Assembly: GCA_029945375.1 (NCBI GenBank)
Contig: CM057059.1
Location: forward strand, 3,224,001-3,288,000
Direction: 5' to 3'
Length of the DNA: 64,000 bases
Source: Agaricus subrufescens
Lineage: Eukaryota > Basidiomycota > Agaricomycetes > Agaricales > Agaricaceae
Made by a program: the position numbers and the translations under genes. Positions 1 through 64,000 of the stretch are shown here, one piece after another. The number at the start of each line of letters is the position of its first letter. Within the stretch, counting starts at the first letter, position 1. A model generated the notes under the pieces. That model saw only the letters and a list, made by a program, of their open reading frames with translations. It did no database searches and was not told where the DNA came from.

Positions 1-57
1 CTGCCAACTCGGGAATATGCATGATCATACTGTGTCATCGTACTATATATCGTTCCT

Positions 58-164
58 GTCTCAGAAAGCCGGACACGGTTACTTACAACTTCCGGAGCCA
101 ACATGCCGCCGTTAGAGCCCCTATAACATGGAGAACGTGGTAATTCAAAGTACTGGCTATTTAA
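58..164 (+). promoter_or_regulatory. Conserved upstream block of CYP63 copy 1
   Basis: The stretch from TCAGAAAGCC through CTTACAACTTCCGGAG to the TATA-like CTATTTAA (157-164) is nearly repeated ahead of the other two P450 genes. CTATTTAA lies about 79 bases before the ATG at 243, almost the same spacing as in copies 2 and 3. Conservation could reflect recent duplication as well as function. Confidence 0.5.
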
Positions 165-242
165 TGTTCCTCTTGGATCGCGTTGTCCCAGCACGTAGTT
201 TCCTGCTTCACCGATTCATCTACATTCCTCCATCAACGCCTG

Positions 243-2869
243 ATGTTTACCCCTGGTATAGACTTCATCGGGCGTATACTCGCCCGTGCGCTAGTCTATT
301 ACGTCATAAGTTTCGGAGTCCTGCTACTTCTATGCGATTTCCTGCGTATCTCTGTTCCTATATGGGGCCTCACCATCTGCAATCTCATAGTCTACATTGC
401 TCAGTTGAAACTGAGGTGGTTGTTAGAGGCTCGTAAGAACGCTAGAGAGGCGCAGGCTCAGGGCGCAACACTCCCTCCACATGTTGAAGAGTCAGGCATG
501 GAGGTATTCAAAATGCTCAACAACCAGGACAGCCACATTCGTGCGTGCTATCATACGCAATAATTGCGACAATAACTTATCTTACATTATCGACAGTGGA
601 CGCATTTCTCACATTCACTCAGAAGCACGGCACAACTTTCAGATTCACCGTCGGTGGAGATGAGCGGGTATGCAGTTTGATCACCAAGTCAAATTGTGAT
701 ATCTGATGGATCACTCGTGCAGTATTTCACAACGGAACCTGAGCATGTCAAGGTATATTCGATCCAGGCTACAAGACTGAGAGAAATGCTAACGGGTCGG
801 ACAAGGCTATCCTTGCAACTCAATTCAACTCGTTCGAAAAAGGTGATGATTTCCAACTCCTGTTGCTTGTACGTGATTTTGATAGGGAATATCAGGTCCT
901 GCATTGTTCGGTTTGCTAAAATCGCTACTTGGCACTGGTGTCTTCAATTCAGATGGTGTGTTATTCATTATATCTCAATGAATACAAAAATAACAGATGC
1001 TTAGGCGATATGTGGAAGTTAGTAAATACAAAACGCACCACAGTTCCATTAAATAACCTTGGTATCCATCTAGATTCCACCGTTCGATCACGCGACCATT
1101 CTTCAGCAGGGAAAGAATCAGCGACTTTGATATCTTTGATCGTCATGTCGAAGACGCACTCAAGAAAGCGAAAGACAGACTGACAGAAGGCTACCCAATT
1201 GACTTTCAGGTACTCATTTTTTTCCCCTACAAAGTCATGACTAAATGCTGCGCTCAGGACCTCGTTTCACGTTTCACGCTTGACTCTGCCACTGAATTTC
1301 TATTCAAAAACGACGTTCATTCGTTATCCGCTGGCTTGCCCTACCCTGACACTCCATCCCCGTTTGCGAAGCAGAACTCGGAAACATATGAGAACCATCC
1401 TTCCAATTCTTTTGTAAAGGCGTTCGCTGATGGATCGAATCAAGCTGCACTCCGTAGCCGCTCCGGTGCATTTTGGCCACTGAAAGAGATGTTCGGTGAT
1501 ATGGTCACGCCTCACAGGAAGGAGGTGGATAAATTTTTGGATCGCGTTGTCCGAGAGGGTTTGAAACGTAAACGGGGCAAGGATGTAGGGTCAAAAGCTA
1601 GTGATGACGATGTGCTTCTCGATTATCTCATTCAACAAGCGCCTGGTATGTATTCTTTTGCTGATTCTACATCGACCTGTTTACTGATGCTCTTTCAAAG
1701 ATCTTCAGGCTATCAAGGATGAGGTCCGTAAATGCTATGTTAATCCCAACGATAATCTCATATATGCGTCAGCTGGTGAACCTTCTTGTTGCGGCCCGAG
1801 ATACAGTAGGTCCCACCGCTAATTTGTACTAATTTCTCAATGTTCACTGTACCAAAAGACCACAGCGCTCTTGACATTCTCGCTGTATGTGCTAACGGAG
1901 CGCCCCGATATTCTTCGCCGGCTCCGAGAAGAAGTTCTCTCTGCAGTCGGACCTTCGAGCAGACCATCCTACGATGACTTCAAAGAGATGAAATTCCTTA
2001 GAGCATTCCTCAATGGTACGTGAAGTTTTCCAATTTTGTACTTATCATCTGTCCTAATGATATCACAGAGGTACTAAGGTTGTATCCATCTGTGTAAGTG
2101 CCTGCCTTTGAACTAAACATTTGGCTAAACCTCATCTATTATACCTTTGATAGTCCCATTAACAGTCGGTACGTTCATATTCAGTTTCAAATCGTTCTGC
2201 ATGTTAACTGAGCCTCGAAACAGCACGTCCACCCAGCCATGTGTAATGACCCCTGCTGCTGGTACTACTACACCTATCTACATCCCTGCTGGTCGAAGGT
2301 ATGATCAGTTATCTCATAAAACATACCCAACCTGATTGGTGGTATTTCAGGTTCATGTACTCTGTACTTTTAATGCACAGGCGGACGGATCTATGGGGTC
2401 CCGATGGTAGATATCCTCTCACTCTAATCCTGGATTCACTCTAACCTGCGCGATCCATCAGCTCTCGAATTTGATCCTGATCGGTTCTTGGACGAACGAT
2501 TACAGAAATATGTCGTCAAAAATCCTTTTATCTTCACTCCCTTTAATGCGGGACCAAGGATCTGCCTTGGACAACAGGTACGAGGAATCCCCCCTCTAAG
2601 CTAATCGTATTGATTGACCCGTTGTGCCTTTCACCGTTTAGTTCGCTTACAACGAAGCATCGTTCTTCCTTGTACGCCTTCTCCAACAGTTCTCTTCGTT
2701 CACCTTGGCCACGGAATCACAACCGCCCGATTCGTTACCTCCGCATACATGGAACGGAAGACCCGGTCCTCCTGGACGGGATAGGATCCGTCTTGCCCTT
2801 CATTTGACCATGTATGTCAAGGGTGGACTCTGGGTGAGAATGGGAGAAGCCGGGGAAGTAGATGTCTAG
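243..2869 (+). CDS. Cytochrome P450, CYP63-type, tandem copy 1
   Basis: A microsomal monooxygenase built from about 17 short exons. The start [11 protein letters not shown] is followed by a hydrophobic N-terminal anchor ([12 protein letters not shown]...). Joined exons give the C-helix motif [14 protein letters not shown], an I-helix VAARDTTTALLTF, ExxR as EVLRLYP, the PDRF region ([14 protein letters not shown]) and the heme loop [21 protein letters not shown], whose Cys binds heme iron. The closest family known to me is CYP63 of white-rot fungi, which oxidises alkanes, fatty acids and aromatics; the substrate of this copy cannot be read from sequence. The introns I joined are 45-60 nt and keep frame, including a GT(C/T)NGT donor after the KDE codons. 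I saw no disabling change. It is the first of three tandem paralogues. Confidence 0.88.
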
Positions 2870-4470
2870 TGATTCTTGTATTTATTTGTATTAAGATTAA
2901 GCGTGTGACTTGTCTAATGGCACAAAGACGGAATGTTATAACTTAGATTTATATTTTTGGTTAGCGGGAGCCCGAGATGAGATCTGGGTAGATTATTAAA
3001 TGCAGGCTTAACCTGCCTTGAATTGAGTCGCTGAGGAAATCACGCAAGATGCTATGTATACATTGATCTCATCACGGTAAATGTGACCATACTTCAAGGT
3101 ACTGTCAAGCTTCTCAACTGCATATGCGGTCTGCGAAGGTCATTGTTGATAACATCTTCGGAGTTCAGGCGATTAGTAGGTAGCGGTGTAGGCAATCATG
3201 CATCTGGGTCCAAGTTGTCCCAACGGACTTGTGGAGTTGCCTGTTTCTGGATAGCCTTAATTACCACTGTTAATTGATTGTTCTATTTCTGTATTATGTA
3301 CAAATGAAGTAATTATTCTTCAAATTCTATGATAAGGCAACGAAAGCCGAGGAAGATCACTATGAGCCTGGAAGTCATCTGTAACAATTCAATGGTTTTT
3401 CGTGCCTTTTTTGCTCTCGCCTGCCGTGTTAAGCTCAATGAGAGTCGCCATGATCATTGGACAAATCTTTCCCGCTGGAAATGAAAATTAAAGCAGGGAA
3501 TGAACGTTGGAAGCGATTGACCGCGGTGCCCGAGCCCGAACCACCCACTACGCTGATCGGCCAAATACTCAATGATACACCGAGGCCGAACCGAGATCAA
3601 TCCTCTTATGGTATTCTAATTATAATCATGAATCACAACTTGGGTGGCGGCTTGTGAGCACAATTCAGATGAGTTGAGTGAGCATGGTAGCATGCGACGC
3701 GAATAGGTACTAAATATAGTCGGGTACTAGTCTTTCTACTGTCACAAAGAAACCTAGCTATTTCGTATACATGTTTCATGGCAGATGACCATGAACTAAG
3801 GGGTAGATAGCACTTGAAGTTGATCGTCACGGTTTGGGGGCCGTCCCCGGTGGTCGGCATGACTTATGGTAGCATTCTACCTAGTTAACCGGTTTCTAAC
3901 CGGTCTTCTTCACATGGCCCTGAGCCAGAATAATAATCATAATCCGTGGAAGATGAGCTTCGGATGCCACTGTGCGTTAGTCAGATTGTAGTTGTGGCGC
4001 CTGGTGGAGGACATAATACGAGACAGAAGATCAGTAACGAGGTTTATATGATAGAGGTGATAGTATCTATGATTTTATGGGAACCATGATATCTGAAAAA
4101 TGGTTAAATAGTAGGTCGATCAGGCTAAATTCAGGACAACCCGTGTCACATAAAACTTGCGTCATCATGGTCGAAGGGAATGCCTTCGAATTATATTGAG
4201 TTTTGAACAAGGCCGGGAACGGCACGTAAATCAATTTTGATCAATGCATTCATTACTAAACTTCACATACAGGTCAAGCCGCTCGTCGCCCCTGTTCTGT
4301 TTCTCAGTAGCTAATTAAGCTAATAAGCTCCGATTGTTATTGGTCTTGCAAAAAATCATAGGGGTCAGGTAGGGGTGCAGTCACACCGGTACTAGAAAAT
4401 CAGGTCTTCCGAGACTTGAACCCCAAGCGAGTTAATACAGTCATGTTACCAGATATGCGCCCTGACGAGA
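2870..4470. other. Gene-free interval between P450 copies 1 and 2
   Basis: The short open frames here lack splice-consistent extension and family motifs. The distal part (about 4360-4470) resembles the region before copy 3 (about 8780-8880) and belongs to the duplicated upstream sequence. I see no BTB fragment here, unlike the interval after copy 2. Confidence 0.5.
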
Positions 4471-4534
4471 CTACCAACTCGGGGAATATGCATGATGATA
4501 CCGCGTCGTCGTACTACATATCTACCAAAAGGTT

Positions 4535-4628
4535 CTTGTCTCAGAAACCCGGACACAGTTACTTACAACTTCCGGAGCCGACATGCCGAGCCCCTAAAAC
4601 GGAGAAATTCAAAGTTCTGACTATTTAA
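4535..4628 (+). promoter_or_regulatory. Conserved upstream block of CYP63 copy 2
   Basis: Same ordered elements as upstream of copy 1: TTGTCTCAGAAACCC, CTTACAACTTCCGGAG, and CTATTTAA at 4621-4628, 80 bases before the ATG at 4708. Confidence 0.5.
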
Positions 4629-4707
4629 CATCCCTCCTTGGATCGCCTTGCCTCAGCACGGAGTATCTTGCTGTACCTATTCATCTACATCCCTCCATCA
4701 GCGCCTG

Positions 4708-7351
4708 ATGTTTACCCCCGGTATAGAGTTCGTCGGGCGTATACTCGCCCGTGCGCTAGCTTATTACGTTATAAGCTTCGGAGTCCTGCTACTTTCACGC
4801 GATTTCCTGCATATCTCGGTTCCTCTATGGGTCCTCGCCACCTGCAGTCTTATATTCAACATTGTTCGATTGAAGTTGGGCCCATTACTAGAGGCCCGCA
4901 ATAATGCGAGAGAGGCGCGAGCTCGGGGTGCGGTACTCCCTCCACATGTCGAAGAATCAGGCATGGAGGTGTTCAAACTACTCACTAACAGAGATAATTA
5001 CATACGTACGTGTTTTGATAACCAGAAATTACAACCATTACTCACCCTATATCCATGTCAGTAAATGCATACCTCAATTTCACTCAGAAGCACGGCGCTA
5101 CTTTCAGATTCACCGTCGGTGGAGACGAGCGGGTATGAAATTTGATCGTCAATTAATGGCCTTTGATGGACTCTTTGCGCAGTATTTCTCAACTGAACCT
5201 GAGCATGTTAAGGTAAGCCTGATTCAGGCCATCATAGGGCACAAACTAAACGGGCCAAATAAGGAAATACTTTCGACTCAATTCAATTCGTTCAACAAAG
5301 GTGACGATATTAGGCTAATGCTGTATGATATCATTAACAGGAAGTATAAGGTCCTGCCTTATTCGACATACAGAAATCGCTACTTGGTGCTGGTGTCTTT
5401 AATTCAGATGGTAAGCTATCCATTGTGTCTCGGTGCTCAGGACAAAACAATGACAGATAATTAGGCGAAATGTGGAAGTTAGTAAATCCAGAATACGCTA
5501 CAATCTTATCAAATAGTTACCTTGACATACAGATTCCACCGTTCGATCACGCGACCATTCTTCAGCAGAGAAAGAATCAGCGACTTTGATAATTTCGATC
5601 GTCATGTCGAAGATGTACTCAAGAGAGCGAAAGAGCGACTGACAGAAGGGTACCCAATTGATTTTCAGGTACCCGCTTCTCTTCCCTACAAAGTCATGAC
5701 TAAATTCCCGAGTCCAGGACCTCGTTTCAAGGTTCACGCTCGACTCTGCCACCGAATTCCTCTTCAAAACCGACGTCTGCTCGTTGGCTGCCGGCCTGCC
5801 TTACCCTATCACTCCTTCGCCGTTTGCGAAAGAGAACTCTGAGGCGTTTAAGAACCATCCTTCCAATTCTTTTGTAAAGGCATTCTCTGGTGGACAAACT
5901 CGTATTGCGTTTCGTAGCCGCTCTGGCTCATTTTGGCCATTGAAAGAGATGTTCGGCGACAAGATAGTGCCTCTCAGAAAGGAAGTGGAAATTTTTGTGG
6001 ATCCGTTCGTTCGAGAGGGATTGAGGCGCAAACGAGGCAACGAAATAGGTTCACAAGCCACTGATGATGGTACACTTCTTGACTATCTCATGCAGGAAAC
6101 CTCCGGTGTGTTTTTCTTTGTGTTTCGCTGTAGAACCGTTGGTGACCTCTTCTGAAAAGACCTTCAGATCATCAAAGATGAGGTTCGTACGTATTATATT
6201 TATCCGAACGATGACTTCATATATGTATCAGCTGATCAACCTCCTCGTTGCGGGCCGAGATACAGTGAGTCGTATCGTCTGATCGCGCCAGTCCTAAATA
6301 CTTGCCATTCCTGCAGACTGCTTCGCTCTTGACATTTTCGGTGTATATAATAACGGAGCGTCCTGATATTCTTCGCCGGCTCAGAGAAGAGATTCTTTCT
6401 GTAGTAGGACCTACAAGCAGACCATCTTACGATGACTTAAAGGAAATGAAGTTCCTCAGAGCATTCTTGAATGGTGCGTTCAGGTTCTTGACTTCGTGCT
6501 CATGGTCTAACCCGATCATGCCCCAGAGGTTTTGAGATTATACCCACCCGTGTAAGTATCGGCTTGTAAATTGGACATCTCAGCCGGAATTAATCTCGCG
6601 CTATATGTCTGTTAGTCCCATTAACAACCGGTATGTTAATGCTCTACTTCACCTCATCGTGTATTCCGACCCAGAATTTCGACAGCACGTCCACCCAACC
6701 AACCGTTATCAGTCCCGCAACAGGTACAACTAGTCCTATCTACGTCCCGGCTGGAAAGAGGTATGACTCTTTGTCTCGCAAAACATATGTACAACATACG
6801 CAAAACATACGCCACCTGATATTTTTTATCATAGATTTTTCTATTGTGTATTTTTGATGCACAGGCGAACGGATCTCTGGGGCCCAGATGGTAGATATAC
6901 TCTCACACTGGTTTCTGTTCTTCCCTGAAATGTAATTTTTTAGCCCTGGAGTTCGATCCTGACCGTTTCTTGGATGAACGGTTACAGAAATATCTTATTA
7001 AGAACCCTTTTATCTTCAATGCTTTCAATGCGGGTCCGAGGATCTGCCTTGGACAACAAGTACGTGGAATTCCAGTTTGAAAGCAAATATATTGATTGAT
7101 CTACTATGGTTCACATTGTGTAGTTTGCATACAACGAAGCATCGTTCTTCCTTGTACGCCTTCTCCAACAATTTTCCTCCTTCGCTCTGGCCACGGAATC
7201 ACAACCGCCAGAGTCGTTACCTCCACAAGCATGGGCCGGAAAGCCAGGACCCTGTGGACGGGATAGGATACGTCTTGCTTCTCATCTGACTATGTATGCT
7301 AAGGGTGGATTGTGGGTAAGAATGGGAGAAGCCTGCGAGAAGGATACATAA
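4708..7351 (+). CDS. Cytochrome P450, CYP63-type, tandem copy 2
   Basis: Exon order and intron positions match copy 1. The start is [11 protein letters not shown]. Motifs in order are the N-terminal anchor, [23 protein letters not shown] (C-helix; residues are given here only as a landmark), VAGRDTTASLLTF-like I-helix with the more usual AGx[41 protein letters not shown] and heme loop [12 protein letters not shown]. The gene ends at TAA 7349-7351 after [15 protein letters not shown]. It appears intact. Expected role is oxidation of hydrophobic substrates with an ER-anchored P450 reductase. The unit containing this gene also carries a severed BTB gene fragment downstream, showing that the duplication extended past the P450. 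Confidence 0.87.
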
Positions 7352-7769
7352 TTATTCTAGAAGACAGACGTACTTCATACCTCATACAATATTTGTGGCC
7401 TGTGCAGTACTACACAGGGAATAGTGATGATATGTCTGTCGAGTTTACATCTTTTATCCTTGCAGTTGGTATTGTGATCGGACTCGGAACTCAGCTGACA
7501 TATTGAAAGCTGAATAGAAGATGCTGAGGTTTTAAATAATCACAATTCCGGTCATAAATCTCTAGGTATCTTGAGTCAATCACTGGCATATTGTTTGTTC
7601 AAGTTTCCATATTCTCAACACACTATAGAATTTTTGGTGGAATCCTACGCTCGGTCGATGATTGAGTTGGTATGATACTTGCAACATGTTTTCGTAATAC
7701 ATGCGGACAAAAAGAATACATTGCCTGTTACGTCCATTAGATTCTGCTGGAGGGAATAGCACTCGGGAT

Positions 7770-8330
7770 GCTTCACTTATTCCGTGTTAGTGAAGGGTCG
7801 TGTTAGTCATAGGATGCTAGCCTATCATCCAACAAAACGCTCCCAGGTAATTCACCGCGTTGCTCACAAATATGTTTAGTCTGGCCGTGCCGATAGCGAG
7901 CATGAACTCGTTCACGCAAGTCAACAACTTATATAACGTGTCGTATTTCGAGGGTCTGGTAATCCAAGGCTGCAAGAGGCTCGTGGCGGGTGATAAGCGC
8001 TTGCATACCCTCAGAAAACCACGCCTGAATGCCTAGATCTTTAGCCACTTGTAGTTTCGTTGTAGGTGTTCCAAGGCCACATTGGGTCAGTTCGTTGACA
8101 GCAAAATCCTTGACTGTTGTCATTCCCTACCTCGATGCAAGTCACAACACTGAGGCCCACTTTCGGGATTACGGCTGACGTATTTTGAATCTACATTGCA
8201 TAATTTGTCAATTGTAATTAAACCAATGTTTTGATGCTTACTGCGGAAAGAAGAAACGCAACAGATTCCTGAAATTAGTAGGGCTTATATCATATATCAC
8301 TCGAAAGTATGCAGATATTTGGTGAGTTCA
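7770..8330 (-). pseudogene. Severed 3' fragment of the tandem-BTB gene
   Basis: The minus strand carries a diverged copy of the last exon and preceding intron of the BTB gene at 12178-13729. Peptides such as AVNELTQCGLGTPTTKLQ and GIQAWFSEGMQALITRHE match it closely. Homology runs from about 7770 to 8330, pairing with about 12140-12720, and then ends, so the first BTB domain and most of the second are absent. The C-terminal frame is also disturbed. It is best explained as a by-product of the tandem duplication that produced P450 copies 2 and 3. Confidence 0.75.
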
Positions 8331-8958
8331 GTATGCGGCTTACCCGATGCCACGGGTAGAATGTTTGTATCTTTCTCTTCGCATTTGTGACTTCGATACA
8401 TTTTTTTGGTTGGTAGGAGCCCGCGGTTATCGAACATGACAGAGGTCAATCATGTACATGTATTGTGTTTGATTGAATTCATTAACTTGTGTCAGTTTGC
8501 GGGTATATGTCATAGATCGGATCGTTCTGGTATCTATTGCGACTCTGTGGTGATTTGTATGATTCAGTAATAATACTTGTTAGAAGACGTATCACAGAAC
8601 GAGCTGGAAATTTTGAACCAGTAGGGTTGGATTCAATCATGAACAACGGCCCACTGTCTGGCCAAATATGGTGGCTTATAATTCCATGCGACTCGCAGTT
8701 CGCTCAAGGTGGTTTAACACCCTAATAATTGAAATGTAACATAGGGGTAATTCAGGTTTATTGGAAGGAGATGGTTATATAGCATATCTAAGGGGTCAAA
8801 TAGGGGCACAGTTGTATCCACGGTATTCACGTGAATATACAGTCAGGTTACCCGAGTCGGTAACCTCAATCTCATCGGGGCTTATATTCAGATCGGTGAT
8901 ATCCATGATTACACGGCGTCATCATACTATATCATAATATATGTATCTGCTTTGAATT
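8331..8958. other. Intergenic, duplicated P450 upstream sequence
   Basis: No gene is supported. The part near 8780-8880 (AGGGGTCAAATAGGGGCACAG and following) resembles the DNA upstream of P450 copy 2 near 4360-4470. Confidence 0.45.
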
Positions 8959-9049
8959 CTTGTCTCAGAACACCAGGCAGGCACTTACAACTTCCGGAGA
9001 CAGACCGTCAGAACCCCTAAAATTTAAAAAATGTGAAACGACTATTTAA
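8959..9049 (+). promoter_or_regulatory. Conserved upstream block of CYP63 copy 3
   Basis: It contains CTTGTCTCAGAA, GCACTTACAACTTCCGGAG and CTATTTAA at 9042-9049, 84 bases before the ATG at 9133. This is the most diverged of the three blocks, which makes these three short islands the best candidates for functional sites. Confidence 0.5.
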
Positions 9050-9132
9050 CATACAGTCCTCCCTGGGTCGCTTTGTCCTAGCACGGGATATCTCGCTATA
9101 CGTGTTCATCCACACTCCACTCTCTACGCCTT

Positions 9133-11766
9133 ATGTTCTCCCCCGGTATCAAGTTTATTGGTCGTACGCTTGTCCGTTCACTAGCCCCCTATGTTATAAG
9201 CTTTGGCGCACTGTTACTGCTGCGGGATTTCCTACGTATCTCAGTTCCCACATGGGTCCTCGCTACCTGCGGTCTCATACCTTCCATTGCTCAGTTCAAG
9301 CTGAAGCCACTGTTAGAGGCCCGTAAGAATGCTAGAGAGGCACAAGCTCAGGGCGCTATACTCCCCCCACACGTTAAAGAATCAGGTTTGGAGGTATTCA
9401 AGTTAATCTCTAACCAAAATAATTACATACGTGCGTATTATAACAACCAGTATCTGTCAACCAGTATTTATCGGAGCAGTCGCTTATTTAATATCGTCTT
9501 CAGTGGATACATATCACAATTTCACTCAGAAGTATGGTCCTATCTTCAGATTCACCGTGGGCGGACATGAGCGGGTACGCAGTTCCATTTTTTTAAAGGA
9601 ATATTGGTCTTTGATAGGCTCTTCATATAGTATTTTACAACGGAACCTGAGCATGTTAAGGTATAGTCGATTTAAGGACACAACACTGATAGAAACATTA
9701 ACGGTTTGGATAGGAAATCCTTGCAACTCAATTCAACTTGTTCGAAAAAGGTGGCGTTCAACTCCTGCTGCTTGCATGGCATTGTTAACAGGGAGTTTAA
9801 GGACCTGTAATGTATGATATCCAAAAATCGCTACTTGGCACTGGCGTTTTTAACTCAGACGGTGAGTTATCAACTAGATCTCAGTGCTCGGAACACAACA
9901 GTAACGGGCAACTAGGTGATATGTGGAAGTCAGTGGATTCAAAACACGCCGTAATTTCATTAAATAACTTTGACATCCAGATTCCACCGTTCGATCACGC
10001 GACCATTTTTTAGCAGAGAAAGAATCAGTGACTTCGATATCTTCGATCGTCACGTTGAAGATGCACTCAAGAGGGCGAAAGAGCGACTTGCAGAAGGATA
10101 TCCCATTGACTTTCAGGTACCGGCTTTTCTTCTTGATAAAGTCATGACTAAATGTCCGGGTTTAGGACCTCGTTTCACGATTCACCCTCGACTCTGCTAC
10201 TGAATTCCTGTTCGAAAACGACGTGCACTCACTGACCGCTGGCCTGCCCTACCCTACGGCTCCTTCTCCCTTTGCGAAAGAAAACTCCAAGGCTTTTGAG
10301 AGCCATCCTTCGAATTCTTTCGTCAAAGCATTCATCGGCGGACAGATTCAAATCGTGGTCCGTAGTCGCTCTGGCGCGTTTTGGCCATTGAAAGAATTTT
10401 TTGGTGACAAGATCGTGCCACTCAGGACGGAGGTGGATAAGTTCGTGGAACCATTCGTTCGAGAGGGTCTAAGACGTAAACGGGGCAAGGAAATAGGTTC
10501 AAAAGCTAGTGACGACGATAAGCTTCTTGACCATCTTATGCAGGGAACGGGTGGTATGTTTTTTGTGTTTCGATGTAAACCAGTTTGTGACTTCGTTTTC
10601 AAAGACCTTCAGGTCATCAAGGATGAGGTTTGTACCTGCTACGTTCGTTCAGACGATAATCTCATATATGCACCAGTTGGTAAACCTCCTTGTTGCGGCC
10701 CGAGATACCGTGAGTCACATCGTCAGTCTATTTCATTTCCCGGATATTTACTGTACCGACAGACTGCGTCGCTTTTAACATTTTCGGTGTATATGCTAAC
10801 GGAGCGTCCTGATATTCTTCGCCGGCTCCGAGAGGAAGTTCTTTCTGCAGTTGGGCCTACAAGCAGACCATCTCACGATGATTTCAAAGATATGAAGTTC
10901 CTCAGAGCATTCCTCAACGGTACGCAATGACTACTCACTTCGCACTTGTGCTCTGACCCGATGATGTCGCAGAGGTTCTGAGGTTGTATCCACCCGTGTA
11001 AGTAATTACCTCTGAATCAGACATCTCATCGGAGGCTGATTACAGTATATGTTTATTAGTCCCATTAACAACCGGTATGTTCACGCTCTACTTCAACTCA
11101 TCATTTTGCATCCCGATCTAGAATTGAACAGCACAGCCACCCAACCAACTGTCATAGCTCCTGCTACGGGCACCACTAGTCCTCTTTACGTCCCCGCAGG
11201 CAAAAGGTATGATTGTTTGTCTCGCAGAAACGTACACGGCCTAATATTTTGTATTTCAGGTTTATCTATTGTGTATTTTTAATGCATAGGCGGACGGATC
11301 TTTGGGGGCCAGATGGTAGATGTTCTCTGACGCTGGAATTCGCTTCCCTCTGACCTGTATTCTTTAAGCCCTGGAATTTGATCCTGATCGTTTCTTGGAT
11401 GAACGATTACAGAAATATGTCATCAAGAACCCTTTCATCTTCAACGCTTTCAATGCGGGCCCCAGGATATGCCTTGGACAACAAGTATGTGAAATTGGAA
11501 TTCAAAGTAAAACATATTGAATCTTTCTTATCGTGTAGTTCGCTTATAACGAAGCATCCTTTTTCCTTGTCCGCTTGCTTCAACAATTTTCTTCCTTTAC
11601 TCTGGCCACGGAATCACAACCTCCGGAGTCGTTGCCTCCACAAGCATGGGCCGGAAAGCCAGGTCCTGCTGGACGGGACCGGATACGCCTTGCCTCCCAC
11701 TTGACCATGTATGTCTCTGGTGGATTGTGGGTGAGAATGGGAGAAGCCAGCGACGCGGGTATTTAA
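9133..11766 (+). CDS. Cytochrome P450, CYP63-type, tandem copy 3
   Basis: The start is [15 protein letters not shown]. Joined exons give the anchor helix ([14 protein letters not shown]), [18 protein letters not shown] after the DMWK codons, [18 protein letters not shown] after the I-helix, [43 protein letters not shown] and heme loop [12 protein letters not shown], ending [15 protein letters not shown]. Intron sites are the same as in copies 1 and 2, and no internal stop remains after splicing. One exon reads [13 protein letters not shown] where the others read GPALF..., an ordinary divergence. It lies beside the intact BTB gene whose 3' part was duplicated with copy 2. Confidence 0.87.
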
Positions 11767-12177
11767 TCGTTCTTGAAGACGAATGTACTTGTTCACATTT
11801 CATGTCAAGTATATAGCTTGCCCTATACTACACAGGGCATGTTGTTAATATGCTCCTTGAGCTTACGTATTTGATATATGCATTGAAGATGGAAATGAGC
11901 TCGAATATGGGAAACATATTGGAAACAGATGGGAAGAAGTTGAGATTTCAATTTATGGCTGTTCCAGCCAATTCATATTATGAATCTCTTACGTACCTCG
12001 AGTCAATCTCTGGCGTATTGTTAGCAAAGCTAGAATATTCCCAATTTATTACGGTGGTGGGATACTTTGGAGTTTAATGACTGAGTTAACAAGATAATCG
12101 AATCCGTTATATTCTGTCATACAGTAACCACATTCGAAATGCCTTACTTATTCGGGGTAAGTGGGGGGTCATGTATT

Positions 12178-13729
12178 TCATAGGAGTGGTACTAGTCTAT
12201 CATCCAACGAAACGCTCTCGGGTAATTCACCGCGTTCCTCGCGAATATGGTTAGTCTGGCCGTAGCCGTGCCGATAGCGAGTGTGAACTCGCTCACGCAG
12301 ATCAACAACTTGTATAACGTGTCGCATTTCGAGGGTCTGGTAATCCGAGGCTGCAAGAGGTTCGTGGCGGGTGATAAGCGCTTGCATACCCTCAGAAAAC
12401 CACGCCTGAATGCCTAGATCTTTAGCCAGTTGTAGTTTCGTTGTAGGCGTTCCAAAACCACATTGAGTCAGTTCGTTGACAGCTAAATCCTTGACTGCTG
12501 TCATCTCCCACCTCGATGCAAGTCGCAACACTGAAGCCCACTCCTCGGGGGTACGTGCGGACATAGTCTGAGATCTACATTGTATAAGTTGTCAGTTGTA
12601 ATTATACCAATATGATGGTGCTTACGGCGGGAAGAAGAAACGTAACAGATTCCTGAAATCAGTGGGGTTTATATCAGTCGAAAGTTTGCAGGGGTTTTCA
12701 TGATCATATTTGGTGAAGCCCGATTTTTCAAAGCGGCTCCTGAAGATAGGAGAGTGCTGCGAAAAAGGTCGATTTGATACTTTGTAGAAACGCTTGCCCA
12801 GCTAATTTGACAGCGCTCAAAAAATAGGTCCCCAGAGATTTATAAATAGTGAACTGACCTGAAATACTATGTCTTCGAAGTAAAATTCTCCGTCTCTTAT
12901 TGTATCACAATCGGCCGCTTGCACATCAGAGTCGTCGTATTCTGAGTGTGGGGCTGGACGAGGGCAATCGAACACGACCAAATTGAAATCCACAGGAATA
13001 GCACCACGTTCTTGCCTCAACTCCCATTGTGAGATGTCGGTGGAGCCGCCCCATCTCTGCGAGTCGTCCAAAACTGGGTAGCAGGCTTCCCGGATAGCTG
13101 CAATAGCAAGGAATGTATCCTGATCAAGATTGAGGTATTCCCATTCACCGAGGGGTTCGTTCCGTCGAATCAATCTCTCCAAAGCAGGCCGCCTCCACTG
13201 ATTAATCCCATATTCTTTGGCCAAGTACCACTTGTGAGCCGGATCATCCAAGAGATGCGAATGAAGCTGATCGACAACTTTGTCGCGGATGGTTTTCATG
13301 TCCCACTTCCGAGAAAGCTCAAGCAACGTAATCAAGTCCTTTTTGGAAACAATCGATTGTGGAGATCTGCCCCAAAAAACAATATTCTGAAAAAAGATAC
13401 CATTTCATAAGTTAAGAGACACACCTTTCGAGATTGAAGAGGAATCTGAGCAAGAAACGGAAAGATGTGGCAGCGATTTGCAGGAGCTTTATTGGTTTAG
13501 CGTCCACTGAGCCATCGCAGTCGCTGTCTGTGGGCTGGGGAATCTGAAGCATATCGCGGAATATAGTGGACTCTTGGGACAAGTATTCACGAGGTATTCT
13601 GAAAATTGTGTCCTCAACCTAAATTATCTATGAATCAGTGGCTGGTTTGATTAGTGGAAGTGATGGACATACCTGAAAGATCAGAGGTTCGATATAATAA
13701 TCTATATCGTTGTGTATTTCTGTAGACAT
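12178..13729 (-). CDS. Protein with two tandem BTB/POZ domains
   Basis: Five exons (13673-13729, 13425-13618, 12859-13366, 12626-12801, 12178-12574) sum to 443 residues in one frame. BTB 1 starts at the first intron (IFQ|VEDTIFRIPREYLSQ, then IKLLQIAATSFRFLLRFL) and is followed by a BACK-like helical part (LLELSRKWDMKTIRDKVV). The pattern then repeats: DIVFQ|LGKRFYKVSNRPFSQ, HSPIFRSRFEKSGF, DFRNLLRFFFPP, and VLRLASRWEMTAVKDLAV. An intron falls at the same point of both BTB domains, which argues for internal duplication. Such proteins are numerous in Agaricomycetes; BTB domains mediate dimerisation and often bind cullin-3, but the partner is unknown. A severed copy of the last exon lies at 7770-8330. 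Confidence 0.8.
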
Positions 13730-15701
13730 GATAATCGTCGGGGAGTGTAGAGGAATGTAGTAAGTAGAAATGGGCAAGGGTTGAGATCCGGTCTATAAAT
13801 GTGATTGGGTGTCGGTGTGCACCTGTTGGCCTCATGGCCCAGAAGTTTCCGTAGTAAAACGATGTTGATCTTCTTTCGAGGCCAGATATTTTCACAGCTT
13901 CTATGAGTTTCTATACTTCGAAACGAAAGGTATGCCAGAATAATCGAGAAGTTTCCCAGTTACCCGAATTATCGGTATCAACGCAGCTTCGGTTATCTGT
14001 GTTACTCCTGATTTCGAGAGGGTGATAAGACGCGTCGTACATCCACCGAAGGGAAAAGAAGCTGTCAGAATTGCCAAGAGGTTAGGTGCGGGGGCGTTGG
14101 GTGCACATGTTTTTCCCAATTACTGTCACTTTACGGAAGCATATAAACTATAAACTGATCACGCCGGGTTATGGTGTTTAGAAAGAACATACAGAAAAGT
14201 GAGTGTCATTGTTGGTCGAGGTTCAGAATCCTACTTGAATAACTTACTTTGATCCTCATCTCGTATTTTTCAGGCAGGATATTCTGAGGTGATTGACCTC
14301 ACGCGTTAGGGTTGGGCATGCCGCTTTTTTGAAGAATAGCATTCTCCCGTAAGACAGCGGCGTATCCGAGTCATCAGCTATGTTGCCACCTGACACCAGG
14401 CTGTACCCGTCATCTCGATGAGTAGATACTTCTATATACGACTTGATGCTGCCAGACCCACGGCCTGAAAGCAGTGTTAAACAAAAAGTCATACGCGTAT
14501 GGCTGATGATGTCTTAGGATGAAGATGCTGGTATGGATCAAGCCGGGCGACGCTAGTTACCTTTTTCAGTGATAATTCTGCACACTTCCCACATCTTTAC
14601 GAGACTCCGAACTCCGAAGTCGTTCGTCAAACCTTCCTGAAGTGAGGCTCAGGTCGCAAACGCATTTCAGAAATGACCACCTTTCCTGACGAAATGAAGC
14701 AATTCGCCGAAAGGGATCCTAAGCCAGGGAAGGTAGTGGTGGAGATGAGGGAGGGAGTAGTAAGTAGTAAGTACTACGTGTGCGAGTCTTTCAGTCTCAG
14801 GCTGGCCTAGCACTTAGCTCGCCTCACCCTGTGGCTACCATGACAATATGAACCCGAACGTTTCCAAAAAGTGTTTCGATTTTTCCACGAGAGTCTCACG
14901 AGAAACTCGGAAGCACAGTCCTTTGGCCTACTAAGTACTAGTGAACGAAAATCGTAAACGTAACATATAGTAAGGATCCTTGGCGGTTTAGCATAGGGCC
15001 ACGATCATGATTTAACGGGTATGAAAAAAAGGCCTCATCGACTCGGGGATTCCTCACAATGTCCGACTGTAATGTACTGAGGACTGTGCAAAAGGAGCGC
15101 TGAGTTGAAGATCACTTACAGCGTAAACAGTGTCTTTCACCACATGAGAGGAGATTAACTAAGTCCTTACCTTAGGACCAGGAGAGTAATTAGTGCTGGG
15201 CAAGGTTCCGTATTCAAGTAGTGTACTTGAAAAATGCCTTAAAATTCAACCGGTAACCCCCCATCCAATCAGGTACTTAGTTAAAAAATTCTGAGCTACT
15301 CGAAGGTTGTCAGACTCCATATCTCCGTATTTTCTCCAGTCAGCCAGTATTTTTGCTGGCGGTGACTCTGGACCCTGGAGATCCAGATGATCAATTACGG
15401 ATGTGTAAACCTTTTTCAGCCTTTACCTTAACTGTAATCTATTCTTCCACGATGTCAAGCTTAGTTCCGAACAATTAAACTCGAGCGCCGTAATACCTCG
15501 CGATGCCAGAACCAACAAAAGGGTCCCCATGCCTTCGGTCGATATAAAATAAAAATGAAGCCCAAATTAGCTGTTCGGTCTACCGCACTTTTATGGCGAT
15601 CACGCTCCATCCCCCTCTCATAAAACCGTTGACAAGGTAGCGGAAGCTTCTCTTACAGAGCCCCTCTCAGCAGCCCTCTAGATATATCAACTCAGCTACC
15701 C
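13730..15701. other. Long interval without supported genes
   Basis: Only short open frames without splice-consistent partners or recognised motifs occur on either strand. I see no RNA gene, inverted repeat or array that I can support. Confidence 0.45.
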
Positions 15702-15856
15702 TTGGGTGCCTCGTTTCTTTCTTGCCCTCGTACCCTATTCGCTTTCCTCTCCCAAGTGCCTCAATTTGTTCATCTCCTGGCGCTGTCGTGCACGATACTT
15801 ATGGTGAGGCATATCTTACTTGTAATGACCTTGATTCAGATGCTGATTCTACATAG

Positions 15857-16486
15857 TCTGTGTCTTCGCAATCCTCCAACGGAATATTTTCGGCTCTGGG
15901 CTGGTCCGCAGTGGTCGATGACGCTCCCCCCGACTCATACAAACAGACGGTCCCCGTGGACATCAATCGAGCTGATAGTGTCTTTAGCCTCATGGAGTCC
16001 GATATATATTGGGACCTCGTGGTTGATAGAATGGCGCTGGAGATAGGGTTCGATGTTGAATGCCTAGATGGACTTGATGATGTGCTCCTACTATCCCCGG
16101 TCGATGCATTCGCCACCGTGTGTTGGGATAATGTCATCAAGCCAACCCCAAAACCACAACGGCAGCCGCTATCCCGATCTCGATCTGAACGAAAGTCCAC
16201 GGTACCTTTCCCCCGTCGCAGGCCACCTTGCTTGGCCATTGTGAAGGAAACGGCCTCGGTGGAGTCAGGGTACGAGTCGGGATGTGACGAGTTGCGGACA
16301 TTGAAGGACGAAGTTACGCCACTACAGTCACCCCTTTCGTCTATATTTCCATCCCCTTTACCTTCGCCCTACGACACGAAGTTTCATCTTTACCATCAAC
16401 CAACTGTTGAGCCCATAAAATTGGTAAGGCGCCTGCTTCATAGCACTGGTAGAACGACACTCATTTGCTGTTCAGATCAAATATAG
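15857..16486 (+). CDS. Orphan protein, 5' end uncertain
   Basis: I do not recognise this protein. The open frame of about 209 codons runs from just after the stop TAG at 15854-15856 to TAG at 16484-16486. That TAG could itself be an intron acceptor (...CTACATAG), so a 5' exon is likely, because the first in-frame ATG is only at 15992. Visible parts are an acidic N-terminal half (DGLDDVLLLSPVDAF), a basic Ser/Arg/Pro stretch (LSRSRSERKSTVPFPRRR) and a proline/serine-rich segment (LQSPLSSIFPSPLPSPYD). No membrane segment or enzyme motif is visible. A 146-codon antisense frame overlaps it and is the less likely coding strand. Confidence 0.4.
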   Translation, partial: SVSSQSSNGIFSALGWSAVVDDAPPDSYKQTVPVDINRADSVFSLMESDIYWDLVVDRMALEIGFDVECLDGLDDVLLLSPVDAFATVCWDNVIKPTPKPQRQPLSRSRSERKSTVPFPRRRPPCLAIVKETASVESGYESGCDELRTLKDEVTPLQSPLSSIFPSPLPSPYDTKFHLYHQPTVEPIKLVRRLLHSTGRTTLICCSDQI

Positions 16487-19161
16487 CCTCCTTCCATACG
16501 AGATAAACACTTCTTTCATCATTTTCGAACCGCAGCACACTATCAACTACTACGAGGATGGCTTTGGGCTTTCCTCCCTGAACGCTGAACAACGAAAAGC
16601 GACGACCGTTAATCGGATAGCCGCGTTTTGCGCGAACTTACCGAACCGTCTCTTACGATCATCTTCGCAGTGAAAATACCACTTGGGGTTCACGCTTCAT
16701 TTTGGTACTTCACCAATATCCATGGACTACGAATTGATTGACTCTGAACGAAGACAGAACACTCTCCTTGAAATCGTACAATATTCTGCACCATTATCAT
16801 TATTGTCACTTAGTTCATCCCATATGTATCCACCCTATCCCTCGCGCTCTTCTTGTATCAATGTATTCTACCTAGTGTAGCCACAACAATAATTCTAGCT
16901 ATACGCACCCTGTCATTACATATGAACCTATATTCATCTTCTCGCCTCGTGTCCCCGTACAATTCAGCCGATGGCCGAACGAACCTTCGCAAAGTGGTCT
17001 TCTCGGCCCTTTAGACAATCCGCGGATTACATCGAGATCCAATAAACCCACAATGACATAAACATAAAAAAACCCAAACAATATCGTTCGAGAACCTAGA
17101 AGCCATAGATAGTTTCGAAAGCTCTGTCGCCCCCGCAACAAAACATCTTTCAGCCCTGTGTCCAAATCTCTGCCAACGCCACAACACCGGTGCTCCGATC
17201 CTGAAAGCGTGACATATATGATTGGACAACCGCTTTCACATTCATTGTCACTGATAGGCGCGAACTGAAAAGAAAGACACGATTTTCCATGGTGAATTAA
17301 TTTGAAATTTTCACAAAAGAAGGCTCGCGATTTCTTTCTTTTTGTGGTTAGTTGAGATGACTCAGATGAAAAGAACATCTAATTTTGTTTTATTCGGTAT
17401 TTTGTTTTTGTTTTGTTCTCAAAACACAAAAGTCATCCCGTTCAGGTTCATCTCTAGTCGGTGACAAGTCAAACTGCTGTGAAGAAACAAGTAGTACCTG
17501 ACAAGTGACATGCACAATCCCGTGTCACTTTTCAGGTACTTAGTTAGCCTGAAGGCATCAATCCGTTTCGGGGTTTAGATTTGTCAACCATAGGGTAAGC
17601 ACTAAGGATGCCTGTGGCGTAGGTCAGGGTACATGTGAATTCGGTGGAGCTACATATGATCGTGCCCAACCTAATTGATGATGAATGATAAATTAATATC
17701 GTTATATACTCCGGCACACCCTCAACACACTTGATGAAATCATTGGAAATTAAGACTTGAGGACTCTGTGGGCGAGCGAACATGTTCATTTGTTATGCTG
17801 AGAGAACGCGGGAGCTACCTGCCGGTGGGCGCGCGCCGCTGCATGTCACGCCAGTCCATTATTACCGGTGGTGTCAGTGTCAACCACTAGTCCCCGGCCG
17901 GGATCAGTTGCCTTCAAAATTGATGTATGAAGTATAATTAACCTGTAGATGTGGTCACCGTGACTGCTCAAGTTTGGCCCGGAAGCCGGAGAACATCGGT
18001 CCAGGGTTTCTTTTAACTACGATACGGGGACTCAGCTAGGGTAAGATACGATTTGAAGCTAGCTTAGGACGTTGCTAAGAGGTTAGTGAACAATGACATC
18101 ACAGTTCGTAGTTACTCCTGAGCTGTGATAGTATGTTCCTAACACATGACCCTGTACATACTACAGCTCCTCCTCCTTCAGCCGCAAGACAAGTGCAGAA
18201 CAAGTCATGTCAGTCTTCCTTTAGTACATCCGATGAGGTAGAATAAAATTCATATTTTTCCCGCTTAAAAATAAACCCGATCGCAGCCTCACAGATCCCG
18301 AACAGTCTTCTCTGAGAACATGTCTAATTTTAAAAATTAAACCACGTTTCTACAGAAGAACTGTCTGTCATGGGTAGGCTTAGTCTTCTAGCTTGGCCTA
18401 TCAAAAGATACACCACGGGGCCCGTTGACGGGGCATTTTCCACCGGCGAGCCCGATACAGTCTTAAGATCGCAACTTGACCGTAACCCAAATTGACAACT
18501 CTGTGAACTATAACTCTAAGTGCCCAACTAAGCCGAGTCAACAAGTAAGTATGAGAAATTACGAAAATATTTAGCTTGATTTCCAAACGCCGCGAGAGCT
18601 ACTATCGGACATATAGGAGCTATATCGGCTGTTCATGAGCCATGTCATGAAGAAGAATTATATAATAACGTTAGCGATAAGTAGGACATCTCTATACTTA
18701 AAACCGCACTATGTCTTCTTTCACTGATTAGTGGTCTATATACAAATGGTAGCGAAGGAATTAGTAACATGTAGGCATGGAAAATTTTTTCAATGGATAA
18801 GTCATACTTGATCAAGGTTCTAAGGTAAGAAGACTTAGGTTTAATTACAAAAATTCACCGCTCATAAAACAGGCCACGAGTCATCTGTATCGGCATTATG
18901 CGGCGTATAAGAGCATTTATAATCCAGAGTAAGACACACCCGAGGAAGTTTTGAACAAATCAGTGGTGCATTGGTGCTGCTGACAGCTGCATTCTGTCTG
19001 ATAACATTCCCCTGATCCGTTCAACTTCGTTCAAAATATCGCCGAACTGAAAAAGATGAATGTAAAGACCGGGTATCCAAGCCACTGAGAAAAAGCAAAA
19101 ATGAAGGAAACCCAAAGGCCAATTTGTCGAGTACCAAACATGAATTCCATTCCGCCAGTTC
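16487..19161. other. Gene-poor interval
   Basis: About 2.7 kb in which I find no supported gene. Several minus-strand frames of 60-160 codons (for example 16899-17378) have low-complexity or unlikely composition and no motifs. The last few hundred bases are the 3' flank of KRI1. Confidence 0.4.
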
Positions 19162-21897
19162 TTACTCTGACACGTCCTCTCCACCCTTCTTATGCTTACG
19201 CCGCCTCTTCTTCTTCGGTTTCCCATCATCAAGCTTCTTTCCCGTATCCTCCGACTTCTCTTTCCCTCGTCGCTGCTTCTTTTGTTCCTGGGCAACCAAA
19301 TCGACAGCACCTGAAGCAGATTCCACACTCACGCCTTTGCCTCCCTCAAAGTCCTCACGTTTCCGTTTACGCCCAGATTCTTTTTCTTTAGATTTCATCG
19401 AAGTCGATTTTTGGATGTCCGCGCTACCACCATATGATTTGTGTCCCTCGGGCTTCGATGTGCCATCTCGACTGGTAGGGTCCCCATCATTGTCGTCCCC
19501 GTGTTCGCCTATGCTAGCGACCGCAGCCCTAGCTTTCATGCGCTCCTTCTTTCCTTTTCTTTTCTTGGGTTTTCCCTCCTCCCCGGCTTGCCATCTCTGT
19601 TCATATCCATCATTATTACCTTTTTCACTACCCTTAACTAACCATCCACCAGTTTTTTCTCGCTCCTTCAAGGTAGCCTGTAGCTCACGAAGTTTTTGTT
19701 GTCTTGCCGTATCCCACTTTCGAGCATCGTTTTTGTAAGGAGCATAGCGTTTAATACTCATGAACTCGTTGAGCTCTTTATCCGTTGCGTAAAGAACTTC
19801 TGTAGGAGACAAAGCATACGTTTGTTTCGCAACTGGGACATAATTGAATCTCGTTGGAATGTCACCGACCTGGAATTTAGAAATGAGAACCGAAAATCTC
19901 AATAAAGAATGAATATCACATACCATGTCGTTGAAGTCGAGATTGTAGATTTCTTCCATGTATTCATCCCATTTACGTTTCCGCATTTCCTCAGTTCCAT
20001 CCCATTCCTCCTCCTCTGCTTCATGAGGTTGAACATCTGCGTCCATAGCATCTACGTCAACTCCCGCATCCTGAGATTCTACCCCGTCCTTTTTCTTCTT
20101 TTTCTTTTTCTTCTTCTTCTTGTCTTTCTTTGACGAGCTGGGGTTTGGTTCAGCATCATCGTCTGGTACATAGATATCTGTGATATCAATGTCATCTTCC
20201 CAAACAGGTTTCCCTTCTTCGTCAACTTGACCTTCATCTTCCCAGCGCTCGCCTGCATCATACTCATCGTGTCCACCATAAAGCCCAGCCATTTGTTGAT
20301 CGTGTTTTTCTGGATCCCAATCACCTTCTAGATCCAGTTCCTTCAACGCATCATCCACTTCCATACCCTCATCATTACCACCACCATTTTCTGCATCCCA
20401 ACCCCCCTCCATGGAGTTTTTGTTGCTCGACTTTATTAGTCCACCCTCGATCCCAACTTTTTCAAGTTTTCTCCTGATTTCTCTCATTTTAAGCGCTTTC
20501 AGCCTCCTCACTTCTTCCTTCTTCTTGTCCAAGTCTTCTTGTTTTCTGGATTTTTTCCGTTCCCTAGCCTCTTTACGTTTGGTGTCCTCTCGACGTACGA
20601 GGGTTGATATTGTACGCGGATAGGAGGGTATAACGGAAGAACCAGGTTCCTCGAAACGGTGATTGTAGGAGGATTCGAAATGGTCTATGAGAGAGTCGAA
20701 GGATGAGTTGGATTGGTTGTCATCGTCGTCAAGAGCGGTAGGCCCTTCTGAGTCGGAATGAGAGACGTGATTCCGTTTTGAAGATTTCTTTTTGGATGTG
20801 ATTTCACTGTATGTCGGTATGTGATTTTTGGATTTGTCAATCCAACCGCGGTTAAGGATATAACTAGGTGTTGGTAATGTAGGCTGTGAGTATTTGAATT
20901 GTTAAGAAGCGATTGCGATGCTGTACCTCATAAGAAACTCCTGGTCCTCGTCCTCTTTTGTTGCCCGTTTCTTCTTCGTCGATTTATCATCTTTGCTGGC
21001 CTTCTTTTTCTTCTTCTTACCAGCATCCTCGTCAACCCCATCTCGTTCTTGTACAATATCCTCTTCCTCGATACCGATTATTTCGTTCAAGTCACCGACC
21101 TCACGTTCTAAGAACGCGCGATACTCTTTTTCTTCCTCTTCACGTTCATCTTTCGTCTTTTCCCTCAAGACGAGCAGGTCCTCATCGTCATCAGCATCAT
21201 CAACATTATGAGCTTCATCATTGATGCCGGTATGGAAAGCAGATATGGTCTCTTTACGCAAAGCTGCTTGTTCTTGAACGTGTGTGAGGGGTTCCGGTGA
21301 AGGTGACCGTGAAGGGTTGAGTTGGGCTTCAAGAGCTACTTGACGCATCGTCACTGGTTTAGCCTGTAGTTTCGCTGCAGTTGAGTAACGCCTGGTATGA
21401 TGCGTAGTACGAGAAGAGGGCACACAGTATCCTTTTTATTTTTGCTTGGGGCTGTAAACGGCGTCTTTGCAGCGAGCTTTTCCTGCTCCTCTAAAATTTA
21501 TCAATATTCGTCTTGATGTCAAGAGAAATGGAAGCAAAATGCACCCCCAAAGATGTTTTTGCCGGATTCGTAGATCGAAGGATCCTTTCGTTTGATACGC
21601 GCCAGTGTTCGAAAGATGGCAGCATCCACAGCCAAAGTCAACTCTTCGCCATCTTCGTCTTCGGTTTCATCCGACTCTGAGTCCGAGTCTTCATTTTCTA
21701 GATCGGACTCCGAGATATCTGAACCCAATTTTTCTTTGACTAAAGGAAGAACGGTGAGGGATTATGTAAGGAGAATGGGGGGAAGACGCACGCCTGTCGA
21801 GTTCCTCGCGCTCTTTTCTGTACTGAAAGGCCTTCGCGTAGTGTTCGTTGACTGTTATCTGGTGGAGGCCATCGTTGTCGTCCGAGTCGGACAACAT
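19162..21897 (-). CDS. KRI1: KRI1-family ribosome biogenesis factor
   Basis: A nucleolar protein needed for 40S ribosome synthesis in yeast, where Kri1 binds the H/ACA/U3-linked factor Krr1. The N-terminus starts at 21897 (MLSDSDDNDGLHQITVNEHY), and exon 2 continues KEKLGSDISESDLENEDSD and IFRTLARIKRKDPSIYE, the Kri1 N-terminal signature. Central parts are acidic, with LREKTKDEREEEEKEYRAF, then KKEEVRRLKALKMREIRRKL. The conserved C-terminal domain is EYMEEIYNLDFNDM|VGDIPTRFNYVPV, ATDKELNEFMSIKRYAPY, and the tail is lysine-rich (KPKKKRRRKHKKGG). I see about six exons; one intron near 19870-19920 keeps an open frame if read through. The nearest gene upstream is divergent, starting about 130 bp away. 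Confidence 0.9.
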
Positions 21898-22024
21898 GTT
21901 CAGCAGAAAGCCGATAATATTGATGCGAAAATGGAATCGGGAGCCACGTGACAGAGTTCGGATCAAGGATGCAGTGATGGAGTGATGGCATCAATTGGAT
22001 TCGGTTTCCTGCTGTACTGGAGAC

Positions 22025-22598
22025 ATGCTGCCAATATTTTCTAGGCCGTCTCCTCCCACAGCCCCACATCCCACAAAAAATTCTTTCCGCATGGCCTGCA
22101 GCTCCTCTGTCGCTCGCTCCGACATCGCCATCGTCGACTCTCATAAACCTTCCTCTCCTATGGCCTCCTACGCTCAACAGTCGCATATCGAGTTTCTCGA
22201 CATGACAAATTCCTCAGACAATTTTACCCACCACATTTATGAACGCGCACGACCACTCCCTCCCTCCTCGACGAACCCGTCCCGCCGCGCCACGCTCAGA
22301 CTGTTCATTGTATTTTTCATCACCTTTGCAAGCGCTACACTCTTACAGGCCGTTGGTTACCTCTTGATTGTGCACTGGAGATCGCCATCCCCTTTGTATG
22401 TAGAAAGTCAACCTCCCCTACCTATTGTGAGTTGTTCGATGCGTAGTCATTATTGCTTGTGTCCTTACGTACATCCCCCTGCAGGTCGTAAGACCGAGCA
22501 TCGGCCTTATAGAGCCGTACGTTGCACGCTCACCACGACACCGCCACACCATTGCCCCGTCCGCCACATCTACACCTTTCGCCCTGGCCGTTCGGTGA
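22025..22598 (+). CDS. Small single-pass membrane protein
   Basis: Two exons (22025-22426 and 22485-22598) give 171 residues. The intron opens GTGAGT and ends CTGCAG, and the frame is kept. A Ser/Pro-rich N-terminal region is followed by one clear transmembrane segment (LFIVFFITFASATLLQAVGY) and a basic, Ser/Pro-rich tail ending ALAVR. Start 22025 is the first ATG; 22091 (MACSSSVARSD) is an alternative. Function is unknown. It is the first of four small one-helix genes on the same strand up to 26128 and is divergent from KRI1. Confidence 0.55.
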
Positions 22599-23393
22599 AT
22601 TTCAAAAAACAGCCCAAACGTCATTTACTGCGACACTGCTGGGTGTGGAGACAATTGCTCATCGCTTGCTCATCATTCTCATTTTAGGCCAAAACGTTGG
22701 CTATTTTTGAAGCTCACTTACCCGACAACTAGTGCCAGCATCGCCTTGACTATTCCACCCCCAGGTCCGATATACCCTTCAGTGCTCTCAGTGCATGGTG
22801 TAACCCCTATTTTTGACTCGATATCCACCTCTGGGTTTACATTCATCCCGCTTCGTGTTAATCACTGCAGTCCCGTTTGTACCATCGCGCCTATAGCCAC
22901 TGGAATCATTGTACTTTTTATCTATACCCTTCGACTTCAACACTCTCACCTTTCTGTATCGAAATTCATGGACTCTGTAATTTCAGATTGATCTCCGAAA
23001 CTTGACACTTGACAAAGTTCTTTAGTCAAACTGGCAAGTAAACACTCCGTCACTCCACTCCGATGAACTTAGGCCCTGCCCTCAAGAACACCTACTTTTT
23101 CCCCCTTCGACTATACGGGATGTAAAGACGGCGTTGTCCAATGATCAGGTGTTCAACCTCCGAGTCTAACCGAACTAACGCCACCCACTACCATTACAGT
23201 ACTCCTCTTGGTAACCCGCTGTCTGATTGAACCCTGTCCAAGTATGCTGGTCTAGGTCTGATGTCTGTGACAAGTAAATCCCTGGATGATAATCGTGAGT
23301 GTTTTTAATCACGTTCGTGTGGTGTCTCGGAGTTAACTTCCCTCTTGTCGTCTAACTTTCACCATCATCATTATCACCATAACTCCAGTATAG
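22599..23393. other. Intergenic
   Basis: No supported gene. A 94-codon frame at 22707-22991 has a hydrophobic stretch but no splice or family support. Confidence 0.4.
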
Positions 23394-23777
23394 ATGACAG
23401 ACATGCAGATTCACAATAACTCACCGCCGAATCATCCATACAACGACCCTCATGATCTTCCACGACTGCCAACTCGTCAAGATTACCATTCCAGCCATCA
23501 TCACCACCACCATTGCTATCACTATCACCACACCTATCACACGCATCATCATAATGACTATTGTCATCAACAAACCTCATATACTCCTTCACACATCATG
23601 CTATCGTCGTCGCCAACCGTACATACCCCACTCATCCGGCTCACGCGATCACAGGTTGATCATAATGAAGGAGAAGGATTTCCTTGGCTGGCTTATTGTA
23701 TGACTGCTGGTGTCTTCTCTGTTTCTTTGCTCTTTTTATGGTATTATGTTGTTAGTGAACCTAGGTACATGGCATGA
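23394..23777 (+). CDS. His-rich small membrane protein
   Basis: A single-exon frame of 127 residues starting at ATG 23394. The N-terminal half is rich in His, Tyr and Pro (HSSHHHHHHCYHYHHTYH, then THHHNDYCHQQTSY), interrupted by two Cys. A single transmembrane helix follows (WLAYCMTAGVFSVSLLFLWY), with a short tail VVSEPRYMA. His clusters suggest metal binding, but this is inference. Layout (extended His/Pro N-terminus, one C-terminal helix) matches the next gene at 24371, suggesting paralogy or shared function. Confidence 0.55.
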   Translation: MTDMQIHNNSPPNHPYNDPHDLPRLPTRQDYHSSHHHHHHCYHYHHTYHTHHHNDYCHQQTSYTPSHIMLSSSPTVHTPLIRLTRSQVDHNEGEGFPWLAYCMTAGVFSVSLLFLWYYVVSEPRYMA

Positions 23778-24370
23778 ATTTGTTTGTATAGGAGGTCTGA
23801 AAGTTGTAGGATTTCGATTATGTCGTCTTGGTTTATCTCCTAAATCGCGTCATCAGAACCGAGGCCGGCTATCGCCTCGCAATTTGAGCAACGCCACACC
23901 ATGTGAGTCTATCTGAATTCACAAACAAATGTTCAAGTAGCGATTCGCAACTTGTGTAATGTCGTGTAATATATTTTGTGCACTCAATATCCCGTTGTAA
24001 GTACTAAACGGTGGTTACTGCGTATACTGCCGACTGGGCGTTATTAAACCACTTGGGCAAAGGCGTACATATATGCGTCCCTTCCGACTTATCTCGTGCC
24101 TCGTGCCCCATACGGCATTTACGGTACATTCCCTAACACGTTTTATCTCCCCTTGATTAAAGCAGTACACGCTAGATTGTTATTAATATCGAAAGTAACT
24201 TACCGACGACACTATACCTGGTAAAGTGTCACATTGCCTCATGCCACTATAACCAGAACACACTTCCTCCTTCTTCACATCCGCTCCCTCCCGCGTCCTT
24301 AACTACCTCTCACTCTGCGACAGAGGGACTGCTGAAGTACCTTGAACTAGGAGGGCACCAGAGGATAACT

Positions 24371-24832
24371 ATGCACCAACACCATCATGATACCACCGGC
24401 TTTACTCAGCCCGCTTTCGAGAACACACCCCTGACAAGTCATGCTGCACCACCCTCGTATACCGATATCGAAGCCTCGGTATCATATTCACATGATACTC
24501 ACCATTCTCTTATCGACTATCATCATCATGACCACCATCACGGTCACCACCCTCATGGCCCTCATGACCACCACCACCACCATCACCATCACCACCACGA
24601 CCATGACCCGGATACCCATCATCAATACCCCAATTTCCCCCCACTCATAGTCTCTCGAACTCCCCTCCCTATCACGCACTACCGACCATTCCCGTCTCAA
24701 GACGCTGGATATCACTCACACCAACCGGATATAGGTGTAGGAGAACATATATTGAAGATGATGATTTGTATTTTTATCGTTTACTTGTTGGTTATTTTGA
24801 TGTACTTGGCTGTGACGCGTGGTCTGCAATAA
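24371..24832 (+). CDS. His-rich small membrane protein with PPxY motif
   Basis: A 153-residue single-exon frame. It starts MHQHHHDTTGFTQPAF and contains a PPxY motif (AAPPSYTDIE), the ligand for WW domains of Rsp5/NEDD4 ubiquitin ligases. A very His-rich block follows (HHHDHHHGHHPHGPHDHH and a further run of ten His), then a Pro-rich part, and a C-terminal helix (MMICIFIVYLLVILMYLAV) with a five-residue tail. The His run comes from a repetitive CAC/CAT stretch that also opens a Met/Val/Thr-rich antisense frame, which is a shadow. Possible roles are a membrane adaptor for ubiquitin ligase or metal sensing; neither is shown. Confidence 0.6.
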   Translation: MHQHHHDTTGFTQPAFENTPLTSHAAPPSYTDIEASVSYSHDTHHSLIDYHHHDHHHGHHPHGPHDHHHHHHHHHHDHDPDTHHQYPNFPPLIVSRTPLPITHYRPFPSQDAGYHSHQPDIGVGEHILKMMICIFIVYLLVILMYLAVTRGLQ

Positions 24833-25394
24833 GGGCCCTCCTCATGTTCTGGAGGCCCGTGATTCGCATTTGGTATGGGGGGGAGCGGAAATTGTGGAGG
24901 GGGAAGGGTTTACTAGGTTTGTATGGGGATGATGTAGTAAATCAGGTGTTAGATAGTGATCCCAACAGAATATGCCCCCAAGGGAAACGAAGGACTAGGA
25001 TATATATACAGTGTATTAGATAACTCGATTATCTTTGTGTACCGCACATTCCTGATAAATCTTCCATCATTCCAAAGAAGTGATTTGATAGGTACCACAT
25101 GCTTTTCCCAAACAAAAGAATTATGACTCATGAGTCACATCATATCGGCATTCAATAACACCCGCCGCAGTTACCGAAGCCGCAGTATACACCCCACCCA
25201 ACCCTTACTCTGTGACAGAGCGCCCAAGAGGTCAGGTACATATATTATCTCCATTCCGATACTCTCTTGACACTTGATGTGACTTGGTGCTTACCTTTTT
25301 CTTGCTTTCTTACCTCCATCCCCATCACGACACTTAACACCAACAACGATATAGGAGAGCGGAGGAGTTTCTTTATATTCAATTGGAGGGGATC

Positions 25395-26128
25395 ATGATT
25401 ATACTTGATGAACAGGAAGCGCAGCAGAGCTCATCATCTGGTGGTATTCAACCACCGGTGACAAAAAATTCGACTAAGACAGACTCTTTCTCTGCGTCAT
25501 CTCCTACGATAAACACTTCACCACCACCACCATACACCCAATCCGGCCAACAACCACCACAACAACAACAACGAAGTCCCTCATCTCCTTCATTTCAGCC
25601 AATCTACCACTCATCATCATCATTCTCGTCCTCACCACGGTTATCATCCACGTTCTCACCATGCCTATCACCCTATTCATAACTACTCTCAACCAACAAC
25701 TCCAATCGGCTCACCAACAACCGCCACATATCCCTCTGGCTCTACAACTGCTGCTGCTGCTACTTCGACAGCAGTCGAGGATCATCCGCTTGTAGTACAC
25801 TACCGTATTCAACAACACGAACACGAGAAACGTGCTCTCAAACGTTTCTTCACTGCATTCTTAATCGCTTTGGTGATTGCTACTCTATCGACTACTTTTG
25901 TTCGACTCGTTGCTACGGCTGCTATAAGAGGCGCAAGACAAAGGGTATACTTTCCTCGTTGTTATAAATTTCGGAAAGACGCTCATTGGGATATTTGTTT
26001 ATATAGACATATGGAGAGGGAGTGAATGCGGTATCGGCAGTTTCGTCCAATGGAACGACATCGATGGGAACTGCATCTATCATTCATAAGGAGAGAATTT
26101 TATCCATAGCGTATCCTCCCCCGAGTTG
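25395..26128 (+). CDS. Pro/Gln/His-rich membrane protein, frame break or unresolved intron
   Basis: The frame from ATG 25395 reads MIILDEQEAQQSSSS and carries a PPxY motif (NTSPPPPYTQSG), then stops at 25682. The +1 frame takes over near 25600 with HHHHSRPHHGYHPRSHHAYH, continues through TTAAAATSTAVEDH, and has one membrane helix (FFTAFLIALVIATLSTTFVRL). A likely intron (GTATAC...TATATAG, about 25950-26010) then leads to a tail ending SIAYPPPS at 26128. The switch near 25600 needs an intron with acceptor CATTTCAG or a 1-base indel; I cannot decide. The parts parallel the gene at 24371 (PPxY, then His, then helix). Confidence 0.5.
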
Positions 26129-26257
26129 ATTCCCTCCCCCAAAGACGCCACTTTCTTATTTCTCGTTTATGTATGCACTGTTTTGTCTAGTGTTTTATTA
26201 GGTGTAAATTATGCAATACCCACTACCCGAAAAAAATTCTTTACCAGATCGAGAAAT

Positions 26258-27331
26258 CTAAGGACTACCCTTCTTCCCTTTCTTCTTGTTCCTCTTCTTG
26301 TTCCCCTCCTCTTCACCTTCGAACCACGCCTGCAAAATTTTATCTCTGGCACTCTCCACTTTACCAGATCTCATCCCATCAACAATCGCATCTGATAGGC
26401 TCATGAACCAATATTCTCCCCCCGTCCTATTCCAATTCCATATCGATTTGGCGGAATTCGTGCTGGTGGAACGGATGACAAGTTCGGTTTCGTTTCGGCC
26501 TTCGTAGAGGGATAGTTTAGTGAGAGGGAAGGTAATGCCTTTTGGTTTGGATGCGGTTTGGATGTGGATGAAACGGTTTTCTTGGGATCCCTTTGTGGGG
26601 GGGTTTATAGGAGCGGAACCCTGAGTAGATTTTGTAGGAGGCGGGGTTGTCTTTGATGAAGAGGCCAGAGTGGGAGTGGGAGTGGATAGTGATTTTGGTA
26701 AAGAGGGCCCACGGAAGAATTTAACCCTCGTGACGTAGGTTTGTCGATATTTCAACAGATAAGCAGTTGAGAAAGCCCAGCCTATGACATATATACCACA
26801 GAATGAGGCACGTTGCCATGTTGGTCTACGTTCCCAGATATATGCTGGTTCTTCTTTCTTCGAAGTATCCACGGTGGCAGGTGATATAGACGTTGATGTC
26901 GGGCTATTGGTTTGGCCATTCTCAGTTTCAGCTTCAACGGCTGGCGTGGACGATGAAGATGAAGCTGGTGTATTGCTTTTGCGTTTAGCTTCAGCAGCAG
27001 CATTTTGTCTATTTCGTTCCCCGACAGCTTCGAGATCTTCAACAAGTTTAGACCAATGGCTCCAAGTGATATCAATAGCTGAAGTCCTGGATGTCTACTT
27101 GAATATGAAATTCCACACACGAGGCAGGTAGACGTACAGGAGGAGAGCATTGCCTATGATGAGGGGCCATGCGAAGCGCACCCAGAACGGGGGTGTCTGG
27201 ATGAACGCGGAGGGGACGGCATCCAGTGCTGCGTCTGAAATAGAGGTGGACGACAGCCGTTTTGAAGGCCCAGTCTGGCGGATGCAATGGCGGAGGTGAA
27301 GACGCGTCGCAGCGCGTCGGAGAGCAAACAT
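26258..27331 (-). CDS. Probable mitochondrial membrane protein
   Basis: Two exons (27138-27331 and 26258-27086) with a 51 nt GTACGT...CCAG intron give 340 residues. The N-terminus MFALRRAATRLHLRHCIRQ is basic, Arg-rich and free of acidic residues, as in a mitochondrial presequence. A first hydrophobic segment (FWVRFAWPLIIGNALLL) is followed by a helical charged part (WSKLVEDLEAVGERNRQ), and a second segment follows WERRPTWQRASF (CGIYVIGWAFSTAYLLKY). The C-terminus is very basic (GNKKRNKKKGKKGSP). I do not recognise the family; a respiratory-complex assembly or mitochondrial inner-membrane role is a guess. ORF 26872 read alone starts at a GTG inside exon 2, so it is not the true start. Confidence 0.65.
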
Positions 27332-28436
27332 TCTCAGCTCTCCGGAAAAAACTCGGAGCGGACGTTCCGGGATCCTTTGTTTGGCGAGCACAAACAAATA
27401 TCCTTATAAACGAGAAAAAAATTGGCTCCAGGAGCTCCTTGCTAACGCATTAGTCCTTCGTTCACAATGTCATAGCCTGTGAGGCTGGGCTCTTGGATTA
27501 TGAACCTCGTGGTTCAGCAGACCTCCGACCAGAGGCATCTGCGCGTGATTTGACTCGCACCAGCGCACACGCTATTCTTATCTTTACCTCGTACATGAGG
27601 GATCCAAGCATAGCTGCCGCTGGACAAAGCCCAGGGCCCCATTTTATTCAGCGTATCCATGCGCGACTTGGAACGTATGGCCGGCGCTACTCATGCAAAA
27701 CATTGTTATACTCGTCTCTCGGTGTTAATATCTCCCACTCTTGCGTCTCTCAACCTTTTATCTCTGCTGGGAAGCACTCTCAACTTGGACGCTCACCTAC
27801 TACGCTGCAACATCACTAGTACGGCCCATGATACAATTTATAATCCTCAGCTCGCATCCCAATTCCAAGCTACCTCTATGCCTTGAAGGTTTATCAACAC
27901 ACTCAGTACCCCGGCAACCATTCCACCACATGCGAGTTATGCTATTCAAGGTGAGCGGTCAGGGTAGCATGCGGCTCTCTGATGAGACCCCTCGCAAGGT
28001 CGAAACCACTTCCCTATATTCGTTTTTACTATACGTGTAGATGATCATGGAGCAAATAATGAATTTCATTTTTCCCTTGGTTATATTGTATTGTCTCCCT
28101 TTCATTCCACACTCGTCCTATGTGAAGTATGAGTCCCCTCGCCCTGAGTAAGTCAATGTTGTTTCATCATCGCAAATATTGATGATGATGCGACCTGGCT
28201 GCCATCATCACTTCGATCTGTAAGGATAAGTATAGATAAGTATACCGATTGTACTGAAATCTGATGATTACTAGGCAACAAGTTTGTTGATGTAGCAGAA
28301 CTGTGTCATACGCTCTTAAATAAACAAGTGATCTCAGTGTCTTGTCAGCCTCCTAACCAGCTGCCATTCGCATGCTCAGTCAGTAACTTGAAACATCTCG
28401 CCCTCACTTTATCTTAGCCCTTTCTTTCCCGGTTCA
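27332..28436. other. Intergenic
   Basis: No supported gene. Overlapping plus-strand frames of 75-108 codons at 27493-28040 have no recognisable motif or convincing splice pattern. Confidence 0.4.
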
Positions 28437-29742
28437 ATGGAAATGACTCCAGCCCGATCTGATTCTATAGGCACTAGGAGAGCAGTCGGAAACTTAGGTG
28501 AGTGTTTCTCTTGCTTTCCCTTGACCCAACTGCTACTTTTCTCCTTAGATATCGAGGAACAGATAGAAAGGGATAGGATAACGGCTAATAATAAAATTAA
28601 GATACTGTTACTAGGGGCTAACAAGTCGCATACAGTAGGTATTGGTTTGCTAATTTCCTCGTTATTTTTCTGAGGGAATCATATTCAAATTAGGCTAGAT
28701 TCTTCCAGGTGCTACAGCTCAATCAAAAAGGTGGTTACAACGACACGGAACGGAAGGGATTCAAGAATGAAGTATTGTTTTCTGCGATCCGAGCCCTAAA
28801 GTGAGTCAAGGAGTGATTAATTTCTCATAGTTCATGAATGACTGAATGTACTATATCCCCGATGGTTGAATTTTTTTCAGGACTTTACTGAGCCTCATTC
28901 ATCCTGATATGAAATTCGCACCTTCTAACGAAACTCATCGAGCGACTATCCTTGGCATGCCTGATGACCTCGAGAACGAGGTAATCTCTTCAGAAATAAT
29001 CGACGCTATGGGTAGCCTGCATCAAGATCCTGGTATTCAGAAAGTGCTCAAGGACGAACGATTGATTAACGTGATAGGAGATTCATCTATCTACTGTCTC
29101 CAACATATTGACCGCATAATTCATGAAGAGTATATCCCTTTCGACGAAGATATCATCAATCGATATATCAAACCCACCGCGATCGCAGAAATAAATTACA
29201 AGGTTGGCGAGCTCACATATCAGATCATACATATCGGCAAGCAAGATGGGGCATGGAGGAAATGGATACATTGTTTCGAAGAAGTCACAACTATCGCATT
29301 CGTTGTTCGTCTTGATGATTATGATCAACTCATCATGACAGACGGAGAGCAAAGTGTGGTAAGCCTGATCTAGTTAATTTCTTCTGACTGCCCGTCATGT
29401 CATTATTTACCCCATCCTTTCGTTATAGAACTACATACATACAGCACTGGATATATTTGATTCGATATGTAATTCCAGGTGGGTCAAAAAAACTGCTATT
29501 GTACGTTGGCATCCATAATTTCTTTGCTTGGTTTTTTTTTTTTTGAACTTTAGTTTTTTTTCAAAAACATACTAGATACTCTTCCTCGACGATAAAGACC
29601 TGGCTGAAAAACTCTCTAAACATCCACTCCAAGATTTTTTTCCTGATTTCACCGGTGGCACTGATCACGATGCAGCTTGCGATTACCTATTGCATCGTTT
29701 CGTTAGTCTGAACAAACATGCTACAAGACAGGTATATGCGTG
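28437..29742 (+). pseudogene. G-alpha-like gene 1, 5' part, split by a transposon
   Basis: The gene starts at ATG 28437; its 3' end lies beyond the insertion, at 42018-42195. Spliced peptides follow the G-alpha fold in order: KIKILLLGANKSHT (P-loop position), LQLNQKGGYNDTERKGF, the helical-domain part IQKVLKDERLINVIGDSS, YIKPTAIAEINY (switch I), HIGKQDGAWRKWIHCFE (switch II), IFDSICNSRWVKKTAI, ILFLDDKDL (NKxD position) and TRQVYAC. Against GNAI1 numbering the P-loop is two residues short, Arg178 is Tyr, Thr181 is Pro, Asp200 is His and Gly203 is Lys, while Gln204 remains. There is no N-terminal MG for myristoylation. Before the insertion the frame looks intact, so the disruption is recent. 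Confidence 0.8.
29737..29742. repeat. Target site duplication, left copy
   Basis: TGCGTG immediately precedes the left terminal inverted repeat and is repeated immediately after the right one at 42018-42023. Identity extends one or two bases if the element boundary is moved, so a length of 6-9 bp is possible. Confidence 0.8.
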
Positions 29743-29772
29743 TATGGCACACATAGTGTACAAAAAATCCGG
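29743..29772 (+). repeat. Left terminal inverted repeat
   Basis: Reads TATGGCACACATAGTGT, one variable base (A here), then CAAAAAATCCGG. The reverse complement of 41988-42017 is identical except for T at the variable base. Homology stops sharply after CCGG. Confidence 0.9.
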
Positions 29773-29785
29773 CCGGAAACTTTTA

Positions 29786-29876
29786 ACTTTTTTTTTAAAA
29801 ATTGAACTTCCATTTGACTTTTTTTTTAAAAATTGAACTTTCATTTGACTTTTTTTTTTAAAATCAACTTCCAAAA
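29786..29876. repeat. Left subterminal tandem repeats
   Basis: Three copies of about 31 bp, each a T-run, AAAAATTGAACTT, then TCCATTTGAC or a variant. The T-runs read as poly-Lys on the minus strand, so short frames here are not genes. Subterminal repeats often bind transposase. Confidence 0.65.
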
Positions 29877-30122
29877 AAGCCATGTTTGAAAATTAGGAGG
29901 TTCTGGAACTTAAAAAACAGGTTTGTCAAAGTTGTCAAACTTCAAAAGTCGGAAACGAAAGTTCAAATTCCATAATTATTAGACATGTACAAAAAATAAG
30001 AAAAATTTTCCTGGCAGCGACCGGATCAGCCATGGCCATCAATATGGCACGGCAAGAGACCGGTCACAGATCAAAGTGACAAACTCAATCATTTATTGTT
30101 GATAGGAGCTAAATATAGTAGT

Positions 30123-31718
30123 TTAGGAAAAATGAGGTCGTAAAATGTCTATTGCCTCCATCAATAGATAAATACCACTGTTCTCATCATCCATGTGAAT
30201 AGGAAAACCTTTGAGGATATCACGGGCCTTGGCCATGTCCTCTGATTCCTGTGAATCCTGTGCCATAGTGTCCTCATCAAGAGGATGCTCATCCTGCAAA
30301 TTTTGTGTTGCAGCCTCTTCATCAAAGCCGTACAAGGGATCAACCTCTGCCACATCATCACCTGGATCCTCCACCCAGTAGCCCATCATCTTAGCCTGTT
30401 CCTTACTAAGTTCATAGATTGCGTGGGGACTCTTATAGTGCTCCGTACGTAGCTTGTGATTATTCCAAGATTGGACCATTGCATCTAGAGTAGCTTGAAT
30501 GCGCGGCTTGAATATTATAATGATGGCAAGCCGATGGACTGGATCTTCCATGTCCAACTCCCCGACGTGCTCAAGGTGTAAGAAAACCTCACGCCAGTAG
30601 TCCAAAGCACCTAGACGGACATCATGCCAGAGCCGTTCAATGCGAACATTATGAACTGATCTGGCAGTACAATCAGTTCTATTATGAAGGTCATAGATGA
30701 GTGATCACATACCTTCCTCGGAGAAAGGCCTTATGGTCTTCTCCCCATCTCCTAAGCATGTCTTTTTCTACCTCATTATTTTCCGTTCCATAATCTCCTC
30801 GCACTCTACTTGGCCACCCATACTGCTTCACACCGTCATTGAATATGGTTTGAACTGTTGCGGCCTTCTTGTTGTCTCGTAATTGTAGGTAGATGATCAT
30901 CCGTGAGTGTCCATCAATACAACCATGGATATAGAATCCCCATGGCCGCAGTTTTTCATTGCCGTCCATGTGCCAGAGGGCATTACTGCCCCTGACCTTA
31001 TAGACCCGACGACGAATTCCATGGTGCCAGCTACAATTTGGTGAGTGACAGGCAAATGAGACTATTTAGTGACATACCGGAAAAGGGTACCTAAAGGATC
31101 AACCCGTCGTAAACTATCACTGACACGAGCCAGAGGCAGCTTGATACCCTTGGCTTCAAGGGCCCCTCGCATCATGTTTGCACCGTAGTTTGGGTGCTGT
31201 AACAATAATCCAGCTACGATTTCATCCAGTTCAGCATCCATCAAATCAGAGAAGGCGGGACGAGCTGAGGAAAGACCAGCCTTCTCCAGGTGATTGTACA
31301 ATGTCCCGCGGGTTACGCCTAAAACCTCCGCAATTTTCTGCCACGTATTTCCAAGATTGTGCAGCTCAATGGCGCGATTGACATCAACGACCGCGGTAGG
31401 GCGTCCTCGATTGCCTTGAGACTCTGTACGGGCCTTGAATCTAGTTTGTCCCCCCGATTCTTTCTCATAATCCTGTAGAGGGAGCAAAACAGTGTCCAGA
31501 TGTTCCATCGACGCATTGACTTCATCAGGCTCGAGGTCGTCCAACTGTAAGTCACGTAGCAGTCTTTTGGCGAGTTCTAGCTTTTTGATTGATCTTCGGA
31601 CTGCAAACAAGTCCACATTGGGAAGGTTGTCGATAAGGTGTTGTGCATCACGATAGATGGTCTCCATGTCATGTAAAAGTGCTGTCACTCTGTCCCTCTG
31701 GCCACCACTGGAACTCAT
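30123..31718 (-). CDS. Integrase-core (DDE) transposase
   Basis: Three exons (31078-31718, 30713-31030, 30123-30660) with 47 and 52 nt introns sum to 498 residues. The N-terminal third is helical (ALLHDMETIYRDAQHLIDNL); an HTH-like part follows (NTWQKIAEVLGVTRGTLYNH) and a linker (HPNYGANMMRGALEAKGIKL). The catalytic core shows Asp 1 in WHMDGNEKLRPWGFYIHG, Asp 2 in SRVRGDYGTENNEVEK and Glu in VHNVRIERLWHDVR, so the DDE triad is complete. The tail is acidic and ends IDILRPHFS. The start at 31718 (MSSSGGQRDRV) is preferred over an upstream TTG-like frame at 31757. It is the presumed mobility enzyme of the element, and its intact frame suggests it may be active. Confidence 0.85.
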
Positions 31719-31800
31719 AGCGAACAGGAGAGTGTAGAAGTATTTAATATTTGTCATTCATAATTTATTTACCATGTGACGTTGAGTTCGACGCCCCTGT

Positions 31801-34800
31801 CTACACCCCTGCTGCCTCGGGAAGAGCATTCACGTGCTTAGATATCTCCGTACAGACCTTAATCCAAGGGTCATTCTCTGATTTCCAATTATCCGGCATA
31901 GGTTTTGGCACATTCTTGTCAGGGTGGTAGACCTATGCTGAGCATAAACAAAAATATATCGCGTTTGAGAAAAGTCCTTACAGCAATAAGCTCCTTCTTT
32001 TTCTTGTTTCTACTTGCTTTACTTGCACGTACACACCTGTTGCGCGATTCTTCAATCGGGTGAGGGAAGCAAGTCATTACCGTTTCCAACAATGCTTCAA
32101 CCGTATAGTCTCTATCCAACTGTGCGTTACTCAAGTGCTCATCTACATTGGCATGAGTTATCGGCTGGCGAATGATTGGATTCAGAGACTTGTGCACCCG
32201 AAGCTTGGGTTTCGGATAGGATTTCTTTTGGGATTTCGCTTTCCTCTCTTCCTCGGCCCTGCGTTTCTCCTCTTCGTCTTCCCTCTTTTTCTTGGAGACC
32301 TAAGCTCATCATCAGCCACTAGTATACGTGTCATATTCCCAAGTGCTCACCTCAGCAAGTCCAGGTATTTTAGTACTCAGAACGTAGCAAAAATCTTTAA
32401 TTGTCGCCACTCTAGTCTTATACGCCTCCCTTTCTTTGTTACCTTCATCAACCAAACTTTGCAGCTTCTCCAACAAACCGTCTATTCCATTCTCACCAGC
32501 CAGTACGTCCTTTGTTATGTCCTTGCTTTTAGGGTCGTAACCAAAGTCAAGTTGCAGTGACGTGAGTATCGATGCTTTGCTGATATACTCAATGTATTGG
32601 ACGTCGACTGTACCAATGGTATGATACTCAAATCGGGCGACCGGGAACCAGTCACGATGACTGTGCCATGCTTCACGGAGATGTCGTATTCCCCAGACAT
32701 CCCATTCCCACCGAGGAACTTCCAGCCGAAAAGCTTTCACTGGGGGAATCAAGTGCAGAGAGAGTTGGTCAATATGCCACAAGCACCGACAGATAGTGAG
32801 ATAGTTTTCCGTGTGATGCTTAGCTTGCGCCTCCAATATCTTTGCCGTTTTGACAATGGTTTCCCAGATAGGGGTCAGGCCACCAGGACCAAGGCGAAAA
32901 CCCCGGCGTAAGTTATCCATAAAATTGTCGTTATGACCCTGCAGACTAGCTGTCCCCATAACCCGCATAAAGTGCAGGTCATCTTGTAATTTCATGAGGT
33001 CAAGACGGAGCTGCTTGACGACGCTTGACGGTACTGAGGTGAAGAGGTCCGTTGGCGACGGGAACTGGGAGAGGGACTCCTCAATGTCTTTGATGGTTGC
33101 GGCAGGATTGGCGTACTGCCCTATAGCTACCCAGCGGTGCTTTAACCCCACTATCAGTATTGTGCTGGCGCTTGTAGGCAAGAACACTTACCCAATTAGA
33201 GTCTTCGTCGACCTCAATGTTTCTTGTATATTTGCCCAAGTCAACAACGTGGTGGACAAGATGGTCGAGGTTGGTTGAAACCTCAGCTTCTTCTATTATT
33301 GTCTTAGTATCACGAAGGTGTATATTTTAAAGTTGAACACACCTGCATCCAAATCAGTTTCATCTAAAAGACCGGTTCGGTGAAAAAAAAAACACACAGA
33401 CAGGGGTGGCTAACACTTACCATCTGTCTCTACCATTGGTACAGGGGTAGGTGACTTGTGAATCGAGGGGTCAGGGCTTAGGCGAACCCAATCCGTGAAA
33501 TTATAAGTTGGGCTGGCCTTTGTTGAAAAACCTGGGTTTGGGTGGGGCCAGTCGATATCAGGGAAATCGAAATCATCTGCCGACCATCAGAAAACAGGGA
33601 GGTAGAAGAGGTGTAGGCTCATACCTGCATCACTAGTCTTGCCATCCCCTTCCGCATCAGCACCTCCGTCATCCGTCGTATCTTCTTCTCGTATATCCTC
33701 CAATCCCTGCAATCTGGCAATGAAAACTGTAGGTGTTGTTTTGTTGTACCGTCTTGAATAGCTGAAATCCCATCAGAAGCTTCCCCATTGCATCAACGAC
33801 GACACTCACTCTTCATACATTGAGAAGATTATAGAATCCTTTTCGCTGTTGTACACACGAACCAAGCGTGACGCCTTCCCCCGACCCTGGGACTTTCCAC
33901 TCAGTAACGAGAAGTGCTCCAGATCGCTGAGGTCTAGAGTTGAGCTCCCTTCATCGCGTTTCTTGGAGATGCGGTCGCGTAGATCTTCCACAATCATCCG
34001 TCTCATCTCCTCCACCGTATACTTCATGGCCAAAGTAACATAGCCCACAAGGCCAGCTAATGTAAGCTTTGTCTTGACTCTGACACGATAATGAGTTACA
34101 GGCAAATCAAAAAGTGGTCGGACTTACTCTTCATCACTAGGTACATTCCTAGTTCCCTTGTCCACCGCCGAAGTTTCTGGTATCATTACTATGCGGAAGA
34201 CAAGTGATTTCTCCACCACCGTCTCTGCCAGTTTTGCTTTCTTAGATGGAGGTACATCTATCTCGTCATCCTTAGACTTCTTGTTATTCTTGGTCCTTGT
34301 TTGCCCTCGCATTGACTTTCTCGTGTTTCGGGTCAGAAGTCGTGTCATGGACATTTTCTCTGCCTTGCCTTCGTAGATCTTTTATTGTCTTTTCAACAAC
34401 ATGAAGGTGTATAGCACAATAATCGACTCACTTTGGCGCCGGGATCCACACGGAGGTGAGAGCGCAACCCATCTTGCTGGCGCCTCTTCACATTTTGGCG
34501 AACATCGGCAAACAGGTTGGTAGCCGAGCCCCCTGCGCCCTCATCATCAGATGATACACGTACAGAGGTCGTGCTGGGGGTAGGATAACTCTGTCGAGGG
34601 CAAGACTGAGGGACAATTAGCAAAGGCGCGTACAACAACTTTTAGCCTTACCTTTGATGCCGTGGGTTTGTTAGACGAGGGGGGAAAGCTCTGACGCCGC
34701 TGTGAAGGACAATATTAATGTAAACTTATTATTGTCATCTCTCGTGTACTTACAGATCCCGTATCTGGGGCCGTCTCTGTATTTTCATCATCCCATGCAT

Positions 34801-34954
34801 AGTGACGGTCTGCGGTGCATCCACATACACACCACACCCCTTCAGGTGTGGCATCCTTAGGCAAGGGAGTCTCTGCCGTGAAAATGAGGCATTTACCCTG
34901 CAACCGACAGCGCATGTTTGTGCATCTCTGAAGACGCGCGAACAGGTCAGTCAT
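31801..34954 (-). CDS. Element-borne Cys-rich protein with J-like C-terminus
   Basis: I do not recognise a named family. A chain of about ten exons keeps frame from ATG 34954 to TAG 31801. The N-terminus has CTNMRCRLQGKC followed by GVWCVCGCTADRHY, a compact Cys/His cluster that probably binds zinc. Next are a basic nuclear-localisation-like stretch (TRTKNNKKSKDDEIDVPPSK), a helical domain (VEEMRRMIVEDLRDRISKKR), a middle domain (LKHRWVAIGQYANPA, FRLGPGGLTPIWETIVKTAK), a charged coiled part (KKREDEEEKRRAEEERKAKS) and a final exon with YHPDKN, the HPD signature of J-domains, ending VCTEISKHVNALPEAAGV. The stop lies 82 bp before the transposase start. A role in transposition is inferred only from position. 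Confidence 0.65.
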
Positions 34955-35214
34955 TGGTATCTGTCACACCGTAAGTCAATAGTTGCGTCGATAGGCCAAG
35001 GGAGGATGACACGTACGAAGGAGACACTCTCTAGGTATGCTCTCAACCAGGCCACGTCACCACCGACCAGCTTTTGTCATCTCCACTTGACAACGGCCGC
35101 CCGTTTACAGGGGTTGCCCCTGTCGATGTCTTTTGACAACGCCAAGCGATACGCTGTACCTCTATCCATGCAGGCATCACTCTGCTATCCCACATTGGCC
35201 GTCACCAGTGCATT

Positions 35215-36899
35215 TCAGAATACGACATCTTGTGCTACAGAACTATACATAGCTAGCCCTTTTTGCCACCGACCACCTCCAACTATAGGGGTTCCCATAC
35301 CATCTTTGCCTGTCATCTCCTCCTGTCGTATTTGAAATATGGCCGGGTCATCTGACTTCAATGACGTGAGTGTTCGGAAGTCATTCTCCACAAATCGGAA
35401 GATGCTCCCCGAGCTGTAAAACGTGACTGATGCCCTCTTGTCCTCCAGGCCTATTGGCACGTTGCTGTGAGTGATGACAGCTGACGGAATCAAAGCGGTA
35501 GATCCGGCAGGAAATTCTACAACCAAACGAGGCTCATGTAGCACGAGATGCCCACCCTTGGTAGCATCAAACTCTCCTAACGCTACTACTGCGCACCAGC
35601 CAAAAGAAAGGTTGCGATGGTCACAATGAGGGACTGTAACCACACTATGTCCGTAGTTCTGGGACATAGAACTGAAAACTGAGTGTCGAAACGGCTTTTC
35701 CAACATACTATATTTCGGATGTTGGGCAAGCTTCTCCATTGTATCTTGATAGTACGCATGCAGTTTTGGAGCCCATTTTTTGAAAGATGCTGGGTAGACC
35801 AGAAGATCATTAACAACTCAAGGACAACATACGTTTTTATAAACACTTACAGTCACAGAATCCTATTATTCGGTTCATCTCCTGTGATTCGCGGATAACT
35901 CGGACGCCCACAGAAATATTGTTCGGAACATGTAGATTGATAGCTTTGATTTGTCCTTGATCCACTGTTATGCCAATGTCCGCTGAAGGATAAACACCTC
36001 TTCGGTGTGTAAGCTGTTTAGGAAGGAAGTGTGTCTGGTTGTCCATCTCCTCAAGAGACAGATACAGACAGTGACAACTGTCCAGGTAGTCAGAGACTGT
36101 AGGTCTTCCAGCGAAAACGGCGAATATTGTTCCACAACTGTCCACGATTGGAAGGGGCTCCACACCTGTGACACGGTTAGTTTACATTAACTGTGAATGG
36201 TATATAGTGTCATACATACCATTCCATGTTTGTATTGTATAACCGGCATCCCGGAAGCCTTGTAAGTTGGTATGAGGGAACGCTCCTTCGCCTGTCAAAC
36301 CACAATAACCCGTTGACTCGGCGTGGAGCCCTTGAGTGGTGTATGATAAAGGAGATTGAACAGGTGCCTGACTGCGCGCGAGAGTAGCTCGGCGTAGTTC
36401 TTGAATTTGAGCCTCTTTCTTCTTCTTCCGTCTCAGATGAGATCCATTCTTTTTCGGCGGCTTCAAGGTGAGGGGCATGTGAAGTATTCGAGGAGGGGAC
36501 ATTGCCTGTGGAACCTTGCGTGGACGGCTTTGCTGTGGAGTTACGGTAGCCGCCCCTTTGCGGCTATGCGATTGACGTTGATCAGGACCACTATGTGCCA
36601 GAGTTTCCCGGGACAGAGTGAGGATATTATCCTCTTTCTGCGGTGGAGGTTGAAACGACTGCATGTTGGTAGGTGGTGCTCGGTCGTCATTGAAGGATTC
36701 ATACATTGCCTGCTCCTCATGCTCAACCGCCCTTTGAACCAGGAGCTCTAGTTGGTGTTGAGGGAAGGCGGGATAGTCAGAGCGACCAGCATATTCACGG
36801 CCATGTCGGGTCTGCAATATTATCGAGTCATTACCAAGAAAAATCAAACGAGCACCCAGTAACACATACCGTGCTCTGTACATATCCTGTCACAGGCAT
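35215..36899 (-). CDS. TET/JBP-like 2OG-Fe(II) dioxygenase
   Basis: Four exons (36870-36899, 36220-36811, 35851-36165, 35215-35789) sum to 503 residues from MPVTGYVQST. A Pro/Gln/Lys-rich N-terminal half (PPQKEDNILTLSRETLAH, HLRRKKKKEAQ) precedes the catalytic part: VDSCGTIFAVFAGRPTVSDY, FKKWAPKLHAYYQDTMEKLA, then the jelly-roll core. Iron ligands are HxD in VPHCDHRNLSFGWCAVVALG and the distal His in IPSAVITHSNVPIG; RASVTFYSSGSIF supplies the Arg that binds 2-oxoglutarate. All are present, so activity is plausible. TET/JBP enzymes oxidise 5-methylcytosine or thymine in DNA; the substrate here is not shown. Agaricomycete members of this family accompany KDZ transposons, which supports a link to the mobility or masking of this element. 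Confidence 0.8.
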
Positions 36900-37217
36900 G
36901 CGGAAGAACTCAAGAAGGTGAGCGAGGCAGTACACGCGTGCCAAGGCTGACTGGGTCCGGGGAGCAGTCTTTGGACAGCCGGTGCGCGTAGTGCCCTTCA
37001 ACCCCACCAAGCTCAGTCGCGTGATGTTGTGTTGAACACAGCCTGTACGTCAATGGACGCGCACGGACTTGTTACGACGGAGTCTGTGGTCGAACCGGTG
37101 ACGTTGTGATCCGAGAAGGGGATTGTATTGAGCCATGCGATCGTGATCGAAACGTGGCTTTGTACAATAGAGATGTCGCGTATAATTAGACAGCGTTGTA
37201 GACAGGGGTAAAATTGA

Positions 37218-37336
37218 GACTCTGGGGAATCCCAGCCATCGAAAAAAGAAGAATATGACTCTGGGGAAACCCAGCTGTCGCGAACATTGACATCCTACAC
37301 AAGGTTAGCGTCGCGGATGACAGTGGGGAAGCCCAG
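37218..37336. repeat. Three iterated TGGGGAANCCCAG motifs
   Basis: At 37218-37236, 37257-37275 and 37319-37336 the sequence GA(C)TCTGGGGAATCCCAGC recurs with small changes (GACTCTGGGGAAACCCAGC, GACAGTGGGGAAGCCCAG). Each is an imperfect palindrome around GGGGAANCCC. They sit between the divergent TET/JBP-like gene and the plus-strand orphan, as binding sites for one regulator might. Confidence 0.55.
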
Positions 37337-37727
37337 TTGTCACCACCGGGAAATGCGCGTAAACAGAGCCCTGTTCATATAATCAGAAGTCGTTCAACGG
37401 TTGTCGCATAAGATCACTCACCGAAAAGCCGCCGGCGTACATGGGGTGATGAAGAGAAAGAGGAAAGAGTGCGCGTAGGGTGCCGTGAGAACTTTGCTGT
37501 CGCCACATGACAGTAAAGTTAATCAATGTTGAACGGCCCCGATGAAGTAGTGGGGCTTCTATTAATAACTCGCACCTCTTTTTTTCGAGCCACCTCTGGC
37601 AAGAGACTCGCATCGACCACTTAGCGCGAGCGCTGTTTTTCAAGCCGTGATTGTCAGTAAGTCTATTGCACCAAACCATTCCGCTCTCTGACTGTGATTC
37701 GCGTTATAGTCTCTAGACCGTTCTCAT

Positions 37728-37915
37728 TCATTGCGACAACAGGGCTTCTCCTGAGTCTTCAACATAAGCGTTGCTTTCACATTCCGTTTATCACAAACAA
37801 TCTGCGACAGCAGGGCCTCTCCTGAGTCGTTTATCACAAACAATCTGCGACCACAGGGCTTCTCCTGAGTCTTCAACATTATCGTTTCTTTTACAATTCC
37901 TTTTATCACCGACAA
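37728..37915. repeat. Imperfect direct repeats upstream of the plus-strand orphan
   Basis: Three imperfect copies of a 40-60 bp unit with CAACAGGGCTTCTCCTGAGT and TTTATCACAAACAATCTGCG. They leave the frame open upstream of the first ATG but do not look coding. Confidence 0.55.
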
Positions 37916-37944
37916 TCTCCTTGTCCACGTATTTACTTGAACGC

Positions 37945-40645
37945 ATGTCATCTTCAAAGTCGTGGCCCTCGTCCTCTTTGCAGTGGTCCATGATGGAACC
38001 AGAAGGTCTGGCCACGGTTGTCAACGGCGACCTCTACTTTTCACCGAACAGCCGGAGGAGGATATCCGGTATACCTGCATTGCCTCAGCCTTGGAAGTTT
38101 GTAGAGAGAGTTTCGGCTGCCGCTGATTTTCAGGAGGCCCGGTGGTGGACTACAGGAACCGAGTGGCTTGGATTTATACCTAGACAACCCGTTCCCTATG
38201 CGGGTGTTTGGTTCGGGCCCTTGAACATCATACCCAATCGATTACTGTGCGAGAATCAAAAGGAGTACGGCTTACCGGTGTTTTATAGTGAAAAATGGCT
38301 CGAGATCGACTCCATGCTGTGGGAAACTTGCGAGATTCTTCGTGAGTCGTACCATTTAGGATACGCCCTTCCATTTCCTCCCCGACGGTGGGGTTATCAC
38401 AAAATGTACTCGTCACGAAGCGAGGCAATGCGACACATCACCGAAGGTCGCGACTGGTTTGCCATGTGGCTGGGGCTATTGTATTGGTCCACGAGAAAGA
38501 TACCAAACGGCCCGGACTTTGCTGAAGGATTGTCACCGCCCGATTGGTTCAAAACCGTTGTATTCAAGAGGTCACAGCATCTGAATGGAACCTATGTAGA
38601 TGCCATCCGTACGTCACAACTTCTGCAGAATTGGTGGCAAATCGACCGTGTGGGCTTGTTTCTGCACCACCCCACCGATGCCCCTACTCAGCCTTCGGCA
38701 CAGTGGTTCGTCGATCAGAACGTGCCTGTATGGTATCGCTGGGGTGACAGAGAACGCCGGAGCTCTTCCACACTCCGTGACTTCAAGCTTCTCCGGCCAA
38801 CTCCCGAACAACTGCAGACAGCAACGACTTGGATATCTGCCTCCCCCGGCCCTGCCAACTCCTCTTATTTTGTGGACCACAGGGAAGAGGAGGCCCCAGA
38901 CTACGACTTCACTGCCTTCTCCCCTCAACCGCCTTGCGTTGATGAAACCGGTCCTCCTCATCACGCCACTCTAACATTGGCTGGATCGCAGCCACTAGCA
39001 TCTGTTGTTAATACTGCTTCAGAGCCGTCTCCGAACAATCCACGCACATTCATCAACAACAAAGGGTTCCCCGAAACGAGCTATGGGTCTGGACGGTCAG
39101 TCTGGGAGCCTTTCTTTGAAAAGCAAGAGGAAAGGCACCGCCGCAAACTTGAGAAAGAAACGGCAAAACAAAAACAAGCTCGTGAATCACGTATGCGACA
39201 GCCTCCCAGGACTTCGTGCCCAGTTTTCGTTTGGGATTGGAACGATGACGAACCTCCCAAATTTGAAAGGTCCCGTGTCAGAAATGACGAACGTGAAGAG
39301 ACCCTCAACAGCTTTAGCGACAAGCAATTGAGGTATAACGCGTTTGACAATGAGTGGGATTGTTGTCGTGAATGGGGAGAAGATCTTGAAGAGGAAGAGG
39401 AACCCGTGCCGCCTCAGCTACAGCAACTGAAATCAGCAGACGAGAGATTGACAGACCACCTGGCGACAGAAGTCTGTCGTCTGCTATATGAGTATTATGG
39501 CTGGGTTGCGCCCTTACCCTTGCCATTCCCCGACAATACCTCCATTCCGGAAAATGACCACAAATCGTTGATAGCGGTTCTCGGCCTACAAAGCGTGTCA
39601 ACTGGGAGTCCGTTATTCGATACGCCCGTTGCCAAAGCGGCTATGCCGTTCATCAAGGTTCTGGCTTCGAAAGAGGTGGAGCGTCCTTTACCATTGCAAT
39701 GGGATTTGGCCGAGCAAAGCCGACTCTCTATCAAAAATTGCAGGTCACTAAAGTACATTCGAACGCTGACACAAGAGAAAGCTACGTGGTACATGTTTGA
39801 CTTTGGATCGTTGAGGACAGTACCATGGAACTTGGCTGTTCCAACGGCTGCTGCGGCGCTGCTAGTGTGTCGCCTGGCTGACAAACTCGATGAGCCCGCA
39901 AAGAATCGACTCAATGAGACGGCGGTCACACAGGAGCTGGTCATGGAGGGTGTTAAATTCCACACCGTGGTTCGTCGAGATACACTGGGCCCCGTTGACC
40001 CTGAGCCTCCCACTTCTACGTACCTGCCAATGCGACTGTCAGGCCATCAATTCAACATTCAGGATCACGATTTCTACAAATATCAATGCAATGAAATCAT
40101 GTCGTCACCTAGAGCTCGAGCGGCTTTGATGCGGGGGGGCTTCATGAGACGCATTGCCCTTCGTTACATGAAAGTATCCGAATCCCTACGAGGACCCTGT
40201 GGGCTGTATGAAGATCCGAGTCACATGTTTATCGCTAAGGATGTCAATGGTGTAGAGTATGTCGATGATGAGTTGTCTGATGCAGAATACAATATGTTGG
40301 CGGGATTATATTACCAGTTCACAGGTACGTCCTCATAGCTTTTCTCTCTACCTCTCTTACACTTTGACAGGTGAGGCAAGCAAAGTCGCGAAGGTATGTT
40401 GGTATCCTCAAGCCTGGATCTTTGAAGGCAGTGGACTGGACGTCGGTCGTTGGACTGAGCACGCCGAGGCTTTCTGGAATAAAAGGTCAAACGCTATTCT
40501 CAACGACAATGTCAATAATAACCTGCGTGTCCCTCTCAACGTAAATGATTGGCGGTCAAAACTGAGAGGATTAGCAGACGCTAGGAGAGCATGGGCCAAA
40601 GTAGAGATCTGGTCAAAAGATTTCTTGAGCAATTGTCTTGTCTAA
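37945..40645 (+). CDS. Element-borne orphan protein of 884 residues
   Basis: Two exons (37945-40324 and 40371-40645) split by a 46 nt intron give 884 residues. The frame extends upstream only from a TTG, so ATG 37945 (MSSSKSWPSS) is the start. Features are an aromatic-rich N-terminal domain (ARWWTTGTEWLGFIPRQ, WGYHKMYSSRSEAMRHITEG, RDWFAMWLGLLYWSTRK), a Pro/Ser-rich linker, a charged coil (EERHRRKLEKETAKQKQ), an acidic patch (EDLEEEEEPVP) and a C-terminal domain with CWYPQAWIFEGSGLDVGRW. I recognise no catalytic motif. Similar long orphans of unknown function are known to me in Agaricomycetes. It is the only large plus-strand gene of the element, divergent from the other three. Confidence 0.8.
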
Positions 40646-41112
40646 GGTGTGGTGTCAGGTGTTTGTCATTTCTTTCGGGCATGTACATACATATTTTTTC
40701 CGCTGCTTGATATCTTCTTGGGTGCTAGCTTTACGTTGTAAGATCAATGTATTTGGGATGCCTGCTATCACTATCCTCCTTTGTGGTAAGTTGGACATTC
40801 CTACTTCTATGCGTGTCAACTAACGATGATTTTGACTTTGCTTTCTAGTAATAAGGTTTGTATCTACTTTCTCACTATTGCTTGCAACAATAAGACCGAG
40901 ACTGAGTAAGAGGTCGTGATATGGAGGTACTGAGTGCTGTCTACATACACTTAACTAACAAAGGTACTATGAGCGGCTGACTACACAAGACTACACAAGA
41001 CTTATGAACACGACCCCGAGGAAATAGAGTGAGCCAATATTCGATGTTATGATGCTATTAAGGCGCGTCTATGTTCAATTTCATTGTAACGTTGTTTGAT
41101 TGTTGGCCGCAG
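40646..41112. other. Intergenic in element
   Basis: No gene is supported. The end (TTGTTGGCCGCAG at 41112) looks like an intron acceptor, probably captured with the TAF6 fragment that follows. Confidence 0.45.
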
Positions 41113-41842
41113 GACACCGCAGAGTCCTTAGGAGTGAATATTTCCGACTCAGTCGCGTCTGTACTCGCCAGTGATGTCGAGTATCGCATCCATCAAGTCG
41201 TAGAGGTGAATTCCTTTCGAAAATGTCCTATCAATTGTTAACTCGAGCGTGACAAGGAAGGCCGACGAACAACACTTACATCAAGCGATATTGACCTCGC
41301 CCTACGAACTTTAGATATCGAACCCCTTTATGGCCACCTTCCATTCTCTCAGCCATTGTATCGCAAAGCTCTTCCATTCCCCCAGATAAGCCAGCCTGGT
41401 TCGAGTCAGCCTGGTACAGCTGGACCAGTGTACTTCGTAATGACTTTGAACATGTCATGAGGGAGGAAAAAGTCATGTTGCCCAAAGGTGTTAGCTGGAC
41501 AGCTCATTGGCTAGCTGTGGAAGGCGTTCAACCATTTGGCTAGCTGTGGAAGGCGTTTAACCATTGATTCCGGAGAATCCTCCGGCTGTTCCACGAGAGG
41601 AGCCGACAGCGACCGGCGAAGCTAAGGTCAATGGAGCCTCAACGTCTGTTCCGGCCGCCACAGGTGCGGCTGGTCTACTTCCAGGTGGAGGTCAGAAACA
41701 CGGAGCTTTGCCAAACGCCAGGAGTGCACAATCTGCACATTTAGTGAAACAAGTCCTCTCCCGCGAACTCCAGCTCTATTATACGCGTCTCACATCCTCC
41801 CTTTTACCCCCCTCATACACACCAACGCGAGACAATGGTTAA
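41113..41842 (+). pseudogene. Captured TAF6 fragment (TFIID subunit 6)
   Basis: The first exon reads DTAESLGVNISDSVASVL then ASDVEYRIHQVVE, the TAF6 histone-fold start. After a GTGAAT...intron comes RRTTLTSSDIDLALRTLDIE and PLYGHLPF, the end of the histone fold. A frame shift leads to REEKVMLPKGVSWTAHWLAV and EGVQP. A 29 bp tandem duplication (41507-41535 and 41536-41564) then breaks it, followed by IPENPPAVPREEPTATGEA and LSRELQLYYTRLTSSL, the conserved central part. The C-terminal HEAT domain is missing, and several stops are present. Since intron-like sequence is kept, DNA-level capture rather than reverse transcription is likely. It cannot make functional TAF6. Confidence 0.8.
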
Positions 41843-41964
41843 CGTGGTTCTGTTTTGTATGCATCTGTTTGGATTTTAATAAAAGTAAGGTGCGTACTTA
41901 TTTAGCTCCTTCCATTCCTTCAGCTCAAAGTCACTTTCCGGGAGTTCATTTTTTTGGAAACATT

Positions 41965-41984
41965 GAAAGTTCGTGAAAGTTCGT
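41965..41984. repeat. Right subterminal direct repeat
   Basis: GAAAGTTCGT is repeated exactly in tandem just inside the right terminal inverted repeat. Confidence 0.65.
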
Positions 41985-41987
41985 GTC

Positions 41988-42017
41988 CCGGATTTTTTGA
42001 ACACTATGTGTGCCATA
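41988..42017 (-). repeat. Right terminal inverted repeat
   Basis: Reverse complement reads TATGGCACACATAGTGT, T, CAAAAAATCCGG, one base different from the left end over 30 bp. Confidence 0.9.
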
Positions 42018-42023
42018 TGCGTG
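42018..42023. repeat. Target site duplication, right copy
   Basis: TGCGTG directly follows the right inverted repeat and matches 29737-29742. Confidence 0.8.
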
Positions 42024-42195
42024 TTTTCTCAGCCTGGATCATGCTCCACTAAATTGTATGTTATCATCCTCATTTTCTTGTGTGTTTCATTTTGAATGTA
42101 AACTTTTTTTGTTTGCAGTTATATTATGCGCTGTGCAAGATACTATATTGAAACAACATCTAGGTCTGACTTGGTCTGTTAATATTTCTGTTTAA
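42018..42195 (+). pseudogene. G-alpha-like gene 1, 3' part
   Basis: Downstream of the element the G-alpha frame resumes: FLSLDHAPLN, an intron from GTATGT to TTTGCAG, then FILCAVQDTILKQHLGL and a tail to TAA 42193-42195. This is the beta6-alpha5 region; the guanine-binding TCAT motif is replaced by LSLD. It aligns codon by codon with the end of gene 2 (VSSSDPQQAK|FMTSAVQDIMWRQ). With the element present it cannot be spliced in the normal way. Confidence 0.8.
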
Positions 42196-42680
42196 TGAGC
42201 TTATATGATAACTTTTTTTTTTTTCCTCAATCGTAGAAAACTCGATGGCCTCATTTAGAGGAAGAGGTGTTTCGTCGTAATCTTCGAGAGAAGTGTTCTA
42301 GATTCATTTAGTTTTTTTTTTTACCGTCATTTATACCTATAGCAGCTTGAAACCAATTTGCACAGAGTTGTATGATATTGTACTGTATTGTTGACTATTC
42401 ATCAAGCGGATGTAATATGTTAGTGACCCAGAGAGCAGAGGGATCAGGGGTTGGACCCCGTCAACTGATTTGAAAAATCCTTCGTTCTGGGCTAAGCCTA
42501 CAGTATACGCAATAACAGGGCAGTTCCTGCGAAACGACGACTTGTGTGAGAGCCATCAATCGAAACTAACTTAGCTACCATCAAAACCTGCCACTGCCAG
42601 GCCACTGCAGATAGTATTATTAATCTACAGCTGAGCCCAACTCTGGTCTAAGCCCCCCTCTCTGTTCTGGTTCTTTGGAA

Positions 42681-44084
42681 ATGAATTTAGTGCGATCTTG
42701 CTCTAGAAGTAGGAGAGATGCGAGAACATTAGGTGTGCTCCTTGTCTTGCTCCTCTTTACTCGCCTGCATGCAGAAGGTACTTCCATTTTAGATCCTGAC
42801 GAACAAATCAAACGGGACAGGATAGCGGCTAAGAATGAAGTTAAGATACTTTTAATAGGGACTGAAGGGACAGATACAGTAAGTGTTCTATCATTGATTT
42901 TATTGTGCCCTTCTGAGCGGATCATATTGATATCAGTCTAGATTCCTACAGCTACTACGACTCAATCATGACTGTGGTTACAATGTGATGGAACGGAAGG
43001 GATTCAAGAGGGATGTATTGTCATCTACGATTCAAGCGTTACAGTAGGTTGAGGGTCGAAGCGTTGACTTCTGGCCCCTGAATGGATTATACGTCTAGGG
43101 CTTTACTGAAACTCGATCATCCTAACCTGAACTTCGCACTTTCTAACGAAAATTACCGGGCAGTGATCCTTGGCTTACTTGATAGTGCACCTGAGGACGA
43201 AGTAGTCGATGCTATGCGCAATCTGTGTCATGATCCTGGTATTCAAAAAGTGCTCAAAGACCAACGGTTGGTCAACAAGCTTGGAGAGTCCTCTATTCAC
43301 TACCTCAAGTCTATCGAACGCATAACTAAAGACGACTATATTCCTACTGATGGAGATATCGTTAACCGATGCATCAAACCCGGTAGTATAGCAGAAGTGA
43401 ATTTCACGGTTGGCAAGTTCACATATCGGGTTGTACGTATATGCAGGCAGGATGGGGCTTGGAGGAAGTGGATGCATTTTTTTGAAGGAGTGCAGGCTGT
43501 CGCGTTCCTTGTTCGTCTTGATGAATACGATCAATTCGTTGTGACGGATGATGGAGAGCAAAGAGTGAGTCTGGTCTTGTTAATTTCTTGTGACCGTTCG
43601 TCATGTCAAGTCACCCTGTTTGCTTTCTTCTTGTAGAATTACATACAAGAAGCGCTGAAGACATTTGATTCGATATGCAATTCCATGTGGTTTCACAAAA
43701 CTGCTATCGTACGTCGCGGATATAAATATTTCTTTGGCTTGCTTTGATTCTTGAAAATTTCAGATGTTCTTCCTCGACGTTCAAGGCCTTATTGAAAAGC
43801 TTCACAAACATCCATTGAAAGATGTTTTTCCTGATTTCACTGGTGGCGCCGATTACGATGCGGCTTGCGATTACCTATTGCAGCGCTTCGTTGATGAGAA
43901 CAAAAACGCTAAAAGACAGATATATGCGAATTTTATTGTCAGTTCGAGTGACCCTCAACAAGCCAAATGTACGTGGTTACACCATTTTTCTTTTATGTTT
44001 CATTCGGAATGCTGAGTTGTCATCATAGTTATGACAAGCGCTGTGCAAGATATCATGTGGCGACAGCGTATGGGTCTGGATTAG
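42681..44084 (+). CDS. Degenerate G-alpha-like protein 2
   Basis: Tandem paralogue of the split gene; its first ATG is 42681 (MNLVRSCSRSRRD), where gene 1 has an ATG two codons earlier. The spliced protein follows G-alpha order: VKILLIGTEGTDT, GYNVMERKGFKRDVL, IQKVLKDQRLVNKLGESS, NRCIKPGSIAEVNF, RICRQDGAWRKWMHFFEG, TFDSICNSMWFHKTAI, MFFLDVQGL, VSSSDPQQAK|FMTSAVQD, ending RMGLD. Compared with GNAI1, the P-loop is shortened and lacks GKS, Arg178 is Cys, Thr181 is Pro, Asp200 and Gly203 are Arg, NKxD is DVQG and TCAT is VSSS; only Gln204 is kept. GTP binding or hydrolysis by the normal mechanism is unlikely. The frame is otherwise intact, suggesting a selected non-GTPase function. The 485 bp upstream hold no gene. 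Confidence 0.75.
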
Positions 44085-44271
44085 CCTGTATGACTGAGCT
44101 TGAACTCGGCTATTTCGTTGTAGTGCTGGAGAGTTGCTCTGATTTATTATGTATGTCTTCGCCGCCGCATGTACCGAAGGTTTAAATACAATTTACCTAG
44201 CATATACGTAAGCGGGATGAATAAATTATGGCGGCGACCGGGAAAGTCGGGGGATCGAACGAAGAACATTT

Positions 44272-44751
44272 CTATGACTTCGATGATGTTGGTGTGTCTG
44301 TAGGTGGTTCTGTAGGCGGAACACCCCATTCAGGTAGCCCTTTTGGCCGCTGTATTCGTTTGGGCTCCCAGTCCTCTGAGGCTGCAGCACTCAATCGCTG
44401 TACGCACATCGTCTAATAAGCATCGGCAATAATACAACATCAGACAACTCACGAAATACTCTTCCCGTATGTCGAATTTCTTTCGGTTATTATTCAAGCC
44501 TAGCTCCTGTTCTTTCGACACCTATACCCACGTGCGCGCGTCAGAATATGAGCCTCTTCTGATAAAGATAAAGCACCAACCTGCTTCACTTTCTGATCGT
44601 GCAGGTCATACCGTGTTTGGGTAAACGTAGTAAGCCCATACGAGGCAGCCACTATCAGCAGTACGAAGGGTATGCCAAAGAGCGCTGGGCTCTTTTTGAG
44701 CGTCTGGTTGAGCTTCGAGGGGTTGAGGGGCCGAGAGGGGAAGACGGCCAT
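44272..44751 (-). CDS. COX16: COX16, cytochrome c oxidase assembly protein
   Basis: A mitochondrial inner-membrane protein needed for assembly of cytochrome c oxidase. From ATG 44751 it reads MAVFPSRPLNPSKLNQTLKK, then the membrane helix SPALFGIPFVLLIVAASYGL, then the family signature TTFTQTRYDLHDQKVKQ. After an intron (44522-44580) it continues VSKEQELGLNNNRKKFDIRE and EYF, and the last exon holds EDWEPKRIQRPKGLPEWGVP to the stop at 44272. The second intron's exact ends are uncertain, because the obvious GTGAGT donor does not restore frame and a donor four bases downstream (GTTGTC) does. Its start lies 87 bp from that of ADE12 on the opposite strand. Confidence 0.88.
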
Positions 44752-44838
44752 CGGGGGTGACAAGCGTGCTTCGGGATCTGCCGGGCGTCGTATTTGGCCC
44801 TGTTGGTCTGCTTTCTCAAGTTGCTTTATTCTCGACCG
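44752..44838. promoter_or_regulatory. Short bidirectional promoter COX16/ADE12
   Basis: Only 87 bp separate the two start codons, so both divergent transcripts must begin here or inside each other's 5' leader. I see no TATA box. Confidence 0.55.
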
Positions 44839-46476
<1,638 letters not shown>

Positions 46477-46876
46477 ATGGTTTGTTTTTTATATGCTGTT
46501 TATTAGAAGACAGCTGCATGTATGTAATTGAATTGGTGTGTTTTGTTGCGAGACTGATCCCTATGACGTTAGTCGTTCCTCGGTCAGGCCACGGACTTGA
46601 AATCAAAAAGGGTGTAATGGTGACAAATAAGGCTTCTTAACATTAAACTTATACTAACGTCAATTGAGCATTTCTTCTAAGACAGAGGAAGAGTGAGGTT
46701 CTGAGCTGCTGGAGTATAGAACGTCGCATAGATTAGTTAGACTGGCCATTTTACTGGGGCAATATGGGGTTTATCGGCGCTCCTATGAAACAGTGCGGAG
46801 ATAAAGTTATCAGGCTTGGGATCGGAAGGTAACGTCCACTGTCTTTGTGCTAGTACCAACTTGAAACAGCGTAATA
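46477..46876. other. Intergenic
   Basis: 3' flank of ADE12. No gene seen. Confidence 0.4.
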
Positions 46877-46981
46877 CAGGCACTACTATCGTAGCTAGAG
46901 TGGAAACACCGCCTTCTGGAACTACTGATCCTTTAACTCTCCTTCTCCGGTCCCCTCAACACAGCGACTTTGGTACATCAT

Positions 46982-47416
46982 CTAGAAGCTGCCGATAGGC
47001 TGGCAACATCCCCAGCAATCTTCATTCCCAGTGGGAGCCTCGCCTGCCGGGCAATCAGGTTTAGTCGGCTGGCAAACTGCAAGACAGATCCTCTGGGTAG
47101 GCTTGGGTGTGGGGGAAATAGGTTGGCAACAACCCCAACAACCAGGGCTTCCACTGGCCGCCTCACCCGGTGGGCAAACCGGTTTCACTGTTCGGCACTC
47201 AAGAGTGCAGACTCTGTCGGCGTCCGGAGCGCGTTCGGCCACGGTAGGGATAGGTTGGCAGCAGCCCCAGCATCCTTCACCGCCGGTAGGTGCCTCACCT
47301 GCGGGACAGACAGGCTTCTCGAGGTGGCAGATCTTGGTGCATGGTGTGGGTTGGGGGCTAGGGACAGCCAAGGCACCGATGGCGGTGATAATGAAAGTAG
47401 TGAGCAACAATTTCAT
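46982..47416 (-). CDS. Small secreted Cys-rich protein, three repeats
   Basis: A 144-residue single-exon protein. A classic signal peptide (MKLLLTTFIITAIGALAVPS) precedes three repeats of about 40 residues with the pattern C-x3-C-x6-C-x10-C-x2-CC, for example CPAGEAPTGNEDCWGCCQPI. The 18 Cys are even in number and evenly spaced, consistent with three disulfide-bonded modules in the cell wall or outside the cell. I know no named family. Small secreted proteins of this type occur in many fungi; function is unknown. Its paralogue in unit 2 has one repeat. A plus-strand shadow frame overlaps it. Confidence 0.75.
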   Translation of the reverse strand: MKLLLTTFIITAIGALAVPSPQPTPCTKICHLEKPVCPAGEAPTGGEGCWGCCQPIPTVAERAPDADRVCTLECRTVKPVCPPGEAASGSPGCWGCCQPISPTPKPTQRICLAVCQPTKPDCPAGEAPTGNEDCWGCCQPIGSF

Positions 47417-48802
47417 TTCTGTAGTTCGGGATTAGTATTGGCAATAGTGCGGTATGCAATGTGTATGCGCATACCTGAGGAGTTTAGAAGGATACTTGAA
47501 ATCAAGTAAGAGATAAGAGCAGAACAACTGTCTGGTAATTGACAACTGTGAAATGACACCTTTTATATCCGCCACGACGCCACATTACAGCCCTACCACC
47601 GCTATTCCGCACGAAACTGAAACAGCAACCACCGAGAGGCTGAATCCCCTTCCAGTAGCCAGTATTCAAAGTACCGACTGCCAAGAACAATAAACGAGGA
47701 TGAATAACCGACACCAGCGGATTATGGGGAGAGTACAATTTTTAGCGACCAGTCGGTAGCGACGTTTGAAGAGAGAAAGACAAATTCATTTTGATTTCTT
47801 TGATTGGTTTCGTGGCAGTGACATCAATCCTTGGCGAGGGTTGGAGAGAAGTTGTTTCAAGAAGAATGTGCCAAGGGCTAATAGAACTAATAATTGCATT
47901 CAGTGCCTTGGAACATCTTTCACACGATGCGGCTTTCTCATTCCACGAAGACCGTAATATAATGATGTTTAACTCTGTTTGACATAATACGGCGCCCGGA
48001 CGTCTGAGAAAATGAACATCAGTCTTTTTTTTACGAGATGGTGGAGATGTTTGACACGGCGCTGCAACTCACAAGGCGTTTCAAGATTTACATGAAAATG
48101 CCGACCATTAAATATACCCCAAGTGCTTGAGTTTAACAGTCTAGAGAATGAGAAACGTCACGTACAAAGCTTAAAAGACTATTTTTATCCCTTGTGATGC
48201 AAAATGGAGCCCTTTGAAGCGCTAGATCCGGCAGTAGTGGAGAGCACGAACGGGGAAGGCTTGTAGCAATGACTGCAACCGTAATGCGCGGACTGAAAAA
48301 CATCAAGTGGTGGAGTAGCAGCGGCCCTGCGCAGCTAGTGTGGCATTGAGCGATGCATGTCGTTCACTGGATGATGTGGCATTGTAAGTGACAAGCCCAA
48401 AACCTCGAGGACCATGGTAGGTTGCCGGACTGGCGAGGACGGGCAATTTGCTATACTTAGAACCAAGAGCAACTGCCAAGACTATAGTCCATATTATAGC
48501 GTAAAGCGGGTATCACGGGGGTGGGTGCAGGTACAACGCGCCAGGGTGAACATGAAGCTAGCCTGTCCAGAGTCGGGCGAGATCACGAGCCGCAGCCAAC
48601 CGGTTGCAATTTGGAGATACAGCACGTAATCTTTTACCTACAACGGCCTTGGAGTGGGCTTCCACCGGCCGCGATGCAGACTATATGAACATATCAGAAT
48701 TCTTTTAAAAAGTGATGAGCGGCGACGCCTAGGCACCGCCCAGGCGCCATACCTAAGGAGTAAATTACAACTTCGAAATACGGTATGAGATACAAAAGTT
48801 GT

Positions 48803-49111
48803 TGCGACAGGCGTAGCACTTTTTGATCTTCTTCCAACATCAAATCATCGGAGGCTGAGATCCAGGGCTTAAGAAACGAATTTCCTCAAGCAAGTATTGA
48901 GACAATGGCAGTCGATGTGACGGACGGGAAAGCGGTCGAGAAAGCGGTTGATGAGGCCAAATTGAATTTGGGTTCGGTAACGATGTTACTATGCTTCGCA
49001 GGTGTTGTCGCATGTACCCACGCTTTAGAGATGAGCCCGGCAGAGTGGAGAAGGGTGCTTGACATTAATACGACGGGGAGCTTCCTTTGTGCTCAGGCGG
49101 TGGCCAAGTGA
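48803..49111 (+). pseudogene. SDR pseudogene, internal deletions
   Basis: Remnant of the SDR gene at 51979-53059. Only part of exon 2 is kept (DVTDGKAVEKAVDEAKLNLG, MLLCFAGVVACTHALEMSP). The 5' part with the start and cofactor-binding TGG motif is lost in a deletion of roughly 500 bp, and a frame shift follows. The 3' end joins GTGGCCAAG straight to TGACTATTTTTTGATC, which in the intact copy lies in the last exon, so exon 3 with the YxxxK active site is gone. Confidence 0.85.
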
Positions 49112-49911
49112 CTATTTTTTGATCACAAAAAAGTAAATACGACCAAATACTACATTGATCCTGACGTGAAAGCGGGGCAAACGGCAAAGACTTATAACCC
49201 CCTCTCTAGAATATGTCATCTCAATTCGATAAGGCCTCGATAGTAGGGGTTATGAAAATGATCTCCTCAATGGCAACAAGAACTTTTGCGCGGGGCACCC
49301 CAACCCACAACTAGTAACCACGGTCTCTTGCCAGAAGTCAGATTGATGATTGATCTCCAATCTGCTCCTCAAGCACTAATCAGTATAAATTTCCAGTTCA
49401 AGTAGATTGCTCGCTTTATACAACCCCGGGTGATTGAAATGGAATGCACATGACGCAGAAGAATAGTTTCTGCTTCTCGAGTACCATGGCATGAGCCAAT
49501 CATCATGATCATATGCATCACACTATTCCGGCGACCCTCGACAGAAATTGGGACACCGCGATCCAGCTGCGACCATTCGGGAATTAATGATTTATCTGGC
49601 AATCAGGGTCATCCAATTTTTCGGTAGTGTTCGGTTAGATGCTCCGAAATTCTATCTGATTAATTCACGGCGCCAATCAACAATGTGGCGAACATTTGTG
49701 CGGCAACCTCCCTGAATGCAGAAGCTAATGCCCGGTTGATTTGGTACGTATATGGGGCGATGACAACCTAAACTTTCACGCGTTTGCATCCCTACAACAA
49801 TCGGATTGATCATTCCCCTGTGTTTCACTCTGGTAACTGAGCTCTCTCCCTCTCTCTTGCGTACGCATGCACACAGACTCATGGAAATCTCATTAAACTT
49901 GCCTACGACTC

Positions 49912-49997
49912 ATGGAGCGCGTACAGAGTCCGCGGAACTCCTAGAAGTCTCTGGACGAGAAATCAAGGTTGAAGAAGATCAGTAGTGTTGACAGTCT
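49912..49997 (+). pseudogene. Truncated 5' end of the 53851 gene
   Basis: MERVQSPRNS then a stop: the copy of the first codons of the gene at 53851 (MERAQSPRGS...) included at the end of duplication unit 1. It ends where unit 2 begins. Confidence 0.75.
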
Positions 49998-50162
49998 CAG
50001 GCACTACTATTGTAACTAGAGTGGAAACACTGCCTTCTGGCACTATTGACATTTTAACCCCCCCACAGAACCTCTCAACACAGCAACTTTGGTACATCAT
50101 CTAGAAGCTGTCAATAGGCTGGCAACATCCCCAACAACCTTCAACCCCAGTGGGAGCCTTGC

Positions 50163-50378
50163 CTACCGCGCAAACAGAGAGCAATCGGGGGGAATAGGTT
50201 GGCAACAACCCCAACAACCAGGGACTCCATCGGCCACCTCATCGGATGGGCACACCGGTTTCACTGTTCGGCAGACCTCAGGGCAGGATATGTCGTCCTC
50301 TGAGGCGCGTTCGGTCACGCTTGGGACGGCCAAGACACCGATGGCGGTGATAATGAAAGCGGTGAATAACAATTTCAT
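50163..50378 (-). CDS. Small secreted Cys-rich protein, one repeat
   Basis: 71 residues, same signal peptide type as the copy at 46982 (MKLLFTAFIITAIGVLAVPS), but only one Cys module (CPEVCRTVKPVC...CWGCCQPI) and a new tail (PPDCSLFAR) that adds a seventh Cys. Two repeats were lost by deletion, and the frame ends early in sequence homologous to the third repeat. It may be a working mini-version or a decaying copy. Confidence 0.5.
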   Translation of the reverse strand: MKLLFTAFIITAIGVLAVPSVTERASEDDISCPEVCRTVKPVCPSDEVADGVPGCWGCCQPIPPDCSLFAR

Positions 50379-51978
50379 TTCTGTAGTTCAAAATCAGTAT
50401 TGATAGTAGTGCGGTATATACGCATGCGCATACTTGAGGAGTTTGGTAGAGTACTTGGTAAGAGAATAGAGCAGAACAACTGTCTGTTAATTGACAACTT
50501 TGAAATGATACTTTTTATATTCGCCACGACGTCACATTGCAACCCTTTGAATACCCTTCCAGTAGCCAGTATTCAAACTACCGACTGTCAAGAAGAAAAA
50601 ATGAGCATGAATAACCGATACCAGCGGATTATGGGGAGAGTACAATTTTTAGCGACCAGTCAGTAACAATGTGTGGGGAGAAAGTCATATTCATTTTGAC
50701 TTCTTTGATTATCTCGTGGCAGTTATATCAATCTTTGGCGAAGTTGGAGAGAATGCCAAGGTTTAGTAGAACCAATAATTGTATTCATTGCCTTGGAATG
50801 TCTTCACACGATGAGGGTTTCTCGTTCCACAAAGGCCGTAATTGAATTATGTCGAACTTTGTTCGACATTCTACGGCGCCCAGACACCTGAGAAGATTAA
50901 CATCCATTTTTTACGAGATGGTGTGGATATTCGACACAACGCTACAGCTCACGATGCGTTCCAAGATTTATATGGTCACGGTGATGCCTACTATCAAATA
51001 TACTTCAAATGCCTGAGTTTAATACTCTAGAGAATGAAAAACGTCACGTACAAAGCTTAAAAGGCTATTTTTATCAATGGAGCCCTTTGAAGTGTTAGAT
51101 CCGGAAGTAGTGGAGAACCTGAACGGAAAAGACTTGTAGCACTCACTTCGACCGTAATGCGCGGACCGAAAAACATCAGACTGCGGAGTAGCAGCAGCGC
51201 AGCGCAGCTAGCGTGGCATTGAGCGACGCATGTCGTTCACTGGATGATGCAGCATTGTAGTTGACAAGTTCAAAACCTTGAGGACCACGGTAGGTCACCG
51301 GACGGGCAAGTACGGGCATATTGCTATTGTTAGAACCCAGGAATGAGCAACTGCCAAGACTATAGTGACATATTATAGCGTAAAGCGGGTGTCACGAGGG
51401 TGAATACAGGCACAACACGCTGGGATAGACATAAAGCTGGCCTGTTGAGTATCGGGTGAGTTCACGAGCCGCAGTCATCCGGTTGCGGCTTGGGCCTTTG
51501 GCACGTAATTTTTTACCTACAATGGACTCGGAGCGGACTCCCATTCGGCCGCGATGCAGAATATATGAACATATCGGAATTCTTTTTAAAAGTGATGAAC
51601 GGCGACGCCTAGGCTTCACCCAAGTGACATGCCCTGGGCCAAAGAGTTGAAGATAGACCCTAGCGAAGACTTGGACTAGGACGTTAATGGCACGGGAGAC
51701 AGAACGGGCAAGATGCACTGTAGGATTTAATTACAACTCAGAAACACAGTATGAGATAATAATAAAAGTTGTTCCCTGTTGACCATTGAATCTGTAGCTG
51801 ACTGGGAGATCAAAGATAGCACGGGAACAGTCACGTCACGAGTCAATCTAAGGCGAGTCATTATGGAAAAATGAGAAGGCCCCCCAACAACATCGATAAC
51901 TCACGTGTACGTGGTTTCAAGAGATGATTCAATGGATAGCTTCTTGACATTCGACCACACATATATCCTCATACGAAG

Positions 51979-53059
51979 ATGTCGACGGAATCACAATCTC
52001 CGATTGTAGCTCGAGATGCGTTGGACAAACGAGCTATACCGGAAATGGTTCTTTCGCAAGCAGCCAATCCACTGACGGCACCAATGTCTATGCCAGAAGG
52101 TTTGACAGCGGCCGAAAGAGCTATGCGAAGATTTTCTGTCGATCAACATGCGATAGGTATGTCTATTGAGATAGACTTGTGAGACGGTGTGTCATTGAAG
52201 TTTCTAGTGACGGGAGGAGCTGGCAATCTTGCTCTAGCAGCAATTCGAGGGCTGCTAGAGCACGGAGCGACAGGCATAGCAATTTTTGATCTTCTTCCAA
52301 CTATCAAATCGTCGGAAGCTGAGATCCAGGGCTTAAGAAACGAATTTCCCCAAGCAAGTATTGAGACAATGGCAGTCGATGTGACAGACGAGAAAGCGGT
52401 CGAGAAAGCAGTTGATGAGGCGAAATCGAATTTGGGTTCAGTAACGATGTTACTATGCTTTGCAGGCGTTGTCGCATGTACCCATGCTTTAGAGATGAGC
52501 CCGGCAGAGTGGAGAAGGGTGCTTGACATCAACGCAACGGGAAGCTTCCTTTGTGCTCAGGCGGTGGCCAAGTAAGTAGGCCTTACCAGGTATGATCACA
52601 GCCGAGGCTAACGTAACTTGCCGAAGACACATGATAGCGCAAAGTCAAGGAGGAAGTATGGTGTTCATAGCCTCCGTAGCGGGACAGATCTCTTTATTCC
52701 CTCAACCACAAGTCGCCTATAACGTATCGAAGGCTGGGGTTTTGCATATGACCAAATGCCTCGCGGCAGAGTGGGCTCGCCATGGTATACGGGTGAATAG
52801 TATTAGCCCAGGGTATATGGATACGATTCTGAATGCTGGAGACGGTTTGGCGGCTGCGAGGAAAATGTGGTTCGATAGGATGCCGCTCGGTCGGATGGGT
52901 TCGCCAGATGAATTGGTTGGTGCTATCATTTTGTTGTGTAGTCGTTATGGGGGAAGGTACATCACTGGAGAGAACATTACAATAGACGGTGAGTTTATAG
53001 ATACCAAGGGAACGAAGTCGACCAACTTACTATTTACAGGCGGACTGACTATTTTTTGA
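51979..53059 (+). CDS. Short-chain dehydrogenase/reductase (classical SDR)
   Basis: Four exons (51979-52156, 52208-52571, 52627-52988, 53040-53059) give 307 residues. A 60-residue N-terminal extension (MSTESQSPIVARDALDKRAI) precedes the Rossmann fold: VTGGAGNLALAAIRGLLEHG (TGxxxGxx with Leu-Ala for the last Gly), VDVTDEKAVEKAVDEA, LCFAGV in place of NNAG, active-site FIASVAGQISL and YNVSKAG, and the cofactor segment VNSISPGYMDT. The last exon is only 20 nt (GGLTIF). Fungal relatives include NADP-dependent polyol and sorbose reductases; the substrate is not identifiable. A decayed copy is at 48803. Confidence 0.85.
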
Positions 53060-53850
53060 TCACAATCAAGTAAATACGACCAAATACTTCATTGATGAAT
53101 TAGCATGTGATAGTGGGCCAAGCTGCAAAGATTAATCCCCTCTCTAGGACATGTCATCTCAATTAGATCAAAGCGCCTTGATAGCAGGGGTTATGAAAAT
53201 GATCTCTGCAATCGCAAGAACCTTTGCGCGGGGCACCCCAGCCTACAACTACTAGTAGTAGTTACAGTCTCTTGCCGGAAGGCAGATTGATCCCTTTCTG
53301 CTCCTCTGATTAGAGTAAATTTCCAGTTCGAGTGGATTGCTCGGTTTAGACAACCACGAGTGATTGAAATGGAATACACATGACGCAGAAGAATAGTCTC
53401 TGCTTCTCGCGTACCGTGGCATGAACCAATCATCATATGCATCACACTGTTCCGGCGTCCCTTGACTGAATTTCAAACACCGCGACCCAGCTGCGACCTT
53501 TATTCAGGAATTTATGACTTATCAGGAAATCAGGGTCATCTAAAAATTCGGGTGGTGTTCGGTTGGATGCTCCGAAATTCTACCTGATCAATTCACGGCG
53601 CCAATCAACAATGTGGCGAAATTGATTTGTGCACGGCAACCTCCATGAAAGAAGCTATTGCCCGGTTGATTTGGTACGTATATGGGGAGATGACAACCTG
53701 AACTTTCACGCGTTTGCGTTCCTACAACAATCAGATTGATCATTCCCTGTGTTTACCTCTGATAATTGAACACTCTCCCTCTCCCTCCCTCTCACACACA
53801 CACACACTCAGACTGACTCACGGAAATTTCGTTGACTTTGCCTACGATTC

Positions 53851-56554
53851 ATGGAGCGCGCACAGAGCCCGCGGGGCTCCCAGAAGTCTCTGGACGAGAA
53901 ATCAAGGTTGAAGAAGATCAGCAGTATTGACCGTCTACGCTTGTTACGTGCCTGGACCGAAATGGATCTACACTTCAAGGAGAGTTCAGTAGATTACCTC
54001 TGGTTGTTCTATACAGCCTTCTACACCGCGAAAGGCGCCGATAGGAAGAAGCAATGCTACGTGGCTAAACTCGCTATCTGGAAAGAAAAGACATCCTTCT
54101 CCCACGAGTACCTCGTCGCAACAATAAAGTCGGTTCACGATGACAACCAAGAACACTACCTCCTATTTGAGCGGACTGTGGGAGACTTGAATAGAGATGG
54201 AGCCCGGGAAGAGAAGCTGGACGGAGAAGGCTCTGGTAGTAGTCGAAGAAAGCGCAGACGGGGGGTGAGGCGAAATCTCGGGGGTGTCATCATGCCCGAG
54301 CGTCTTTGGGAGGCCCATGCATTTGGAGGCGACGCAAAAAGGCCCGCAGACCTTTCAGACGAAGAGGAAACAGGAAAAGATATATGGACGACGACAGCGA
54401 AGAGTTTGATAAGCGGGGTATCAGAATCAAGCTCCGCGAACCTGATCTTGGCCGATGACCGGTATCAACTGCTAGATCGACCGTTCAGAAACGAGAATGA
54501 CGTTCATATCGCCTCGCTTGCGCTGAAAAAGCCGTACGAGGATGACGAGGAGGAAGCTCAGAGAACCACCGATAACCCTGATTCAAATTCGCCCGTGGCT
54601 CAAGAAGCCGGAGAGACTGTGCCAGTGATCGTGGAACCACCCTCCCCCCTTGCTTCGGAACAAAGCGCCCAAGTACCGTTGAATTCAGAAACAGACGCTT
54701 TACACCCAAATTTATCGTCGTTTCAGCTTGATATCCACGAGCACCAGTCAAGTCCACAGATACGGCGCCATCATTCCGTCGAATCAGATAGTCCCTATCT
54801 TCTGCATCAAACCTCATCACATTTGGACTATGAAGCATCAGCCTTAATAAGGCCAAGTACGAGCGTACCTGACCTTACTGAGGCTCGACTCTCCCCTCAT
54901 TTTTTCGCAAGCGAACTGTCTGCGCTTGATGATGAGGACTGGGACTCTCGGGATACTGCGCCCTCCGAAATCCTCCAACTCGGGCGGGTTTCTTCCCCTG
55001 GCTACTTTACTGACTCTGGCAATTCAACTCCTCAAAACCAATCTACCGCAGCCCTCCATGAAGAGCTCCCTTACGCTGGCGAGGTCGAAAACGATCTGGA
55101 CATCTCTGGTGAATACCCGAACACGTCATCAAACCTTCGCCAGGATTTGAGTCAACGTGAGGGTCTCACACCTGCTCATCACAGCAATATGTCCCTTGAC
55201 CAGCTCTCCTACGAAGAGGCGCAACCTGATGGAGCAAATCCGTCTACCGCAAATGTGGACAACGACTCAAGGGGTCTCTTATTTAGCAATCACGAGGACG
55301 CTGGCCCGTCTCGTCGTCCTGTGCTTAATCTGAAGACTGAACCGGATACCAGTCAAAGCCCAGATGGTGCCTCTATCGACGCTCCTGAAATCCGAAACTC
55401 GCATGAAGAAGAGCCACCACTCTCTCCTCTCGAAAGCGATTCTTCTTCACAACAATACTCTCCCTCAATCGAAGAAATACCGCGATCCTCAGGGCTACAC
55501 CTACCGTTAAGCCGTATCCCCTCGCACGCCTCAAACGATTCTAGAAGATCGACATCTTCGAGAGTACCAAGTGTAAAATCTCTCTTTTCAATCCATTCCG
55601 AGAACCTACCACCCATGCCTTCACGCAAATATGTCTTCCTCTTCGAACTCATAACCCTAGCCAACCGAATCCATAAATGCAAATCCCTTTACCGACTATT
55701 TACAAAGAATTGTTACTGGTTCGTTGGCATTATATTTCACGTCATCAGGAATTTCTGTCAAATTGATGTTTCGATCGATGATAAGGAGGGGAATCCTGAT
55801 ATAATGAGACCAGACGATGAGGTTACTATTTGGGTGAATAGTGGTCGTATGGGAAGGTTTTTACATGCGGTCAAGATTATGAAGGCGCCTCGGCTGTTTA
55901 CGATCCAAGCTCTTAAGAGGAAATGGCAGGCCGCGAATGCGAGATTCGATGCTCAGGTACTTGAGTTTGGGGTATTATAACTGCCCGAGTGCTGATGGAT
56001 TGAAGTAGCTTAAAGTCAATTTTGCCGAAAGTTCGCCCGAACAATTGACTGTCGTCCAATATGCGGTGGATCGTGAGAAGGAGAGGCGCACAAAACGAGG
56101 AATATCTGAGGCCGAGGTGCAGAAGAGACTTGAGGAGGAAAGGAAGAAACACGCAGAAGAATTAGAAAAGCGATTAGAGGAGGAAAGAAGGAGGGCAGAG
56201 GAAGAGGAGAAGAAGTTCGAAGAAGAAAGAATGCGGTATGAGGAAGAAAGAAAGAGAGCCGAGGAAGAAAGAAAGAGGGCTGAGGAAGAAAGAACGCGGT
56301 ACGAGGAAGAAAGAAAGAGGGCCGAGGAAGAAAGAAAGAGGTATGAGGAAGAATTGAAAAAGAGGTATGAAGAAGAGTTGAAACAGAGATATGAGGAGGA
56401 AGAAAGAAAGAGGGCTGAGGAAGAAAGAAAGAGGGCTGAGGAAGAAAAAAAGAGGGCTGAAGAAGAAAGAAAGAGGTATGAAGAAAAGGAAAGGGCGTTG
56501 TTAGAAGAGTTGATGAGATACCGAGAAAGCGAGAGGAAGAACGAACAAGCATAG
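53851..56554 (+). CDS. Large acidic protein with C-terminal coiled coil
   Basis: Two exons (53851-55956, 56009-56554; 52 nt intron) give 883 residues. A conserved N-terminal part (YLWLFYTAFYTAKGADRKKQ, WKEKTSFSHEYLVATIKSV) is followed by a basic cluster (RRKRRRGVRR), a long disordered Ser/Pro/Glu-rich centre, a hydrophobic stretch (YVFLFELITLANRI, CYWFVGIIFHVIRNFCQ) and a C-terminal charged coil with many RKRAEEERKR-type repeats from about residue 720 onwards. I recognise no named family. The start at 53851 is supported by the same codons in the duplicated stub at 49912. The coiled-coil DNA is a purine-rich repeat, and its antisense frames are shadows. Confidence 0.75.
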
Positions 56555-56780
56555 GCAAGACGAGTGAATTCCGCAGTGCAGACCATCGGTACGCACATTT
56601 TGAGGATGTCCCTAGAGTCGTTTCAAGTCATTTAATTTTATTGAACAATACCACCTCCGATCGCTTTTTGTAGTGCAATTATCAATGTAACCTGGATGCA
56701 ATGTGTATTGTAGAACGACTGTACAGGTAATTTATCGCCAGAAAAATATAAAGATACCAAAAACAGGGAAAAATCACTAT

Positions 56781-59763
56781 TCAGGAATTAATCAAACGAC
56801 GAGTAGCCAACGTCAACCTCTCCAACTTATTCTCCAACTCTTCACGACGATCAGAAACCTGAGTAGCTTCCTGTGCATAATCATCACACATCTGTCGTGC
56901 ATCAGCTCCGTCCAATTCTAACTTGTTCCACAACAACTGAAAGACATCTTCCTCACTTCCCCGTACCAACTCGTAGTCAATGGTCATCGGAACATTATCA
57001 GCAAAACGCTTGTAAGCAACTAGAAACATTGTTAACTCAGATTTCCAACAGTTTGAGGGTTATTGTGAGCAAACCTTGGAAATACGCTCGAACGGTAGCC
57101 ATGATTTCTAGAGCAGGCTCCATTGAATCTTGACCGAGAAGTTTCGGCAGATCCTCTTCAGTGAGGCCCGAATAACCTGCACGAGCAAGCGCAGTAAGAG
57201 CTTGTGCTATAGGATCCCCCGCATCCTCGCCGAAGGACGTGGTAGTAGGAGCTGGCTGGGAGTCCCAGCCGCTGCTGAAATTTTTTGATTTTTTGCTTTT
57301 AGTGTGGCCGTCCATTGTGTTCTGTGGGTTCTGTGCAGGAGTTGCAGGTACCCCAAATGCATTCGAGCGGACACTCAGTTTCCCCTTGGAATCTCGACGA
57401 GCACGACGATAATAAGCCAGGAATTTCTCCTTGTAATCTGCTAGGTAGTGATTGTTTACCGTGAATGGTTCGCCTTCGACTTTTAATAGCCACGCCACTT
57501 TTTTCTTCGCCACCTCGAGACATTTTCCTAGATGTTCATACATGATTAATCTGTGGGTATATCATTAGTTGCAATCGCCTGAAGTATTCGAGAAGAACGC
57601 TCACTGGATGCGTTGTTCCAACAATCCTTGGCCAAAAGCCGAGAAGTGGCGATGAATCAACCCCTTCATGTACTCTTTCAGGATCTGGAACACCCGATCA
57701 CATAACCACATGGCAGGTTTCTCCCATTGACAAAGTATCTCCCTGATATACTCTCGTTGAACGACAAACGGGTAATTTCCAGGAAGCTCTCGAGAGCGTG
57801 ACCTTCACAAATTTGATCAGGCTTAGAGTTGAAATGAACTGTCAGAGAGACACCCACTCAGTCATTCGTGCATACACCTCATCCACATATATCGACTTTC
57901 CGACTTCAACATGCAACCCAGTTTCACTCTCCTCGCCATCCTTACTTTTATCCTTATCAACAGCGTCTCCATTTTCCTCGTGCTTAAGGAAATCGGGTCC
58001 AGGGAGCCAGAAATCGAAAAATGAATTGGTGTAAGGCTTGAAATCTGGAGCTGTGCCTTGAATGGCGCGGCGGAATGACTCAGAGGGAACTCGGATACTC
58101 TGAATGATACCCTCTTTGTAAGGCACACCTTCGATGTTTCTCCGGACGTCCGCATCGAAGTCTTTAATCAATTTCGCGACTTCATTTAGGGCGTTAGAGG
58201 GCGGAGGTCGCGGCAGTTCGGCAATTTGTTGACGCGCTTTGAAGATCATTCCGTCGATCTCCGTTTGAATTCCTGGTAGCCTATTTCAAATACGGGTATG
58301 AGTCTGTTTTCCTTTTTAAGTCGTGAAACATACGTTTTCGCGATTAAATCCGACAAGACTTGGCTCAACCTCTCGACTAAGTTCTTCGTCCTCAGGTATC
58401 GAGCATGCATGAGCCCCAACTCATTCCATGGCCTTGTCGCATTGAAAAATTCATCCTCCTTGATTCTAGCTTGTTGCCATGTCCAATTGTTCCTTAAATC
58501 GCTCGAGGAAGGCTGCTTGACACAGAACCAATTATTTTGAAGGGGTTGCATCTCGTTACGAATAAATTTCAGCCAAGTTTGTTCTTCGCCAGCGGGAATT
58601 CGGTCAGGCTTTGTGAGAACACCTTCGGAGGGAGTCATTGATCATGAGACGTGAAAAGCGAAGATAAACACACCAATGGTACGTTTGCCTTCCGGATCAT
58701 ACTGTTTAGCCAGCTGATGAGCACCTTGATTCTCAAAATCGGCTGTATTTCAAATGTTGGTGAGTCGTCACTAAGGAAAATGAAGCACCATTACTGACTT
58801 TCACATGCAACTGTCAATAAAATAATGCAATTGGTTTTGTGAATATACGCGGCCACCAAGCCCTCAACAAGCTTGATATCCCCAGCATTTCCACTGCGTC
58901 CAATGCTCGCAATCAAACCTAAGCATAATCTTAAGCCATTGAATGAAGATCATTCTCATTTGTTCCACTCACCCGGTAAATCAACAAATGACAAGTCCGC
59001 CACATCAGGTCCACTGATTGCTAAGGATACGCAATTCTTTGAGAAAGTCAGAGAGTTACCCTCGACAATTGAAGGCTCATCCCCGTCCAGGAAGCCAGTC
59101 ACCGACTTGTCAGGGTTTAAAATTGCCAATTGTGCTCTTCGAATCCTATCTTCAACTTCGGACTTGTCATAGATTGTGGGTCCAAACATTTCATTCCGTG
59201 GCTGCCCTAATGATTGTCCATTGGGATCGGTGGTAATGCGCAAGGAAACAGTACATTTCCAAGGCTGAGATGAATACGAGAGTCGACACTCAGTCGGACA
59301 CCTGTAGAGGAAATGATGAGAATCATATTGGGGTTCGGGATATCGTGAAAACATATTTCACCGAGTACAAGTTCCAGCAGCACGTGGAAGGGTGATTCCA
59401 GAAATGGATTCGATTAAAGATGATTTACCAGCTGATTGGCTACCTACAACGGCAATCTGTGGTAGGTCAATGTCGACTTGGACTCTAACCCATCACAGGT
59501 TATCGTTCATGCTAGTCATCTCAAAAAGGTAAAAGAAGAGCCTACCCAGTACTATGAAGTCCGTTAACAAGGTCGAGCATACGGCGCCGTTGTTGGGACA
59601 TCTGTGGGTTGGAGAGACCCACAGCTTCCGAACACGAGCCGTCTACATGACCGGTTGTAGGATCTGGGGCTTCCCCGCTTTCGTTGATAGGGAGGGAGAC
59701 CGGTTCAGGCGACAACGTGGCAGAAGGCGATGGTGGCCCTAACTGGACACGTCCGAAGGCCAT
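56781..59763 (-). CDS. Dynamin-superfamily GTPase, tandem copy 1
   Basis: A large GTPase of roughly 800 residues in about ten exons, from [20 protein letters not shown] at 59763. G1 is [17 protein letters not shown]2 region [18 protein letters not shown]3 DLPG (LSFVDLPG), G4 LTKPD ([17 protein letters not shown]). A middle/stalk region ([32 protein letters not shown]) follows, and the C-terminus carries the GTPase effector region ([39 protein letters not shown]). Variable parts are a Gly/Ser-rich insert before the effector region. Such proteins are close in architecture to fungal Mx-like/Vps1-type dynamins that remodel membranes. No PH or proline-rich domain is visible. Copy 2 lies upstream. 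Confidence 0.85.
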
Positions 59764-60400
59764 TTTTACAACTTAGATAGTGGGAGAGGACACTTGGGAT
59801 AATTCGAGGCGAGGAGAAGCAGGGTGTGAAAGGTGAGCGCTTAGCCCTTGAGCTCCTGGTTTTATTCGCAAGTCGGAAGAGCAAACATACAAACACCGAC
59901 AGAGTCATCATAGTGATGCAACGTCACGCTTTGATCCACCTTAAATCCTCCAATTGCCATGACGTTGGTCTGTGTCTGGGATTTTACCCATTGATACGTG
60001 CCGTGACAATGCAATTGAGTCGTGCACGCAGGCCACAATATGGATTTCAACAGAAGGTATCAGTGACTTTTCTATTGGCCCAATTATTGGCACGTCTTTA
60101 GCGTGACCTGGTGACCGCAGTTTCTGACAAAGACGGACATCAAGTTTAACCAAACACATCATTGACAAACTTATCATACCAAGCGCAAACTTATCATACC
60201 AACACACTGCGACCGTCAAAAAGTCAACAAGTCATTTCTTAATCTATATTTGGTCCATGTTACGTATCTGCTACGATAATCGTGAGATGGGCGGAGCAAA
60301 ACCTCAAACACATACAAGAAGTCGATATGTTGGGTGAGGAGGTCGGCATATATTCATTCCAAGAAACATCAAGACATTAGAAAGACATGAGAAAAATTGA
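59764..60400. other. Intergenic between dynamin genes
   Basis: Upstream of copy 1 and downstream of copy 2. Short frames without motifs; no gene. Confidence 0.4.
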
Positions 60401-63336
60401 TCAGGAATTTATCAAGCGACGAGTGGCCAATGTCAGCCTCTCCAGCTTATTCTCCAGCTCTTCACGTCTATCAGCGATTTGCGCAGCCTCCTGCGCGTAA
60501 TCGCTGCACATCTGGTGAGCATTAGCTCCGTCCAACTCCAACTTGTTCCATAACAATTGAAATATATCTTCTTCGCCTCCTTGTACCAACTCGTAATCGA
60601 TTGCCATCGGAACGTTATCGACGAAGCGTTTGTAAGCAACTAGAACACTCATAAAATCAGGTCAAATCACCTCATGAATACTCTAGCGTACCTTGAAAAT
60701 AAGCTCGGACAGTAGCCATGATCTCTAAAGCAGGTTCCATGGCATCCTGCCCGAGAAGTTTCGGTAAATCTTCCTCAGTAAGGCCGGTATAACCGGCTCG
60801 ACAAAGTGCTGTAAGGGCTTCCTTTATAGGATCTACAACTTCTTTGGAGGGTTCTCCCATAGAGGGCTGCATAAAGCTGGCACGCTTAACCGGAGTTGGG
60901 GATCTGAGTGAATTTGAAGATAAAGTTGCTTTTCTTTTAGCCTCCCGACGAGCCCGACGGTAATGAGCCAGGAACTTCTCCCTGTAATCCGCCAGATAAT
61001 GATTATTTACCGTGAATGGTTCCCTTTCAACTTTCAGTAACCACGCCGCTCTCTTCTTCGCCACCTCAAGACATTTTCCCAAATGTTCGTACATTATTAA
61101 CCTGGGCGTATATTATCAGTACTCGATAACCTGAAAATTCCTAAGAGAAAAAACAGAGATCACTGACTGAATTCGTTGTTCCAATAATCCTTGGCCGAAT
61201 GTTGCAAAGTGACGATGGACCAACTCCTTTGTATATTCCATCAAAATATGGAAAACTCTATCACATAGCCACATAGCGGGATTCTCCCATTGAAACAATA
61301 TTTCTCTGATATACTCTCGTTGGACGACAAATGGGAAATTTCCAGGAAGCTCTCGGGAGCGTGACCTAACACATTTTTATCAGCTCTCGAACTAAAGGAA
61401 GTTATTAGAAAACTCCTACTCGGCCATCCGTGTGTGTACCTCATCCACATATATTGACCCGACGGTTTCAATAGGCAAGCCAACGTAAGCTCCGTCGTCA
61501 TCATCGTCATAGTCCAAAGTGCTGTCTTCTTTTTCCTCGTGCTTGAGAAACTCAGGTTCTGCGATCTTATAACCCATATCTGAGTGACTATATGGCTTGA
61601 AATCTGGAGCCGTCTTGCGAATGACATGGCGGAATCTCTCGGAGGGAACCCGGATACTCTGAATGATACCCTCTTTGTAAGGCACTCCTTCAACATTTTT
61701 CCTGACGTCTGCATCAAAGTCTTTGATCAATTTCGCTACCTCATTCAAGGCATTGGCTGGTGGCGGTTTCGGCAGTTCAGCAATCTGCTGACGAGTTTTG
61801 AAGATCATGCCTTCAATCTCCATTTGAATTCCTGGTAGTCTATTTGAAACATAGTAATGAGTCTTTCGCCCTTCAAAGTTGGGAAACACATACGTTTTCG
61901 CAATCAAATCCGACAAAACCTGGCTCAACCTCTCGACTAGGTTCTTCGTCCTCAAGTATCGAACGTACATGGATTCCAACTCATTCCACGGACTTGTAGC
62001 AGTGAAAAATTCATCTTCCTTTATCCTGGCTTGTTGCCATGTCCAGTTGTTCTTCAAATCACTAGAAGCTGGTTGTTTGACACAGAACCAATTATTTTGA
62101 AGTGGTTCTTTTTCGTTACGAATGAATTTTAGCCAACTGGATTCTTCGCCACTGGGGATTCGGTCGGGTTTTGTGAGAACGCCTTGGAAACTGGTCATTG
62201 ATGATTGCAACGCTTATAGGCTAAATATAGACTCACCGATGGTACGTTTCCCTTCCGGGTCATACTGTTTGGCGAGCTGGTGGGCACCTTGATTCTCGAA
62301 GTCGGCTGGTTTTTGAGTGTTTGGTTAGTCGTAGGTGAGAAAGGATCAGTGGCTTTCACGAACTTTCACATGCAACCGTCAATAGGATAATGCAATTGGC
62401 TTTGTGAATATACGTGGTCACCAAGCCCTCAACGAGCTTGATATCACCAGCATTCCCGCCGCGTCCAACACTCGCAATCAAACCTAAGCATTGTCTTGAG
62501 CCGCCGAATGAGAACTACCGTCATTGTTCCACCCACCTGGTAAATCAACAAATGACAGGTCCGCCACATCAGGTCCACTAATAGCCAGGGACACGCAATT
62601 CTTCGAGAAAGTCAGAGAATTTCCTTCAGTAAGGGAAGGTTCATCGTCGTTCAAGAAACTATTCGCCGGCTTATCAGGGTTTAAGATCGCCAATTGAGCT
62701 CTTCGGATCCTATCTTCAACCTCCTTCTTATCGTAAATTATCGGGCCAAAAGTCTCGTTTCTTGACTGGCCGAGGGGTTGGCCGCTGCGATCCGTAGTAA
62801 CACGTAGGGAAACAATACATTTCCAAGGCTGGGGGGAATACGAAAGTCGACACTCTGTTGGACACCTGTAAGCAAAATTGTGAGAAACGTGTATAAGTCT
62901 TCAAAAGTCGTTCAAAAACTCATACCGAGTGCAAGTTCCAGCAGCACGTGGAAGCGTGATGCCGGATATTGATTCGATCAACGAAGATTTCCCGGCTGAT
63001 TGATTACCAACAACGGCAATCTGTGGTAGGTCGATGTCGACTTGGACTCTGACCCATCACAGTCCATCGTTTGTATCAATCATCGCGAAAGGAATGAAAA
63101 AGAGCATACCCAGTGCTATGGAGGCCGTTCACAAGATCGAGCATACGGCGCTGCTGGTGAGACATCTGTGGGTTCGAGAGACCCACAGCTTCTGAACTTG
63201 GGCCGTTCGAGAGACCCGTTGGAGGCTCTAGTAGTTTCTCATTTTCGCGGGCAGGGGAGACAGCCGGCATTGGCAGGGGTTTGAGCTTTTTGGGTGAAGA
63301 CGAAGGTGAGCCTGATTTGCCCCTTCCGAAGGCCAT
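60401..63336 (-). CDS. Dynamin-superfamily GTPase, tandem copy 2
   Basis: Same exon plan and domain order as copy 1: [21 protein letters not shown]1 [17 protein letters not shown]3 [14 protein letters not shown]4 [18 protein letters not shown], stalk ([37 protein letters not shown]) and effector region ([20 protein letters not shown]). The main differences are the low-complexity linkers, including an acidic Asp run ([16 protein letters not shown]). Both copies keep all GTP-binding motifs, so neither is an obvious pseudogene. Roughly 800 residues after splicing. Confidence 0.85.
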
Positions 63337-64000
63337 TTTTTGCGACTTAGACGAATAGGAGATGAGACAGTAGTAACTTGATAACTCGAGCGGGGGGAAT
63401 GCACGTCAAGAAAAGGTGACGCCCTGGGCTTTATACGCAGGCAACTTACGAGTGTTAAGCTTAGCACGTTGAGTGCACGCTCGTGCAACACTGTAACTAA
63501 CGCAACCTCGATGCTTTGATATTCTTCATCCGCAAGTTCTGCCGTCATCTGTAAAGCGGTATTCCATCCAGGGAGCTACGTGTCGCACGGATACAATACC
63601 TGTGTTCATAAGTAGATATGCTTCGAGCTTGGATGCAAGCTCCGAAGGAAGGGGCTCGAGCCTATCACTGTGATTGACTTCTTTTGGATGCTGTAAGGAG
63701 ACTCTGTCTCCTATAGTGAACGACTCTCAGATGCCTTTCTGCATACACGTTTTTCATTGTAGCTACTAAAGTTCAGGAGACGGCTGCAAGGCAGTCCCGC
63801 ACCTAGATTATTGAGTAAGGCTCCAAAAATAAGTTGGAAACACTTGTTCTACTTATCCGGCGCAGCAAGATCGAATTCGAAAATACTCCACTTCGTTAAC
63901 TTCTTGAAAAGGCAGATAATTCACAATTATTAATGAGCATTAAACACCAGAATTTTTCTGTACAATTCCCATAACAAATTCATCATAATTGGTATCGGAA
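63337..64000. other. Upstream region of the last dynamin gene
   Basis: No gene is supported. Window end. Confidence 0.4.

Follow-up and report, generated by a model that had tools for sequence, protein, structure and literature searches.

A complete and probably autonomous DNA transposon of the IS3EU/GingerRoot superfamily, in which a TET/JBP-type dioxygenase would be a long-standing cargo, is proposed to reside in the genome of Agaricus subrufescens. This reading, including the mechanism set out below, is given a probability of roughly 0.7, and within it the IS3EU identity and the TET cargo are well supported. The transposon spans positions 29743-42017 of the window, that is, the whole stretch of 64,000 nucleotides that was analysed (C3:3224001-3288000, within a genome of 44.65 Mb in 44 contigs). 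Its features, including the terminal inverted repeats (TIRs) and the target site duplication (TSD), are as follows, in window positions.

29737-29742, no strand: left TSD, TGCGTG; a length of 6 bp is found also in three other independent insertions
29743-29772, plus strand: left TIR, starting with TATGG, an inverted repeat that recurs at C1, C8, and C30
30123-31718, minus strand: putative DDE transposase, HTH then rva_4 core (exons 31718-31078, 31030-30713, 30660-30123)
32312-33187, minus strand: 291-aa open reading frame, companion gene of the transposase, no Pfam match at E 0.1
34715-34963, minus strand: 82-aa Cys-rich open reading frame, no Pfam match
35215-36811, minus strand: TET/JBP-type dioxygenase, hand-modelled with a provisional 5' start (exons 36811-36220, 36165-35851, 35789-35215)
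37768-40338, plus strand: open frame of 856 codons, first Met at 37945 (hand count), no Pfam match at E 0.1
41050-41823, no strand: stretch that C1, C8, and C30 lack; a copy 88% identical to it sits at C8:2449437, outside the IS3EU elements
41988-42017, minus strand: right TIR, an inverted repeat finishing with CCATA
42018-42023, no strand: right TSD, TGCGTG

The two TIR arms in the window are 30 nt long, ungapped, and 97% complementary with a single mismatch; together with the TGCGTG on both sides, they bear out the preliminary description, which had claimed 30-bp repeats with one mismatch and a 6-bp target duplication. The TSD is 6 bp in all four independent copies that were read, the others being ATAATA (C1), ACTATA (C8:2708341 and C30), and CAGAAC (C8:65009, of a second family). 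An 8-bp TSD (ATGCGTGT) is compatible with the window alone and is ruled out by the 6-bp duplications of the other copies. The end pattern, with three mismatches at most, was found at eight places in the 44.65-Mb genome, making four pairs, while the backward control yielded zero places and zero pairs. Tandem repeats of 31 bp adjoin the left TIR (29782-29874). A G-protein alpha gene is apparently interrupted by the element (28870-29836 and right of 42023): PF00503 matches lie directly to its left, at E 5.2e-32 and, below the cut-off, at 2.6e-8, and a frame right of 42023 resembles, by eye, the C-terminus of G-alpha.

The transposase model comprises three exons and 498 aa, is complete as modelled, and holds the putative catalytic triad D236-D293-E328, i.e. 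DD(56)D(34)E. PF24764 (rva_4) was matched on two exons (E 1.5e-33 and 1.6e-24) and HTH_7 on the first (E 4.7e-5), in agreement with the full DDE integrase-core protein that had initially been proposed. IS3EU elements have been described with TA..TA ends, a TSD usually of 6 bp, and no HHCC motif (Kojima 2023, PMC10045372). The transposase seen here, with its DDE core, rva_4, and HTH, is without a Cys before D236, and the TATGG..CCATA ends, which agree with the TA..TA pattern of IS3EU and with the TAYGG..CCRTA of its TET+ fungal families, are common to both families, the TIRs of the second having also been recovered as a self inverted repeat. Since these shared ends go with a 6-bp TSD, the ends, the duplication, and the type of transposase together point to the IS3EU/GingerRoot superfamily. 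A KDZ origin is ruled out, because no match to PF18758 lies within 15 kb of any of the at least eight rva_4 loci; genome-wide there are at least 94 such matches, collapsed by hand to 65 loci. The earlier statement that no KDZ transposase was present is thereby upheld.

The four pairs of window-type ends delimit the window element, C1:2025266-2036750, C8:2708341-2715094, and C30:32491-39246. The last two have their immediate flanks in common and are 99.5% alike over 7.75 kb, and therefore represent one insertion that was later duplicated; both jump from 33479 to 39090 in window numbers, one internal deletion having removed TET together with the first part of the 856-aa gene. The C1 copy retains all four genes, with a gapped TET match (35682 to 36379, window numbers), a stop in the transposase as well as in TET, and an 856-aa frame with seven TGA. 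The second family (family B), found through the rva_4 search at C8:65009-75196, possesses its own TIRs of 26 nt (96%); compared with the window, its transposase is 70% and 61% identical, its 291-aa protein 41%, and its TET, which is open, 75%, 63%, and 41% by exon. No match to the 856-aa gene was found inside this element, where other plus-strand frames occupy that side, and the two of these frames that were searched gave no Pfam match. Degenerate ends mark C5:3232196-3237204, where part of a TET exon is left (residues 9-102 of 200), and C8:2009278-2017939, which retains a transposase, the 291-aa gene, and a piece of TET but has lost by deletion the region in which C8:65009 has its catalytic exon; a single end was located at C2:4012085.

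The expectation that all four genes would recur between the same ends is thus borne out by C1, albeit with a gapped TET, and fails for C8:2708341/C30 owing to the deletion and for C8:65009 for want of the 856-aa gene. Elements with the same ends and no TET, which the preliminary description had named as evidence against a joint unit, do occur, but as deletion derivatives: five of the six independent two-ended elements keep TET sequence, with an open frame in two, and TET agrees in position and orientation between the two families. It is highly improbable that two unrelated elements, an IS3EU one and a TET one lying next to it or inside it, have been mistaken for one unit. Such a composite would accord with the stretch at 41050-41823, which is foreign to the other copies and reads as captured or inserted DNA, and with the TETs that also sit beside Plavaka-like transposases; yet the same order and orientation recur between the same ends in the window, C1, and C8:65009 (there without the 856-aa gene), each with a TSD of its own.

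Counted from the first modelled exon, the dioxygenase has 493 aa, its start being provisional. The third exon carries the predicted ligands H64-x-D66...H117...R128 (numbering of the 200-aa frame; R128 by hand count), and H64, D66, N69, and C75 are invariant, and H117 nearly so, across 19 aligned rows. The window TET is accordingly of HxD type (HCD, with HQD or HRD in its kin), with Asn at +5 and Cys at +11 from the first ligand His, and this D-N-C pattern was seen in 78 of the 87 rows of an active-site survey that used a loose text pattern, the two E rows of which may be false matches. The enzyme itself gave a weak Pfam match that falls short of the cut-off (PF13640, E 0.046), and PF12851 (Tet_JBP) gave none for the window exon, so that its assignment to TET depends on its relatives and its fold: PF12851 is matched by nine of the 19 aligned rows at E up to 1 (best 7.7e-6), two relatives carry the UniRef name JBP1/TET, one of them with PF12851, and the best structural match is CcTET. 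Searches of PDB sequences, made with the TET exon or with its alignment, returned chance matches alone, and no named rust TET was among the 81 relatives found. The HxD...H and Arg ligands are predicted to lie on a TET-like double-stranded beta-helix, and the TET/JBP-like dioxygenase with these ligands that had been claimed earlier is consistent with both the motif and the CcTET fold match.

The two orphan genes of the preliminary description correspond to the 291-aa and 856-codon frames, both of which are indeed devoid of Pfam matches at the threshold given above. The 291-aa protein has six genome matches, none farther than 5 kb from an rva_4 match, and the 82-aa frame, whose Cys spacing resembles by eye one in the C8:65009 element, is possibly an upstream exon of this companion gene. 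The named relatives of the 856-aa protein come from agarics, namely Agaricus, Macrolepiota, Leucoagaricus, and Leucocoprinus, followed by Gymnopilus and Panaeolus, six of the 20 matches being without an organism name. Foldseek yielded no match for this protein at an E of 0.001 or lower, and its AlphaFold model is weak (pTM 0.42), so that no fold is claimed. An alpha-kinase as the divergent gene was rejected, given the lack of a Pfam match in the 856-aa frame and the position of the one PF02816 match found in the genome (C5:3006466), away from these elements. Repeats of 43 and 58 bp lie upstream of the first Met of the frame (37732-37903). Genome-wide, at least 78 matches were collapsed by hand to about 50 loci, most without a nearby TET or rva_4 match and some with equal scores in pairs; the family may constitute an independent group of mobile genes. 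The stops in its matches comprise 49 TGA, 16 TAA, and 5 TAG, a tally that includes introns and hence renders a change of CGA to TGA merely suggestive.

At least 30 TET matches were collapsed by hand to 28 loci and joined by three PF12851 loci, giving 31. A PF18759 match occurs within 12 kb of 11 of these loci (1.16 expected), and a KDZ match within 15 kb of one (1.32 expected), where genome match counts are lower bounds and the expectations assume random placement on 44.65 Mb (Plavaka: at least 135 matches, 71 hand-collapsed loci). Ten of the 11 are situated 1.8-2.6 kb from a Plavaka-type transposase on the same strand, the eleventh being the C5 IS3EU locus. These Plavaka-linked TETs include C9:300283, C6:89449, C3:3772064, C5:2506037, C9:474254, and five more, and the C3, C5, and C9 copies share the same match score. 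Identity with the window TET is 69-72% for five of them (at C3, C5, C6, and twice at C9) and 51-54% for another five, and the three that were read (C9:300283, C6:89449, and C9:474254) are of HxD type and kin of the window TET. In a tree of 25 rows, 19 of them from the 81 relatives, with two very long branches, the window, C1, family B, the three Plavaka-linked TETs, and A. bisporus P0021 (45% filled) form one group at 94/94, short of the star awarded by the tool; the IS3EU TETs as a clade (69/72) and the Plavaka TETs as a clade (75/31) are unsupported. The natural reading of these sequences would be a transfer of TET between the IS3EU and Plavaka-like superfamilies, to which no direction is assigned. 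Joint movement of TET and the 856-aa gene as one block found no support, as the 856-aa relatives at the five Plavaka loci with the closest TETs are merely 37-41% identical; the nearest relatives outside IS3EU (77%) are at C3:3618309 and C5:1809179, where no TET, Plavaka, or rva_4 match was found within 12-15 kb. Three further TET genes, L034-L036 (C2:3846077, C7:2235142, and C14:163711), have an equal PF12851 score, and the 12-15 kb around them contained no match to KDZ, Plavaka, or rva_4; the one that was read is CcTET-like, with the Gly and Asp at +5 and +11 that CcTET displays.

CpG o/e is near-normal in both copies with an open TET (window 0.83, C8:65009 0.82) and 0.28-0.42 in the five independent copies whose TET is broken, truncated, missing, or undetected, namely 0.34 in C1, 0.28 in C8:2708341 and C30, and, for the parts fetched, 0.40-0.42 in C8:2009278, 0.40 in C5, and 0.38 in C2. 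With the window copy as the reference, C-to-T or G-to-A changes affect 93/274 CpG positions versus 21/1404 others in the left block of C8:2708341 (reverse direction 4/96), and 66/170 versus 13/592 in its 856-aa block (reverse 2/43). The three blocks of C1 gave 59/164, 55/166, and 107/318 at CpG versus 50/871, 37/693, and 39/1093 elsewhere (reverse 6/56, 10/62, and 4/104). Family B leans the same way when C8:65009 is compared with the others (CpG 107/382, 56/202, and 43/136; reverse 26/194, 16/104, and 10/56). Non-coding positions behave as coding ones, and hence protein selection is not the cause of the CpG loss; no strong preference for the base preceding CG was seen among the changed CpGs, and the C-to-T change may represent ordinary 5mC deamination or a RIP-like process. 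At C8:2009278, the left flank has an o/e of 1.03 versus 0.40 for the element, so that the decay there follows the element; the surroundings are CpG-poor too at C1, at C30, and left of C8:2708341. The AG-type TET loci L034-L036 have an o/e of 0.49-0.50, which speaks against a general rule that TET keeps CpG. Across 30 KDZ regions (L037-L066), CpG o/e ranges from 0.05 to 1.03, transposon CpG erosion being patchy in this genome.

According to these data, the elements suffer damage of a methylation type from which both copies with an open TET are spared; TET is not thereby shown to be the reason, as age and location confound the comparison. TET could instead be a neutral cargo, captured once and not yet decayed, with the CpG pattern reflecting intact copies that are young or better placed. 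This account, considered rather unlikely, is in line with the persistence of several copies with TET lost or truncated, the CpG depletion of other transposons of this genome, and the variable slot right of TET (occupied by the 856-aa gene in one family and by different frames in the second), but it has to contend with a TET frame that is open in both families despite a transposase difference of 30-39%, and with the equal time that the window and C8 copies have had since their ancestor (transversions 12/3689 in the left block), nearly all CpG loss having occurred in the C8 lineage.

According to the favoured reading of an autonomous element with a long-standing TET cargo, the transposase would cut at the TATGG..CCATA ends and insert with a 6-bp stagger, and TET would oxidise host-laid 5-methylcytosine on the element, which would keep it transcribed and out of methylation-driven C-to-T decay; copies losing TET, or landing beyond its reach, would become methylated and their CpGs would mutate away. 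We infer the anti-methylation function from the enzyme family and the CpG pattern. Action on another base or modification (6mA, thymine, or a hypermodified cytosine), aiding expression of the element by a route other than 5mC, is distinctly unlikely: the Asn at +5, which we take to be the 5mC-contacting residue of mammalian TET2, and the CpG-specific change, which points to 5mC as the local threat, argue against it, even though the window TET is without the G331/D337 pair of CcTET and such activity is left open in the available text of Kojima 2025 (PMC12730594), where the role of transposon TETs against methylation is described as not experimentally validated. A broader joint claim is put forward as a tentative possibility, namely that TET, acting mainly in cis, shields the copy that carries it from the CpG-directed mutation of transposons in this agaric, CpGs staying where it is kept and about a third of CpG C/G going to T/A before other change where it is lost, and that it circulates between IS3EU and Plavaka-like transposons as an anti-silencing module of a type undescribed for Agaricomycetes in the available text of PMC12730594.

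TET-bearing IS3EU elements, from Pucciniales and from Tuber indicum, were published in December 2025 among 11 TET+ transposon lineages and are characterised in the available text by a 6-bp TSD, TIRs of more than 30 bp, TAYGG..CCRTA ends, and a TET between the transposase and a divergent alpha-kinase gene (Kojima 2025, PMC12730594). Of the earlier proposal that a second class of transposon might have adopted DNA-oxidising enzymes, the non-KDZ transposon with a TET/JBP-type gene stands, whereas its novelty does not, the kind being already published there. The rust elements are like the present one in TSD, ends, and the placement of TET between transposase and divergent gene, and differ in their PU-type TET, alpha-kinase, and longer TIRs, those found here being 30 and 26 nt long, with the 856-aa family or other frames as the divergent gene. 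IS3EU-1_TuIn of T. indicum is likewise an IS3EU element with TET, but is placed with the PE type (HxE), in contrast to the HxD found here. The Agaricomycete TETs in the available text of PMC12730594 belong to Kyakuja, Zisupton, EnSpm, Plavaka, and Helitron2, with IS3EU not among them, and no transfer of AG-type TETs between superfamilies is recorded there. The AG-type TETs of Kyakuja/Zisupton and CcTET are also transposon-borne and Agaricomycete but go with another transposase superfamily, and the Kyakuja type has G/S at +5 and D at +11 where the window TET has N and C. The TET+ Plavaka and EnSpm of Agaricus bisporus (Plavaka also in Gymnopus) are, like the present element, non-KDZ and from Agaricales (PMC12730594); their TETs are reported there as PE type (HxE), whereas the three Plavaka-linked TETs read here are HxD. 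Judged by its residues, the window TET fits neither the AG nor the PE hallmark. Styx of Zymoseptoria (PMC10853768) is similarly an IS3EU-derived fungal element with extra genes, four in number, no TET being mentioned in the available text.

Among the papers listed in the literature searches, no other report of an IS3EU TET in Agaricales was found. The element differs from those published in its Agaricales host, its TET type, its lack of an alpha-kinase, and its kinship with the Plavaka-linked TETs of the same genome. The range of TET+ IS3EU is thereby extended to a mushroom-type genome, in which one TET lineage is common to two transposon superfamilies, and the open-TET and TET-lost copies provide a natural comparison for the shielding by TET from methylation and its mutational cost.
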